A stretch of DNA of 64,000 nucleotides from a bacterium (GTDB lineage: Bacteria > CAIWAD01). Shown in pieces: positions 1-64,000 of the stretch; positions within the stretch are counted from its first letter, which is position 1, and every line of letters starts with the position of its first letter. The DNA lies in assembly GCA_030429345.1 (NCBI GenBank), contig JAUIFJ010000018.1, positions 1-64,000 of the forward strand, in the 5' to 3' direction. The notes beneath the pieces are model-generated. The model did not search any database. It was not told the origin of the DNA and saw only the letters and a list, made by a program, of their open reading frames with translations. The translations under genes and the position numbers were made by a program.

Positions 1-593
1 GCAGCCTGGGCATTGCGAACCAGGGTGTTGGCCGCCGTGCGCTCGTCGTACACCTCCTGGCGCTTGTCCTTCAGCTTCTTGACCTGGTCCTCAACGCCGC
101 CCAGCTGGATCACCACCTGCTGCTGCTTTTCCGGCTTCATCCGCAAAAACTCACTGGGATCGAAGGCCAGGTGGTTGAAGAACTGGTCCAGCAGGGCCTG
201 GGGGCTGCGGAAGGGGTTGGTCCGGCCATCGGCGTAGATCTTCAGCGACCACTTGCCGCCCTGGCTGATGGATCGGCAGACCCGGATCCGCCCCGGGCTT
301 TCGAACTGCGGATCTTCCGCCGGCACCAGGTCGACCACCAGCTCCGCACGCTCCGCGTCATCGCGGACCACTTCTTTGGGCGCAATCTTCGGCCCACCCA
401 GCGCCACCCAGATGGCCTGCAGGAGGCTCGTCTTCCCCTGCTCATTCCTACCACTCAGGATCACCATGCTGGAATCGGGGTCAAAGCGCACGTTCGCGGT
501 CTTCAGGCGCAGGAAGTTGTCGGCCTGCACGCCGTAGATGCGGTAGCTGTCCGCCAGCTGGGGTTCGGTCTTGTTCTGTTTCTTCGGGGGCAT
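1..593 (-). CDS. SMC/RecF-like P-loop ATPase, N-terminal part (runs off the left edge)
   Basis: Reverse-strand translation from ATG at 593: MPPKKQNKTEPQLADSYRIYGVQADNFLRLKTANVRFDPDSSMVILSGRNEQGKTSLLQAIWVALGG..., with Walker A GRNEQGKTS; missing from the ORF track because it is open-ended. Confidence 0.75.
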   Translation of the reverse strand, partial: MPPKKQNKTEPQLADSYRIYGVQADNFLRLKTANVRFDPDSSMVILSGRNEQGKTSLLQAIWVALGGPKIAPKEVVRDDAERAELVVDLVPAEDPQFESPGRIRVCRSISQGGKWSLKIYADGRTNPFRSPQALLDQFFNHLAFDPSEFLRMKPEKQQQVVIQLGGVEDQVKKLKDKRQEVYDERTAANTLVRNAQA

Positions 594-609
594 GGACACT
601 CCTTCCGTG

Positions 610-975
610 CTACAGCGCGGGGTCGCGGTGCTGCAGCCTGTACATGATGGACCACACACGGCCGAGTGCCCGGCCGTACATGCCATCATGCCTGGGCTGG
701 GCGTGCGCCGCGTTCTTGAAATTGAAATACTGGATGTCGTCACACAGCCGTGCCTGGACGATCTGCACCGTCTCCGGATCGGCGATGATGCGGTATCCGT
801 AGTCGGCTGACGGGGTATCGAGAATCGGGCCCAGCATGTCCGTCCCTTCCGCCGTTCGAAGCAGCAGCTTCAGTTCTACAAGGTGCTGCCGGTCCCGAGC
901 GCGGATCTGCAGCTTGTCCGGCTCGTCCCGGCTGCGGGTGATGCTGTAGAACCCGTGACGTGTGAAAAGCCACAT
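610..975 (-). CDS. Hypothetical protein
   Basis: 121-aa ORF between the ATPase and primase genes, same strand and tight spacing. Confidence 0.6.
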   Translation of the reverse strand: MWLFTRHGFYSITRSRDEPDKLQIRARDRQHLVELKLLLRTAEGTDMLGPILDTPSADYGYRIIADPETVQIVQARLCDDIQYFNFKNAAHAQPRHDGMYGRALGRVWSIMYRLQHRDPAL

Positions 976-987
976 GGTCGTTCCTTT

Positions 988-3939
988 CTAGAATGGGACG
1001 TCGTCGAACGGGATGTCCCCCTGGCTCTGGGGCGGATCGGTTCCGACTCCTAGGGCAGGCGCGGCGCTCTCGACAACTCTTGTTTGTGATGCAGATGCAG
1101 TATTTGATGTCTTGCCAGAAGCTTCACCGGCATCTTCCGGCTCTTCCCCACCCACGCGAATCAATGCTTCTCGAACTGCCTCGGCCTTCAGGTACAAAGT
1201 CTGGTAACGTTTCGTCCCCAATCGCCTTCTGCGTATACCTTCTTCACGGACTACATTCACCTTCCTGAGTGCAGAGGTCAATTTGTGACTGGTCATCTTG
1301 AAATCGGATGGCCATTGCCCTGCATCGACAAGTTCATCGTGAACCAGATCCTTGATCTTGGCCGTTTGATACTCGTGTGGAAACTGAAGCTCCTCCAACC
1401 CTTCGCGACTGTCTCCTTCCAGGATGTTCAGCAATGTCTGCAGGATCAGAATGTCCATGTCCGTGCGACGGTTCTTTTCTTCCTCGTCCTTCCGCTTCTG
1501 CAGCTGTGTTTGCCGCAATCGCTGCACAATGGATTGTGTTTCATCCTTGCACTCCAGATCGATCAGCCGGGCAATGGTGAACAAGGGCAGCCATGTCTCA
1601 CGCTCGCGGCCCGTCAGGTCCGGAAACTCCACTTCCGGATCACTGGTCATGGTGATTCTGAGGTGGGCGAACCTGGTCAGCGCCCAGCAGTGCAGCTTGT
1701 TCCGCAGTTTTCGTGTACGAATGTCCAGCTCAGTACTGGTCTTCGCCCAATCCAGAAAGTTGCGCGCCCCATCCCTGTCGTATTTCAGGCAGCGGACCAG
1801 GATGCACCGGCTAGCCAACACACGATCGATCTCTTTTGTACCGCCCAGGCACTTTGGGCCGTAGGTTCTGAAGGACTGCAGCTGGTTGTCGTCTCCGCTG
1901 GCACGCTTGACCATCCCCCCCTTCTTGTAGCTTCCATTCAACACCAACTTCTGGGCGAAGTAAACGGACCCCGGTTCCGGGTTCGTGAAATTCTCCGCTT
2001 CATCATAGATCGATGTACCACGATTGGCGTGTGACTCCCTGAAAATCGCAGCCTCCGAAGTACTGTCCGACTTCGATGTATTGAAGGCCAGCAGTTTGAT
2101 GAGATCCATGCCAGCGGACTTGCCGGATTCATGCCTGCCATGGAAGTGCAGGAATCCGATCGCATCGAAGAGGGGATACACATAGGTCATCATAACCCAG
2201 ATCGCTATCAGATCGTGCTGGTGCTCCTCGGGATACCAGATGTACTGTTCGAACAGATGCCTGATATCCCGAAACAGGTCCCGCGTGCTGGGAGTGCAGG
2301 ACGCAGGATCATTGAGGAACCGGGCAAGCGAGTATTCTTCTGCCGGTTCCTTGCTCCAGTTGGGCAGGGTACGTTCAGGAAAGTTCAGAGACTTCGGATC
2401 ACCAGGGTCTCGATCGTGATACAGGATGATCTTCGAACTGGGCTTTCCCTCAAGGATCCTGCTTTCAATCAGGCAAGGCATCTCCCCTGCAATTTCATCA
2501 TTGGATTCGTGCTCAAGCCACACTCCGATGTGCCCTACGGGCTCAGTGCCAGTGAAATCAAAATCCAGCGCCGGGCTGAAAGACTTCTTGTCTCGAAAGA
2601 CGAACTTCAGGCTCTCTGCAGAAGTGCCCTCCGCTTTGTCCTGTGATCCACTCTTCTGAGCATCCTTGTGAACGCGCACAGCCTCCTGCATGTCTTTGCG
2701 CAATTCGGAGACCGGGCAATCCAGCCTGGTGCGCAGACGCTTCAACCACTGCGCTTGTTCGACACCGGTTTCTGCTGCAAGCCGCAGAAGCAGCTGGTTC
2801 AGCAGTTCCTTGTGATCACGGGTCAGCCACTCGCCCGCCTGCACATCGGGCAGCTGGTCGATCATGTACTCCAGCAGGGGCGGGGCCTGCTGGACCAGCT
2901 GCTGGAACTCCTCGGCCGTGTGGCCGGCGCGCGCCCAGTCGTTGATGTCATTGGCGTCCGGGATGTGCAGGATGCGCACTTCCCCGTCCTGTATCTCGGA
3001 CTGGATGGCCTGGGCGGTCTTCAACACGTTCTTCCGGCCCGCCTCGTCGTTGTCCCACACGAGGGTCAGGGTCTCGACCCGTTTGAATTTCCGGGCATGC
3101 TTGACGGCATGGACGCCCAGGTTCCCGACGGCCGGGATTCCCCAGTCCATGAGGGTCCAGCAGTCGGGGACGCCTTCGGTGAGCACGACTTGCCGATGAT
3201 GCAGGTCGTCCTCGTTGTACAGGCCTGCAGGGCCCGGCAAGTGGATGTACTTGGCCCGCTGATCCGGATCCAGTGAGCGGAAGGTCATGCCAACCACGCG
3301 CTGGCGGCGCATGAGGGGAATGGAGATTCGCGTGTCGTAAAACAGCCGCCTCCACTCGCCCTTGTCATTCAGCCGGCGCAGGCCCAGCTCGTTGTACTCC
3401 TCGGGCTCGTAGCCCGCCAGCCCCGGATGCTTGGGCCGGATGTCGTACAGCTTGCGGATCTCGACCAGGCCCAGCAGATGCTGGCGCTGGAAATCCCGGC
3501 CAAAGCCCCGCTTTTCGAGGTAGGCGCGCGCGCCTTGCGCTGCTTCCGTCTCCCCCTGCAGCCAGCCGGCGCAGGCGCGGGCCACGGTGGTCAGGATGTC
3601 CTCCCGGCGGCGCCAGGTCTCCAGCTCCTGCCGTTCTTCCTCCGTCGGTGGTTTGACTTCCAAGCCCAGCATCTGGGCCCCGATCTCCACGGCGGCACGG
3701 AACTCCACCTTTCGCTCGGCCATCAGGTAGTCGAGCACGCTGCCGGCGGACTGGCCGCCCGGGTGGGACCAGCAGATCCAGCTGTTGGTCTCGCGGTAGA
3801 TGGTGAAGCTTGGGCCCGTGTCTTCATGGTCAGGCAGTGGACAGCAGATGCTGCGCTTCCCCGCCGCCTCCTTGGGCAGCAGGGACTCGATGGGCAGGTC
3901 CCGCTTGATTCGCTCGATCAGGTCGCTGTAGTACGCCAT
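988..3939 (-). CDS. Primase with CHC2-like zinc finger, TOPRIM and C-terminal P-loop ATPase
   Basis: CPLPDHEDTGPSFTIYRETNSWICWSHPGGQ (CHC2-like); TEGVPDCW...WDNDEAGRKN (TOPRIM); FHFHGRHESGKSAGMDLI (Walker A); C-terminus GDIPFDDVPF. Confidence 0.85.
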   Translation of the reverse strand: MAYYSDLIERIKRDLPIESLLPKEAAGKRSICCPLPDHEDTGPSFTIYRETNSWICWSHPGGQSAGSVLDYLMAERKVEFRAAVEIGAQMLGLEVKPPTEEERQELETWRRREDILTTVARACAGWLQGETEAAQGARAYLEKRGFGRDFQRQHLLGLVEIRKLYDIRPKHPGLAGYEPEEYNELGLRRLNDKGEWRRLFYDTRISIPLMRRQRVVGMTFRSLDPDQRAKYIHLPGPAGLYNEDDLHHRQVVLTEGVPDCWTLMDWGIPAVGNLGVHAVKHARKFKRVETLTLVWDNDEAGRKNVLKTAQAIQSEIQDGEVRILHIPDANDINDWARAGHTAEEFQQLVQQAPPLLEYMIDQLPDVQAGEWLTRDHKELLNQLLLRLAAETGVEQAQWLKRLRTRLDCPVSELRKDMQEAVRVHKDAQKSGSQDKAEGTSAESLKFVFRDKKSFSPALDFDFTGTEPVGHIGVWLEHESNDEIAGEMPCLIESRILEGKPSSKIILYHDRDPGDPKSLNFPERTLPNWSKEPAEEYSLARFLNDPASCTPSTRDLFRDIRHLFEQYIWYPEEHQHDLIAIWVMMTYVYPLFDAIGFLHFHGRHESGKSAGMDLIKLLAFNTSKSDSTSEAAIFRESHANRGTSIYDEAENFTNPEPGSVYFAQKLVLNGSYKKGGMVKRASGDDNQLQSFRTYGPKCLGGTKEIDRVLASRCILVRCLKYDRDGARNFLDWAKTSTELDIRTRKLRNKLHCWALTRFAHLRITMTSDPEVEFPDLTGRERETWLPLFTIARLIDLECKDETQSIVQRLRQTQLQKRKDEEEKNRRTDMDILILQTLLNILEGDSREGLEELQFPHEYQTAKIKDLVHDELVDAGQWPSDFKMTSHKLTSALRKVNVVREEGIRRRRLGTKRYQTLYLKAEAVREALIRVGGEEPEDAGEASGKTSNTASASQTRVVESAAPALGVGTDPPQSQGDIPFDDVPF

Positions 3940-3948
3940 GGTGGCTTT

Positions 3949-6015
3949 CTATTTCAGGGCCATCTGGAACAGGTCGGTATCACGGGCGGCCAGAACGGCG
4001 GCTGCGGCGTCGAACTGATGCTCGGAGCGTGCTTTCGTCCGGTCCCACTGGGCTCCTTTCCAGGATTGCCCCGTGCGCGAAGCCCCGGCCTTCACCACAT
4101 CCGCCAGGTGGGCCTTGGTGGCCAGGAGGCTGCCGCCCACACGCTGCTTCACCTCCCCGGGCAGCAGCCACACCGTCGGCACCTCGTGAAAGACCTTTGC
4201 TGCACAGGCCAGGGCCTTGGCGTAGGCCAGGCCTTTCAGGGCGTCCGCGCTCTGGGCACCGGAAGACGGGGTCTCGCAGCAGATGACGGCCGGTGGAAAG
4301 CGGGTGAGAAACGATTGCAGCCCGGCCAGCAGCAGCTCCAGCCGGCGTGTGTCATCGTCGGAGACCCGAAGACCCAGTTTCTTGTCCGACTTGGCCGTCA
4401 CGATGGTCTGGATTCCCGCCGGCCACCAGGCCGAAAGTTCGATGGCCACCAGGCCGAAGTGGGTAAAACTGGGATCCATGCCGACGGCAAAGCGTGTGGC
4501 ACCCGCCACCTGCGGGCCAAGCCGCGGGGGCTTGAGGATCGGAGCGCCGGTATCGATGGTCAGCTGCGTGCGCGACGCCACGGGCTCGCCCTTGACGATC
4601 TCCGCCCGCAGCTTGTGATACGCTTTCTTGCGCTGGTTGTACTGGCGCACCAGAGGCTTGCTGTCCCCGCCCACGTGGACCACGCCGCTATCCACGAAAT
4701 CGAAGACCTCGCCCCGCTCCTTGCCTGGACAAGCGCGCATCACGCGGCCCACACGCTGCTCGACACGACTCTCGCTCTTGGCCGGGAAGGTGAGCAGCAG
4801 GGTGTTCAGCTCGGGGATGTTGAGCCCCTCGTCGGCCACAGTGCTGGCGAAGAGCACGCGGACCGCGCCGGCGCGCACGCTCTTCCGAACTAGCCGCCGG
4901 GTGTCCTTCTTGACCTTCCCCACCAGCAGCTCGCCCTGGATGCCACGATCGGCGGCCGCTTCGAAGAGCGGCACCAGGTGGTCCTCCACCCGGCCAGAAA
5001 GCACGAGGATCACGCGGTCCGGGTCGTTGTACAGCTGGGCCAGCAGGTCCAGGATCTGCTTGTTGCGCGCGGCGTTGCCGGCTAGTGCGTCGGCCAGGGC
5101 CTGCCAGTCGGCTGCCCCGCCGTAGGGGAAGGTGAAGGCCGTGTGGATCTCATGGATCCGCGCCGGCACCAGGTAGCCCTGGTCCAGCAGCGACCGCTGA
5201 TCTGTCTCGTGGATCACGGGTCCAAAGGTGTCGGTCAGTTTCTGGGTCAGGCCATCCGCCCGCTCGGGCGTGGCCGTCAGGGCCAGGCGGTACTTGGCGG
5301 GGCACTGGCCGATGATCCGGTCGAAAGTCGTGGCCGGCGCGTGATGTCCTTCATCCAGGATCATGCAGCCGAAGGCGCTGAGGGCGCTTCGCAACACCTC
5401 CTCCTGCATGCGCGCCAGGGACTGGACGGTGGCGATCGCCAGGGTTTGCCCGGGCTTCATCGCCGGCTTCTTTGCCGACAACTGGGCGACCTCGATTCCC
5501 AGCTGCTCCTCAATCGCTTCCGCCCACTGGTCCACCAGATCCAGCGTGTGGACCAGGATCAGGGTCGGTTGGCAAATCTGCGCGACGGCCGCAAGGGCGG
5601 TGAAGGTCTTGCCGCCGCCGGCGGGGATGACCACCACGCCCTGGACACGGTCGACCATGGCGCCGCAGGCTTTCTGCTGGTAGGGCCGGAGCGCCCAGCC
5701 CCCGGCCTTGAAGGCCACACGGTCGTGTGACATGCGCAGGTCGCGCACGCCCGGCCAGGGATGGATCGATCGCTTGAGCAGATCGATGGCCCCGCGGGGC
5801 ACTGTGAGCTCGGTCCGGTCCTCGGTCCAGCCTTCCAGCCTGGGCGGAATCTGCACCCACTTCCCGTCCACCTTCTTCATCGGCCGCTGCTTCCCCCGCC
5901 GCTTGGCCCCCAGGTACTCGGGGTTGGGGTAGCTCAAATTCTTCTGAATCTGCTTGCGGGCCAGGGCGCTTAGCAGGCGACTGGGCACACGGATCACGGA
6001 ATCGACGGTGATCAT
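3949..6015 (-). CDS. SF2 (XPB-like, DEGH) helicase fused to a C-terminal RuvC-like nuclease
   Basis: IPAGGGKTFTAL, ILDEGHHAP, LTATPERADG, QRVGRVMR; C-terminal RuvC-like FAVGMDPSFTHFGLVAIE, ICCETPSSGAQSADA, EHQFDAAAAVLAA. Start MITVDS at 6015, 8 bp after the upstream stop. Confidence 0.85.
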   Translation of the reverse strand: MITVDSVIRVPSRLLSALARKQIQKNLSYPNPEYLGAKRRGKQRPMKKVDGKWVQIPPRLEGWTEDRTELTVPRGAIDLLKRSIHPWPGVRDLRMSHDRVAFKAGGWALRPYQQKACGAMVDRVQGVVVIPAGGGKTFTALAAVAQICQPTLILVHTLDLVDQWAEAIEEQLGIEVAQLSAKKPAMKPGQTLAIATVQSLARMQEEVLRSALSAFGCMILDEGHHAPATTFDRIIGQCPAKYRLALTATPERADGLTQKLTDTFGPVIHETDQRSLLDQGYLVPARIHEIHTAFTFPYGGAADWQALADALAGNAARNKQILDLLAQLYNDPDRVILVLSGRVEDHLVPLFEAAADRGIQGELLVGKVKKDTRRLVRKSVRAGAVRVLFASTVADEGLNIPELNTLLLTFPAKSESRVEQRVGRVMRACPGKERGEVFDFVDSGVVHVGGDSKPLVRQYNQRKKAYHKLRAEIVKGEPVASRTQLTIDTGAPILKPPRLGPQVAGATRFAVGMDPSFTHFGLVAIELSAWWPAGIQTIVTAKSDKKLGLRVSDDDTRRLELLLAGLQSFLTRFPPAVICCETPSSGAQSADALKGLAYAKALACAAKVFHEVPTVWLLPGEVKQRVGGSLLATKAHLADVVKAGASRTGQSWKGAQWDRTKARSEHQFDAAAAVLAARDTDLFQMALK

Positions 6016-6022
6016 GGGTTCC

Positions 6023-8017
6023 TCAGGAAAAGGGGTCGTCGTCGTCTGACAGGAAGGACTGAATGGCCTGGATCTCGGTGGACAGCATGCCGCCCGGAAT
6101 GGATTTGAGGAACTGATGGCCATAGCGCTTGGTCTTCACGCGCCCGTCCATCAGCAGCATGACGCCCCGGTCCGTATCACGGCGGATCAAGCGCCCGAAG
6201 ATCTGCTTGAAGGTGATCAGCGAAAGCGGCAGGCTGTGGCGGAAGAACCAGCCCTTGGGATCGTGCTCCGCGATCCAGTCCATGACCGGGTCCGCGGGCG
6301 AGGGAAAGGGCAGGCGATCCAGGGCAACGAGCGACAGGGCTTCCCCGGGAACATCGATGCCCTGGAAGAAGGTCCGCGTGGCGAACAGCACACTCGACAC
6401 ATCGTCCTTGAATCGCTGGATCAGCACCGTGCTGGGCGCGCTGCCCTGGCGGAAGCACCGGTATCCCAGACGGCCGAACTCGGGCTCCAGGGCGTGCCAG
6501 GCTTCCTGCATCGCCGCGTTGGACGTGAAGAGCAGGAGGCTCCGTCCCCCAGCCGCGGGCACCGCCCGAGCCAGAGTATCGATCATCCGGTCCCGGAAGT
6601 CTTCGGCATTCGGTTCCGGCAGCTGGTCGGGCACGACAACCAGGGCGCTGGACCGGAAATCGAAGGGGCTGGGAAGGATCAGCTGGCGGGTCCGGCCTTC
6701 CGGCAAGCCCAGGCGATCGCGAATGAAGCTGAAGTCGTTTCGTGTCGTAGTCAGCGTGGCGCTCGTGCCCACGAAGGCCTGCAGCTGGGGAAACAGGTTG
6801 GCCGCCAGGTGCTTGGCCACCGACACCGGTTTGCCACACAGCTTTCCCAGAGTGGGCCCCGCCTTCGGCGCCCAGGTCTCAACCCAGTACACCCACTCCG
6901 GATCCTCCTGGTCGACCAGGAACTTGATCTTTCGGCAGGCTTCCCGGCACTGGGCCTCCCTGCGTTCCAGCTGCTTGTACCGCTTGCCCTCCGGGTCCTC
7001 CCCCTTCTTCACAGACTGCAGCTCCCGCCGCGCCTGGTCCACGCACAGCAGCAGCTCCGAGGGGTCCGCGCAGCCCGGGCGCGTGATCCGCACCCTGTTG
7101 GTCTCGCGGAAGCGCGCGGCGTTCAGGGCACGTGCAAAGCGCTCCGCCGCCTGGTCCAGCCGCTCCCACGTCTCGCCGGACAGGAAGGACTTGAGCGACC
7201 GGAAGGACCAGCGGCCGATGTCCTCGCCGGCGAAGTTGGCCCCGATCTCCGGGATTTCGTGTGCTTCATCTGCGATCAAGATGTCATACGGGGGCAGCAC
7301 ACGTGCCCGGTCGGCCGTCCGCATCCGGACCTGCAGGTCCGCGAACAGGAGGTGGTAGTTGGTGACCACGATGTCCGCATCGGCGGCTGCCTCGATCGCT
7401 GCCTTGTGGAAACAGGGAAGCTCACAGCCCGCGCATTCCCCGGTGTCCGTGACCGCGAACTGGCGCCACACGCGGGGACCGGGCTTGAAGTCCAGCTCAC
7501 TAACATCCCCGCTGCCGGTCTTGTTGGCCCAGTCCAAAACGGCCCGGAACTCCTCCTCGTCTTCCTGGGCCAGTCCGCCACCTTTGAAGAACCCGCTGTT
7601 GTGCTCGGTCAGCTTATCCACACACACGAACTGCTGCCGGCCCTTCATCAGTGCGAACTTGAAGTCCACGGGCAGCAGGTCCCGCAGGAAGGGCAGGTCC
7701 TTCCCCACCAGCTGCTCCTGCAGCGCGATGTTGGCCGTGGCGATCACCACACGCTGCAGGTTCGGCACGGCATGCAGGATCGCCGGGATGAGATACGCCA
7801 AGCTCTTGCCCGTACCCGTGGGGGCCTCGACCAGCAGCTCGCGCTCATCGCGCAGCGTGTCGTACACCGCCCCGGCCATTCGGATCTGACTCTCGCGTGC
7901 CTGGTAGCCCTCTAGACTGCCGGCCATCAGACCATTGGGTCCCAGAACCTGGGCAGGGGTGAGTAAAAGCTGTGTGCTACCCGTTTGCGGGGCAGCCGGT
8001 TCTACACTGAATGCCAT
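6023..8017 (-). CDS. DinG/XPD (Rad3)-family helicase
   Basis: VEAPTGTGKSLAYLIPAI, IADEAHEIPEIG, cysteines CVDKL...CAGCELPC, FATRTFFQGIDVPGEALSLVALDRLPF; C-terminus SDDDDPFS. Confidence 0.85.
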   Translation of the reverse strand: MAFSVEPAAPQTGSTQLLLTPAQVLGPNGLMAGSLEGYQARESQIRMAGAVYDTLRDERELLVEAPTGTGKSLAYLIPAILHAVPNLQRVVIATANIALQEQLVGKDLPFLRDLLPVDFKFALMKGRQQFVCVDKLTEHNSGFFKGGGLAQEDEEEFRAVLDWANKTGSGDVSELDFKPGPRVWRQFAVTDTGECAGCELPCFHKAAIEAAADADIVVTNYHLLFADLQVRMRTADRARVLPPYDILIADEAHEIPEIGANFAGEDIGRWSFRSLKSFLSGETWERLDQAAERFARALNAARFRETNRVRITRPGCADPSELLLCVDQARRELQSVKKGEDPEGKRYKQLERREAQCREACRKIKFLVDQEDPEWVYWVETWAPKAGPTLGKLCGKPVSVAKHLAANLFPQLQAFVGTSATLTTTRNDFSFIRDRLGLPEGRTRQLILPSPFDFRSSALVVVPDQLPEPNAEDFRDRMIDTLARAVPAAGGRSLLLFTSNAAMQEAWHALEPEFGRLGYRCFRQGSAPSTVLIQRFKDDVSSVLFATRTFFQGIDVPGEALSLVALDRLPFPSPADPVMDWIAEHDPKGWFFRHSLPLSLITFKQIFGRLIRRDTDRGVMLLMDGRVKTKRYGHQFLKSIPGGMLSTEIQAIQSFLSDDDDPFS

Positions 8018-8092
8018 GGATCACCTGCAGGAATGAACTAGACCCCGACCAAGCCCGTGGGCCCAGCCGGGGTCAGGGAGAAGGGTCATCAA

Positions 8093-8818
8093 TCAGGAGA
8101 AGGGATCGCCCTCGCCTTCGCCATCGGCCTGGGCGCGCCGCATGGCATCCAGCTCGCCGTCCACCCAGGACCGGGCGGCCTGCAGCTTGTCCGTCGTCAG
8201 CTCCTTGATCTTGCGGAGCCCGAAGTGCTGGGTGAAGTCCTTGGGGATGTCGGCGTTGTAGGCATGCAGGGTCTGCAGGTCCTTCAAGAGCGGCGCCAAC
8301 TGCTCCTCCGTCGCCAGGGTCGCAGGCTTGTCCGTCTCGGTGCCCCCGCCCCCTCCACCTTCTCCGTCGTCGGCCAGGTCATGGAGGGTCAAGCCCGTCA
8401 GGTGCTTGCGCATCTCGGCCGTGATGTCACACTCGGGCAGGATCGTGTACTCCGTGTCCTTGCCGGTTCCGCTGCGTCGGACCTCGAAGACCTTGTTGTC
8501 CACGCCGTACTTGATGTCCAGGTTGTTCACCAGCTTGAAGAACTTCTTCCCCTGCTCCAGGATCTGCAGCCCCTGGTAAACCGGCTGGCCGTTCTCCATC
8601 TCGAAGACCGCGACGTTCATCTTGGTCTTCAGCACCTTGGACTTCCCGCACCCGGGTGTCCAGTCCTGGTAGTTGGACCCGTCCCAGAATGTCTCACGGA
8701 TGTGAGGATCGCCCAGGAAGGCGACCAGGCCGGCGGCCCCGTCATCGATCTTCCAGAACTTCCCGCCTTCCTTGTCATTCTCCTCGAACCGGCGGTTCAT
8801 GTCGTCAAAGCGTCCCAT
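8093..8818 (-). CDS. Phage-type single-stranded DNA-binding protein (gp32-like)
   Basis: MGRFDDMNRRFEENDKEGGKFWKIDDG...; replication operon context; Gly/acidic linker and acidic C-terminus GEGEGDPFS. Confidence 0.6.
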   Translation of the reverse strand: MGRFDDMNRRFEENDKEGGKFWKIDDGAAGLVAFLGDPHIRETFWDGSNYQDWTPGCGKSKVLKTKMNVAVFEMENGQPVYQGLQILEQGKKFFKLVNNLDIKYGVDNKVFEVRRSGTGKDTEYTILPECDITAEMRKHLTGLTLHDLADDGEGGGGGGTETDKPATLATEEQLAPLLKDLQTLHAYNADIPKDFTQHFGLRKIKELTTDKLQAARSWVDGELDAMRRAQADGEGEGDPFS

Positions 8819-8841
8819 GTGGGATTCCTCCGTTGAAGTGG

Positions 8842-9111
8842 CTAGTTGATTTCGATTTTGCTCAGCAGGTGGGTGATTGCCGGGTGCTTCCGGACCTCCG
8901 TATCCTGGCCCTCGGGCAGGGCTGGCGGGGCGACGGAGTGCAGGCTTTTCTGGTAGGCGTGATCCACGGCCCTGGCCAGGGCCCAGACCGCTTCGTCTTC
9001 CAGGCAATGGATGGCGGCGATGCCCCCTAGCCGGAGGGTCAGGTCCCGGAAGGCCTGGCGGATCTCCGCCGCGGGTGCGGGTGGCTGGGCTGGCATCGTG
9101 GCTTCAGACAT
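8842..9111 (-). CDS. Hypothetical protein
   Basis: 89-aa ORF in the leftward operon. Confidence 0.55.
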   Translation of the reverse strand: MSEATMPAQPPAPAAEIRQAFRDLTLRLGGIAAIHCLEDEAVWALARAVDHAYQKSLHSVAPPALPEGQDTEVRKHPAITHLLSKIEIN

Positions 9112-9184
9112 GAGTAGGCTCCTTGGTTGGTGCGTTGCCTACTCACGTATGGGGCAATGATTTTTTGATTTGTGACAGGGGGGG

Positions 9185-9871
9185 TCAAAAATCTCGAAGA
9201 TTTCTTTTGCGCACCTTCAGGAGTAGTCGATGCACACGCTGCCTCAGTGTTGCGGCCGCGATCCCCATCTGTTCAGCCAATTCATCGTAACTGTAGTCAT
9301 AGATGTAGCGGCCAAACAGGAGTTCAGCCTCATCCTTCTGCAGATCTAAGTCCGAGAGAATGGACTGGATTTGCTGGGCTTCGAACTCCTTGCCGGCAGA
9401 ACTCAATTCATCAAGGGAATTGAACACGGGATCGTCTACTGATGACTCTAGTCCGCGATCTCTGCGCAATAGCTTATTCGTATCACGAACAAGGTTTCGA
9501 ATGAGGAATGGAGTGTCAGTCTTCACTCGATTCAACGCCTCCAGAAAGCACCACGAAGCATCAGATTCGACTTCCGATGAGACTCCCTGCGGACGAAAAT
9601 GCCGCGACGCTATCGACTGAATTGGCTTCCGGAAAATCCATAGGAGCCAGACTTGCAGGCATCCTACCGCATCACCTGCCTCGCGAAACTGTGTGACAAG
9701 GATTCGAACCAGGTCGTCTTGCCGCTGCTGATCTTCCTGTCTTGTGGACGTCATGAACTCGAACAGCACTTCCAGGTCAGGCGGCAGCTCTGGCTTCTGC
9801 TCCACCAGCTTCTGGTATTCGGCACGGGATTCGGCGGTCAAAACGTGTTCGATGCGCAGGGGGGAAGGCAT
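9185..9871 (-). CDS. Sigma-70-like protein (region-4-type HTH)
   Basis: C-terminal YSYDELAEQMGIAAATLRQRVHRLLLKVRKR resembles sigma region 4; first gene of the leftward operon. Confidence 0.65.
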   Translation of the reverse strand: MPSPLRIEHVLTAESRAEYQKLVEQKPELPPDLEVLFEFMTSTRQEDQQRQDDLVRILVTQFREAGDAVGCLQVWLLWIFRKPIQSIASRHFRPQGVSSEVESDASWCFLEALNRVKTDTPFLIRNLVRDTNKLLRRDRGLESSVDDPVFNSLDELSSAGKEFEAQQIQSILSDLDLQKDEAELLFGRYIYDYSYDELAEQMGIAAATLRQRVHRLLLKVRKRNLRDF

Positions 9872-10450
9872 TGGTGCACTCCGGCATGGTGCCGGCGCAG
9901 GGCGTACCTCTCCCTCTGGGCCAAAAACTGGCTCTAGGCCCAGTGGTCAAGAAGACGACTGGGCCGACAGGTGGTTGTGGTGGAAGGCTGGTGCTACAGG
10001 GCCTGGACACGGGACACGGGGACAGAGTGGTCCCTGTCAGGCTTAGGAGAGAGTTCTCCTACGCCTGGTGATACAGGTCAGGCCGGAATCACATCCGGGT
10101 GGCCAGCCGCTGGCATCAGCGGCTGTCGGCCCTGGGTTAGCTGGTTCGGAAGGTCGGCCGTTTCAAACGGGACATCCCAGGAAGAGTGGTCGTGCGGGTA
10201 GGGGGAAGAGCGAAGCGCATGGGGGGGTTTCTCCTTGTGCGTGTAGCTCCAAGGGGCTGTTTGAGCAACCCCAGGGAGAGTGAAACCGAGTCGTCAAAAT
10301 GCCCACAAGGCGGCATCCGGGGCCTCACGACTACCCGCGACTCGGTTTCGATCCCAAGACCAAGCGGGTGACGCAAGCGCAACGGATGTTCGCTAGGACA
10401 CACGCTCAGTGTGTAAATATGTTCCCGCTTACGCAAGAACAAACTTCATT
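9872..10450. promoter_or_regulatory. Non-coding, inverted-repeat-rich region between divergent blocks; possible origin or regulatory region
   Basis: IRs GGCCCAGT/ACTGGGCC (9937-9944/9958-9965), CAGGCTTAGGAGA/TCTCCTACGCCTG (10038-10050/10055-10067, one mismatch), GAAACCGAGTCG/CGACTCGGTTTC (10282-10293/10338-10349). Confidence 0.45.
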
Positions 10451-10703
10451 GGCTTTGATTGTCAGCTTTGGCAGGGCGGGGAACCGGGAGCAAAGCCGAC
10501 CGCTGTGGCCAGGGCTGCGGGGCCCCGACTAGGGGTAGGGGCGCTGAATGTAGGGGAGAATTGGGTGAAATGCATCAACTCAGAACGAAAAGCGTTCGTT
10601 TTTCTGAGTCGGGTTGTAGACTTCTGCTTTGCGCTGTGCTAGTATGGGCGGGGCTTGTCAAAGAAAGACTTAGATCGACTATAAATTGGGATTCAAAGGA
10701 CGC

Positions 10704-11505
10704 CATGTTCAGCAATGCTTTGAAATCTACATTCGCCTGGATTGGATTGCTCTCCATTGTCCCAACTTCCCTGTTTGCCCTACAACGGACAGGCTATGAA
10801 CAATCCATTTCAGCCATTGGCGTGGTTGTCCTCTGTCTGCTGGTGTGGCACTGGAGAAGGCTTCTCAACTATATTCAGAAACTCGAAACCGTCCACTCTG
10901 TTCACCTGTATAACAATGATGGTGATGCAAATTATACACGCGAAACAGCAGTATTGCCGTGGATTGCTCCAGTTCGTCAGACAGAAGTGCTAGTAAGTTT
11001 ATCTTCAGAAACAGGATGGATTGAGAACGTTAGTACTGATGATCCTGTGTCATGGACTGAAAAGCAGAATAAGTTATGGCATGGTCATGTCCAGGTGTCA
11101 CGACATAGAAGTCGATTGTTCGCATTTGGCAGACCTGCAGGTATTCGCGTCAAAGTGGCATCAATATGGCGCAGGGCTTTTGTTCGTCCTTCTCATGATT
11201 TCGTAGTGGCATGCCCTGAACGTGGGGCGTCTCGAATTGTGATCCGTGTTCGCTGGAACCAAGATGTAAGACCTTTAGAATGCTTCGCGCAATACACCCG
11301 CTATCCTACAAATCTAGTCCGCAAGGAACATATGATCGATACATCGAAACTACCCTGGCAAAATGAGTCTGATGTCGTGGGCGAGCTGCAGCAAGACGGC
11401 AGCTTGTTGATGAACTACGTGATCGATAAACCACTTCACTGCTCAATGTATCGGATCTTTTGGAGAATGCCCTCAAACAAAGCTGTGAAGTTTACACAGG
11501 GCTGA
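10704..11505 (+). CDS. Membrane protein with N-terminal 2TM region and soluble C-terminal domain
   Basis: MFSNALKSTFAWIGLLSIVPTSLFAL...ISAIGVVVLCLLVWHW followed by about 200 aa of beta-rich-looking sequence; the longer ORF start at 10459 is less likely. Confidence 0.6.
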
Positions 11506-11573
11506 AATGAAACCAGGCCGACAGATTGCCCTGTCGGCCCGATCAACTGCTGACCTATACAGGGCCCATAGAA

Positions 11574-14342
11574 ATGCCGAAGACCAAATCCCCCCTGCCT
11601 GCAGGCCAGCACCGCCTCAGCTGGAATGAGATCCGAAGCCGTGCTACAAAATTCTCCAAGGAATGGGCAGGGGCGCATAGCGAGAACGCTGAGGCCCAGA
11701 CCTTCTGGAACGAGTTCTTCGATGTATTCGGCCTGTCGCGCAAGCGTGTGGCATCGTTCGAGGAGCCGGTCAAGAAGCAGGATGGGCGGGACGGCCGTAT
11801 TGACCTGCTGTGGAAGCAGGTGCTGATGGTGGAGCACAAGTCGCTGGGCAAGGATCTGAATGCTGCGGTGCACCAGGCGCTCGACTATTTCCCGGGCCTG
11901 ACGGACCAGGACCTTCCCCAGTATGTCCTGGTATCTGATTTCGCTCGACTGCGCCTCCATGATCTGGAAGGTGGAACGGACTTCCAGTTCGAGCTGAAGG
12001 ATCTACATAAGGAAGTCCGGCGCTTCGGCTTCATGGTCGGCTACCAGACGCAGAGCTACGGTGAGCAGGACCCGGTGAATGTCCGGGCGGCCGAGCGGCT
12101 GGGCCGGCTGCACGACCTGCTGCGTGAATCCGGCTACACGGGTCACAAGCTGGAAAAGCTGCTGGTTCGTCTTCTCTTCTGCCTGTTTGCCGACGACACG
12201 GGACTGTTTGAGCGGCGCTCCTTCCAGGACCTGATTGAACAGCGTACAAGCATCGACGGCGCCGATCTGGGCCACTGGCTTGCCGACCTGTTCCAGGTGC
12301 TGGACACACGTGTGGAAGAGCGGCAGAAGAAGCTGGATGAAGACCTGGCCGCCTTCCCCTGGGTGAATGGGAAACTGTTTGAGGAACCGCTTCCCATCGC
12401 TGCCTTTGACACCGAAATGCGCACTGCGCTCCTGCAGGCCTGTGGTCTGGACTGGAGCCGAATCAGTCCCGCCATCTTCGGAAGCCTTTTCCAGTCCATC
12501 ATGGATAAGGAAGTGCGCCGGAATCTTGGGGCACACTACACCAGCGAAACCAACATCCTGAAAGCCCTGCGGCCCCTATTCCTGGAAGACCTAGAGGCAG
12601 AGTTCAACCGTGTGAAGCGGAGCCGCAAACAGCTGGCCGCCTTCCACCAGAAGCTGGCCAAGATTCGGATCCTCGATCCAGCGTGTGGCTGCGGCAACTT
12701 CCTGGTCATCGCCTACCGTGAACTGCGCATGCTCGAGATGGATGTGCTGCGTGCGCTCTACAAATCACGATTGAAGAAGGGCATGGAAGAGGGCCTGTCG
12801 ATCGATGAGTACCTGCTTCTGGATGTAGACCAGTTCTATGGCATCGAGATCGAGGAGTTTCCAGCCCAGATCGCTCAGGTTGCGCTCTGGCTCATGGATC
12901 ACCAGATGAACCTGCTAGCTGGTGAGGAATTCGGCCAGCTTGTATCACGGTTGCCGCTTACGAAGCATGCTAAGATCGTACAGGGGAATGCGCTGCGGAT
13001 GGATTGGAGCGAGGTAGTAGACCCTTCAGTGTTGAGTTACATCGTGGGAAATCCACCCTTTGTCGGATCAAAATTCTTGACTGATGAACAGAAACTAGAT
13101 GTGGCATCTACATTCAAAGCCCGCAAAGGATCTGGCCTGCTAGACTATGTATCCTGCTGGTATGTTCTGGCTATGAACTTTATTTCCAGCAACCCTTCAA
13201 TTCGAGTGGCATTCGTATCCACTAACTCGATCACACAGGGCGAACAGCCGTCTGCGCTTTGGTTGCCTCTTCTTGAACAAGGTCTGCAGTTTCATTTTGC
13301 ACATAGGACCTTTCAGTGGTCAAGCGAAGGTCGCGGACGCGCTACTGTGCAATGCGTAATCATAGGATTTGGCTTGCAGGATGTGTCGCAAAGGTATCTC
13401 TTTCAATACAAGGATCCTCTAACAGCGCCAGAACGTGTGGCCGTATCACGTATCAATCCCTACCTGGTTGACGGTCCAGATGTTGTACTCAGAAGTAGAT
13501 CTCACCCACTATGTGATTCGCCAGAAATCGGAATCGGAAACAAACCTATTGATGGCGGCCAATATCTATTCAAGCCTGACGAAAAGGCTGAGTTTCTTCA
13601 GTCGGAACCCAAAGCAAAAAAATGTTTCCGCCGGTGGTATGGCGCCGATGAACTCCTAAACGGAAAGGAGCGGTGGTGTCTTTGGCTTGGTGAGTGCCCA
13701 CCATCCGAACTTCGAAAGATGCCCCACTGCATGGAGCGCATCGCAGCGGTTCGAGCGTTACGTAAAGCCAGCAAATCTGCACCAACAAGAAAATTGGCAG
13801 AGACACCTACAAGGTTTCATGTTGAGAACATTCCAGATTCTGACTACCTGGCAATACCTGAAGTCTCCTCTGAGCGCAGAGAGTACATCCCATTGGGGTT
13901 CTTAGGTCCTGACACACTTGCCAGCAATCTATTGAAGGTCATGCGTCACGCATCACTCTTTCACTTCGGAGTGCTTCAATCGAGGATGCACATGGCATGG
14001 ACTAGAGCAGTATGTGGGAGACTAGAGAGTCGATATCGCTACTCTGCTGAAATTGTGTACAACAATTTTCCTTGGCCGGATCCAGACAAGAAATCTAGCC
14101 TAGCAATCGAAAATGCCGCCAAGACTGTGCTGTCTGCCCGAGATGTTCACGGTGATGCAACTCTTGCAGACCTCTACGACCCGCGCACAATGCCAGCCAA
14201 CTTGGTGAAGGCACACCGGAAACTTGATCAGGCTGTAGATAAAGCATACGGTGCGCCACGATTCAGCAATGAAGCCAAGCGTGTGGCATTCTTGTTTGAG
14301 TTGTATTCGCAAATTGCCGAAGACGCTTTGAATAGACCTTGA
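11574..14342 (+). CDS. MmeI-like single-chain restriction-modification protein (N6-adenine MTase with N-terminal nuclease-like region)
   Basis: GRIDLLWKQVLMVEHKS (PD-(D/E)XK-like), LDPACGCGNFLVIAYRELR (SAM motif I), VGNPPFVGSK (NPPF motif IV), YNNFPWP. Confidence 0.85.
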   Translation: MPKTKSPLPAGQHRLSWNEIRSRATKFSKEWAGAHSENAEAQTFWNEFFDVFGLSRKRVASFEEPVKKQDGRDGRIDLLWKQVLMVEHKSLGKDLNAAVHQALDYFPGLTDQDLPQYVLVSDFARLRLHDLEGGTDFQFELKDLHKEVRRFGFMVGYQTQSYGEQDPVNVRAAERLGRLHDLLRESGYTGHKLEKLLVRLLFCLFADDTGLFERRSFQDLIEQRTSIDGADLGHWLADLFQVLDTRVEERQKKLDEDLAAFPWVNGKLFEEPLPIAAFDTEMRTALLQACGLDWSRISPAIFGSLFQSIMDKEVRRNLGAHYTSETNILKALRPLFLEDLEAEFNRVKRSRKQLAAFHQKLAKIRILDPACGCGNFLVIAYRELRMLEMDVLRALYKSRLKKGMEEGLSIDEYLLLDVDQFYGIEIEEFPAQIAQVALWLMDHQMNLLAGEEFGQLVSRLPLTKHAKIVQGNALRMDWSEVVDPSVLSYIVGNPPFVGSKFLTDEQKLDVASTFKARKGSGLLDYVSCWYVLAMNFISSNPSIRVAFVSTNSITQGEQPSALWLPLLEQGLQFHFAHRTFQWSSEGRGRATVQCVIIGFGLQDVSQRYLFQYKDPLTAPERVAVSRINPYLVDGPDVVLRSRSHPLCDSPEIGIGNKPIDGGQYLFKPDEKAEFLQSEPKAKKCFRRWYGADELLNGKERWCLWLGECPPSELRKMPHCMERIAAVRALRKASKSAPTRKLAETPTRFHVENIPDSDYLAIPEVSSERREYIPLGFLGPDTLASNLLKVMRHASLFHFGVLQSRMHMAWTRAVCGRLESRYRYSAEIVYNNFPWPDPDKKSSLAIENAAKTVLSARDVHGDATLADLYDPRTMPANLVKAHRKLDQAVDKAYGAPRFSNEAKRVAFLFELYSQIAEDALNRP

Positions 14343-14391
14343 CCCACGAATCTGAAGTACACAGAACAAAAGACTGGAGTGGTGGCTCAAA

Positions 14392-15255
14392 ATGAATAAC
14401 AGAAACAATATCATTAGAATACATTGGTCAATTAAATTCATTTTCATTTCTCTTTTTCATTGTCTGTTATGTCACGAACCGTGTGAGGCACAAAGCTGTG
14501 ATAGCCTGTTTATAGTAGCATACCTGCCGCATCCAGATGTTGGAATGGTCTACGAGTTGGTAGATAATGAAGGGCATGTTATAGAAGAAAGTGAGATATC
14601 TCACGGTAGTATGCCAGGATCCAATGAATACTTGTTGGAATGTGTTCCAAACAGGGATACTGACCTGATTAGTGTAAATGCGTACGCTTTTCCAATCTCA
14701 TACGGGATTCGTTCAAATTTGAATAAGGTATCAGTTTTCCTTGTGAAGCCGGGGGATCATCACCGAAAACCGGTATGGCCAAGTACATATTCGAGTCCAG
14801 TTTGGATATCGCTCTACTACTACAGTTCAGCTGGTAATGAATTCAGATCTGCAAACATTGGATCCTTCAACCATCTTACAAAGACTAAGAGCAGTCTAGA
14901 TGTTGTTGATATCCTAAAACAGAACTTCCCACAAGTTCCGATTGACTCTGCTAAAGCTGTACCTGAACCAACCCCCCCGGTGAAAAACCGTATCCCATGG
15001 GTTAATCAAATTAAATCTGCCCCATTAAGCAGTCGATGGGCATTTACTGTTTGTAGTGCAATTGCTCTTGTTTTCTTCAGTCTTGGCATTCTTCTGACTC
15101 AAAGAAAAGCGCAAATAGCAATGATCTTACTAATCATTGTAACCACGATTGCCGGACTGTCTTTTCCAATCGATACACTACTCACAATAGTCAGTTCAAT
15201 TGTTATAGTAGTTATCATTGGCCTTGGAAAGGTTATCTACTCACATTTCCGATGA
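14392..15255 (+). CDS. Membrane/secreted hypothetical protein (N-terminal signal/TM, two C-terminal TMs)
   Basis: Hydrophobic N-terminus and C-terminal WAFTVCSAIALVFFSLGILL...IAMILLIIVTTIAGLSF. Confidence 0.6.
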   Translation: MNNRNNIIRIHWSIKFIFISLFHCLLCHEPCEAQSCDSLFIVAYLPHPDVGMVYELVDNEGHVIEESEISHGSMPGSNEYLLECVPNRDTDLISVNAYAFPISYGIRSNLNKVSVFLVKPGDHHRKPVWPSTYSSPVWISLYYYSSAGNEFRSANIGSFNHLTKTKSSLDVVDILKQNFPQVPIDSAKAVPEPTPPVKNRIPWVNQIKSAPLSSRWAFTVCSAIALVFFSLGILLTQRKAQIAMILLIIVTTIAGLSFPIDTLLTIVSSIVIVVIIGLGKVIYSHFR

Positions 15256-15412
15256 TTTAATCATGCACAAGAAGGTGTACCCACCAAAACGCATCTATGA
15301 TATCATTATCATTACTTTAAAATCGCAATACCTCTCAATTGGACTTTAGACTTGCTTGTTTGACGGTTTTGCGATAAACTCCGTTTAGATAAACCTAACA
15401 AAGCGAGAGATC

Positions 15413-16009
15413 ATGCAGATTCGAATCGTACTCCTTTCAACCCTGTCAGCAATCTTGTTCAGCTGTACTTCTGTGAAGATGATGATGGTAACAGGCACGG
15501 AAGTAAGTTCTGCACTTGAGCAACTACAAGATGCAATAGATCAAATCTATGAGGAAAGTGCTGGCAGCGTTCCCACTTCCGGGGACGACCATACACATGT
15601 GTTTCCGGAGTTACAATCTGCCACAATAAAGCTGAATTCGGCAGTATCTCACGAAGGTGAAGCGGAAGCAAGTTTAATTTTATTTGCCAAGGGCAAGGCT
15701 TCGAAATCGAATTCTAGTGAGATAGTTATAGAATTGGCCCCAAAGATGCCAAGGTCTACAAAATCTGGAGAATCAATAGGTCGGCAGCTTGCAGACCAAG
15801 TAATCGAGGCAGTTAGAGCCATTCATAGCAGTGAAACGCTAGCACTTACAAAGCTAACTGTGACGGCTCAGCTTGAATTTTCTAGAAACATGGGAAAGGG
15901 ATTTGAGGCAGAATTATCTGATATAGGATTATCTGCAAGCCATAGTCAAGTCCGATCCTCCGGCCATTCGCTCACACTAGTGTTTGCTCCTCGTAATGCA
16001 AATAACTGA
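15413..16009 (+). CDS. Putative lipoprotein with trypsin-co-occurring (Trypco2)-like domain
   Basis: Lipobox-like LSAILFSC; ATIKLNSAVSHEGEAEASLILFAKGKASKSNSSEIVIELAPK resembles the Trypco2 strand pattern. Confidence 0.5.
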   Translation: MQIRIVLLSTLSAILFSCTSVKMMMVTGTEVSSALEQLQDAIDQIYEESAGSVPTSGDDHTHVFPELQSATIKLNSAVSHEGEAEASLILFAKGKASKSNSSEIVIELAPKMPRSTKSGESIGRQLADQVIEAVRAIHSSETLALTKLTVTAQLEFSRNMGKGFEAELSDIGLSASHSQVRSSGHSLTLVFAPRNANN

Positions 16010-16481
16010 TTCAATGCACAGTCGGGCGACGTCTACAAGTCTCCTAGAACTACACAAAACTTATGTACAACTTTATATTCATGAGGACTTATTGATATGG
16101 AGCAAGGCACGGAATTTTTTCTGGATTAACTCCACTATGATGGCAGCCTATGCTACTGTTGGACAGATTGCCGTAAATAGAGCTGTGAACTTAATTCCGA
16201 TTGTTGCAATCTTCTATTGCTGTGCCTTTTATTGGACAATGCGTAATAGTAAAAAGCACATTGACACCTATCGAAACTACTGGGAGCACACCGAAGAAGC
16301 ACTGCGCAAAACTCTTCCACCCGAGGTCGAATTGATAATCGAGGATTCAGGAAACGGTGAAATGTCTGGGAAGCCTAAATTCGGTGGTGCGCTTGTAAGG
16401 TCGAGACTCACAACATCGCAACTGTTGCTGATAGTAGTCTTCATTACAATGGCCTTATGGGCTGTAGTTTTGATGTTCTGA
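15996..16481 (+). CDS. Small membrane protein, 2-3 TM, RipA-like appearance
   Basis: WSKARNFFWINSTMMAAYATVGQ and a C-terminal TM LLLIVVFITMALWAVVLMF; start uncertain (15996 or 16014). Confidence 0.5.
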   Translation: MQITDSMHSRATSTSLLELHKTYVQLYIHEDLLIWSKARNFFWINSTMMAAYATVGQIAVNRAVNLIPIVAIFYCCAFYWTMRNSKKHIDTYRNYWEHTEEALRKTLPPEVELIIEDSGNGEMSGKPKFGGALVRSRLTTSQLLLIVVFITMALWAVVLMF

Positions 16482-16708
16482 TGCTGAATTTTAATTAGGA
16501 CAAACAGTACGGCGGAGTGGGGCCAACGGTTCATATTATAACTTACAAACAGCCGTATCTATGCTTCAGCTGTAACTGCCACATCATTGCTGGCGTACAA
16601 CCTATTTCATTGTTCCTTCGACCCAGGCACATCCATTCCAAACACGGATAACAGGTTCCTCCTAAGAGATACGAGAAGCGGGCTCCGTTGTATTAAAAGG
16701 ACCTTCCA

Positions 16709-17569
16709 CTAGTACTGCACTACGCGATAGAACCAGGCTTCATCAGAAGGAGTAGAGTCAAATCGACAGATTTGGGCTCCAGTGCCTGCAACAGTAGAAC
16801 CAAAATTCTCCCAGATTGTAGGATACAGTGAAGATGCACGCTGCACTTGATACGTCAATCCAATTTGGCCGAACCAGCAAAATTCGACAGCCGTACTGAT
16901 TTCAAGCTCTGCTGCAGGTCGAAGGTCGATCATACCATCCGACTCAACCGTGATACGGTCAAACAGGCAGTGCGCGGTTGTAGTACCAGCTGGTTCCTGG
17001 GCCATGAAGATCTCGACTTGCATCGCTTCAGTTAAACCAGTTCCGGACCCAGCTGGAGACCAGACTCCATTTAGCTCATGTAGCAAATTAATCTCAGCCC
17101 CCCTACGTTCAATCCTGAATGTAGTAGGTGAATCATAAGGCGATTGACCTCCGTGACAAGTACCTGGACCCACGCATGTATAGCCATAGATGATGTTTCC
17201 ATTGGCGTTGTGTGCAAAGTGAACAGCAGCCCGGCGAGAACTTGGATTGTCTACACTCCGGACACGGAGTCCACATGCGGTAGTGCCATTCTGTCTTTGG
17301 CCGTCAAGTTCAATCGTGAAATCGCCAGTCAATGCAAACCAGGACTCTAGTTCAATCCATCCACTGGAAGCGCCGCTTTGCTTTGTGAAATGTAGGTTGC
17401 TGTTATCCAAGTAGTAGTTGTATGCGTCACCATAGGTGTTACTCACAACTGGATTCCAAAACGGGTCCAGTTCTGTGCCATTGAAATCGTCACTGAACGT
17501 GAAATCACCAAGAGCACTGTGACAAAGCAACATAGTCACTACAAGTGCGAGAATGCATCTGCTATACAT
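16709..17569 (-). CDS. Secreted protein, LamG/DUF1349-like beta-sandwich appearance
   Basis: Signal peptide MYSRCILALVVTMLLCHSALG; FSDDFNGTELDPFWNP motif; C-terminus ends AWFYRVVQY. Confidence 0.6.
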   Translation of the reverse strand: MYSRCILALVVTMLLCHSALGDFTFSDDFNGTELDPFWNPVVSNTYGDAYNYYLDNSNLHFTKQSGASSGWIELESWFALTGDFTIELDGQRQNGTTACGLRVRSVDNPSSRRAAVHFAHNANGNIIYGYTCVGPGTCHGGQSPYDSPTTFRIERRGAEINLLHELNGVWSPAGSGTGLTEAMQVEIFMAQEPAGTTTAHCLFDRITVESDGMIDLRPAAELEISTAVEFCWFGQIGLTYQVQRASSLYPTIWENFGSTVAGTGAQICRFDSTPSDEAWFYRVVQY

Positions 17570-17610
17570 CGTAACTACCTCCCAGTGGGTTTTAGTGTGG
17601 ACAGATTTGA

Positions 17611-18513
17611 CTATCTGCGAAGGATTTCAAACGCGTAACTGGCAATCGTGTCCCCTCGATGGACCACATCTACTCGCCAATCGCCAGGCAAAAGCCCGTT
17701 CTCCTTGTAGGTCCAGTTGCGATAGCGTTGGCCTGAAGGAACTCGAACCTGAATTCGATCAGTTCTTTGGCCATTTCTGTACCAATCGTAGTATACAGTA
17801 TTGCCCCACCAACTCAGATTGCTTAGCTCTGTGAATGCATAGAGACGGTCCAGTTCAACCATTCGAAAGGAGGACGTTGGTGGACAAGTCGGCTCTCCCC
17901 CTCCAGCACGAAAGCGGCGTATGGATGGGCATATTGCCATCCGTGATACGTTTCTTCCAAGGGAAGCTCCAGAGAAGACGACATAGTTACAGATTATATC
18001 TCCAAAATCGTCTCCGATTTCATGCAAATGGTCAGGGGGAAGGTGACAACTATTGCCAGAGCAGGTCTCTTCAAATGCCAGACTAAGCCCCGATATGGGG
18101 TTGAGCTCTTGATCAATCAGCTGGAAGAACTTGGGGTTGAATTCGATCCATTCGTCCACTTCCTTCAGGTAGATCGGTTCGTCAACCGAGACACCACCAG
18201 GAAAGGACTCAAACACATCTGCATTGGCCACATCGTATACCAAGCTCAACAGATTGTATCCTCTCCTCACTTTCCGGAACTGCCCGGAAATTGCTTTCCC
18301 GACGACCGATCTACTCGCGCCCCTTGTGGCAAGGCCGCGCGCGGTCCCTCTTAGTGCTTGTCGACCCAGGCCGCGTACGGCTGTGCCCAGCAATGGCCTG
18401 ATGAGCGCCCCAGCAAACCCGGCATACCCGATTGACTGCGTCGGCCGTGGCGTTGCCAAGCAAAGAAGAAAGGCAGCAAAGAAGACACCTACAGGAGGAA
18501 AGAAGTCTTTCAT
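17611..18513 (-). CDS. Secreted protein with C-terminal DUF2914-like domain
   Basis: MKDFFPPVGVFFAAFLLCL signal; TVYYDWYRNGQRTDRIQVRVPSGQRYRNWTYKENGLLPGDWRVDVVHRGDTIASYAFEI. Confidence 0.55.
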   Translation of the reverse strand: MKDFFPPVGVFFAAFLLCLATPRPTQSIGYAGFAGALIRPLLGTAVRGLGRQALRGTARGLATRGASRSVVGKAISGQFRKVRRGYNLLSLVYDVANADVFESFPGGVSVDEPIYLKEVDEWIEFNPKFFQLIDQELNPISGLSLAFEETCSGNSCHLPPDHLHEIGDDFGDIICNYVVFSGASLGRNVSRMAICPSIRRFRAGGGEPTCPPTSSFRMVELDRLYAFTELSNLSWWGNTVYYDWYRNGQRTDRIQVRVPSGQRYRNWTYKENGLLPGDWRVDVVHRGDTIASYAFEILRR

Positions 18514-18627
18514 TGGTCTTCTCCGGTTGAGTTGGATTCGATTTGGTCGCGTGCAAGCTGTTCGGAGAATAGACTCGGTTTGTATATTTCGCAAGTGAAA
18601 TGATCGGGCTGAGGAATTTGACACCTG

Positions 18628-19170
18628 ATGAAGAAATCAGTTGACAGTCTAGAGCGGTTTCAAAATCTGGTGGCTGCCCGCCAAACCCCAGGCTGGATGC
18701 CCAAGCCCCAAGTCCAGGCATTCATCCACAGCGTGATCCAGGCCGAGGAACGCTCCGCCCGCGCCAGGTGGACGGAGGCCGACCTTCGAAAATGGTGGAC
18801 CCAGCTGCTGAAGCATTGCCCAGGCCTGGACAAGACCGAGGCCAAGAGGTTTCGGTGGGTGAAAACCATTGTCCGCGGGGCCTGGGGGCCAAGTGTTGCC
18901 GACGCTTGGCCGTCCTTCGCGGTGGATCCACCTCTCAGGAAGAAACCGTTGCCTGCGCGCAAGCGGTTGAAGAAGTCGGATGCGCAGATGCTGATGACCG
19001 CGATCCAGCTGCAATCCGAGGAAGAACGGGCGCGCTGGACACAGGCTGAATTCGAAGCCTGGCTGGATCGAGTGTTGGAGGCCGTCGGACTGAAGGATGG
19101 TTACTGGAAGCAGCTGGAGTTCGCGCTGAAGGTGCTCGAGGGCCATTGGGGCAATGGAATAGATCAATGA
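18628..19170 (+). CDS. Hypothetical protein with two internal Trp-rich repeats
   Basis: EERSARARWTEADLRKWWTQLL... and EEERARWTQAEFEAWLDRVL... repeat within 180 aa. Confidence 0.6.
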   Translation: MKKSVDSLERFQNLVAARQTPGWMPKPQVQAFIHSVIQAEERSARARWTEADLRKWWTQLLKHCPGLDKTEAKRFRWVKTIVRGAWGPSVADAWPSFAVDPPLRKKPLPARKRLKKSDAQMLMTAIQLQSEEERARWTQAEFEAWLDRVLEAVGLKDGYWKQLEFALKVLEGHWGNGIDQ

Positions 19171-19197
19171 ATCACGTTGCAATCCGAGGAGAAAAAA

Positions 19198-19731
19198 ATG
19201 AAGTCGTTCACGCTAATACTAACTACTGCACTGCTTCTAGTTTCGAATGTATTTGGGCAGTCTGTTGTACCTGATGTGGTAAGAATTGATGGAAGCTTCC
19301 GCACTTTTGAGTACCCATTTCATGTCGTGCACTCTGGAGGTTTTGTATACATCTATCAGCTTCAGGGCAATGATGTTTGGGATAACAATGTCCGTGTCTA
19401 CATAACCTCCGAACAAGAAATCTTGGATGCAGCTAACAGCGAAACGGCTGATGCTACAGATCTTCCGCGGATGGTCCAATTGAAGCCCGCATATCCCAAC
19501 CCCTTCAACCCCTCCACCAGCATCGAGTTCTCCCTAGCCGAAACCGACCATGTCCAGCTGACCGTCCACAACATGCTGGGTCAGCAAGTCAAGGTCATCC
19601 AGGATGGCCTGATGCAGGCCGGCGAACACACGGTGAACTTCGACGGGCAGGGACTGGCCAGCGGGGTATACACATACACGCTTCAAGTGGGGAGCTATGT
19701 GGAGACGAAGAAGTTTTCGCTGGTGAAATAG
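19198..19731 (+). CDS. Small secreted protein with T9SS/Por-type C-terminal sorting tail
   Basis: MKSFTLILTTALLLVSNVFG signal; YPNPFNPSTSIEFSLAETDHVQLTVHNMLGQQV...GLASGVYTYTLQVG...KKFSLVK. Confidence 0.75.
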   Translation: MKSFTLILTTALLLVSNVFGQSVVPDVVRIDGSFRTFEYPFHVVHSGGFVYIYQLQGNDVWDNNVRVYITSEQEILDAANSETADATDLPRMVQLKPAYPNPFNPSTSIEFSLAETDHVQLTVHNMLGQQVKVIQDGLMQAGEHTVNFDGQGLASGVYTYTLQVGSYVETKKFSLVK

Positions 19732-19742
19732 GAGGTCCTGAA

Positions 19743-20120
19743 ATGCTCTGGGACATTGAAAAAGACAAAGAAATCACAAATCAACCTCACCCAGACACCT
19801 GGCGCCACACAAAGAAGTTATCCAGTTCCGAGTTCGATGGCATAGTCGAAGAGATCAATCGCCTGATCGACGGGGCCAAAAGCAATGAAGTAGCAACCGC
19901 TGGATGGCTTCCTGGCAATGACTGGTCAGACACCCCTTTCCAGTGCATCTATACCAAAGCGGCTGATTCCGACTATGACACTTCTGCGAAGCTGTTCGGA
20001 TTATTCGTCTGGCACACATTACAGAAGCGCCAGGGTGAGTACTGGGCCTTTGGAAGGTACAGCGTCGGGGAACGCGAAATCAGAAGCATGACCTACTTCC
20101 GAGTTTACCCGGACAACTAG
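19743..20120 (+). CDS. Hypothetical protein
   Basis: 125-aa ORF shortly after the sorting-tail gene. Confidence 0.5.
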   Translation: MLWDIEKDKEITNQPHPDTWRHTKKLSSSEFDGIVEEINRLIDGAKSNEVATAGWLPGNDWSDTPFQCIYTKAADSDYDTSAKLFGLFVWHTLQKRQGEYWAFGRYSVGEREIRSMTYFRVYPDN

Positions 20121-20578
20121 GTCGAAATGAGAAAGGCCCCACCGATTCGGCAGGGCCCCACTCGCGAGCAAGTTGTGCAAGGATGCTTGGAGTTCGTAGA
20201 CGGGGCTTCCTCAGTGGATGGAAACCCCTGGCTGAGTGTGCCCTAAACCAGTGAAGGAGAAGGATTAGGCATCTGGCTCAACCGGCACCAGACTATCCCC
20301 TGGCAAGCCCGGCACCGGAAGGAAGGTGGCGTTCGATCCTCCCCAAGGCAATTGAAAATTCTGTTTGGTCGATTCGTATCTAGATTCTCACACGCCCGTT
20401 CGTTTAATTAGTCGCGATCGTTCATTTCAGCTCCAAGCAGAAAGGGACTTATGCTGATCCCAGTACTAAAATGCTCTCGTTCCGTACAAATCAAGCTATT
20501 CACAACCATGATTGACAGTCCTCTTTATCCCATTGATTGCCCAAGCAACAGCCATGTAGGGTTGTAGTAGACACAGCT

Positions 20579-21673
20579 ATGAAGAAGCTTTCTCCAATTC
20601 AAAAGCAAAGATGTCTTCGCCATGCAAGAAACTCTCTGAAGAGAAGACTCCACTCTGCAATACTTCTGAAGCGAAAACGAAGAAAACTACAATTCAAATC
20701 GAAAGCAGTTCGAAAACACTATAGAGAGGAAATTGAGCCGTATAAGTCTTACAAGAGAATCCCTGCACCCGCTGTTTTTTCGCTAATTGAAAATCCCAAC
20801 AAGGTTGTTGATTTTATTGCAGATATTCAGGACTGTCTTTCTAAAAGAAAGTCAGTTTATATTGTTCTCGAGAATGTTGAGAAGATTTCTTTAGACTCAA
20901 TTACTATTCTACTATCCGTTATGCGAAAGTTTGAGTATAAGCTGATTCGATTTACTGGTGACATGCCAAAAAATCAAACTGTGAGAGATTTTATTCTTGA
21001 ATCAGACTTCTTTGAGCACTTATATAGAATCGGACGATCAAAGGAATCCGATACTTACAAGTATAAAGGTGGGAGTAAGATACATACTCATGCATCTAAA
21101 ATTGTGGATGGTGAGCTTGCAAGCAAAGTTATTGAGGACGCATCACAAACTGTATGGGGTGAAACAAAGCGCTGCCAGGGGGTCTATAGAACACTAATTG
21201 AGCTAATGCTAAACACTAATAATCATGCTGATAGTAGTGTAAAAGGCGAAAAACACTGGTGGCTATCTGTCTATCATAATACGGCAGAATCCAAAGTTTG
21301 CTTTGCATTCGTAGACTATGGTGTTGGAGTTTTTACAAGCTTAAATGAGAAGCGCGAAGGCAGCAAATTCTTTGGAATTGTTTCATCACTTCGGCGGTTG
21401 TTTCAAGCTAAGTCGAATGCAAAACTAATGGAACTCATTCTCAATGGCACTATGCATAAAACCGCAACAGGTAAACCACATAGGGGAAAAGGTCTGCCTG
21501 GAATTGGAAAGGCGCTTGAAAGGTTGCAGATAAGCAATTTAAACATTATAACAAACGATGTTCATGCACATGTCGATGGACAGGTGTATGCTACGCTAGG
21601 CAGTTCATTTTCAGGCACTTTCATCTACTGGGAACTTGATAGCGAGAAGAAGTGTTGCCATGTCCAAAGTTAA
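20579..21673 (+). CDS. GHKL (HSP90-like) ATPase with basic N-terminus and STAS-like middle region
   Basis: N-box ELMLNTNNHAD, G1 FAFVDYGVGVF, G2 HRGKGLPGIGKAL; N-terminal VYIVLENVEKISLDSITILLSVM is STAS-like; very basic first 60 aa. Confidence 0.75.
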   Translation: MKKLSPIQKQRCLRHARNSLKRRLHSAILLKRKRRKLQFKSKAVRKHYREEIEPYKSYKRIPAPAVFSLIENPNKVVDFIADIQDCLSKRKSVYIVLENVEKISLDSITILLSVMRKFEYKLIRFTGDMPKNQTVRDFILESDFFEHLYRIGRSKESDTYKYKGGSKIHTHASKIVDGELASKVIEDASQTVWGETKRCQGVYRTLIELMLNTNNHADSSVKGEKHWWLSVYHNTAESKVCFAFVDYGVGVFTSLNEKREGSKFFGIVSSLRRLFQAKSNAKLMELILNGTMHKTATGKPHRGKGLPGIGKALERLQISNLNIITNDVHAHVDGQVYATLGSSFSGTFIYWELDSEKKCCHVQS

Positions 21674-22007
21674 GTATTCCATAGCTCAAGGATTCTCCCG
21701 ACACCCTGGTCCGCGTCAGATCATTGAAGGTGCAAATTCGGGTGAGCTTTTTCGGACAAAAGTTTTTCGTGATCTGGTACGCAAAGCAATTCAAGAAGAA
21801 TCGACTATTGTATTGGACCTGGATGGCACAGCAGGTTATGGTACCTCGTTTCTTGAAGAATGCTTTGGAGGACTTATTCGGGAGGACGGAATCCCCTATG
21901 AGGCTTTGGTGAATCGATTTGAGTTTATCTCAAATGAAGAGCCTTATCTTATTAATGACATCTTGGCTTATCTAAAAGATGCACATGAGGAGGCGCAGGA
22001 CAATTAG
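21660..22007 (+). CDS. STAS-like domain protein (DUF4325-type)
   Basis: FSRHPGPRQIIEGANSGELFRTKVFRDLVRKAI...IVLDLDGTAGYGTSFLEECFGGLIRE; overlaps the upstream gene by 14 bp. Confidence 0.75.
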   Translation: MSKVKYSIAQGFSRHPGPRQIIEGANSGELFRTKVFRDLVRKAIQEESTIVLDLDGTAGYGTSFLEECFGGLIREDGIPYEALVNRFEFISNEEPYLINDILAYLKDAHEEAQDN

Positions 22008-22593
22008 GTCCTTTAGACTTACGCATATACTCGCTTTTATCGTTGGATCCCTATTCGGATTTCTACTAGCACTACTGCCTTTCGAGTTCAAAAAGGAAGT
22101 AGACCCAATAGCATTAATTTCAACGGTATTAACTTGTACTATCGCCCTCTATATTGCAGGAATTCTCAACAATAGGCTGACGAGCCAACAGAGTGTAAAG
22201 AACCTGGCAGTTGAACAGATTTCCAGTGTTCGCAAGTTCGCAACAGAGTTAAAAAGTATATGTGCTGCAAACAATCTCTTATATACTAATGCAGCAGCCT
22301 ATTCAAAGGAATTGTTTACGCGATATCAGGATCTATACATCCTCTTGAATTTATGCAGCTTTAATAGTCACAACGACATTTGTGAACAAATGCGTATCAC
22401 AATCCGCGATACACGGGATATTTTAACTAGCATACCAAAGAAGACAAACACTGCTCCTTCTTCAGCAGGTAACACATATGTTGAGGAGGATGTCATACGC
22501 TATAGCTCGAGTGCGATTATCGAGATAGAGAGTGAAATTGAAAAGATAAATAGTCTACTTGTCAGATTGCAGCTGGCTGTCATTAATGAGTGA
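21979..22593 (+). CDS. 2TM membrane protein, third gene of the GHKL/STAS-like operon
   Basis: LTHILAFIVGSLFGFLLALLPF and ALISTVLTCTIALYIAGIL, then a long helical region; overlaps the upstream gene by 29 bp. Confidence 0.65.
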   Translation: MHMRRRRTIRSFRLTHILAFIVGSLFGFLLALLPFEFKKEVDPIALISTVLTCTIALYIAGILNNRLTSQQSVKNLAVEQISSVRKFATELKSICAANNLLYTNAAAYSKELFTRYQDLYILLNLCSFNSHNDICEQMRITIRDTRDILTSIPKKTNTAPSSAGNTYVEEDVIRYSSSAIIEIESEIEKINSLLVRLQLAVINE

Positions 22594-22693
22594 TAACACA
22601 CTTTCATTCTGGAAATCTGCTAGTGCAAAATTTTGAATTCTGGCCTAAGCTACGAACTTCCGCATCTGATGACGTCAATAAAATGCAACCCGA

Positions 22694-23848
22694 CTATTTC
22701 TGTGCATCATTGTGAATCAATAGAATCGCCTTCTCCAGACTCTGCCGTACGGGATCCAGGGCCATCCGCGCATAGACCTCGGTGGCCGCCCGATTCCCAT
22801 GACCAAGGGTCTTCTGAATCACTTCCAGCGGGGCGCCCGTGTCCAACTGGTAGCTGGCCAGGCTGCGGCGCAGGTCGTGGATCCGAAGGTTCTCCAGCCC
22901 GGCGCGCTTGAGGATTCGACGCCAGCCGCTCTCCGGCTGCTCCAAATGACCAGAAGGTGCCTTGCCTGGGAAGACCCAGGGGCCTTCCTGATCTGCCCGC
23001 CGCTTGTGCAGGATCTCCTGCGCAGCCTGCGGCAGCACAACCTGCAGCTCCACCCCAGACTTAGCCTCCCCGTGCGGAATGGTCCAGACACCGGTTTGCA
23101 TGTCCAGCTGATCCCACCGCATGGACAGCACATTGGCCTTTCGGGCCCCTGTGTAGAGGGACAACAGGACATAGTCCCGGATCCCGTCACTGGGCTCGGC
23201 CAGCACGGCCTGGAAGAACTGGGGAAGCTCTTCCGGTTTCAACCGTCGGGTCCTGCTGGGCTCGGCATAGAAGCGAATGCTGGCCGCAGGGTTGGGAATG
23301 TCCAGCTCGTGCTCGCGGATGGCATGGTTGATCGCCGCCCGAAGGGTTCCTAGGACGCGGTTCGCAATGAAGTGGCCGCCGGATCGCCCAATCTCGGTAT
23401 GCAGTGCACTGACATCCCGTCTGCGCAGTTCCTGCAGCGTCTTTGACCCAGCCCAGTCTTGAAGGTGCTTCTCCCACTGCCAAGTATAGTCCGTCACTGT
23501 CCTTGGCCTGCGGTGCTCACGAACATATCCCATGAACTCTTCAAACAGCACTGAGATTCGAAGACCGCGGCTCTTCGGCCGCCTGGCCGCCACTGGATCC
23601 TTGCCAGATCGGAAGTCCACAAGCACATCGGATGCAATCTGCCGAGCCCTGGCCAGAGGGATCTCATCCACAGATCCAATCCGCACATACCGCGCTCGTC
23701 CATCATGGTGCTTGATCACATAGAACGACTTCTGACCAGACTTGGTGACAATGCACGCCAATGCCCGGACTTGGTCATCGTAGACGACCAGGCGCGGCTT
23801 CTCAGTCTCAAGCTGCTGGATGTAACGCTGCGACAATCTGACTCGCAT
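22694..23848 (-). CDS. int: Tyrosine recombinase/integrase
   Basis: YTGARKANVLSMRW, HDLRRSLASYQ, LGHGNRAATEVYARM (R...HxxR...Y). Confidence 0.92.
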   Translation of the reverse strand: MRVRLSQRYIQQLETEKPRLVVYDDQVRALACIVTKSGQKSFYVIKHHDGRARYVRIGSVDEIPLARARQIASDVLVDFRSGKDPVAARRPKSRGLRISVLFEEFMGYVREHRRPRTVTDYTWQWEKHLQDWAGSKTLQELRRRDVSALHTEIGRSGGHFIANRVLGTLRAAINHAIREHELDIPNPAASIRFYAEPSRTRRLKPEELPQFFQAVLAEPSDGIRDYVLLSLYTGARKANVLSMRWDQLDMQTGVWTIPHGEAKSGVELQVVLPQAAQEILHKRRADQEGPWVFPGKAPSGHLEQPESGWRRILKRAGLENLRIHDLRRSLASYQLDTGAPLEVIQKTLGHGNRAATEVYARMALDPVRQSLEKAILLIHNDAQK

Positions 23849-23851
23849 TGG

Positions 23852-23873
23852 CTATCCAATGTCTATCCAATGT
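23852..23873. repeat. Perfect 11-bp tandem repeat CTATCCAATGT x2
   Basis: ctatccaatgtctatccaatgt directly upstream of the int start codon. Confidence 0.85.
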
Positions 23874-24003
23874 TTTTCGTCAATTGTAGGGAATCCAAAT
23901 GTAGTGTTGCAACAGAATACCGAGCACTTAGTGCGCTATTTTTCATGCTCTTATCAATCGAGGGGAATCGACTGGAATTGACTGGAATCGAAGCTTCATC
24001 GAA

Positions 24004-24044
24004 TTTTGGTCCAGACGTTCTAGGTTCGAGTCCTGGCGGGACAA
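24004..24044 (+). other. tRNA-Gln(UUG) 3' half; probable integration (att) site
   Basis: TTTTGGT anticodon loop, CCAGA stem strand, CTAGG-TTCGAGT-CCTGG T-arm, CGGGACA acceptor strand; no matching 5' half upstream. Confidence 0.75.
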
Positions 24045-24181
24045 TCTTTTCGATAAGTATGAAGTATGAAGGATGAAGTGGGTCTCTGGTGGTTTTGACG
24101 GTGTTTCGGGAATCCTTCACTCGGATGCATCACACCCAAACCAACCACCTCCCAACCGGGTCTCACTTCAGCCTTCAACCT

Positions 24182-24322
24182 TCATGATCCCCCAATCGCC
24201 TCCGCCACTCTCATCCCGTCCAGAGCGGCGCTGACGATCCCTGCGGCGAAGCCCGCTCCTTCCCCGCAGGGATAGAGCCCCGGCAGATCCGGGTGCCGCA
24301 GGTCCTTCCCGCGGGGGATGCG
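24182..24322 (-). pseudogene. Duplicated 3' end of the FAD oxidoreductase gene (25573-27120)
   Basis: Reverse-strand translation RIPRGKDLRHPDLPGLYPCGEGAGFAAGIVSAALDGMRVAEAIGGS* matches the tail of the 25573-27120 protein with one substitution; DNA differs at several silent sites. Confidence 0.85.
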
Positions 24323-24476
24323 ATTCCCAAAAGTCTTGCCAATGGCCGAATTCTAGAAAGCCGAACCAAGCATATCGTACATGATGTTTCGATCAATAAG
24401 TGAGAGAAGTTGACGGCTGACCCGAAGCACAAGAGATTCGAACCGTGCCTGATACTTTGTTTTCTCTTTAAATGGA

Positions 24477-25529
24477 CTATTGGGCGATTGACTGTCTGCA
24501 TATCCCACGTAGCCCCAGGTAGTAAGCGAACTCTCCGTCAATGGAGACTCGCCCTATAACGTCGTTGCCAAGGTCGGTGTACTTTAAAAGCGATCCATTG
24601 TCCGTAGCACAAACGTAGATTGATCTCGCGACGCCTGTTACCTGCTCGTCATTCACCAACAATTGCTTGACACCAAAGGCAGAGGTACGCCAGAGCGTGC
24701 TTCCCGTAGTCAGATCTATAGCCCACATGTCTCCACCTCCCGCGCCGTATACTCTTTCATCCCGGACAACGAGCTGAACCTCGCTGACTACTTCATTATT
24801 AACCCATGCTAGTGATCCGCTCAAGTCAATGCAGGTTGCACTAGCACTTGTTGCTACGACGGCATGTCCATTCTGAATTACTGATGAAATGATGTTTGAC
24901 TCAAACATCATCAATTCAACCGGACTCTCTAATTCTGGCGTACACCGAATCACACTGTTTGTGCCACTCTGCTCCTTGGACTCGTGCACTAGTACGACCT
25001 CGCCGTCCGTCTGTACGGACTCGAGTTGGTTTTCAAAGATAATCTCGGCAACAAGAGTGCCAGCCGTGTCAATCTTACTCAGCCTATTTCCGTTCAAAAC
25101 AAAGAAGTCTTCGCCGAATGACGAGTTTATCTTGCCAGTTGCTTGCCCACCAGAAAGCTCTCTACTCCAGATAATCTCTCCACCGTTTGTAAGATCAACT
25201 GCCGCTATTCGAGCTACCCCCGTAACCAGAAAGATTGAACCAATCCTTGTGTGTGCCAATACAAGAGGTCGCAGCCCCAATCCATGGCTGAAGGTAGTCA
25301 GATCACCAGTGCCTTTGTTTACGCACCACAAATTGCCATCGGACAGGAGAAAGCAGGCTGTGAGTTCACCGACAAAGGGCGGCGATAGGTTGGAGATATC
25401 GGGTTCAACTTCGATGCACCAGTCTACTGGATCACGCTCCCCAACATCAGGTTCATCGGATTGACACCCGAAGCTAGCACTGAGAACCGTTGTCACTAGG
25501 CAAAACAATCTTTGAATGTTCAATTGCAT
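24477..25529 (-). CDS. Lipoprotein with PQQ/WD-like beta-propeller appearance
   Basis: Lipobox LSASFGC; repeats such as MWAIDLTTGSTLWRTSAFGVKQL and IAAVDLTNGGEIIWSREL. Confidence 0.65.
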   Translation of the reverse strand: MQLNIQRLFCLVTTVLSASFGCQSDEPDVGERDPVDWCIEVEPDISNLSPPFVGELTACFLLSDGNLWCVNKGTGDLTTFSHGLGLRPLVLAHTRIGSIFLVTGVARIAAVDLTNGGEIIWSRELSGGQATGKINSSFGEDFFVLNGNRLSKIDTAGTLVAEIIFENQLESVQTDGEVVLVHESKEQSGTNSVIRCTPELESPVELMMFESNIISSVIQNGHAVVATSASATCIDLSGSLAWVNNEVVSEVQLVVRDERVYGAGGGDMWAIDLTTGSTLWRTSAFGVKQLLVNDEQVTGVARSIYVCATDNGSLLKYTDLGNDVIGRVSIDGEFAYYLGLRGICRQSIAQ

Positions 25530-25572
25530 CCGTCAGCCCCCCCCATCCGAGTCTCACTTCAACCTTCAACCT

Positions 25573-27120
25573 TCATGATCCCCCAATCGCCTCCGCCACT
25601 CTCATCCCGTCCAGCGCCGCGCTGACAATGCCGCCGGCGAAGCCCGCTCCTTCACCGCAGGGATAGAGCCCCGGCAGATCCGGGTGCCGCAGGTCCTTCC
25701 CGCGGGGGATGCGTACCGGGCTGCTGGTGCGGCTTTCGACTCCGACCAGCACGGCGTCCCTGTTGTCGTACAAGGGATGCTTGCGGCAGAATTCGGCCAG
25801 GCCCTTCTGTAGACGCTCCAGGATGAAGGGCGGCAGCAGTTCGGCCATGTCCACGGAAGCCAGGCCCGGGTGGTAGCTGCAGGCGGGCAGATCCTGTGAT
25901 ACACGGCCGGCCAGGAAGTCCTGCAGCCGCTGGGCCGGAGCGACCTGGGTCTTGCCGCCCAGCTCCCAGGCGCGCTTCTCGATGGCCGCCTGCCAGCGCT
26001 GGCCGATGAAGGGATCCGCGGGATCGCCGGGCAGGTCCTCCGGTTCGACGGCGACGACCATGCCCGAATTGGCGTAGGGAGAGGCGCGACGGGCGAGGCT
26101 CATGCCGTTGACCACCAGCTCGCCGGGGGCGGTTGCCGCAGGCACGATGAAGCCGCCGGGACACATGCAGAAACTGAACACGCCCCGTCCCCGCACGGTC
26201 GTCGCCAGGCTGTAGCTCGCGGCGGGCAGCAGCGGATGAGCGTAATCCTTCCCGTACTGCATGCGGTCGATCGCCTCCTGGGGATGCTCGATGCGCAGGC
26301 CCAGGGCAAAGGCCTTGGCCTCGAGGCGCAGGCCCTCCTGCTTGAGGAAAGCGTGGACATCCCGCGCGCTGTGTCCGGTGGCAAGTACGACACGCTGACC
26401 GGCGAACTCGCGGCCGTCGGCGCAGCGCAGGCCCGCCAGCCGGCCCTTTCCGTCACGCAGCAGGGCTGTCACACGGCTGTCGAAATGAAGCTCTGCGCCG
26501 GCTCGCTCCAGGCCTTCGCGCAGGGCCGTGACCACCCGGGGCAGCCGGTTCGAGCCGATATGCGGATGTGCCTCGACGAGGATCTCCGGCGTCGCGCCGA
26601 AGGACACCAGCCAGTGCAACACGCGCCGGACATCCCCGCGCTTGTGGGCACGCGTATACAACTTGCCGTCCGAATAGGTGCCGGCGCCGCCCTCGCCGAA
26701 GCCGTAGTTGCCGTCCGGGTCGACACGCGCCTCCCGCTGCACGGCGGCAATGTCGCGGCGCCGCTCGCGCACCCGGCGGCCGCGCTCGAAGAGCACCGGC
26801 CGGAATCCGCGCTCCAGGAGTTCCAGGGCCGCGAAATAGCCCGCGGGCCCCGTGCCGACAACCAGGACCCGTTCGGCACCTTCCGGCGCGGGACGGGGGC
26901 GCAGCGGAGCCTCTTGCGCGAAAGCCCCCTCCGCCAGGTGTTCCACGGCAAGCTGCCAGACCGGCGGCCGCGGGCGGCTGTCCAGGGAGCGCCGTCGCAC
27001 ACGCACCTCGCCCAGGGCGCTCTCCGCTACGGCGAGGACCCTTGCCGTCTCACGACGAATGGCTGCCGGGTCCTGCCCCTCCTCGAGGGACAGCCGTATG
27101 CTCAGGATCTCAGGCTGCAA
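25573..27120 (-). CDS. NAD(P)/FAD-dependent oxidoreductase
   Basis: VLVVGTGPAGYFAALELLERGFRPVLFERG (FAD-binding), FGEGGAGTYSDGKLYTR, LYPCGEGAGFAGGIVSAALDG. Confidence 0.85.
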   Translation of the reverse strand: MQPEILSIRLSLEEGQDPAAIRRETARVLAVAESALGEVRVRRRSLDSRPRPPVWQLAVEHLAEGAFAQEAPLRPRPAPEGAERVLVVGTGPAGYFAALELLERGFRPVLFERGRRVRERRRDIAAVQREARVDPDGNYGFGEGGAGTYSDGKLYTRAHKRGDVRRVLHWLVSFGATPEILVEAHPHIGSNRLPRVVTALREGLERAGAELHFDSRVTALLRDGKGRLAGLRCADGREFAGQRVVLATGHSARDVHAFLKQEGLRLEAKAFALGLRIEHPQEAIDRMQYGKDYAHPLLPAASYSLATTVRGRGVFSFCMCPGGFIVPAATAPGELVVNGMSLARRASPYANSGMVVAVEPEDLPGDPADPFIGQRWQAAIEKRAWELGGKTQVAPAQRLQDFLAGRVSQDLPACSYHPGLASVDMAELLPPFILERLQKGLAEFCRKHPLYDNRDAVLVGVESRTSSPVRIPRGKDLRHPDLPGLYPCGEGAGFAGGIVSAALDGMRVAEAIGGS

Positions 27121-27309
27121 GGAGAACCCCTTTCTGCATTCCGTGTGTTCGCAGACAGCAGCGCCTCCTTCGGGAAGCGACGCTCGCCAAACCTGCCCGT
27201 CAGGGTTGGCACGACGGCAAAATAAGACTGTGCTCAGGAGGGTTCATCTTGTGTTTGCCACGTAGCGGTGGAATCTTGTACCGTCGGCTGTCAAAAAACC
27301 GGAATCCAG

Positions 27310-28176
27310 GTGAACAACGAATCCCCGCTGCTACAGGTGGACCAACTCTCCTTTTCCTACGGAGACCTGCGCGCGCTCGAAGGAGTCCGTTTCGAGCTCC
27401 ACCCCGGGGAAGTCCTGGGCCTGTTGGGGCCCAATGGCGCAGGCAAGACCACTCTGGTCCACTGCTGCACGGGGCGCCTCAAGCCCGCCGCCGGCCAGGT
27501 GCGGCACCGTCAGGGCGATCCCGCGAACCCCGCCGTCCGACGATCCATGGGCGTCGCGCCCCAGGGAGGAGCGCTCTATGATGGCTTGAGCGCCCGGGAA
27601 CAGGTGGAGCTCTTTGCCGGCCTGCAAGGCTTGCGCGGGCGGGAAAAGGATGCGGCAGCCCGCGAGGCCCTGGCCTTCGTCGGACTGCAGGAAAAGGCGG
27701 ACAAGCGGGCGGAGACCTTGAGCGGCGGCATGCGGCAGCGACTGAACCTGGCCATGGCCGTCGTGCACAAGCCGCCTCTGCTCTTCCTGGACGAACCCAC
27801 GGTCGGCGTCGACGCCCAGAGCCGCAATGCCCTGCTCGACGGAATCGAGGCTCTGCGCCGCAAGGGGCACGGCATTCTCTACACCACCCACTACATGCCG
27901 GAAGCCGAGCGCCTCTGCGACCGGGTCGGCATCATCGACCGCGGGCGTCTGCTGGAACTGGACAGCGTGCCGGCCCTGCTGGAGGCCCATGGCGGCGATC
28001 CCCTGGTGATCCAGGAGACAGAAGGACGCGAGATCCGCCACAGCAGCGCCGATCCCCTGCTGACCCTCGACGAGCTGCGCCGACAGGGAGCCCAGGGGCG
28101 TTTCAGGGTCGAGTACCCCGGGCTGGAACAGGTCTTCCTGCGCTGCACGGGACATGAAATCCAGGAGGAGGCGTGA
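27310..28176 (+). CDS. ABC transporter ATP-binding protein
   Basis: GLLGPNGAGKTTLVHC, LSGGMRQRLNLAMAVVHKPPLLFLDEPTVGVD; GTG start. Confidence 0.9.
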   Translation: MNNESPLLQVDQLSFSYGDLRALEGVRFELHPGEVLGLLGPNGAGKTTLVHCCTGRLKPAAGQVRHRQGDPANPAVRRSMGVAPQGGALYDGLSAREQVELFAGLQGLRGREKDAAAREALAFVGLQEKADKRAETLSGGMRQRLNLAMAVVHKPPLLFLDEPTVGVDAQSRNALLDGIEALRRKGHGILYTTHYMPEAERLCDRVGIIDRGRLLELDSVPALLEAHGGDPLVIQETEGREIRHSSADPLLTLDELRRQGAQGRFRVEYPGLEQVFLRCTGHEIQEEA

Positions 28177-29474
28177 AAGCGATCTGGCTCCTGGCCTGCA
28201 AGGACTGGCGACTGCTCCTGAGGGATCGCGGCGCGCTCTTCTCGATGCTCTTCTTCCCCCTGCTCTACGCCAGTTTCTTCGGCCTGATCTTTTCCGGAGG
28301 CGGCTCCGGCGACCGCGCCATTTCCCTGGTCCTGGTCGACGAGGATTCCAGCAAGGCCTCGCGCGCCTTTGTCGCCGACCTGCAGGCCCACAAGAGCCTG
28401 AGGATCAGCGAGGCCGGGCTGGAAGAGGCGCGCGACCTGGTGCGCCTGGGCAAGCGCCAGGCCTGGCTGCGGCTCCCCCCGGGCTATGGCGAAGCAGGCG
28501 ATCGCCTCTTCTTCGGCGATCCTCCGCGCGCCGAGCTGGGAGTCGACCCCAGCCGCAAGGCCGAAGCGGGCATGCTCGAAGGCCTGCTGCAGATGATCGC
28601 CGCCCAGCGCTTCAACCAGGTCTTCTCCGGCGGCGAGGACTCCCGCCAGATCCTGGCGAAGACGCGGGACTGGCTGCGCGAGGACAACGGCGGGCAGGTC
28701 CCCTCCTTCCTGCGCCACCTGGACCAGTTCTACGGCACCCTGGACAGCCTCTACGAAAGCCAGGAAGAACAGGGCCTCAGCGCGGAAGCAGATAGCCTGC
28801 AGGCGACGGAAAGCGGCTTTGGCGGCTTCCAGCCGATCGTGCTCGAACGGCAGGAAGTGGTCGTGCGACGGCAGGGCCCCACGAGCAGCTTCGCGGTCAG
28901 TTTTCCCCAGGGCATCGTCTGGGCCCTGATCGGCTGCGCCGCCAGTTTCGGCCTGAGCCTGATTTCCGAACGCCGCAAGGGCACCCTGGATCGCCTGAGG
29001 CTGGCCGCTGTCCGCGAGCGGGATCTGCTGGCCTCGCGAACCCTGGCCTGCATGGGCGTCATGCTGGGCGTCTGCCTGCTGCTTTTCGGTTTTGCCGTGC
29101 TCGTCTTCGGCCTGCGGCCGTCCAGCTGGCCGCTGCTTTTTACCGCCAGCCTCGCTTCAAGCTGGTGTTTCACCGGCATCATGCTCAGTTTCAGCGCCTT
29201 CGGCAAAAGCGAGCAGGCGGCTTCGGGCATCGGCTGGGGCCTGCTCAGCCTGCTGGCTATGCTGGGCGGAGGCATGATTCCGCTGATCTTCATGCCCGGC
29301 TGGATGCGCTCCCTGAGCATGATCAGTCCCGTGCGCTGGGTGGTGGTTTCCCTGGAAGGCGCCCTGTGGCGCAATTTCGCCCCCGGCGAGATGCTGCCCG
29401 CCCTGCTGGTCCTCTTCGGCAGCGGCATCCTCTTCTTCCTGCTGGGCCTGTATACTTCCCGGCGTTCGGCGTGA
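28173..29474 (+). CDS. ABC-2 type transporter permease
   Basis: Multi-TM C-terminus with MLGGGMIPLIFMPGWM; overlaps the ATPase gene by 4 bp. Confidence 0.88.
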   Translation: MKAIWLLACKDWRLLLRDRGALFSMLFFPLLYASFFGLIFSGGGSGDRAISLVLVDEDSSKASRAFVADLQAHKSLRISEAGLEEARDLVRLGKRQAWLRLPPGYGEAGDRLFFGDPPRAELGVDPSRKAEAGMLEGLLQMIAAQRFNQVFSGGEDSRQILAKTRDWLREDNGGQVPSFLRHLDQFYGTLDSLYESQEEQGLSAEADSLQATESGFGGFQPIVLERQEVVVRRQGPTSSFAVSFPQGIVWALIGCAASFGLSLISERRKGTLDRLRLAAVRERDLLASRTLACMGVMLGVCLLLFGFAVLVFGLRPSSWPLLFTASLASSWCFTGIMLSFSAFGKSEQAASGIGWGLLSLLAMLGGGMIPLIFMPGWMRSLSMISPVRWVVVSLEGALWRNFAPGEMLPALLVLFGSGILFFLLGLYTSRRSA

Positions 29475-30985
29475 TCCATTGGCGCGAAGCGGCAGGGCGC
29501 GACAGCCGGCTGGCCGTGCTGGCGAGAGGGCTGCTCCTGCTCTTCCTGCTCTCGGCCTGCGAGAGCTCTACTCCGGAACAGAGGAACAGCCACTTCTTCA
29601 GGGACCTTCCCGAAATCCGCGAACGGGGCAGACTCGTCGCCCTGACCGGCTTCGGCGCCACGCACTACTTCCTCTACAAGGGCCGTCCGCGCGGCTACGA
29701 CTACGAGCTGCTGAGCCGGCTCGGGGATTCGCTGGGGCTGCCGGTCGAGATCCGCGTGATCCGCGACCAGAACGCGCTGATCGACAGCCTTCTCAGCGGG
29801 GCCGGAGACCTGATCGCCGGCAGCCTGACCCGCACCCGCGAACGGGCGCGAAAGGTCGACTTCTGCCTGTATCACGACACCGTCGTCCAGGTCCTGGTGC
29901 AGCGCAAGCCGGAGAACTGGCGCAAGATGAAGCGCCACGCCATCGAGGACAGCCTGGTGCGCAACGTGGTCGACCTGGCGGGCAAGCAGGTCCACGTGAG
30001 ACGCGGCAGCAGCTATTACCACAGGCTGGAGAACCTGGCCGACGAGATCGGCGGCGAGATCCACCTGGTCGAGGTCAGCGGGGAGACGCGCACGGAGGAG
30101 CTGATCCGCCGCGTGGCGGAAGGGGAGATCGAGTATACGGTCGCCGACGAGCCCATCGCCCGCCTGGCCCGCAGCCGCTGGCCAGGCATCGACAGCAAGA
30201 CGAAGGTCAGCTTTCCCCAGCGCCTGGCCTGGGCCGTGAGACCGGATCACGACAGCCTGCGCCTCGCGATCGACGACTGGCTGGAGAAGCTCAAGCGGAC
30301 TCCGGACTTCAATGTGATCCGCCGGCGCTATTTCGACAACAATCCGGCCTTCCGTCGCTGGGTCCGCAGTCCCTACTCCAGCCTCAGCGGAGGCGGGATC
30401 AGCGAGTACGACAGCCTGCTGCAGCTGCACGGCGAGCGCCTGGACTGGGACTGGCGCCTGCTGGCCTCGCAGGTCTACCAGGAAAGCCGCTTCGATCCGC
30501 GGGCGCGCAGCTGGGCCGGAGCTCGAGGTCTGATGCAGCTCCTGCCGGAGACGGCCCTGGCCCACGGGGCCGAGAATCCCTACGACCCGGGACAGAACCT
30601 GGCCGCCGGGACCGACTACCTGCTCTGGCTGCAGAGGCAATGGGATCACATCGAGGATCCGCTGATCCGCCGGCAGTTCGTGCTCGCCTCCTACAACGTG
30701 GGACTGGGGCACGTGCACGACGCCCAGCGCCTGGCCGCGGCGGCGGATCTGGACAGCCTGCTGTGGGACGAACACGTGGCGACGCAGATGCTCCGCCTGG
30801 AGGACCCGGCCGTCTACAACCGGGAAGAGATCCTCTACGGCTACTGCCGGGGAAGCGAACCGGTCAACTATGTGCGCGACATCCTCGACCGCTACATCCA
30901 CTACGTGATCCTGATGCTCGAGGAAGAAGAGGCGCCCGCCGACTCTCTGGACACGGATGTACCGGAAGAGGATCCACGAGGTTGA
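29471..30985 (+). CDS. Lytic transglycosylase F-like (periplasmic binding domain plus SLT)
   Basis: Lipobox LLSAC; substrate-binding-like domain; SLT motif QVYQESRFDPRARSWAGARGLMQLLPETA. Confidence 0.85.
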   Translation: MIHWREAAGRDSRLAVLARGLLLLFLLSACESSTPEQRNSHFFRDLPEIRERGRLVALTGFGATHYFLYKGRPRGYDYELLSRLGDSLGLPVEIRVIRDQNALIDSLLSGAGDLIAGSLTRTRERARKVDFCLYHDTVVQVLVQRKPENWRKMKRHAIEDSLVRNVVDLAGKQVHVRRGSSYYHRLENLADEIGGEIHLVEVSGETRTEELIRRVAEGEIEYTVADEPIARLARSRWPGIDSKTKVSFPQRLAWAVRPDHDSLRLAIDDWLEKLKRTPDFNVIRRRYFDNNPAFRRWVRSPYSSLSGGGISEYDSLLQLHGERLDWDWRLLASQVYQESRFDPRARSWAGARGLMQLLPETALAHGAENPYDPGQNLAAGTDYLLWLQRQWDHIEDPLIRRQFVLASYNVGLGHVHDAQRLAAAADLDSLLWDEHVATQMLRLEDPAVYNREEILYGYCRGSEPVNYVRDILDRYIHYVILMLEEEEAPADSLDTDVPEEDPRG

Positions 30986-31334
30986 GGGGGCTGCAGGCTT
31001 GCGCCTGCAGCAAGGGGCGTGTGTGCGCTTCGCGCCCTGGGTATGTTGGCCGTTCAGGATGGAAGAACAAGGGCCGAACGGTGTGGCGAACTACACTATT
31101 CCGGTTCTCGATGCAGGCGGCTCGCCTCAATTCAGGCCGCGCAGCGGACTCACACCCCTTGCTGCAGGCGCAAGCCTGCAGCCCACGGAAAAATTCGGCC
31201 ATTCAGAATGAGTAAACAATAGCCTATCTATTGGGCGTACTACACTATTCCGGTTCTCGATGCAGTCGGCTCGCCACATTTCAGGCCGCGCAGCGGACTC
31301 ATCCCCCTTGCTGCAGGCGCAAGCCTGCAGCCCC
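30986..31334. repeat. Intergenic palindromic repeat cluster (three CTGCAGGC hairpins, 149-bp period)
   Basis: CTGCAGGCTTGCGCCTGCAG 30991-31010; CTGCAGGCGCAAGCCTGCAG at 31162-31181 and 31311-31330; direct repeats 31090-31185 and 31239-31334. Confidence 0.85.
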
Positions 31335-31341
31335 GAAAAGA

Positions 31342-31878
31342 CTACTCCACCCTCCGCGCATAGTGGATGTGCCACAACAGCTTCCACTGCTCCTGCCCTT
31401 CCTTGCGGCCTTCCCAGTACCAGTTCAGTGAATCGGGAGTGATGTCCGCGAAGCGCATGCGGCTGTGGCGCAGGGTATCCTGGCGCATCACGCTGCGTTC
31501 CAGGACCATCTGGCCATCCTCGCGCAGGCCGCCGCGGAAGTCGAGGTAGGAACCGTTGTTGTCGACCCAGGTCTGCTTCCAGACCTGTTCCTGCGGCACC
31601 CAGACCGACCAGCTGCGCCCCAGGAAGCCGGAAGCGCCCTGGGCGTCGAACTGGCGGAAGTCCTCCTGGATCACGCAGTCCCCGTAGACCCGGGAGATCG
31701 TGTTGCGTCCCTGGCCGCCCTGCCAGCTCAGGTCCCAGTCTCCGAGCCAGAAATCGAACTGGCGGAACTCCGGCTCGGCGCAGGGCGGCGCTCCCTGCTG
31801 CGCGGCCAGGGATCCCGCACAGGCCAGCAGCCCGGCCAGCACCCAGGGCAGGGCTGCGCGTGGCGCGCCATCAGGCAT
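31342..31878 (-). CDS. Secreted DUF1579-like protein
   Basis: Signal peptide and FDFWLGDWDLSWQGG...NTISRVYGDCVIQEDF. Confidence 0.65.
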   Translation of the reverse strand: MPDGAPRAALPWVLAGLLACAGSLAAQQGAPPCAEPEFRQFDFWLGDWDLSWQGGQGRNTISRVYGDCVIQEDFRQFDAQGASGFLGRSWSVWVPQEQVWKQTWVDNNGSYLDFRGGLREDGQMVLERSVMRQDTLRHSRMRFADITPDSLNWYWEGRKEGQEQWKLLWHIHYARRVE

Positions 31879-33271
31879 GGATCGGCCTCTTGTCGGTGGC
31901 GGCGAGCGCGGCCTCCTTGACGGCCTCGGTGAATGTGGGGTGAGCGTGAGACATGCGCGCCAGGTCTTCCGCGCTGGCCTTGTACTCCAGGGCGACCACG
32001 CCCTCGATGATCATGTCGGCCACGCGGGCGCCCAGCATGTGCACACCGAGGATCTCGTCCGTCTCCTGGTCCGCCAGCACCTTGACGAAACCGTCCATCT
32101 CGCCGGCGGCGCGGGCGCGGCCCAGGGCGCGGTAGGCGAACTGCCCGCTCTTGTAGGCGCGCTTCTCTTCCTTGAGCTCCTCTTCCGTGTAGCCTACGCC
32201 CGCTACTTCGGGCCAGGTGTAGACGACGCCCGGAATGGCGCGGTAGTTCAGGTGCGGCTTCTGTCCGGCAATGCGCTCGGCAACCGCCGTGCCCTCCTCT
32301 TCGGCCTTGTGCGCCAGCATGGCTCCGCCGACCACGTCACCGATGGCCCAGATGCCCTTCGTGGTCGTCTGCAGGTCTCCGTCCACGGGAATAAATCCCC
32401 GCTTGTCGGGCTGGATGCCCGCGTTCTCCAGGCCCAGGCTGTCCGTGAAGGGCGAGCGCCCCACGCTGACCAGGCAGTAGTCGCCCTTGAACTCGACCGC
32501 TTCGCCCTTCTTGTTTTCCGCCTTGACGCTGACCTTGCGTCCCGTGTTACGGACCTCGGTGACCTTGTGCGACAGATGGAACTCCATGCCCTGCTTCTTC
32601 AGCACGCGCTGCAGCTCCTTGCCCAGGGACCGGTCCATGGTCGGAATCAGGGCATCCATGTACTCGACGACCTTGACCTGCGTGCCCAGGCGGGCGTATA
32701 CGCTGCCCAGCTCGAGGCCGATCACGCCGCCGCCGATCACCACCATCTCCTTGGGGATTTTCGGGAACTTCAGTGCTTCCGTCGAACTGACGATGCGTTT
32801 GCCGTCGAAGGCGGCGAAGGGCAGGGCCGTCGGCTTGGAGCCCGTGGCGATGATCGTGTGCTTCGTTTCCAGCTTGTGGATCGTGCCCTTCTCTTCCTTG
32901 ACCTGGATCGTGTTGGCGTCCAGGAAGCTGCCGATGCCCTGGTGGGTCTCGATCTTGTTCTTCTTCATCAGGAACTCGAGGCCGTTGCATGTATCACGCA
33001 CGACCTGGTCCTTGCGGCCCTTCATCTTCTCCCAGTCGATGGAGAGATCGCCGACCTGCACGCCGAAGTCCGCCATGTGCTTGCTGGCGTTCTCGTAGTG
33101 CTCGCTGGCGTCCAGCAGGGCCTTGGAGGGAATGCAGCCCACGTTGAGACAGGTCCCGCCGAAGGTCGGGTACTTCTCGACCAGGGCCGTCTTCAGTCCC
33201 AGCTGAGCGCAGCGGATCGCCGCCACATACCCGCCCGGCCCGCTTCCGATCACCACCACATCGTAACTCAT
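31871..33271 (-). CDS. lpd: Dihydrolipoyl dehydrogenase
   Basis: VVVIGSGPGGYVAAIRCAQLG, FGGTCLNVGCIPSKALL, C-terminal MSHAHPTFTEAVKEAAL. Confidence 0.95.
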   Translation of the reverse strand: MSYDVVVIGSGPGGYVAAIRCAQLGLKTALVEKYPTFGGTCLNVGCIPSKALLDASEHYENASKHMADFGVQVGDLSIDWEKMKGRKDQVVRDTCNGLEFLMKKNKIETHQGIGSFLDANTIQVKEEKGTIHKLETKHTIIATGSKPTALPFAAFDGKRIVSSTEALKFPKIPKEMVVIGGGVIGLELGSVYARLGTQVKVVEYMDALIPTMDRSLGKELQRVLKKQGMEFHLSHKVTEVRNTGRKVSVKAENKKGEAVEFKGDYCLVSVGRSPFTDSLGLENAGIQPDKRGFIPVDGDLQTTTKGIWAIGDVVGGAMLAHKAEEEGTAVAERIAGQKPHLNYRAIPGVVYTWPEVAGVGYTEEELKEEKRAYKSGQFAYRALGRARAAGEMDGFVKVLADQETDEILGVHMLGARVADMIIEGVVALEYKASAEDLARMSHAHPTFTEAVKEAALAATDKRPIHA

Positions 33272-33305
33272 GTATCCTCCCGGAATGGGTTGAATTCAAA
33301 CAATC

Positions 33306-33450
33306 GGAAAGAGAAGAATTCGCACGGAGAACACAGAGGAAACGGAGATCACAGGGAAGGCCAGTTCGATCTGTGGATTCCTCGCCAAGCCTCTATTCTC
33401 TTCTCCGCGTTCTCTGTCTACTCCGTGCTCTCCGTGCCAGCTCTTCACAC
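33306..33450. repeat. Intergenic inverted repeat, GCACGGAGARCAC family
   Basis: gaattcgcacggagaacacagagg...ctccgtgctctccgtgccagctcttc between lpd and sucB. Confidence 0.7.
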
Positions 33451-34695
33451 CATCAACAGCATGCGCATCGGGTCTTCGAGGCGCTCCTTGACCTTGACCA
33501 GGAAGGTCACCGATTCGCGGCCGTCGATCAGGCGGTGGTCGTAGCTCAGGGTGAGATACATCATTGGACGGATCTCGACCCGGCCCTCGATGGCCACCGG
33601 CCGCTCGACAATGTTGTGCATACCCAGAATGCCGCACTGCGGCGGGTTGAGGATCGGCGTCGACATCATCGACCCGAAGACTCCACCGTTCGAAATGGTG
33701 AAGGTGCCGCCGCTCATCTCGTCCATGCTCAGGCGGTTGTTGCGCGCCTTCTCGGCCAGCGAGCGGATCTCGGCCTCGATCTGCCAGAGGCTCATCGACT
33801 GGGCATCGCGCACCACCGGCACGACCAGGCCCTTCGGCGCGCTGACGGCAATGCCGATGTCGCAGTAGTCGTGATACAGGATCTCCTCGCCGTCGATGGC
33901 GGCGTTGACCGCCGGGACCTCCGCCAGGGCCAGGGTCACGGCCTTGGTGAAGAAGGACATGAAGCCCAGCCCGACATCGTGGGTCTCCTTGAAGGTCTCC
34001 TTGTACTTGCGGCGCAGGTCGAGAATGGCGCTCATGTCCACCTCGTTGAAGGTACTGAGCATGGCGGTCTGGTTCTTGACCGCCACCAGGCGCTGGCTCA
34101 GCTTCTGGCGCAGGCGCGACATCTTCTCCCGCCGCAGGCCGCGTTCCCCCTCCTTCGCCACCGGAGCCGCGGCAGCTTCGGGCCGGGCCTCATTCGTCTC
34201 GACCTTCGAAGCAGGCTTTGCGGGAGCCGCGGCCTGGTGGGCGAGCACGTCCTGTTTCGTGACACGACCGCCGGGTCCGCTGCCCTTGACCTCCTGCACG
34301 GCCAGACCCGCCTCGGCGAGCATCTTCGCCGCCGCGGGACTGGCGACGGAGGCCATGCTCCCTGTGGGCCCGGAGGCTGCGGCAGGCGCTTCTTCCGGCT
34401 GCGGCGCCGGCTCTTCGGCCGCGGCGGCAGGTTCGGCGGCAGCCGCCTCTTCCCCGGCGGCCTCCGTGTCGATGGTGCAGACCACCTCGCCGACGGCCAC
34501 ATCCTCGCCTTCCTGCACCAGGATCTTCAGGCGGCCGGCGGCCTCGGCGGGCACGGCCAGGGTGGCCTTCTCCGATTCGATCTCGAGCAGGTCCTCGTCC
34601 TGGCGGACCTGGGCGCCGTCCTGCTTGAGCCAGGCGGCCACCGTGACCTCGCTGATCGATTCCCCCGGACTGGGGATGCGAACCTCGACTTGCAT
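33445..34695 (-). CDS. sucB: 2-oxoglutarate dehydrogenase E2 (dihydrolipoamide succinyltransferase)
   Basis: Lipoyl domain [20 protein letters not shown], catalytic [20 protein letters not shown]. Confidence 0.93.
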
Positions 34696-34746
34696 GGGTT
34701 CCCCGTGTTCTCGGACGACGCGCCGCCAGGGGCGGCGCGCACCGTG

Positions 34747-37491
34747 TTACATGAAGGCCAGGTGCAGGATCTCTTCCTGCTCGGCCTCGTGAATCTTGTG
34801 GAAGCCGGTGGCGGTCACGCTGCTTTCGGGCCGCGTGATGCATTCCAGCTTGTGGTCGCGGAACTTGCGCAGCAGGAAGGGCCAGGCGCCCATGTTCTCC
34901 GGCTCCTCCTGGACCCAGATGTGCCTTGCCGCCGCCGGGTAGCGCGCCAGCTCCTTCAGCAGCTGCTTCTGGGGCAGCGGGTAGAGCTGTTCCAGGCGCA
35001 GGATCGCCACGTCGCGCCGCTCCCGCTCGCGCTGCCTGGCGCGCAGTTCGTAATACAGCTTGCCGCTGCAGATCAGCACTCGATCCACCTTGGAGGGCGT
35101 GGCCCAGTCGTCGCCGAGCATCTCATGGAAGCGGGTGCCCTCGCCCAGCTCCTGCAGGTCGCTGACGCACTCCTTGTGGCGCAGGAGGCTCTTGGGGCTC
35201 ATCACCACCAGCGGCTTGCGAAAGCTGCGCTTCAGCTGCCGGCGCAGCAGGTGGAAGAAGTTGGCCGGCGTGCTGATGTTGCACACCTGCATGTTCTCGT
35301 TTCCGCAAAGCTCGAGCATGCGCTCCAGGCGGGCGCTCGAATGGTCCGCGCCCTGGCCCTCGTGGCCGTGCGGCAGGAGCAGCACCAGGCCGCTCATGCG
35401 CAGCCACTTGTTTTCGCCGCTGGCAATGAACTGGTCGAAAATGACCTGGGCCGTATTGGCGAAATCGCCGAACTGGGCCTCCCAGATGCAAAGCCCGTGG
35501 GGCGTGGCAAGGCTGTAGCCGTATTCGAAGCCGAGCACCCCGTACTCGCTCAGCAGGCTGTTGAATATGCGAAAGGCGCCCTGGTGGTCTCCCAGATGCA
35601 CCAGCGGGCGGAACTCCTCCTCGCTTTCGTCCACCTTGAGCACGGCGTGCCGGTGGCTGAAGGTGCCGCGTTCCACATCCTGTCCCGTGAGACGCACGGG
35701 GTGCCCCTCGTCGAGCAGGGTGGCGTAGGCCAGCTGCTCTCCCATCGCCCAATCGATCCGGCCCTCCTCGATCATCTTCATGCGGTCCTGGTAGATGCGG
35801 CGGATCTTGTTGAAGAAGCGCGGCGCCTCGTGCAGCGTGCTGATGCGTTTGCCCAGGTCGCGCAGGTGCCCCAGTTCCACGCCGGTCTCGGGACTGGACT
35901 CGAAGTCCTGGGGAACGGCGCGACGCAGCCCCTGCCAGTCTCCTTTGAGATAATCGTTGAGCGGAGTGCTCGACATGGAGCGCGCCTTTTCCAGGGCCTC
36001 TTCCAGGCGCCTCGCCTCCTGGTTGGCGAGGCTTTCGGGCAGCTCCGGGTCGACGCGCTTTTCGGCGAGCAGCTTGTCGCGGTAGATCTCCAGGGGATTG
36101 GCGTGACGGGCAATGGCCTTGTAGAGCCGCGGCTGGGTGAAGCGCGGTTCGTCGGACTCGTTGTGTCCGTGCTTCCGGTAGCCCAGGATGTCGATGAAGA
36201 CATCCCGCGAGAATTTCTGGCGGAACTCCATTGCCAGTTCCATCACGAAGATCAGCGCCTCGACATCGTCCCCGTTCACATGGAAGACCGGACTCAGGGT
36301 GGTCTTGGCGATGTCGGTGCAGTAGGTGCTGGAACGGCCGTCCAGGTAATTGGTGGTGAAGCCGACCTGGTTGTTGAGCACAACGTGGATCGTGCCGCCG
36401 GTCTGGAAGCCCTTCAGCTGGGACATCTGCAGCACTTCGTAGACCACTCCCTGCCCGGCGACGGCGGCGTCGCCGTGCATCAGGATCGGCACGATGCGCT
36501 GATTGTCGGAGCCGTACTTGCTGTCCATCTTTGCGCGCGTAATGCCGACCGCGACCGGGTCGACGGCCTCCAGGTGGGATGGATTGGTGGCCAGGCTGAG
36601 GTGGACCTTGCGCCCCCCCACCATCAGATCGGAGGAGTGGCCCAGGTGATACTTGACATCGCCGGCGACTTCGTCCTCGTAGCCCTTGCCCTCGAACTCG
36701 GCCAGGATGTCCGCCGTGTCCTTGCCCATGACGTTGGAAAGCACATTCAGCCGGCCGCGATGGGCCGTGCCGATGACGAACTCCTCCACGCCCAGCTCTG
36801 CCCCCTTGCGGATCACCGCGTCAAGAGCCGGCACCAGGTTTTCGACGCCTTCGATCGAGAAGCGCTTCTGCCCGACGAAACGGCGATGGATGAAACGCTC
36901 GAACTGCACCGTGCGCGTCAGCAGGTCCAGGATGTGCAGCTCCTCGTCGGAATCGAAACTGCGCTGGTTGCGGCTGCTCTCGATGCGCTTCTGCAGCCAG
37001 CCGACCGTCTCGGGATCGCGCATGAAAATGTATTCGACGCCGATGGAGCTGCAGTAGGTCTGCTCCATGTGTTCGATGATCGTGCGCAGGGTCACCGGCC
37101 CCAGACCGATGCGATTGCCGGCCTGGAAGACCCGGTCCAGGTCGCTTTCGTCGAGGCCGAAGGCTTCGAGCGTGATCTTGCCGTCATAGTCACGGCGTAC
37201 GCGGACAGGGTTGGTTCGCGTGAATAGATGCCCGCGCTGGCGATAGGCGCCGATCATGTTCGCCACGCGGTTCTCGCGGTCGAAACTGCTGTCGTCTGCC
37301 GGCACTCGAGTGGCTGCCGCAGCCCCGTTGCCGTTCTCCGCCGGATCCTCCCAATGACTGCGGGCGAACTCGAAGCCTTCGAAGAAACGCTGCCAGCTGG
37401 CATCGACGCTGGCGGGATCCTCCTGGTATTGGCGGTAGAGCTGTTCCATGGACGCCGGATCGGCATTCCCCAATGAACTGAAGGCTGTCAT
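34747..37491 (-). CDS. sucA: 2-oxoglutarate dehydrogenase E1
   Basis: MTAFSSLGNADPASMEQLYRQYQEDPASVDASWQRFFEGF, EEFVIGTAHRGRLNVLSNVMGK, SHLEAVDPVAVG. Confidence 0.95.
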   Translation of the reverse strand: MTAFSSLGNADPASMEQLYRQYQEDPASVDASWQRFFEGFEFARSHWEDPAENGNGAAAATRVPADDSSFDRENRVANMIGAYRQRGHLFTRTNPVRVRRDYDGKITLEAFGLDESDLDRVFQAGNRIGLGPVTLRTIIEHMEQTYCSSIGVEYIFMRDPETVGWLQKRIESSRNQRSFDSDEELHILDLLTRTVQFERFIHRRFVGQKRFSIEGVENLVPALDAVIRKGAELGVEEFVIGTAHRGRLNVLSNVMGKDTADILAEFEGKGYEDEVAGDVKYHLGHSSDLMVGGRKVHLSLATNPSHLEAVDPVAVGITRAKMDSKYGSDNQRIVPILMHGDAAVAGQGVVYEVLQMSQLKGFQTGGTIHVVLNNQVGFTTNYLDGRSSTYCTDIAKTTLSPVFHVNGDDVEALIFVMELAMEFRQKFSRDVFIDILGYRKHGHNESDEPRFTQPRLYKAIARHANPLEIYRDKLLAEKRVDPELPESLANQEARRLEEALEKARSMSSTPLNDYLKGDWQGLRRAVPQDFESSPETGVELGHLRDLGKRISTLHEAPRFFNKIRRIYQDRMKMIEEGRIDWAMGEQLAYATLLDEGHPVRLTGQDVERGTFSHRHAVLKVDESEEEFRPLVHLGDHQGAFRIFNSLLSEYGVLGFEYGYSLATPHGLCIWEAQFGDFANTAQVIFDQFIASGENKWLRMSGLVLLLPHGHEGQGADHSSARLERMLELCGNENMQVCNISTPANFFHLLRRQLKRSFRKPLVVMSPKSLLRHKECVSDLQELGEGTRFHEMLGDDWATPSKVDRVLICSGKLYYELRARQRERERRDVAILRLEQLYPLPQKQLLKELARYPAAARHIWVQEEPENMGAWPFLLRKFRDHKLECITRPESSVTATGFHKIHEAEQEEILHLAFM

Positions 37492-37854
37492 GGTGTTTCC
37501 ATTCGGCTGAAGCGGATAGCGCCGTGGGCTCTCAAGGTGGAGGGACTTCCGACGGGAGGGTGGCAGGAATTGTCCCCGGGAAAGGCCGGAAGTGCTGACA
37601 CGGCATTGACCATGCGGGGAGCATCCCCTTGTCTGCTTGCGATCGCTGTGTGGTGGCCCCCTTGCGGCGGCGCGCGCAGCCCGGTGACCTGTCGGGACCC
37701 GGAATCGGCAAATATAAAGATGAAGTTAGCTGCCCGACCACAGCCAGGGGAATAAAAACGCCGGTTTTGGCCGGTTCGACACGCGAAGGGCCAAACTGGC
37801 CAAGCGGTCTGTTGCTGCTGCTGATTCCTACGCAGCAAGGCGGATCAAGCAGGG

Positions 37855-38184
37855 CTACAGGACCCGGGCGCTCCCCGGGTCCACTGTCTCGAAATCCGCG
37901 AAACGCTTCTCGCTGCGAACCTGGCGCAGCAGACGCACCACGGACTGGTGGGCGGGGTGGATCGAGTAGGCCTGCAGGTCCTCCCGGCTGTCAAAGGTGG
38001 AATCCAGGCAGAGCTCGCAACTTTCAGGGTCCGCGGAATCGATGCAGGCCACAAGAAAGGAGCGGATCACGGGAATCTGTTCGGGAAGAGCCTGTAGAGC
38101 CGCCTGGGCAAGCATGCGGTTTTCCTTCCCCGACCGGCCGGCGGCCTGTGGCTTGAATTTCCAGAAGACCAGGTGACGGATCAT
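37855..38184 (-). CDS. Dabb (stress-response A/B barrel) protein
   Basis: MIRHLVFWKFKPQAAGRSGKENRML...ELCLDSTFDSREDLQAYSIHPAHQ. Confidence 0.75.
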   Translation of the reverse strand: MIRHLVFWKFKPQAAGRSGKENRMLAQAALQALPEQIPVIRSFLVACIDSADPESCELCLDSTFDSREDLQAYSIHPAHQSVVRLLRQVRSEKRFADFETVDPGSARVL

Positions 38185-38327
38185 GGGCCCTCCCGCTTCT
38201 GCCTGCAACTCAGGCGGTCTCGTCGTACATTCGAAGGCGGTGAATCGCTGGTTCCGCCATGCTGCGCCGCAAGATGATGCAGCGGGATTATCCCGGCAAG
38301 AAACACACAGAATAGCGATGGATTTCC

Positions 38328-39110
38328 ATGGACCTCAATCTTAGCGGCCGCCGCGCGCTTGTCTGCGGCAGCACCCAGGGGATCGGCCTGGCCTGCGCCC
38401 GCGAACTGGCGGCCCAGGGAGCCCGGCTCTGCCTGCTGGCCCGCCGCGCGGACGAACTGGCCCGCCTGGCCTCCGAGCTTCCCGGCATGGACCATGAATG
38501 GCTCTGCGCCGATTTCCGTGACACGACAGCCCTGCAGGAGACCCTGGCCCGGTGGATCCGGGAAGGCGGCTCGGCGGATATCCTGGTCAACAACACGGGC
38601 GGCCCGTCTCCCGGACCCCTCGAACAATCCGGCACCGAAGCCTTCGAGGAAGCCTTCCGCATGCATCTGCTGGCTTCGCAGGTGCTGGTGCAGGCCCTGC
38701 TCCCGGGCATGAAGGCCCGTGCCTGGGGCCGGATCGTCAACGTGATCTCGACCAGCGTCAAGCAGCCGCTCAAGGGCCTGGGCGTGAGCAACACGGTCCG
38801 CGCCGCCATGGCCGGCTGGGCCAAGACCCTGAGCAACGAAGTGGCGCTCTTCGGCATTACGGTCAACAATGTGTTGCCCGGGGCGACGCAGACCGCCCGC
38901 CTCGACGGCCTGATCCAGCGAACCGCCGAGCGACTGGACAAAAGTACGGAAGAGGTGAGCCGGGACATGCAGGCCCAGATTCCCGCGGGACGCTTCGCCC
39001 GGCCGGAAGAGACCGCCGCCGCCGTGCTCTTCTTCGCCTCCCCGGCGGCGTCCTACATCACGGGCACCAGCCTGGCCGTCGATGGCGGACGCTGTTCCAG
39101 CCTGAACTAG
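38328..39110 (+). CDS. SDR-family oxidoreductase in the kynurenine operon
   Basis: VCGSTQGIGLACARELAAQGA, NNTGGPSPG, GTSLAVDGGRCSSLN. Confidence 0.85.
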   Translation: MDLNLSGRRALVCGSTQGIGLACARELAAQGARLCLLARRADELARLASELPGMDHEWLCADFRDTTALQETLARWIREGGSADILVNNTGGPSPGPLEQSGTEAFEEAFRMHLLASQVLVQALLPGMKARAWGRIVNVISTSVKQPLKGLGVSNTVRAAMAGWAKTLSNEVALFGITVNNVLPGATQTARLDGLIQRTAERLDKSTEEVSRDMQAQIPAGRFARPEETAAAVLFFASPAASYITGTSLAVDGGRCSSLN

Positions 39111-39135
39111 GCCTGGCGGCAGTCGGAGGTTCTTT

Positions 39136-40590
39136 GTGAGACAATGGGGCAACACCATCGCCGGGGAAAACCGGCCCGCTGCCGGCGGCGAATGGATCGA
39201 GCTGGAGAATCCGGCAACGGGCGAGATCCACGGCCGCGTGCCGGACAGCGGCAGCGAGGACCTGCAGGCCGCGGTCGGGGCGGCGCAAAAGGCCTTCCCC
39301 TCCTGGTCCCGCCTGGACCCTGAGCATCGCGCCGAACACCTGGAGGCTCTGGCTGCCGCTGTCGAGGAACACCTGGAGGAGCTGGCGCTCCTGGAATCCG
39401 TGGACAACGGCAAACCCCTGGGCCTGGCCCGCAGCGTGGACATTCCCCGCGCCGCCCGCAACCTGCGCTTCTTCGCCTCCGCCATTCGGCAGTTCGCCAG
39501 CGAAAGCCATCGCGGGGCCTGGGGGCAGCTCAATGTCACACTGCGCAAGCCTGTCGGCATTGCCGGCTGCATCTCCCCCTGGAACCTGCCGCTCTACCTC
39601 TTTTCCTGGAAGATCGCCCCGGCGCTGGCCGCCGGCAACTGCGTGATCGGCAAACCCAGCGAAGTGACCCCGGCCACTGCCGCCCGCCTGGGGGAACTGG
39701 CCATCGACTGCGGCTTTCCCGCCGGCGTGCTCAACATCCTGCACGGGCGTGGCGACCGAATCGGCGCCGAGCTCTGCGCCCACCCGGAAATTCCCCTGAT
39801 CTCCTTCACCGGCGGCACGCTCACCGGAGCGGCCATCGCCCGGGCCACGGCCGGCCAGTTCAAGAAGCTGAGCCTGGAACTGGGCGGCAAGAATCCGACT
39901 CTCGTCTTCGCAGACGCGGACCCGCAGGCCGCCCTCGATGGCGCCCTGCGCGCCGGCTTCAGCAACCAGGGACAGATCTGCCTCTGCGGCTCGCGGCTGC
40001 TGGTCGAGCAGTCGATCTACGAGGACTTCCGGGCATCGCTCATCGAGCGTATACATAAGCTGAAAGTGGGCGATCCGCTGGACGAGCAGACAGACCAGGG
40101 CGCGCTTGTTTCCGCCGCGCACAAGGAGAAAGTCCTGTCCTACATTCGCCTGGCCCGCGAGGAGGGCGGACGCCTGCTCTGCGGAGGCGAGGAACTTTCC
40201 CTGCCCGGAAAACTGGCGCGGGGCCACTTCATCCGCCCCGCCCTGATCGAGGGCCTGGGGCCGGACAGCCGCTGCAACCGCGAGGAGATCTTCGGCCCGG
40301 TGCTGACCCTGCAGTCCTTCCGGGACACGGACGAGGCCCTGCGCCTGGCCAACGCCTCGCGCTACGGCCTGGCGGCCAGCGTCTGGACGCGCGATCTGCA
40401 GCGGGCGCATCGGCTCGCCGAAGAGCTGCAGGCGGGCATCGTCTGGATCAACTGCTGGATGCAGCGGGACCTGCGCACGCCCTTCGGCGGCATGAAGGAC
40501 AGCGGGCTGGGCCGCGAGGGCGGACTCGAGGCGCTACGCTTCTTCACGGAGCCGAAGAATGTCTGCCTGCAGCTCGAGAATGGCATGTGA
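39136..40590 (+). CDS. 2-aminomuconic 6-semialdehyde dehydrogenase (aldehyde dehydrogenase family)
   Basis: ISPWNLPLYLFSWKIAPALAAGN, LELGGKNPTLVFADAD, SNQGQICLCGSRLLVEQ; operon context. Confidence 0.82.
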   Translation: MRQWGNTIAGENRPAAGGEWIELENPATGEIHGRVPDSGSEDLQAAVGAAQKAFPSWSRLDPEHRAEHLEALAAAVEEHLEELALLESVDNGKPLGLARSVDIPRAARNLRFFASAIRQFASESHRGAWGQLNVTLRKPVGIAGCISPWNLPLYLFSWKIAPALAAGNCVIGKPSEVTPATAARLGELAIDCGFPAGVLNILHGRGDRIGAELCAHPEIPLISFTGGTLTGAAIARATAGQFKKLSLELGGKNPTLVFADADPQAALDGALRAGFSNQGQICLCGSRLLVEQSIYEDFRASLIERIHKLKVGDPLDEQTDQGALVSAAHKEKVLSYIRLAREEGGRLLCGGEELSLPGKLARGHFIRPALIEGLGPDSRCNREEIFGPVLTLQSFRDTDEALRLANASRYGLAASVWTRDLQRAHRLAEELQAGIVWINCWMQRDLRTPFGGMKDSGLGREGGLEALRFFTEPKNVCLQLENGM

Positions 40591-40635
40591 CCGGAAGGGG
40601 TCGACAGCGACTCCATCCATTTCACGGAGTGTGTG

Positions 40636-41064
40636 ATGAGTGACAAAGGCATTACGACCGACACGGCGCCGCCGCCCGTGGGGCTCTACCCCCATTCGCG
40701 CAAGGTGGGCAAGCTGCTCTTCCTTTCCGGCGTCGGTCCCCGTTCCCCGCAGGGCAAGGAGATTCCCGGCGTGACCGTGAACGAGGCTGGCGAGGTGGTC
40801 GCCAAGGACATCGAGGCCCAGTGCCGCAGCGTCTTCGACAACGTGCGCCGCATTCTGCAGGCCTCCGGCTCCGACTGGCGGAACCTGGTCGACGTGACGG
40901 TCTTCCTGACCGACATGCAAAACGACTTCCAGACCTATAACCGCGTATACGCCGAGTACTTCGCCGATGTCCGGCCCTGTCGCACGACGGTCGAGATCCT
41001 CAGCCTGCCGACGCCGATCGCCATCGAGTTGAAGTGCATCGCCACCATCGACGAGGAATCCTGA
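40636..41064 (+). CDS. RidA family, probable 2-aminomuconate deaminase
   Basis: PPPVGLYPHSRKVGKLLFLSGVGPRSP...SGSDWRNLVDVTVFLTDMQ; operon context. Confidence 0.75.
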   Translation: MSDKGITTDTAPPPVGLYPHSRKVGKLLFLSGVGPRSPQGKEIPGVTVNEAGEVVAKDIEAQCRSVFDNVRRILQASGSDWRNLVDVTVFLTDMQNDFQTYNRVYAEYFADVRPCRTTVEILSLPTPIAIELKCIATIDEES

Positions 41065-41074
41065 AGGAGGAGCC

Positions 41075-41608
41075 ATGCTGCCGCCGATCAATTTCCAGCA
41101 GTGGATCGAGGAGCACCGCGACAAGCTGAAGCCACCGGTCGGAAACCAGGTCGTCTACAAGGACACCGAGTTCATCATCATGGTCGTCGGAGGCCCCAAC
41201 CGGCGCAAGGACTTCCACATCAACGAGGGCGAGGAGTTCTTCTATCAGCTTGAGGGACAGATGACCCTGCGCATCATGGAAAACGGCGCGCCCCGCGACA
41301 TTCCCATATCCGCAGGCGAGATCTTCCTGCTGCCGCCGCTGGTGCCGCACAGCCCCCAGCGGGAGGCGGGCAGCGTCGGCCTGGTCGTCGAAAGGAAACG
41401 CCGACCAGAGGAGATGGACGCCTTCGCCTGGTACTGCGAGAGCTGCCACAAAGAGATCTACCGGGACACCCTGCCCTTGACGGACATTGTCACACAGCTT
41501 CCGGTGGTCTTCGGGAAGTACTGGTCCAGCGAGGAGCATCGGCGCTGCAAGGACTGCAACACGGTGATGCAGAAGCCGGCGGCGGCCCCGCAGGACCCGG
41601 TCTCGTGA
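41075..41608 (+). CDS. 3-hydroxyanthranilate 3,4-dioxygenase
   Basis: MLPPINFQQWIEEHRDKLKPPVGNQVVYKDTEFIIMVVGGPNRRKDFHINEGEEFFYQLEG; C-terminal CESC/CKDC cysteine pairs. Confidence 0.9.
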   Translation: MLPPINFQQWIEEHRDKLKPPVGNQVVYKDTEFIIMVVGGPNRRKDFHINEGEEFFYQLEGQMTLRIMENGAPRDIPISAGEIFLLPPLVPHSPQREAGSVGLVVERKRRPEEMDAFAWYCESCHKEIYRDTLPLTDIVTQLPVVFGKYWSSEEHRRCKDCNTVMQKPAAAPQDPVS

Positions 41609-42630
41609 CACAGCAGCGCGCCGTAGACATCCATACGCACATCCTGCCGAAGGACTGGCCCGACCTGCGCCAGCGCTACGGCTATGGCGGCTTCATCCGC
41701 CTGGAGCACCATTGCCCGGGCTGCGCGCGGATGTACAAGGACGACACCTTCTTCCGAGAGATCGAGGCCAACTGCTGGGATCCGGGCGTCCGCATGCAGG
41801 AGTGCGACGGGTTCGGCATCGACCTGCAGGTGCTGAGCACGGTGCCGGTAATGTTCAGCTACTGGGCGAAACCGGCGGACGCCCTCGACCTGTCGCGCCT
41901 GCTCAACGACCACATTGCCGGCATCGTCGCCAATTTCCCGACGCGCTTCGCCGGCCTGGGCACCGTGCCGCTGCAGGACCCGGAGCTGGCCTGCCGGGAA
42001 CTGCAGCGCTGCGTGCGGGAGCTGGGCCTGGACGGCATCCAGATCGGCACCCATGTGGAAGGACGGAATCTCAACGATCCGGCCCTCTTCCCCGTTTTCG
42101 AGGAAGCCGCGCGCCTGGGAGCCGCCGTCTTCGTCCACCCCTGGGACATGATGGGCCGCGAGACCATGCCCGACTACTGGCTGCCCTGGCTGGTCGGCAT
42201 GCCCGCCGAGTCCAGCCGCGCGCTGTGTTCGCTGATCTTCGGCGGCGTGCTCGAGCGCCTGCCCACACTGAGAGTGGCAGTGGCGCACGGCGGCGGCGCC
42301 TTTCCCGGCACCCTGCCGCGTATTCGCCACGGCTTCGCCGTGCGGCCCGACCTGTGTGCCGTCGACAATCCCGTCGACCCCGCCGAGTACCTGGGACGCT
42401 TCTGGCTCGACACGCTGACCCACGACCCGGGCCTCCTGCTGGCGCTGATCGACCTGGTCGGCGCCGAACGCCTGGCCCTGGGCAGCGACTATCCCTTTCC
42501 GCTGGGCGAGCTGGAGCCGGGGAACATGATCCGCGGCATGGAACAGCTGGACATGAAGACGCGCGGGCAGCTTCTGTGCGACAGCGCCCTTACCTGGCTT
42601 GGCCGCGGCCGGAAGGACTTCGGCTGGTGA
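41605..42630 (+). CDS. 2-amino-3-carboxymuconate-6-semialdehyde decarboxylase (ACMSD)
   Basis: VDIHTHILPKDWPDL; GIQIGTHVEGRNLNDPALFPVFEEA; LGSDYPFPLGE. Confidence 0.88.
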   Translation: MTQQRAVDIHTHILPKDWPDLRQRYGYGGFIRLEHHCPGCARMYKDDTFFREIEANCWDPGVRMQECDGFGIDLQVLSTVPVMFSYWAKPADALDLSRLLNDHIAGIVANFPTRFAGLGTVPLQDPELACRELQRCVRELGLDGIQIGTHVEGRNLNDPALFPVFEEAARLGAAVFVHPWDMMGRETMPDYWLPWLVGMPAESSRALCSLIFGGVLERLPTLRVAVAHGGGAFPGTLPRIRHGFAVRPDLCAVDNPVDPAEYLGRFWLDTLTHDPGLLLALIDLVGAERLALGSDYPFPLGELEPGNMIRGMEQLDMKTRGQLLCDSALTWLGRGRKDFGW

Positions 42631-43457
42631 TCCTGCACCTGGAGCACGGCGGCCAGCTGCGCCGGGTGGACACGAGGGCCTTCTTCGAACTGGGCCTCCC
42701 GCTGGATTTCGCCGGTCCCCAGGCCCGGGCCTTCGGCGGCCCGCTTGCCAGCGCGCAGACCTTCGAGCAGGGCGGCTTTCGCGGGGACACGAGCCGCGGC
42801 GGACCCTGCAATGTGAGACAGCTGCAGCTCTCGCCCCACCTCAATGGAACACATACCGAAAGCGCGGCGCACCTGAGCAGCAAAGGTCCCGCCCTGGACG
42901 CCTGCTCCTGGCCCAGCCTGCTGCCGGCCACCCTGCTGCAGGTGGAACCGGTGGCCGCAGCCGAGTCGTCCGACACCCTTGGACCGGCCAGTCTTCCCGG
43001 CGACCGTGTCATCGACAGCCGGATGCTGGAAGCGGCGCTGGAACACGCGGACCCGGCCTGGCGCCAGGCCCTGCTGTTGCGGGTCATGCCATTGGAACAC
43101 GAGGCCTTTCGGGACTGGCAGGACCCCTGTGACACTCCCTATTTCAGTCCCGCGGCCCTGCGGTTGTTGCGCGAAGAGGGCGTGGAGCACCTGCTCTGCG
43201 AGCTGCCCTCCGTCGACCGCCTGGACGACGGCGGCCTGCTGCAGGCGCACCGCGCCTGGTGGAACCTGTCGGATACGAACAATCCGGATGTGCCCGGGGA
43301 GGGCCGACGTCGGAGTATCACGGAACTGGCCCTGCTGCCCCCGGAACTGAAGCAGGGCCCGGGGCTGCTCGAACTGCTGCCGCCCCGTTTCCGCAGCGAC
43401 GCCGCGCCCAGCGCTCCGCGCTTCTACCCCCTGCTTGATGAGGAGCCCGCAACATGA
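42627..43457 (+). CDS. Kynurenine formamidase-like (cyclase family)
   Basis: VILHLEHGGQLRRVDTRAFFELGLPL...GGPCNVRQLQLSPHLNGTHTESAAHL; GTG start with 4-bp overlap. Confidence 0.75.
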   Translation: MILHLEHGGQLRRVDTRAFFELGLPLDFAGPQARAFGGPLASAQTFEQGGFRGDTSRGGPCNVRQLQLSPHLNGTHTESAAHLSSKGPALDACSWPSLLPATLLQVEPVAAAESSDTLGPASLPGDRVIDSRMLEAALEHADPAWRQALLLRVMPLEHEAFRDWQDPCDTPYFSPAALRLLREEGVEHLLCELPSVDRLDDGGLLQAHRAWWNLSDTNNPDVPGEGRRRSITELALLPPELKQGPGLLELLPPRFRSDAAPSAPRFYPLLDEEPAT

Positions 43458-44728
43458 TCGAAGCCACGACGCTCCTGCAGAAGGCGCGCGAGCTGGACCT
43501 GCAGGAAGACCCCGCCTGCCGTCGCGCGGACTTCCATTTCCCGGAAACTGCTCCCGTATACCTTTGCGGCAACAGCCTGGGGCTGCAGCCCAGGCGGGTC
43601 GGCTCCGCGGTCGGGGACGTGCTCGCCGACTGGCGGCGCTTTGCCGTCGAAGGCCATTTCGAGGCGGCCCGTCCCTGGATGAGCTACCACGAGGCCCTGG
43701 CGCCCTCATTGGCGGGCCTGCTCGGGGCCCGGGAAGACGAAGTCGTCTGCATGAACAGCCTCAGCGTCAACCTGCACCTGCTGATGGCCTCCTTCTATCG
43801 GCCGACGCCGGAACGACCGGCCCTGCTGATCGAGGACGGCGCCTTTCCCTCCGACCGCTACGCCGCCGCCTCCCAGGTGAGCTTCCACGGCTTCGATCCG
43901 CAGAAGGACCTGCTGCGCCTCAAGCCCCGTCCCGGCGAGGACTGCCTGCGCGCAGAAGACATTCTGCGGCGCATCGACGCGGAAGGAGCACGCATCGCGC
44001 TGATCCTGCTGGGAGGAGTGAACTACTACACCGGCCAGAGCATGCCCATGCGCGAAATCACCGAAGCCGGTCACCGGGCCGGGTGCCAGGTGGCCTTCGA
44101 CCTGGCGCACGCGGCGGGGAACATCGAACTGGCCCTGCACGACTGGGGAGTCGACTGGGCCGCCTGCTGCGGCTACAAGTACCTGAACTCGGGCCCCGGA
44201 GGCCTCTCCGCCGTATACGTACACGAACGACACGCTCTCCGGGAGGACCTGCCACGCTTCGCCGGCTGGTGGGGCCATGACAAGGACAGCCGGTTCCGCA
44301 TGCCGGAAGACTTCCGCCCGATTCCCGGCGCCGAGGGCTGGCAGCTGAGCAATCCGCCCATTCTCCCGATGGCCGCCCTGCGCGCCAGCCTGGAACTCTT
44401 CGACGAGGTCGGCATGCCGGCCCTGCGCGAGCGCAGCCGGCGCCTGACCGGCTTCCTGGAAGAGAGCCTGTCTCTGGTTGACGGCGGATTCCGCCAGCTG
44501 ACGCCGCGTGATGCATCACAGCGTGGAGCCCAGCTTTCGCTGCATTTTCCGCAGGGCGCTATCGGCGTGATGCAGGGCCTGCGCCAAAGGGGCGTGATCT
44601 GCGACCTGCGCCGACCGGATGTGATCCGTGTCGCTCCGGCCCCTCTCTACAACAACCATGAAGACTGCGCGTCCTTTGTCCTCGCGTTGGATGAAAGCCT
44701 GCGGGAAAGCCGGGAGAGCTCCTCATGA
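43454..44728 (+). CDS. kynU: Kynureninase
   Basis: VYLCGNSLGLQPRRV, FDLAHAAGNIELALHDWGVDWAACCGYKYLNSGPGG. Confidence 0.93.
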   Translation: MIEATTLLQKARELDLQEDPACRRADFHFPETAPVYLCGNSLGLQPRRVGSAVGDVLADWRRFAVEGHFEAARPWMSYHEALAPSLAGLLGAREDEVVCMNSLSVNLHLLMASFYRPTPERPALLIEDGAFPSDRYAAASQVSFHGFDPQKDLLRLKPRPGEDCLRAEDILRRIDAEGARIALILLGGVNYYTGQSMPMREITEAGHRAGCQVAFDLAHAAGNIELALHDWGVDWAACCGYKYLNSGPGGLSAVYVHERHALREDLPRFAGWWGHDKDSRFRMPEDFRPIPGAEGWQLSNPPILPMAALRASLELFDEVGMPALRERSRRLTGFLEESLSLVDGGFRQLTPRDASQRGAQLSLHFPQGAIGVMQGLRQRGVICDLRRPDVIRVAPAPLYNNHEDCASFVLALDESLRESRESSS

Positions 44729-46089
44729 CAAGGATCGACCTGGTGGGAAGCGGCCTCTGCGGACCGCTGGCCGCCTCTGTGCTCGCCGCCCGGGGCTTCG
44801 AGGTCCATGCCTGGGACCGTCGCCCCGACCCCCGCGTCCACGCACTGGCCGCCGGCCGCTCGATCAACCTGGCGCTCAGCGTCCGCGGCCTGGCGGCGCT
44901 GGACCTGCTCGGCCTGCGCGAAGAGGCCCTGCGGATCAGCCTGCCGATGAAAGGGCGCCTGCTGCATGACCGCGAAGGGCAGACCACCTTCGTGCCCTAC
45001 GGCAGCCGGCCGCAGGACGCCATCCGCAGCATCAGCCGCGGAGGGTTGAACCAGCTGCTTTTGTCTCACGCCGAGGGGCGCGGGGCCTCCCTGCATTTTT
45101 CGCGGCGCCTGAAACTGGCGGATCCGGCGAAAGGCAGGCTGGTCTTCCAACGGGAAGAAAACGGACAGAAGGAAGAGCTCAACAGCCCGCACATCCTGGG
45201 CTGCGACGGCAGCGCCAGCGTTCTGCGCGCGGCGCTGGAAGAGCAGGCCGGCTCCTTCCGCGGCGGCACGGAGTGGCTGGAACACGGCTACAAGGAACTG
45301 GAAATGCCGCCCGCCGCCGACGGCGGCTTCCGCATGCGCGAAGACTGCCTGCACATCTGGCCGCGCGGCGAGCACATGCTGATCGCCCTGCCCAACCTGG
45401 ACCGCAGCTTCACCTGCACTCTGTTCATGCCGCACGAGGGCTGGCCGGGCTTCAACGGCCTGGAAGACCCGGGGGTGCTCGAGACCTTCTTCCGCGAAGA
45501 GTTTCCCGACGCCTTCGCGCAGATTCCGGACCTCTGCGAGCAATATGCCCGCAATCCCGTGGGAAAACTGGGCACGGTCCGCTGCGCGCCCTGGCACCTG
45601 AGGGACCGCTTGCTCCTGATCGGCGACGCGGCCCACGCGGTGGTTCCCTTTTTCGGCCAGGGCATGAACTGCGCCTTCGAGGACGTCAGCGAACTGGACC
45701 GCCAGCTGGAAGCCTTCCCCGACAACCTGGGACAAGCCTTTGCCCGCACCTTCGAGCACCGCAAGGAGAACGCGGACGCTATTGCCCGCATGGCCCTGGA
45801 GAACTACGTCGAAATGCGCGACACCGTCGCCGATCCGCTCTTCCAGCTGATGAAGCAGGTCGAACATCGCCTGGAGGCCGAATTGCCGGATCGCTTTCTC
45901 AGCCGCTATTCCATGGTCAGCTTCAGCCGGATTCCCTACCGCCTGGCCTGGGAACGCGGCGAGATCCAGGCGGCCCTGCTGCGGCGCTTTTGCAGGGGCA
46001 AGGCCTCGCTGGAAGAGGTCGACCTGGCCGCAGTCAAGGAGGCCGTGAACCAGGAACTGCAACCCCTGGCCACCCTGCCGGACCACTAG
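44725..46089 (+). CDS. kmo: Kynurenine 3-monooxygenase
   Basis: IDLVGSGLCGPLAASVLAARGFEVHAWDRRPDPR, GRSINLALSVRGLAAL, LIGDAAHAVVPFFGQGMNCAFED. Confidence 0.93.
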   Translation: MTRIDLVGSGLCGPLAASVLAARGFEVHAWDRRPDPRVHALAAGRSINLALSVRGLAALDLLGLREEALRISLPMKGRLLHDREGQTTFVPYGSRPQDAIRSISRGGLNQLLLSHAEGRGASLHFSRRLKLADPAKGRLVFQREENGQKEELNSPHILGCDGSASVLRAALEEQAGSFRGGTEWLEHGYKELEMPPAADGGFRMREDCLHIWPRGEHMLIALPNLDRSFTCTLFMPHEGWPGFNGLEDPGVLETFFREEFPDAFAQIPDLCEQYARNPVGKLGTVRCAPWHLRDRLLLIGDAAHAVVPFFGQGMNCAFEDVSELDRQLEAFPDNLGQAFARTFEHRKENADAIARMALENYVEMRDTVADPLFQLMKQVEHRLEAELPDRFLSRYSMVSFSRIPYRLAWERGEIQAALLRRFCRGKASLEEVDLAAVKEAVNQELQPLATLPDH

Positions 46090-46100
46090 CCCTTTTCAAT

Positions 46101-46268
46101 CGCTATCGCTATCGCTATCGCAATCGCTATCGACGGTTGGCACAGCCATACCCTGTCCCCCGCGAAGCGGCCAGGAGCAGTTCCTGGCTTTCCGGGCGCT
46201 TCGCGCGAAGGACTCTCTCTTGGTGCATGGATCGATAGCGATCCCGATAGCGATAGCGATAGCGATGG
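46101..46268. repeat. Nested inverted repeat: outer (CGCTAT)n/(ATAGCG)n hexamer arms around an inner hairpin
   Basis: cgctatcgctatcgctatcgcaatcgctatcga (46101-46133) versus cgatagcgatcccgatagcgatagcgatagcgat (46233-46266); inner CGCGAAGCG-GCCAGGA...TCCTGGC...CGCTTCGCG 46161-46206. Confidence 0.8.
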
Positions 46269-46389
46269 GATGAAGGAGAGGGAACTGAGGGGCGAGGCGA
46301 AAAAATCTGGCTGAAAAGGGTTGGATGGACTATGTTAGGGGCGGATGTGGATCGCCCGGCCCCTTGCGGAGCCGGGCGATGGTGCAGGA

Positions 46390-46674
46390 TCACTCGTCCG
46401 GATCGAATACCGGGTGCTCCGGGACGATCACGGGAAGTTGCGGTCCGTCGCGGACCGGAACTTTCTTCGACGGACGGATCGGATGGACCGCTGCGATGGG
46501 AAGTGCGCTGTCAATGCCGGGATCCTGCGATTCGATGAAACTGTGTGGCACATTCAGTGGCCGCTGGATGTGCCCCAGTTTCACGACTCCCTGCCCCGCG
46601 GATGCCAGAAGCGGCGAGGCGGCGAGCAGAACCGCAAGACCGGCGATGAGGGAAACAGACCTGTGCCGGTTCAT
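46390..46674 (-). CDS. Small secreted hypothetical protein
   Basis: MNRHRSVSLIAGLAVLLAASPLLASAG signal peptide. Confidence 0.5.
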   Translation of the reverse strand: MNRHRSVSLIAGLAVLLAASPLLASAGQGVVKLGHIQRPLNVPHSFIESQDPGIDSALPIAAVHPIRPSKKVPVRDGPQLPVIVPEHPVFDPDE

Positions 46675-47040
46675 GTGGGGTCTCCTTTTCAAAGATGAAT
46701 GGGTGTCTGCCCTTCCGGGCTTCCCGCTTGCACCCATCTGACCGATTTCGAGCGGGCTCGGTTTCATTCGCGGCGTCTTTTTGCCGATCTACCTGGAAAT
46801 GGAACCCGAAAGCCTGAACGTGACGAACAGCGGAGGCTCCTCCCTTCTTCCGCGCCTGAACCGGTTCCACGACTCAGCAGCGTTCCCTGTGGCCTTTTGC
46901 ATATGTCCGCCCGCGCCTTGAAAGGCAGCAACGGGCAGGCATTGGCATTCGGCCGATGAATCCTAGATTGAACTGTTCTACAACTACCCCTTTGGAGCTG
47001 CGCGGCTCAAAGGGAAACCGACCCAATTGGAGGCTCACAC

Positions 47041-48780
47041 ATGATGCGTCAACGTACGGTCCTTTTGACGGCGGCTATGGGCGCCGGTCTGCTTGCCCTT
47101 TCGCCCGCCTGGGCCGCGAAGGACATCAACCTGCGCGCGACCTGGGACCACGCCGAGCAGAGTGCTGCTCCCAAGACTCCCGTCACCCCCCGCGACACCA
47201 GCGAAGACCTGATCGCCGCGGACTTCGAAAGCGGCATGCCGGCCACCTGGTTCCTCGACACCGCGAATGGCAGCCCCGGCTGGCAGGCGGACATCGCCGC
47301 CAACGCCAGCAGCCAGTTCATGCCCTTCCCCGACCACACCACCTTCGCCTATGTCAACAGCGACGGCGCTGGCGATGGAGTGACCATGGACGACATGATG
47401 ATGACCGACCTCTTCGACATCCCCGAAGGCGTCGACTGCTTCCTGCAGTTCGAGACCCTCTGGAACGAAGGCGGCACGGGCGACTACCAGGGCTTCGGCG
47501 AAGTGCTCTTTGCTTCCGACGGCGGCGATTTCGTGCAGATCTATGACATGAACGCCAACGGCGACGTGCTGGCCTGGGACCAGGTGCTGATCGACCTGAG
47601 CGAGTTCGCCGGCAGCAACTTCTGCCAGGTCGCTTTCCACTACTGGGATGACGGCAACTGGAGCTACGGCTGGGGCGTCGACGATGTGCTGCTCTTCACC
47701 GCCACCGGCGACGAGTTCCCGCCCGAGATCACCGCGGCTCCCATGTACAACCATCTGGACATCAATGCCGGCATCCATCTGATGGCCGACATCGTGGATC
47801 CCTCCGACATCATGTCGGCCCAGATCCACTACCGCATGGGCGGCGGCGAGTTCATGCCCGTCGACATGCTGCCGGTCGCCGGCGACACCTGGGAAGGCAC
47901 GATTCCCGGCATCGGCGGTCCCGCCATCGTCGAGTGGAAGATTGTCGCCACCGACTTCAGCGAGAACGAGAACACGGCCGAGACCGAGAGCTACTACACG
48001 GAAGTCAGCAACGAAGCCTGGCTGCACAACGACCTGATCGGCGACACCAGCAATGGCGTCGGTTCGCCCGCCAGCCCCTGGGAGTGCGCGGTCTTCTTTG
48101 ATCCGGGCGTCTACCCCATCACCCTGAGCGAGATCGAGATCGGCGGCTTCAACAATGACGTCACCGACCCCGACGTGACCATCGACCTGCGCATCTGGGA
48201 CGACAATGCCGGCGAGCCGGGCACCGTGCTCTTCAGCAGCGACGGCGTGACGCATCCCAATGCCGACTTCGGCGTCTTCGACGTGGATCCCGCTATCGAG
48301 GTGACCGGCCCCTTCTACGTGGGCTGCTCCGTGATCGCCAACCACCGCGTCTATGTTGATCAGCCGGGCTACTTCTGGCCGGGCGTCAACATGCTGAATA
48401 TCGACGGCGGCGGCTGGGACGTGATGGAGGACTACGAGATCGAGGACAACTTCATGGTCCACGTCTTCGGCACCTATGACATCGACGTCGACGTCGAGCC
48501 GACCGAGATCCTGCCCCGCAGCATGCAGCTGAGCGGCAGCTATCCCAATCCCTTCAACCCGAGCACCGAGATCGCCTTCGAGCTGGCCAGCAACCAGCAC
48601 GTGCGCCTCAACATCTACAACCTGAACGGCGAGCTCGTCGAGCAGCTGCACAACGGCATGCTGCCCGCCGGCGCCAACCAGCTGACCTGGAATGCCGAAG
48701 GCCTGGCCAGCGGCATGTACCTGGCCGTCCTGAGCAACGGCGTCCAGCAGGAAACGATCAAGCTGAGCCTGGTGCGCTAG
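47041..48780 (+). CDS. Secreted protein with T9SS/Por-type C-terminal sorting tail
   Basis: Signal peptide; YPNPFNPSTEIAFELASNQHVRLNIYNLNGELVEQL...GLASGMYLAVLSNGVQQETIKLSLVR. Confidence 0.88.
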   Translation: MMRQRTVLLTAAMGAGLLALSPAWAAKDINLRATWDHAEQSAAPKTPVTPRDTSEDLIAADFESGMPATWFLDTANGSPGWQADIAANASSQFMPFPDHTTFAYVNSDGAGDGVTMDDMMMTDLFDIPEGVDCFLQFETLWNEGGTGDYQGFGEVLFASDGGDFVQIYDMNANGDVLAWDQVLIDLSEFAGSNFCQVAFHYWDDGNWSYGWGVDDVLLFTATGDEFPPEITAAPMYNHLDINAGIHLMADIVDPSDIMSAQIHYRMGGGEFMPVDMLPVAGDTWEGTIPGIGGPAIVEWKIVATDFSENENTAETESYYTEVSNEAWLHNDLIGDTSNGVGSPASPWECAVFFDPGVYPITLSEIEIGGFNNDVTDPDVTIDLRIWDDNAGEPGTVLFSSDGVTHPNADFGVFDVDPAIEVTGPFYVGCSVIANHRVYVDQPGYFWPGVNMLNIDGGGWDVMEDYEIEDNFMVHVFGTYDIDVDVEPTEILPRSMQLSGSYPNPFNPSTEIAFELASNQHVRLNIYNLNGELVEQLHNGMLPAGANQLTWNAEGLASGMYLAVLSNGVQQETIKLSLVR

Positions 48781-48803
48781 GCCCTGATCGATTCGCGACC
48801 CGA

Positions 48804-48838
48804 CAAAGGGGCGAAGGCGCAAGCCTTCGCCCCTTTTC
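48804..48838 (+). terminator. Rho-independent terminator after the sorting-tail gene
   Basis: aaaggggcgaaggcgcaagccttcgcccctttt. Confidence 0.85.
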
Positions 48839-48840
48839 TC

Positions 48841-49265
48841 TCTGAAGAACTCGCACGGAGAGCACGGAGGGGACAGAGATCACGGAGAAGAGATAGGAAG
48901 GTTCTCACGCAGAGGCGCGGAGGGGCAGAGACGCAGAGTGGAAATGAGTTACCCTTCGCCCCCACGCCTGTCATCCCGCCCACGCCTGTAATCCCGTGGC
49001 TTGACCACGGGATCCTTTTCGATGTCGCAGACAGAAGTGTAATACAGGGTTGGCCCCTCCCTGCGGCGTAGCATTCCGCAGAACCCCTCCGGTCTGCGAC
49101 ACGGAGCAGGATCCCGTGGTCAAGCCACCGGTTGACAGCGTGGGCAAAAAGTCAGCCCTATTCTTCTCAGCGTCTCCGCCCCTCCGCGCCTCTGCGCGAG
49201 AACCTCTTCATCACTCCGTGTTCTCTCTTCCTTCTCCGCGCTCTCCGTGCGAGCTCTTCTTCATG
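48841..49265. repeat. Large imperfect inverted repeat, same family as 33306-33450
   Basis: Left arm gaactcgcacggagagcacggagg...cgcagaggcgcggaggggcagagacg; right arm is its near reverse complement (cgtctccgcccctccgcgcctctgcgcg...ctccgtgcgagctcttct); inner ATCCCGTGGYTTGACCACGGGAT-type pair. Confidence 0.8.
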
Positions 49266-49272
49266 GTATCAC

Positions 49273-49308
49273 AAAAAAGGGCGGACCTTCTTCCGAAGGC
49301 CCGCCCTT
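49273..49308 (-). terminator. Rho-independent terminator of the metalloprotease gene
   Basis: Reverse strand aagggcgggccttcggaagaaggtccgcccttttttg. Confidence 0.85.
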
Positions 49309-49331
49309 GTGAGCGTGGCGTGATTCCGAGG

Positions 49332-52016
49332 CTAGAGCTTGTCGCGCTCCATGGCCAGGGCGGCGTCGATGCGGCGCTGAAGGTCCGCCAGGTGCGCGCG
49401 GTCAACGGCGCTGCGGCGGATCTTCTGGCTCTGCCAGCGGTCGATCTTCGCCTTGTAGCTTCGCAGCTGCTCGGCGGCCAGCAGGCGGACATCGCGGTCC
49501 GCCTTGTCCTTCTTGGCGGTCAACAACTCGATCAGCTGGCCGGCGTGGATCGCCTGCAGGTCGCGCATCGGCAGGGTCGCCGGGGCACCGGACCAGATGG
49601 CCTTGTCGAAGGCGGTGAAGACTTCTTCCAGCTGCAGGGCACCCTGCTCGCCGCGGGCGCTGTGTTCGCTGACGCGCGCCAGGCGACGCGGGGCGTAGAG
49701 GTTGCGGATCACCTGGGAGCGGTTGCCGGCCAGGTAGGAGTACAGCGGGAAATCGATGCGCTTGACATCCGTCGAGCCGTCGAAGCTCCAGCGATAGCCC
49801 TGGCCCATGTGATCCAGCTGTTCGCCGGCGATCTGCCAGGTCTCCTGCTCGCAAGTGGCCTCGACGATCGCCTGCAGGGCTCCTCGCTGCTCCTCACCGG
49901 AATAGGGCGCCAGGGGCTTGAGTCCCACGTAGGCCGGTTCGCGACGGGTGCGGATGCCGCCCACGTAGCGGCTGAGCGCGTCGATGTTCTGCCAGTAGCC
50001 GCGGAAGGCGCGTTGGAAGGCGCTGCGGTAGACCAGGTGGTCCTCGTCGGGCGCCAGGAAGCGCGCCGGGTCGGCGCGCATCAGCTCGCGGGCCAGCAGC
50101 AGCTGTTCCTTCGTCCAGGTGACCTTGTCGCTGGAGAGGTCGAAGACACGGCACTCGGGATCGACGGCGCTGCCCCAGCCACGCACATTGTAGGCATCCT
50201 CGTCCGTGCCGTAGATCAGCTGCGGCTCTGTGCTGCGATCGGCAATCGGGCGGATGGCGGCGCGGTCCTCCTCCAGGCCTCCGCCGGCGGGAGTGTAGCC
50301 CCATTGGATGGCCCAGATGTCATAGGGCCCGACCGTCGGATTGTAGAAATGGCCCTGCTTTTCCGGGTCGCGGGCGATGTTGGGCGGATCGTACTCCATC
50401 ACGCTGCTGACGACGCCGATCGAGGTCTTCTCCGTGTCCGTCAGGTCCTCGAAGGAATGCAGCAGGCTGCCGCGGAAATTGTGACGCAGCCCCAGGGTGT
50501 GCCCCACTTCGTGGGCCACCAGGGCGAAGAGGTACTGCCGCGTATACTCCCAGGGCATTTCGCCGTTGGGCTGGACCACGCCCTTGGCCAGCAGGTTCAG
50601 CGCCACCAGGTCGCTGGCTTCCCGCTTGAGCAGGGCGTTGGCGCAACAGGCGTGAGACATGCTGCCCGGAAAGCGCTCCTGGGTGCCGCTGGGCTGCAGC
50701 AGCTCGGCCAGGGCGCCGCCGTCGTCCTCCTCGCGCGGATCCGGCAGGGCCGCTCCCAGCGGGGAGACGCCTGCGCGCCAGCCCCAGCCGATGCGACGCA
50801 CCATGTCGGCCTCGATCAGGATGTCGGCATTGAGGATCTGCCCCGTATAGGGATTGACCTGGCTCGGCCCCATGGCGCCGAAGCTCAGTTCACTCGAGCT
50901 GATCCAGCGGATCACATTATAGCGGATGTCGGCGGGATCCCAGTCGGCGTCGTCGGGCTGCTGCTTGACGACGACCGCGTTGCGGAAGCCTGCGGCCTCG
51001 AAGGCCTTGTTCCAGGCCAGCACTCCTTCGCTGACGATGGGGCGCAGCTCCAGGGGAATCGCGTTTTCGAGCCAGAAAGTGATCGGCTCGACGGGTTCCG
51101 AAAGCGCGGCGGCCGGATCCTGCTTCTTCAGGTGCCAGCGATTGGCCACTCGGATCATCGGGTCATTGACCGTGTCATCGCCGAAGGTGCGCCAGCCGGT
51201 CTGGAAGTAGCCCACACGGGGATCCGCCAGGCGCGGCTCGTAGTCGCTTTCGGGCAGCTCGGAGAGGCTGTAGCGCACCCGGATCTCGACGAAACGCGGA
51301 TCCTCGAGTGTGCTCCAGCCATTCTTCGGCTCCTTGGTGGCAAAGGCGTAGCGCGTACCGATTTCCGTGTTCTTCGGGAAGCTCTGCAAACGATCCAGCC
51401 AGCTCATGTCCTTCTGCTGCTGGTAGGGCGTCTTCAGGACGCGCTTCAGGCGGCGGCCGACACCGATCAGGTCGTCCAGGAAGACATCCCCGGCTTTCAC
51501 CAGCAGGGCGCCGCTGTCCTCATGCGGTTCGGCAACAATCTTGAAAGCCCCGACCGGCGAATCGCTGAAATTGCGCTCGACCATGAGCTCCGTTCCCACA
51601 TAGCCCCCCGTGGGACGGAACATGAGGTTCTTCTTCAGCAGGTGGATGTGTTCGCCGACCTTGCGGAACTGCACGACCGAATGCCCTGCCGGAAGACCGG
51701 AAAGCATGCCCCGGGCGCCGATGCCCGTTTCCTGGGTCATGCTGAGGAGGAAGTCCTTGTCCAGCTGCTCCGGCAGCACCGAGAGCCAGACCTGGTTCTT
51801 CTTCTCGTCGTGATACAGTGTAAAAAGTCCCTCGATGCGCGTGGCCTCTTCGATGACCTCGGCGAAGGCCTTGCCTTCTTTCTTCTTCTTGTCGCCTTTC
51901 TTGGAGGGCGCGGGAAAATGCACTTCCATCATCGCGTCCATGTCGCTGGCATGAACGGGAAGAAGGAAGGCCAGCGCCAGGGCGAATCGCAGAAGGATTC
52001 CTGTGTAGGAAGACAT
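49332..52016 (-). CDS. Zinc-dependent metalloprotease (DUF5117/DUF4953-like)
   Basis: Signal peptide MSSYTGILLRFALALAFLLPVHA; HEVGHTLGLRHNF zinc site. Confidence 0.88.
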   Translation of the reverse strand: MSSYTGILLRFALALAFLLPVHASDMDAMMEVHFPAPSKKGDKKKKEGKAFAEVIEEATRIEGLFTLYHDEKKNQVWLSVLPEQLDKDFLLSMTQETGIGARGMLSGLPAGHSVVQFRKVGEHIHLLKKNLMFRPTGGYVGTELMVERNFSDSPVGAFKIVAEPHEDSGALLVKAGDVFLDDLIGVGRRLKRVLKTPYQQQKDMSWLDRLQSFPKNTEIGTRYAFATKEPKNGWSTLEDPRFVEIRVRYSLSELPESDYEPRLADPRVGYFQTGWRTFGDDTVNDPMIRVANRWHLKKQDPAAALSEPVEPITFWLENAIPLELRPIVSEGVLAWNKAFEAAGFRNAVVVKQQPDDADWDPADIRYNVIRWISSSELSFGAMGPSQVNPYTGQILNADILIEADMVRRIGWGWRAGVSPLGAALPDPREEDDGGALAELLQPSGTQERFPGSMSHACCANALLKREASDLVALNLLAKGVVQPNGEMPWEYTRQYLFALVAHEVGHTLGLRHNFRGSLLHSFEDLTDTEKTSIGVVSSVMEYDPPNIARDPEKQGHFYNPTVGPYDIWAIQWGYTPAGGGLEEDRAAIRPIADRSTEPQLIYGTDEDAYNVRGWGSAVDPECRVFDLSSDKVTWTKEQLLLARELMRADPARFLAPDEDHLVYRSAFQRAFRGYWQNIDALSRYVGGIRTRREPAYVGLKPLAPYSGEEQRGALQAIVEATCEQETWQIAGEQLDHMGQGYRWSFDGSTDVKRIDFPLYSYLAGNRSQVIRNLYAPRRLARVSEHSARGEQGALQLEEVFTAFDKAIWSGAPATLPMRDLQAIHAGQLIELLTAKKDKADRDVRLLAAEQLRSYKAKIDRWQSQKIRRSAVDRAHLADLQRRIDAALAMERDKL

Positions 52017-52211
52017 AGGGCTTTCCTGAGCTGTGCCGGCCCCTGGGACCGGGAATCGATGGGTGAGATGTGGTTTCCCCGGGACCTGTGAATCCCGAAG
52101 GGGGGTTCGGCAAAGATCGCAAGAAGGCCAGTGGAAACAAAGGGAAAGGCCCGGACCGGAAGGACTTCCGGCCGGGGCCTTTCCCCGCCTGCGTCTATGT
52201 GCCGCCAACTC

Positions 52212-53822
52212 CTAGTCGCCGAAGCTTGCCTCGACCTGGTAGAAGCGCTGGCCCAGCCCGGCCGGCAAGGCCCAGTTGAGCGTCGCCAGGGTGACGACGG
52301 GCTGCCAGGGGCCCCAGGGCTGGCTCGCCTCGAAGAGGGTGTAGGACTGCGCGCCCACGTTGTTCCAGCTGAGCAGGACATTGCCCGCCGAGCGCTGGAT
52401 GCCCAGGGTAGGCGCGGCTTCCGGCACGGGGGGCGTGATCAGGATTGCCGTGCCGGCGACCAGGGTGCTGCCCAGATTGTTGTAATTGCAGACCAGGCCG
52501 TCGTCCCCGTCCCCGTTCTCGATGCCGACGGTCGCCGAGTCCAGGTCATCCTCCATCGTCTCGTACTGGAAGAGAATGCGGCCGTCGTCGTGCAACAGCA
52601 CCTGGAAGGTATAAGGACCGTGCTGGGGCGAGGCGGGAGCGCGCATGGCGCCCTGCCACTGGATCACGAAACGGTTCTCGACCGGGTCATGGTAGCCCAG
52701 GACCGTCCCGCGCGGAGTGCCTCCGCTGCTCAGGTCCAGCTGATCCCAGAAAGCGCAGATCATGGCGTCGGGCTCCATGCCGTCGGGGAGGTACTGGTTG
52801 CTGCCCGGATTGTCCGAATTCAGCGGATCAAAGCACAGGAAGCCATGACTGCTGACGCGCACGCTGTCGTAGCCCAGGCCGTAGAAGAAGAAATTGAAGG
52901 GCAGTTGGGTCCAGGCGCTGCCGCTGTCGATGTTGTGCAGCAGGGTGTCCCCGATGGAGGCGATCTCGAACCAGTCGTAACTCACCCTTGAGGGACCGTA
53001 GTTGTTCTCCCAAAGATAGCCGAAGGCATCCGGCGCCGAGCTGCCCGTCGGCCGCAGGGAGAAGCTGCCCGGGTCGGTGTTGGAAAAGGGGGCCTCCGCC
53101 CCGCTCCAGACCGCGGTAACTGTGTAGATATAGTTGATGTCGGGCAAGATGCCGGTGGTCGAATCTTCGACATAGCTGAAGCCACTGGTGCTGGCGATTT
53201 CGATCCCGTTGCGGTAGATGCGGAAGGCATCCAGGGCGCGGCCCACTCCAGAGTCGCCTTCCGGATTCAGGCACGGCCTTCCCGGCAGGGCTTCCCGGCC
53301 CGGCTCGGGCGCGGGTGGAACCGGCAGGCCCCAGCTCAGCTCGATGCGGTCGTAGAGACCGTCCGTGGCCTCCAGGTCGGCAATGGCCCAGGTGTTGGAG
53401 AGCACATCATAGAAGAAGGGCCCCAGGGTGGTTTCCAGGGCCGCGGCACTGGCGTCGACCGCATGCAGGCTGTAGCCGATGCGCGCCCCCGGCGACTGGG
53501 CCGGAATCTCGGCCGTATAGGTCAGCCCATCAGCGCTGGTCATCGGGGTCTCGACGGGGCCGGTGTCGTCCTCCCAGCTCAGCGTGGCGCTGGCGATCCC
53601 GCTGGAATCGCTGATCTGCGCCAGGATGGTGGTCGCGCCCGCCTCGGCCTCGACCAGGCTGAAGGGCTGGGTGTGCAGGATCTCGGGCGGGGTGGTGTCC
53701 AGCAGGGGCTGCGCATCGCCGACGAGGCGGGTCGACAGCGGATCCGCGGGACCGGCCATCGCGCTCAGGACCACCAGGCCCAGCAGGGCTGCGGACAACA
53801 GGACAGTTCTCGGGCAGCGCAT
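52212..53822 (-). CDS. Secreted multidomain protein (Ig/FN3-like)
   Basis: Signal peptide; module DAFGYLWENNYGPSRVSYDWFEI...FFFYGLGYDSVRVSSHGFLCFD; C-terminus GQRFYQVEASFGD. Confidence 0.7.
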   Translation of the reverse strand: MRCPRTVLLSAALLGLVVLSAMAGPADPLSTRLVGDAQPLLDTTPPEILHTQPFSLVEAEAGATTILAQISDSSGIASATLSWEDDTGPVETPMTSADGLTYTAEIPAQSPGARIGYSLHAVDASAAALETTLGPFFYDVLSNTWAIADLEATDGLYDRIELSWGLPVPPAPEPGREALPGRPCLNPEGDSGVGRALDAFRIYRNGIEIASTSGFSYVEDSTTGILPDINYIYTVTAVWSGAEAPFSNTDPGSFSLRPTGSSAPDAFGYLWENNYGPSRVSYDWFEIASIGDTLLHNIDSGSAWTQLPFNFFFYGLGYDSVRVSSHGFLCFDPLNSDNPGSNQYLPDGMEPDAMICAFWDQLDLSSGGTPRGTVLGYHDPVENRFVIQWQGAMRAPASPQHGPYTFQVLLHDDGRILFQYETMEDDLDSATVGIENGDGDDGLVCNYNNLGSTLVAGTAILITPPVPEAAPTLGIQRSAGNVLLSWNNVGAQSYTLFEASQPWGPWQPVVTLATLNWALPAGLGQRFYQVEASFGD

Positions 53823-53981
53823 CGGAATTCCCCCTCTTTTGCGTTCGCCGTGCGTTTCCGGCCGTGGTGATGGCCTGTCCGGACAACAGGCCCGGGCCGG
53901 TCTGGAAGGGTCGCAAACCGGCCGCCAGAGCGCAATGACAAAGTGGCCGGAAGGGAAATCAGGGTCCTGCCGGAGGGCAAG

Positions 53982-54013
53982 AAAAAGCCCCGCTGTCCGA
54001 AGACAGCGGGGCT
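53982..54013 (-). terminator. Rho-independent terminator of the 54046-58326 gene
   Basis: Reverse strand agccccgctgtcttcggacagcggggctttttc. Confidence 0.88.
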
Positions 54014-54045
54014 GTTGTGTTCACAGGCTGTGAACCGGAGAACCG

Positions 54046-57000
54046 CTACTCGAAGTTGGCCTCGATGTAGAAGAACTCCATGGCCGTGGCGACCGGGTAG
54101 GACTCGCTCAGGCCGGCGTCGGAGGTCAGCAGGACGAAGGGGCCGTAGGCGCTGGAGGCACCGTAGACATCGTAGCTGCTGGCACCGACATCGTTCCAGT
54201 TCAGGGTGACCTGGTTGGAACCGTAGGTGATGGTGACGACCGGGGCTTCCTGCGCAGCCGGCGGGCTGAAGAGGTAGCTCGTGCCGGCCAGCACCGTGCC
54301 ACCGACGTTGTTGTAGTGGGCCGCGAGGCCGTCCGTGCCGTCAACATTCTGGATGCCGAGAGTGGCGCTGAGCAGATCCGCTCCCGCACCCTGGCTGTCC
54401 AGGTTGATCTCGATCGTGCCGTCGGCATTGAGGATCGCCTGGAAAGTGTGCGGCGCGCCGCCGGGGCCCGGGAACTCGGGCACTCCCGTGAACTGCACGA
54501 TGAAGCGGCTATTGGCGACATCATCCAGGTAATGCACCGTTCCGACGCCATCCCCCAGGTCGAGGTCGTCCCAGAACATGGCAATCAGGTCGCCGGGAGC
54601 GCTCGCCGAAGGCAGGTCCGTGTTGCTCAGGCTGCTGCTGCCGATGCCGAAAGTGATGATGCCGTTGGAACCGATGTAGCACTCGGTCTGGTCCACTCCG
54701 TAGAAGGGGAAACCGCTGCTCATGGTGAAGGGGCCATCGGAATCGTCATCGGTCAAGGCAACCGCCACCGCATTGAGATCAGCGCTGATGTCGGTGAAGG
54801 CGACGGGCGGGCCCATGGGATCGTTGCTGTTGATCCAGGTGTAGCCGAAGGTGTCGGGGCCGCCGCTGGTCGGACGACCGACGAAACTGCCCAGGTCGGC
54901 GTTGCCGTCGGCGTACTCGGTGCCGCTCCAGACGCAGCGGATGGTGTAGCTGTACTCCACACCCTCGACAGCGCCGTTGGCGGCGTTGTCGGTGAAGGTG
55001 AAGTCACCGGTGGAACCGGCAAGCACGCCGTCACGGTAGATGTTGAACTGGTCCAGTTCACGTCCGTTGTCGGCGGTTTCATGGGCGGGACGCACGATGT
55101 GGTCCTTGCCGTCGACCGTGGCGATCTCGGGCTGGGCCCAGGGATTGCTCACACTGGCCGCCAGGGTACCGGGATCCGTGGGCAGGCTCCAGGTCAGCAC
55201 GGTTTCGTCGAGGCCGCCGTCGGTGGCGCCCAGGTCGTTGACTGTCCAGGCTGTGGAACTGACATCGAAGGAGAAAGGACCCACGCTGCCCGCGTTCATG
55301 TTGGCACTGTTGTCGGTGGCCGAGATGCTGTAGCTGACCGATGTACCGGCAATCTGGGCCGGGATCGACGCCTCGTATACACCGCCGCCCATGTCGGCCA
55401 TTGCGACCGGGGTATCGCCGCCGCCATTGTCATAGGTCAGCGTCGCACTGTCGATGCCGCTGTCATCGGTGATCGTCGCGCTGATGGTCGTCGCGCCCGC
55501 CTCGGCCTCGATCAGGACGAAGGGCTGGGTGTGGTCAATCGTGGGAGCGATGAAGTCGCCGGCACCAGGAGCGAAGTCGATTGCCACGTTGTCCGCAATG
55601 GTTCCGCCGGCGTCTTCGTTGTTGACCTGCAGACCGATGGTGGCATCGCTGTTCTCGCAGCCGACGGTCGCAGAGGCGGTGTTGCCGGCGATGCTCAGGT
55701 ACTGGACCTTGAAGGTGCCGTCGCTGTTCAGGATCAGCTGGAAGGTGAAGGTGCCGTCGCCAGCAAGACGGGGCACGTCGTTCCACTGGAAGATCACGCG
55801 GTTGTTCATCGCCGAGTCATCGTAGAAGTAGATGTTGCCCTGGCTGCTGGTAACCAAGTCGTCCCACAGCGGGAAGATGGCGTTGTTGGGCAGGGTCGCA
55901 TTGGGAACCGGATCATTCGAGTAGTCCGTGAAGTCCGCGGAATCGAAGGTCAGGTAGCCGTTGCTGCTGGCCCAGGCCGTGCTGAAAGCACCACTGTAGA
56001 AGGGGAAGGCGAAGGGAAGAGCCTGCTCTGCACCGGCGTCGTCCCCGGCGATGTTCAAGTCGGTGCCGATGCCGGAAATCTCGACCCAGTCGAAGGTCGC
56101 CGGGCTGGTGTCGTCGTCTGAATTGACCCAGGTGTAGCCCAGGGCATCCGGACCACCGCTCGTCGGACGGGCCACCGCCGTGCCGTCGTCGGCGTTGGAA
56201 GCGACCGTCTCGCCCTCGTCCCACAGGGCCGTCACGGTGTAGCTGTAGGTCTGCCCCACGACCACGCCGTTGCCCAGGTCATCCACGAATCCGGGAACTG
56301 CCGTCGTGCCGACCAGGCCGCCGTCACGGTAGATGTTGTAGTTCAGGAAGGCGCGATCGCTGTTCTCCATCCACCAGTAGGGGTGGGCGGCAGCGTAGTC
56401 GCGCAGCAGCTCGTCGAGCTTTTCGCGGCTGATGTCGGCCGGCACCTCGAAGGGCAGGTCGTCCGCGCTGATCTCGCCTGTGGGAGCTTCGGGTGCGGGG
56501 AACCACGCCGGGGCGTCCCAGGTCAGGGTGATCTGGTCCAGCTCGGCGTCGCTGGCCAGCAGATTGGTGGGCGGCAGGGTGTTGTCCACCGTGTCGTAGG
56601 TCGCGCCGTCGGTGTTGTTGCCCGGCGCGCCGTCGGCCTGCACCGTGACGACCTCGACATCGAGGCTGTAGTTGCCCGGAGTACCGGGAGTCGCCAGGGC
56701 GACGCTGATCGGCTGGGTCACGCCCACGCCCAGGTTGCCCACGAAGACGCTGCTGGCGCCCAGGCCCATGTCGACGAAGACTTCCACGTCCACCGCCGAA
56801 GCGCCCACATTGGCGACTTCCAGGTCCACGTTGGAATTGAAGCCGGCGGCGATGGGATCGTCGTAGGAGACCAGGGTCACGGCGGCGTCGAAAGCGGCGG
56901 GCTCGCCGATGAAGATGTCGTCCAGGCAGATGTCGCTTTCGTAGCCCGGGCCGGTGAAGCCGTGGAAGCGGACGACGACCGGGTTGGTCTGGAAGGCCGC

Positions 57001-58326
57001 CAGGCTGGCGACGGCTTCGAACCAGGGATCCGTGTCGGCGCTCTGCTGCTGGCCGGAGATGCTGTAGATGTCGTCGGTCCAGGTCATGGTCACCGTGTCG
57101 TAGACATCAATGCTGAAGGTGCCCATGTTGACGCCGTACATGTGGAGCCAGCAGCTGACGACGGGGGCCGTCAGGCCGGACAGGTCCATGACAGGAGTAT
57201 CCAGCACGAAGTCGGTGTTGTTGTAGCTGCTCGCCTCGGTGTAGGCGTAGGTGCCGCCGCCCGTATGGTCTTCGGAAGCGCCGGTGCCGCTGGAGCCGGT
57301 GCCGTCGCTGTCCGTGGACCAGAAGCGCGGACCGTTGATCCAGTCGCCGCCGGGAATGCCGCCGTCGAAGGTCTCTTCCAGCGGGAAGGTGCTGAGAATG
57401 CCGGTTACGCCGAAGCTGAAGGGACCTTCGACCGCCAGATTCATGTTGGCGGAGGCATCCTGGGCCTCGATGCGGTAGCTGATGCTGGTTCCCGTGGGTT
57501 GGGCCGGAATGCCGAATTCGTAGGTGTCGCCGCCCACGTTGCCCATGGCTTCGGTGACGTCGCCGCCGCCGATGTCGTAGATCAGGTTGATGCTGGACAG
57601 CCCGCTGGCGTCCGTCACATCGGCGCTGACCACATAGGGGCCGGGATCCGTGTCGGGCACATTGCCAAGGGGCGTATGGGTGATGACGGGGGGATCGAGC
57701 TCGACCGCCGCGTCATACATGGCCAGCGTATAGGCGCCTTCGGCGGTGCTGTAGCCGTCGACGACCAGGTAGTAGGACCCGGCGGACAACAGGCAGGTGA
57801 CTTCCGATTGCAGGCTGCAGGAATCGTCGTTGCCGGCGACCAGGTTGGCCACGACATCCGGAGCGGCGCCGCCGCCGGGATCGCTGAAGATGGCCAGTCC
57901 CGTGTCGAAACCGCTTCCGCAGAGGCTGACGTAGACTTCGGTGTCGCTGGCCAGGGTGAAGCTGTACCAGGCATCTGCACCCAGGCAGGTGGAGGTGGCG
58001 CTGTAGAAACCGGTCCAGGCGCAGACAACGCCCGAGTTGTCGCTCAGGGGCCCAATGGAGTTGGTGAGACCGGCGGTGGAGCCGGAATCGAAATAGGGCA
58101 GGCCGGGAATGGCTTCCGCCGTCGTATGGTCATCGCCCCCCTGGCGCTGACCGAAGTCCGCATCCGGACGATCGGAAAGGGCCAGCAGCTCGTGCTTCAG
58201 GTCGGCGGGCATCGGCTGCCCGGCCTTCTTGAAGTCCAAGGCCTGCTGGTAGAGAGGATCCGCATTGCTGGCCAACAAGGCGGGCGCCAGCAGTCCGATT
58301 CCCAGAACCGTGGAAAGTTTGCGCAT
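54046..58326 (-). CDS. Very large secreted multidomain protein (repeated modules)
   Basis: Signal peptide MRKLSTVLGIGLLAPALLASNA; two LGYTWVNS.../FGYTWINS...-type modules; C-terminal EFFYIEANFE. Confidence 0.75.
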   Translation of the reverse strand: MRKLSTVLGIGLLAPALLASNADPLYQQALDFKKAGQPMPADLKHELLALSDRPDADFGQRQGGDDHTTAEAIPGLPYFDSGSTAGLTNSIGPLSDNSGVVCAWTGFYSATSTCLGADAWYSFTLASDTEVYVSLCGSGFDTGLAIFSDPGGGAAPDVVANLVAGNDDSCSLQSEVTCLLSAGSYYLVVDGYSTAEGAYTLAMYDAAVELDPPVITHTPLGNVPDTDPGPYVVSADVTDASGLSSINLIYDIGGGDVTEAMGNVGGDTYEFGIPAQPTGTSISYRIEAQDASANMNLAVEGPFSFGVTGILSTFPLEETFDGGIPGGDWINGPRFWSTDSDGTGSSGTGASEDHTGGGTYAYTEASSYNNTDFVLDTPVMDLSGLTAPVVSCWLHMYGVNMGTFSIDVYDTVTMTWTDDIYSISGQQQSADTDPWFEAVASLAAFQTNPVVVRFHGFTGPGYESDICLDDIFIGEPAAFDAAVTLVSYDDPIAAGFNSNVDLEVANVGASAVDVEVFVDMGLGASSVFVGNLGVGVTQPISVALATPGTPGNYSLDVEVVTVQADGAPGNNTDGATYDTVDNTLPPTNLLASDAELDQITLTWDAPAWFPAPEAPTGEISADDLPFEVPADISREKLDELLRDYAAAHPYWWMENSDRAFLNYNIYRDGGLVGTTAVPGFVDDLGNGVVVGQTYSYTVTALWDEGETVASNADDGTAVARPTSGGPDALGYTWVNSDDDTSPATFDWVEISGIGTDLNIAGDDAGAEQALPFAFPFYSGAFSTAWASSNGYLTFDSADFTDYSNDPVPNATLPNNAIFPLWDDLVTSSQGNIYFYDDSAMNNRVIFQWNDVPRLAGDGTFTFQLILNSDGTFKVQYLSIAGNTASATVGCENSDATIGLQVNNEDAGGTIADNVAIDFAPGAGDFIAPTIDHTQPFVLIEAEAGATTISATITDDSGIDSATLTYDNGGGDTPVAMADMGGGVYEASIPAQIAGTSVSYSISATDNSANMNAGSVGPFSFDVSSTAWTVNDLGATDGGLDETVLTWSLPTDPGTLAASVSNPWAQPEIATVDGKDHIVRPAHETADNGRELDQFNIYRDGVLAGSTGDFTFTDNAANGAVEGVEYSYTIRCVWSGTEYADGNADLGSFVGRPTSGGPDTFGYTWINSNDPMGPPVAFTDISADLNAVAVALTDDDSDGPFTMSSGFPFYGVDQTECYIGSNGIITFGIGSSSLSNTDLPSASAPGDLIAMFWDDLDLGDGVGTVHYLDDVANSRFIVQFTGVPEFPGPGGAPHTFQAILNADGTIEINLDSQGAGADLLSATLGIQNVDGTDGLAAHYNNVGGTVLAGTSYLFSPPAAQEAPVVTITYGSNQVTLNWNDVGASSYDVYGASSAYGPFVLLTSDAGLSESYPVATAMEFFYIEANFE

Positions 58327-58567
58327 GAAGTGCTCCTTCGAAAGTGGTTAGGACCCGGCGCTCGTACGGCCGGATCACACAATGCTGAAAAGTCAATGGC
58401 TACTTCAGGAAGAGTATGTCTGAACGTGAAAGACCATGGCAAAAACTGCTCCAGTCTTTGAAGGTGAAAAATTGCCCTATCTCAGCTTTTCCCAAAGCTG
58501 AATTGCATGCTTAGTTCGCGCGTGGGCCTTGCCTGCTCCGGGGGGCAGTGTTCAGGAGTGACGGATT

Positions 58568-59863
58568 CTAAACGAAGTCCCGGCCGGAAGCGCGCCCTTC
58601 GCGCAGCACTCCCACCGGCCGCATGCGGAACTCGCGGCCTTCCCAGGGAGAATTCCGGCCCCGGGTGAAGGCCTCCCTTTCCCGGTAGGTCCAGATCTCC
58701 TCTGCCAGGACCGTCGCCTCGAGCATTTCGCCGAGCTGCAGGCGTGCCGCCGGCAACCCGAGCACGCGGCGGGGACCATCGCTGAAGAAGGGAAGCAGAT
58801 CAGCCAGGCTCAGCAGGCCCGTTTCCACCAGGCACAGGTGGGCAGCGGCGAAACAGGTTTCCAGGCTGGCGGCACCGGCCGGACAGTAGCTGAATTCGCG
58901 GTCGATGCGGTCGAAGTCCGCCGGGCGATGGTCGCTGACGATGGCTTCCACCAGCCCTTCCCGGACTGCCTGCCGAAGGGCCTCCCGGTCTGTGTGAGGG
59001 CGCAGGGGCGGATCCGCCTTGAAGGCGGGATTGTAGTCGCTGGCCAGGAAATCCTCTTCGCTGAAGGCCAGGTGGTGCACGCCGACGTCGGCGCTGAGCA
59101 GCAGGTCTTCCTGGCGGGCCTTCCTCATGAGCTCCATCGAGCGCTCCGTCGACAGCAGCTGCAGGTGCAGGGGGCGATTCTCCCAGGCCACGGTGGCCAG
59201 GGCGCGCTGCACGCCGAGCTCCTCGGACAGGGCCGGAATGCCCTTAAGACCGCTGCGCAGGCTGGCCGACCCCTCGTTGACCTCCCCGCCCAGCAGGCTG
59301 CGCTCGCAGGGCAGCTCGAAGAGCGGACGCTGGAAGCGGTGGGCGTAGACCATGCTGCCCCGCAGCGCCGCCGCCGAGGGCAGGCCGCCCGGCCCGTCGC
59401 TGAAGGCCGCGGCTCCCGCCTCGGCCAGTTCGCCCAGGTCGGCCAGGCGCTCCCCGCTCCCGCCGCGTGTGACACGGGCCACCGGCAGCAGGCGGGTCAG
59501 TGCGCCTTGCGCGCGCTCCAGCTGGAAGCGCAGGGCGCCCTCGTTGTCGACCACCGGATCGCTGTCGGCGAAGACGCAGACGGCCGTATAGCCGCCGCTC
59601 GCCGCGGCACGCAGGCCGCTGGCAATGCTCTCGCGCTCTTCGTGGCCCGGCTCGCCGAAAGTGGCCCGCAGGTCGACGAAGCCCGGACAGAGAATGCGGC
59701 CCTTCAGATCGACGCGGCGGGCGGCCTGCAGGCCCTCGCCGATTTCGGCGATGCGCCCGTCCTCCAGCCTCAGGTCGGCGACGCGGTCCAGGTCCGCGCC
59801 GGGGTCCAGCAGGCGGGCTCCGGCCAGCAGCCACTCGCCCTGCAGGGTGGTCGGGTGATCCAT
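58568..59863 (-). CDS. pyrC: Dihydroorotase
   Basis: GRILCPGFVDLRATFGEPGHEERESIASGLRAAASGGYTAVCVFADSDPVVDN; follows pyrB. The usual D-x-H-x-H site reads DLRAT, so this may be a non-catalytic paralog. Confidence 0.75.
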   Translation of the reverse strand: MDHPTTLQGEWLLAGARLLDPGADLDRVADLRLEDGRIAEIGEGLQAARRVDLKGRILCPGFVDLRATFGEPGHEERESIASGLRAAASGGYTAVCVFADSDPVVDNEGALRFQLERAQGALTRLLPVARVTRGGSGERLADLGELAEAGAAAFSDGPGGLPSAAALRGSMVYAHRFQRPLFELPCERSLLGGEVNEGSASLRSGLKGIPALSEELGVQRALATVAWENRPLHLQLLSTERSMELMRKARQEDLLLSADVGVHHLAFSEEDFLASDYNPAFKADPPLRPHTDREALRQAVREGLVEAIVSDHRPADFDRIDREFSYCPAGAASLETCFAAAHLCLVETGLLSLADLLPFFSDGPRRVLGLPAARLQLGEMLEATVLAEEIWTYREREAFTRGRNSPWEGREFRMRPVGVLREGRASGRDFV

Positions 59864-60825
59864 CAGGAAGCCTCCACGGTCTTTGCGCCCAGCAGCAGGT
59901 AGAGCACGGCCATGCGCACGGCGACGCCGTTGGTCACCTGGTCCAGGATGATGCTGTACTCGCTGTCGGCGACATCGCTCGAGATCTCCACCCCGCGGTT
60001 GATCGGTCCGGGGTGCATCACGGTCATGCCCTCCGGGGCGTGCTGCTCGAGGCGCGCCCGGGTCAGGCCGAAGCGTTCGTGGTACTCCCGCAGGCCCGGG
60101 AAATGATGCGCCGTGTGACGCTCGAGCTGGATGCGCAGCACGTTGAGCACGTCGCTCTCTTCGATGGCCTCCTCGATGCGGTGATACACCCGCACACCCA
60201 GCTCGGCGATGCCGCGCGGGATCAGGGTCGGCGGCCCGCAGACCCCGACCACCGCCCCCATGCGCTGCAGGCCGTAGATGTTGGACAGGGCCACGCGGCT
60301 GTGCAGGATGTCCCCGCAGAGCGTGACGCGCAGGCCCTGGAAGTCGGGGTGGCGATCGCGGATCGAGAGCATGTCCAACAGCGCCTGCGTCGGATGCTCG
60401 TGCGCCCCGTCGCCCGCGTTGAGGATCACGCTGTCCAGGTTGCGCGCCAGGAAGCCCGGCGCTCCGGGGCAGCTGTGGCGCATGACGACGGCGTCGATCT
60501 TCATCGCCTCGATGTTGGCCGCCGTGTCGCGCAGGGTCTCGCCCTTCTGGGTGCTGCTGCTGCCGGCGCTGAAATTGACCGTATCACAGCTCAGGCGCTT
60601 CTCCGCCATCTCGAAACTGATGCGCGTGCGCGTCGAGTTCTCGAAGAAGAGATTGACCACCGTGATGCCGCGCAGGGTCGGCACCTTCTTGATCGGCCGC
60701 TCGAGCACGGCGCGGAAGTGGGTCGCCGTCTGCAGGATCAGTTCCAGGTCCTCGGCCGTGTAGTGCTCCAGGCCCAGCAGGTGCTCCTGGCTCAGCCGGG
60801 CCTCGTCCCGTCTTGTCTCGTTCAT
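59863..60825 (-). CDS. pyrB: Aspartate carbamoyltransferase catalytic subunit
   Basis: [44 protein letters not shown]. Confidence 0.95.
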
Positions 60826-61379
60826 CCCGCCTCCTCCTGCCGTTCGACCAGCCAGATGGCGTCCTCGCCGTCCTGTTCGCTCATGCGCACGCGGACCTCC
60901 TCGTCGGGGCCGGTGGGCACGTTGCGGCCGACGAAATCGGCGCGGATCGGCAGTTCCCGGTGCCCGCGATCGACGAAGACCGCCAGCTGGATGCGCCGCG
61001 GACGCCCCAGGTCCATCAGGGCGTCGAGGGCGGCGCGCACGGTGCGGCCCGTATACAGGACATCGTCGACCAGCACCAGGGTCTTGTCCTGGATGTCGAA
61101 GTCGATCTGCGTCGGCCGCACCACCGGCTGCTTGAGCGACATGCGCCAGTCGTCGCGGTAGAAGGTCACATCCAGTTCCCCGCAGGGAGGGCGAGTGCCT
61201 TCCAGCTCCTCGATGCGGCTGGCCAGGCGGCTGGCCACGTGCACGCCGCGGCTCTGCATGCCGATCAGGACCAGGTCCCGGCTGCCGCCGTTCTTCTCGA
61301 GAATCTCGTGGGCCAGGCGGGAGAGGGTGCGCGCCATGTTCTCCTGGTCGGAGAGCCGGCTCTTTTCGCGAAATGTCAT
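60822..61379 (-). CDS. pyrR: PyrR bifunctional regulator/uracil phosphoribosyltransferase
   Basis: [44 protein letters not shown]. Confidence 0.93.
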
Positions 61380-61720
61380 AGGGACCTCGCTCTGTGGATG
61401 GAAGGATAGGCCGGGCGCGTGCGAAGACGGGCCGAAGGCCTGCGGCGGAAGGGCGTTCGATGCGGCACAGCGTTCCTTTTCAGCCTCGCGGGACTGGTTT
61501 AAAGGCGGCTGCCGGTGACTCCGGAAGCAGCCCAAGATAGCCTCGGCGAGCGGACCGGCGCAAGGTGGCGGATGAGATTTCAATCCCCTTCGGGTGCGAT
61601 CTACGCCGGAAGCGCCCGGAAGGACTTCCGTGATACGGGACAAGCTTCGCCGGCGCCTGGATCCTTCTGCGAGATCTTGCTTCCATTCTCCATCTTCGGG
61701 GGAAGCAATTCCGAGGACCC

Positions 61721-61954
61721 ATGGACTCCCCTTCCGGCAACAAGACCCTCTTCATCGTCGCCGCCGTCGTCCTGGCGCTGGCGCCATTCACCCCCGAGCC
61801 CCACCTCGTCGAGAAACTGCGCATGCTCTTCCAGGGCACGCTGTCCCGCCCCCTGGACATCTTCGACCTCTGCATGCACGGCCTGCCCCTGCTCTTCGTC
61901 CTGGGCTGGGTCCTGCGGGATGCGTTGCGAAAGGGCAGGAACAGGGAGTCATGA
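61721..61954 (+). CDS. Small membrane protein
   Basis: 77-aa 2TM ORF whose stop overlaps the recC-like start (ATGA). Confidence 0.6.
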
Positions 61955-64000
61955 TCCACGACCACGCCGGAGCCGACACGCGGGACCTCTTCGAGGAACT
62001 GGCCGCGACCCTGCAGCCGGAACTGGGACCGCAGGCAGGCCCGCTGGCCGCGCCGATCGTGCTGGTTCCTTCGACGGGCCTCGCCCGCTGGCTCAGGTTG
62101 CGCCTCGCGGAGCGTTTCGGCATTTGCGCCGGCCTGCAGCTGCCCTTCATCGCCAGCTGGCTGGGGGAGCTCCACGAGCAGCTGCTCGACAAGCCCGAAG
62201 GAGCCCTGCTCACGACCCGCACCCTTCCCGTGGCCCTTCTTGGCGAAGAGGCTTCCCGGGGACAGGACCGCCGGGCGGCCCGGCGCGCGCGGCAGCTGGC
62301 GGCCCACTTCGACCGCATGCTGGTCTACCAGCCGCAGGAGATCCTGCGTTGGCAGGCCGGCGAAGGCCAGGGGCTGGCCGACAGCTGGCGGGCGCTGGTC
62401 ACACGGGGCGGTCCGCGCAGCCACCGCGCCGCGCGGCTGCAGGAACTGTATCACCGTCTACGCAGCCGATCGGGCGCGGAACTCTGCAGAAGCCTGCCCA
62501 GGCAACTGCATGTTTTCCGGCCGATGGATCTGCCCCCGGCCCAGAAAAGCCTGCTCGAGGCCCTGGGCGAACACCTGCAGCTGCACCTCTACCTGCCCCG
62601 CCGCAGCGCGCAGTGCCCGGCCATTGGAGGCAGCGCCGCCCGCGCCTGGCGGGAAGCGGAAGCCTTTGCCGAGCGGGCGACGGCCCCCGAAGGCCCGCGG
62701 GAAGGATCCCTGCTGCAGCGTATACAGGACGCGCACCTTCGGGGAGCAGAGCCGGAGGCCGGGAGGCGGGCAATCGACAACAGCCTGCAGTTCTTTTCCT
62801 GTCACACGCCGCTTCGCGAAGTGGAATGCCTGGCCGAGGCCCTGCTCCGCCTGCTGCAGGAGCATCCGCACCTGGGACCGGAAGACATCCAGCTGCGCCT
62901 CGGTGACCTGGCGCTCTATGCCCCGGCCCTGCAGCAGGTTTTCCATGCCGGCGGACCCCTGGCCGGCCTTCTGCCGATGGCCTTGCCGGGCGCCGCGGGT
63001 GACGAGGATCCTGCGGGCCGTTTCCTGCAGCGGCTGCTGGCGCTGGGCGAGTGGGAAGGACGACCCGACCAGCTGCTGGACTTCCTCTCGCCTGCCGCCC
63101 TCGCCCGCCGCTTCGACCTGGAGGAATCCGATCGCGCCCCTCTGCGCCGGCTGCTGGCGGAAGGGGGCCTGACCTTCGGGCTGGACGAAAACCATCGCCA
63201 GGAACTGGGCCACGCGGCCCTGCGGGAAGGCAGCTGGGACTGGCTGCTTGAGCGCCTGCTGCTGGGCAGGCTGGCGGCGCCCGGCGAAGGCGATCAGGCG
63301 GCTCCCCTGCTTGAAGGGGAAGGCGCCGAAACGCTTCGCCCCCTGTGCAGCGCGGGAGTGGAAAGCGGCAGGCGTCTGGGCGGACTGATCGAGCTGGTTT
63401 CCAGCATTGCCAGGTGGCGCTCTTTCCTGCGCGAAGCAGCAAGCCTGGTCGAGCGCCTTTCCTGGCTCGACGGCAGACTGCAGCAGGAACTGCGCCCCGA
63501 AACGGACGCGGAAGTGGCGTCGCTGCGGCGGTGGAGCGAGAGACTGGCCGAGCTGGAGCAGGAAGCGCGCCGCCAGCCTCTGGAGGGCAACTGCGAAGCA
63601 GGAGCCCTGCTCGAGCTGCTTTCCCTGTCCTCCGCCTCAAGGCCTCCGCAGGAGGCGGGCGGGCAGGATGGCCGGATCACGGCAGGCAGCCTGACCTCTC
63701 TGCGTGGCGTGCCCGCGCGGGTCGTGGCCCTGCTGGGCATGTCGGATGCCGCCTTTCCCCGCAGCTCCGCCTCGCATGAACTGGAATCGGAGGAACTCCC
63801 CTTGCGTGACCCGCGGCGGGAAGACCTGGCGCTCTTCGAGGACAGCCTGTTGTCCGCGCAGGAGCATCTGCTCTGCTTCTGGCAGGGGCAGGACGCGCGC
63901 AGCGGAGAGCAGCTGGCCCCGGGACTTCCCTTGCGAGAATTGCTGGAGGAGGTGCGCCTGGTCTGCGGAAAGGATCCCGTGCAGCAGGAGTTCCTCCACC
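61951..64000 (+). CDS. recC: Exodeoxyribonuclease V gamma subunit (RecC-like), 5' part, runs off the right edge
   Basis: Reading from ATG at 61951: LVPSTGLARWLRLRLAERFGICAGLQLPFIASWL...FFSCHTPLREVECLAEALLRLL...LGMSDAAFPR; open-ended so not in the ORF track. Confidence 0.85.
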   Translation, partial: MIHDHAGADTRDLFEELAATLQPELGPQAGPLAAPIVLVPSTGLARWLRLRLAERFGICAGLQLPFIASWLGELHEQLLDKPEGALLTTRTLPVALLGEEASRGQDRRAARRARQLAAHFDRMLVYQPQEILRWQAGEGQGLADSWRALVTRGGPRSHRAARLQELYHRLRSRSGAELCRSLPRQLHVFRPMDLPPAQKSLLEALGEHLQLHLYLPRRSAQCPAIGGSAARAWREAEAFAERATAPEGPREGSLLQRIQDAHLRGAEPEAGRRAIDNSLQFFSCHTPLREVECLAEALLRLLQEHPHLGPEDIQLRLGDLALYAPALQQVFHAGGPLAGLLPMALPGAAGDEDPAGRFLQRLLALGEWEGRPDQLLDFLSPAALARRFDLEESDRAPLRRLLAEGGLTFGLDENHRQELGHAALREGSWDWLLERLLLGRLAAPGEGDQAAPLLEGEGAETLRPLCSAGVESGRRLGGLIELVSSIARWRSFLREAASLVERLSWLDGRLQQELRPETDAEVASLRRWSERLAELEQEARRQPLEGNCEAGALLELLSLSSASRPPQEAGGQDGRITAGSLTSLRGVPARVVALLGMSDAAFPRSSASHELESEELPLRDPRREDLALFEDSLLSAQEHLLCFWQGQDARSGEQLAPGLPLRELLEEVRLVCGKDPVQQEFLH

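Follow-up and report, generated by a model that had tools for sequence, protein, structure and literature searches.

The three overlapping genes at positions 20579-22593 of the window (i.e., the whole stretch of 64,000 nt that was analysed) form a conserved operon that is carried by prophages and plasmids and, in the window, by a genomic island. They encode a putative STAS-GHKL kinase (gene 1), a DUF4325 STAS-like protein (gene 2) and a protein with predicted membrane helices (gene 3), where the first two are homologous to components of VapKSC-type operons and the third belongs to a single protein family. Probably, the triad is a widespread relative, unnamed so far, of an anti-phage toxin system that was published recently. 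We favour the reading of a VapKSC-like conflict module, akin to toxin-antitoxin systems and with three components, whose effector would be a membrane protein released upon phosphorylation; this we hold with somewhat more confidence than doubt. The original prediction had been a GHKL/STAS switch that gates a membrane effector, possibly against phages. Fold, linkage, prophage/island context and homology to VapKSC support its core, and kinase activity as well as the effector role are suggested by analogy.

Gene layout and domain composition

All three ORFs lie on the forward strand and start with ATG. Gene 1 spans 20579-21673 (364 aa), gene 2, the predicted substrate or antitoxin, 21660-22007 (115 aa), and gene 3, the predicted effector, 21979-22593 (204 aa). 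Genes 1 and 2 overlap by 14 bp, genes 2 and 3 by 29 bp. The tyrosine integrase of the host island lies next to them in convergent orientation (22694-23848, reverse strand; PF00589, E 9.4e-24). The ORF positions thus confirm the proposed arrangement of three same-strand overlapping genes adjoining an integrase. The arrangement goes beyond chance, as 130-136 of 141 distinct loci show the same gene order.

Pfam gave nothing for gene 1 up to E 1, and the domains of this protein were assigned from structure and profile comparisons. In the AlphaFold2 model (pLDDT 89.4), two basic helices (residues 6-36 and 42-55) precede a STAS-like domain (59-149), which is followed by a GHKL domain (168-354). On the forward strand, these correspond to the basic N-terminal extension at 20579-20743 (about residues 1-55), the STAS-like domain at 20753-21025 and the GHKL ATPase/kinase domain at 21080-21640. 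Within a profile search, the C-terminal half matches SpoIIAB (anti-sigma F factor; E 0.007) and the N-terminal half weakly matches SpoIIAA (E 0.11-0.2; 1auz with E 0.11, 1tid_B with E 0.18). Foldseek, too, returns SpoIIAB (1tid_C, prob 1.00, E 1.4e-3) for the GHKL part. The confident Foldseek matches of gene 1 (probability 0.99-1.00) are SpoIIAB chains, and the STAS matches of the N-terminal part (4xs5/1h4x) are lower-ranked, weak and not significant. The GHKL fold is therefore upheld by model and Foldseek alike, and the STAS-like stretch noticed earlier is recovered as the modelled domain with its weak SpoIIAA profile and Foldseek STAS matches.

The GHKL motifs are the N-box E208-N212-H216, DYGVG at residues 246-250 and RGKGL at 302-306. 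Within an alignment of 57 sequences of the gene 1 family, conservation is complete for E208, N212, D246, G248 and G305 and reaches at least 90% for H216, G250, R302 and G303. The boxes first described as HSP90/GHKL are thus real and conserved GHKL N, G1 and G2 boxes, but the HSP90-type label was rejected since structure and profile favour SpoIIAB-like anti-sigma kinases. The very basic N-terminus is a trait of the whole family, since the first 60 residues of 144 members carry on average a net charge of +13.4 (at least +10 in 89% of them), and it coincides with the two modelled basic helices. Pfam reports no HTH in gene 1. As modelled, the very basic N-terminus of gene 1 precedes a SpoIIAA-like STAS domain that is joined to a SpoIIAB-like GHKL domain of presumed kinase activity.

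Gene 2 is a single STAS domain of 115 aa, and its assignment to DUF4325 is borne out by Pfam (PF14213, E 2.2e-13), which reports no DNA-binding domain. Residues T62-S63 (21843-21848, forward strand) form the predicted phospho-acceptor pair and fall into the region of VapS S48, CapS S54 and SpoIIAA S58. Position 62 is S or T in 153/153 sequences and position 63 is S in 152/153, counts to which the search pattern of the genome scan contributes, as it partly selects for [ST]S at these positions. More weight is thus carried by the kinase-anchored loci (L180-L186), all of which keep [ST]SF. Deviating motifs were seen in L234 (SAF) and L244 (PSF). The acceptor would be either T62 or S63, as the alignment accommodates both hydroxyls.

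For gene 3, the two TMs and the helical tail of the original prediction reappear in the AlphaFold2 model (pLDDT 88.5), in which two hydrophobic N-terminal helices are followed by a helical bundle with a small hairpin. TM1 (21997-22074, forward strand) corresponds to the helix of residues 7-32, and TM2 (22105-22170, forward strand) to the first part of a long helix (43-97). Judging by the positive-inside rule and the arginine-rich N-terminus, both ends would be cytoplasmic. No fold match was obtained within PDB or BFVD at E<0.001; solved relatives were coiled coils and designed bundles only, without a solved membrane effector among them, and Pfam gave no PIN match. Relationship to VIT1, EhaL or TIGR00267 was rejected, as these matches are below the curated cut-offs and confined to the hydrophobic helices. 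The top BFVD match is orf1 of Haemophilus phage HP1 (L246:1698-2315; Foldseek E 1.4e-3, prob 1.00), a 2-TM protein encoded between cI and int. It was likewise dismissed as a relative, given a sequence E of 0.99 and no adjoining kinase or DUF4325 gene.

Conserved linkage and relation to known kinase/STAS systems

Searches for DUF4325 yielded 80 genome loci and 80 viral-contig loci, to which a kinase search added four. Linkage was assessed for the 141 distinct DUF4325 proteins whose flanking DNA was long enough. A kinase gene is directly upstream in 130/141 cases (84% of such pairs overlap) and a gene of 130-260 aa is directly downstream in 136/141 (65% overlap). An N-terminal hydrophobic helix is found in 117/136 of these third genes compared to 173/878 control ORFs of the same size (Fisher p 4e-52), and the remaining 19/136 show none by a simple hydrophobicity scale. 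Iterated profiles built from relatives of the window's gene 3 joined 141/147 third genes and 0/600 controls. That is, the three genes travel together as a conserved unit, as the original prediction had required, and by their profiles the third genes make up one family, which in the loci studied is confined to the slot after the DUF4325 gene.

The linkage is independent of the DUF4325 query, since a kinase-profile search within 369 genomes of one class returned triads for all 8 matches with E<1e-48. When searching with gene 3 alone, the best places were known triads, and one more (L234) adjoins a DUF4325 gene. Fusions among the three proteins were not found in the loci studied. Gene 3 is the operon's last gene, and no further gene family is consistently found 3' of the triad. 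Beside this, locus L187 (118-1986) encodes a divergent kinase, a DUF4325 protein and a membrane protein of 187 aa outside the gene 3 family (E 0.86), which is perhaps a further, independent membrane effector.

A literature search among openly licensed papers found no description of the trio. The closest known system is VapKSC (Chambers et al. 2026, EMBO J; PMC13373217). STAS and GHKL in one chain are the published VapK/CapK architecture. CapK (HTH-STAS-GHKL) is activated by ssDNA as well as by DNA damage and phosphorylates CapS (STAS-wHTH); for VapKSC, the proposal is that VapS, once phosphorylated, sets the PIN toxin VapC free, and vapKSC protects E. coli against the lytic phage Bas42 (PMC13373217). 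The passages of that paper considered here mention no membrane protein as third gene product, and the paper nowhere uses the word 'transmembrane'. The triad had been presented as a candidate undescribed system, not recognised among the named ones. In agreement, no family of the PADLOC-DB 2.0.0 profiles matches any of the three proteins (E up to 1) and the membrane-effector branch is new. Only that branch is new, however, as the kinase + STAS switch is already published as CapKS and VapKSC (PMC13373217).

A census of PF14213 (38/386 genomes) comprised several architectures: operons of kinase, DUF4325 and PIN genes (L212, L220), the triad, and DUF4325 inside frames of about 350 aa. The latter (340-434 aa; L199-L202, L208, L210, L211, L213-L216, L218, L222, L224) in part weakly match the kinase profile, and possibly combine kinase and STAS in one chain, an architecture without described function. 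One further PIN operon (L193), from the kinase search, encodes a DUF4325 STAS protein (E 3.4e-13) and, next to it, a PIN protein (E 1.1e-11), which at the profile level identifies VapS-type antitoxins as DUF4325 proteins, too. In all comparisons, the kinases of the PIN operons L193, L212 and L220 stand in for VapK in place of the paper's own sequences. By profile alignment (hhalign), gene 1 aligns to a VapK-type kinase with a probability of 97.6 and gene 2 to the DUF4325 proteins of PIN-containing and related loci; E-values of 3e-12 and 4e-12 were obtained in these alignments. Accordingly, gene 1 is homologous to VapK-type and gene 2 to VapS-type proteins.

Within the kinase tree, the 47 triad kinases form a separate group that needs a single change of label (branch SH-aLRT 77). 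They also differ in a STAS column that holds W/F in the PIN-operon kinases and K, R, S, D, Q etc. in 47/47 triad kinases, never an aromatic residue. The column is equated with VapK F54 / CapK W68 by inference, since the authors' sequences are not part of the alignment. If this mapping is right, ssDNA activation of the triad kinase would need other residues, or its signal would differ; the basic N-terminus is a candidate sensor.

In sum, triad and VapKSC share a three-gene operon with a homologous STAS-GHKL kinase, a DUF4325 STAS protein with conserved S/T, the effector in last position and a place near defence genes. They differ in the third gene, which in the triad encodes a helical membrane protein with 1-2 TMs instead of a PIN nuclease, and in the kinase, which has a long basic N-terminal extension, lacks the conserved aromatic residue at the inferred F54 and groups separately. 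By analogy, the triad would work like VapKSC, yet it is not VapKSC, since the defining PIN toxin is absent.

Gene 3 is taken as the effector mainly because of its place, which is that of the toxin, next to homologues of VapK-type (gene 1) and VapS-type (gene 2) proteins. It could instead be a membrane sensor or anchor that holds or activates the kinase, with the kinase/STAS pair controlling lysogeny, a stress response or a sigma factor. Upstream sensors are indeed frequent in partner-switching pathways, the large cytoplasmic helical domain of the model would suit scaffolding, and gene 3 has no known effector fold. We nevertheless consider this role unlikely given the toxin's position relative to vapKSC-type operons, the final place in the operon with no consistent further family, and a domain profile search that found neither sigma factor nor HTH domain in the triad. 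The nearest sigma factor found is a sigma-70 region 4 protein at 9185-9871, about 10.7 kb away. With SpoIIAB/SpoIIAA and RsbW/RsbV, the triad shares a GHKL Ser/Thr kinase type, the STAS fold and a conserved hydroxyl residue starting STAS helix 2, but its kinase has a STAS domain of its own, no sigma factor is encoded in the triad, and the partner is apparently a membrane protein.

With regard to CapK/CapS, the kinases correspond in their N-terminal extension, STAS and GHKL parts and, for the triad putatively, in acting on a STAS partner. This architecture would also fit a transcriptional switch as in CapKS, with gene 2 as repressor and gene 3 as a minor accessory. Such a switch is very hard to credit: CapS needs its C-terminal wHTH whereas gene 2 is a lone STAS of 115 aa without a DNA-binding domain, and the unit comprises no immune operon downstream of the kinase/STAS pair. 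CapK and gene 1 further differ in that no HTH could be recognised in gene 1, the N-terminus of which is modelled as two basic helices.

Genomic context and distribution

The triad sits at one end of an element targeted to tRNA-Gln. The att core (24004-24043, forward strand), next to the start of the integrase gene, repeats the 3' part of tRNA-Gln(TTG) exactly over 40 bp and is identical to G000:C25:667-706, where the intact tRNA-Gln is found near the end of contig C25. The same att site is located on contig C82 (L171, G000:C82:4838-4857) beside a related integrase (73.5% DNA identity), i.e., tRNA-Gln is a hotspot for this integrase family. A search for the island's left end found no second att copy within the contig's 64 kb. 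Downstream of the intact tRNA-Gln, 86% similar DNA was observed (L169).

The triad shares an AT-rich stretch of about 10-25 kb with a full-length MmeI-type IIG restriction-modification enzyme (11526-14342, forward strand; PADLOC model, 1183 bits) and with overlapping genes for a Trypco2-domain protein (15413-16009) and an 8xMP membrane protein (15984-16481, both forward strand), possibly another unnamed conflict pair with the membrane protein second. The nearest neighbours of 38 other triads, 147 in total, gave PADLOC matches with E<=1e-20 for R-M enzymes, HEC-01, PDC-S02, MzaA, AbiD, RT_UG29 and Mads, counted without a matched control and hence suggestive only. Two further observations concern the window. 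A DnaG-like primase (RTasDnaG-like, E 3e-24), a ResIII helicase and a DinG-like helicase (PADLOC typeIV_DinG, E 1e-111) lie in a row on the reverse strand at 988-8017. Next to the island, a 175-bp direct repeat (94%; 24148-24322 and 25539-25713), which copies the 3' end of an FAD-protein gene (25573-27120), flanks a PQQ-like gene (24477-25529) and looks like a second small insertion.

Relatives of the kinase occur in at least nine phyla (Bacteroidota, Bacillota, Pseudomonadota, Verrucomicrobiota, Acidobacteriota, Elusimicrobiota, Omnitrophota, Patescibacteria and Spirochaetota). The window's kinase groups with copies from Bacteroidota, Methylobacter and Omnitrophota, which points to horizontal transfer. 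Plasmid-borne triads were identified in Leptospira, Novosphingobium and Vibrio, on some plasmids beside other TA genes; a plasmid copy from Acinetobacter has a shortened kinase frame. The triad is furthermore present in Marinobacter phage AS1, and for the Francisella prophage KIRK a 293-aa protein, a DUF4325 protein and a TM protein are listed consecutively near CI repressor and integrase (PMC7924643).

A place directly behind the repressor is frequent in viral contigs. Among 66 non-identical IMG/VR kinases, 25 lie within 500 bp behind a same-strand S24 (CI/LexA-type) repressor, compared to 3/168 control genes, which were taken from the same contigs and are of comparable length (p 6e-13, a guide only since related prophages are not independent). 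An opposite-strand S24 repressor at the same place was found for 0/66 kinases. The repressor-kinase gap has a median of 74 bp (IMG/VR cases and 4 genome loci). The window's own triad has no adjoining CI-type repressor. In phage lambda, the order is cI-rexAB. RexB is a membrane effector (PMC12894663). Lambda RexAB and RexAB-type prophage systems resemble the triad in combining a cytosolic sensor with a small membrane protein, in many prophages behind CI. They differ in that RexA is a DNA-binding protein whereas gene 1 is a STAS-GHKL kinase, and RexAB has no STAS intermediate.

The frequent place directly behind CI/LexA-type repressors, the plasmid copies beside other TA genes and the activation of CapK by DNA damage would also fit a maintenance module (addiction, lysogeny tuning) that stabilises its element or couples induction to DNA damage. 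We rate this as rather improbable on its own, given that VapKSC, the nearest tested relative, protects against a lytic phage (PMC13373217). Moreover, exclusion and addiction are not mutually exclusive, and rexAB, which is an exclusion system, likewise occupies the CI-adjacent place. Tentatively, the trio may be an undescribed, widespread phage-exclusion family that occupies the rexAB position in prophages and also resides on islands and plasmids. Its trigger would be other than ssDNA and probably be read by the basic N-terminus, and an effector fold without solved relative would kill or arrest the cell.

Proposed mechanism and implications

According to the favoured VapKSC-like reading, the STAS protein of gene 2 would at rest bind the cytoplasmic helical domain of gene 3 and keep it inactive. 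An infection or DNA-stress signal would switch on the STAS-GHKL kinase of gene 1, which would phosphorylate gene 2 at the T62/S63 pair. Phosphorylated gene 2 would then let gene 3 go, and freed gene 3 would assemble in the inner membrane such that the cell depolarises or growth stops and the phage is aborted. That is, we infer for the triad a chain of kinase activity, phosphorylation, binding and release that ends in toxicity, membrane damage and phage exclusion.

If this reading is true, DUF4325, a domain of unknown function, gains a role as phospho-regulated antitoxin, and what prophages keep behind their CI repressor becomes directly testable in many lysogens. The kinase/STAS release switch would be modular, i.e., it would drive a membrane effector besides a nuclease toxin, on a much broader phyletic and mobile-element scale.
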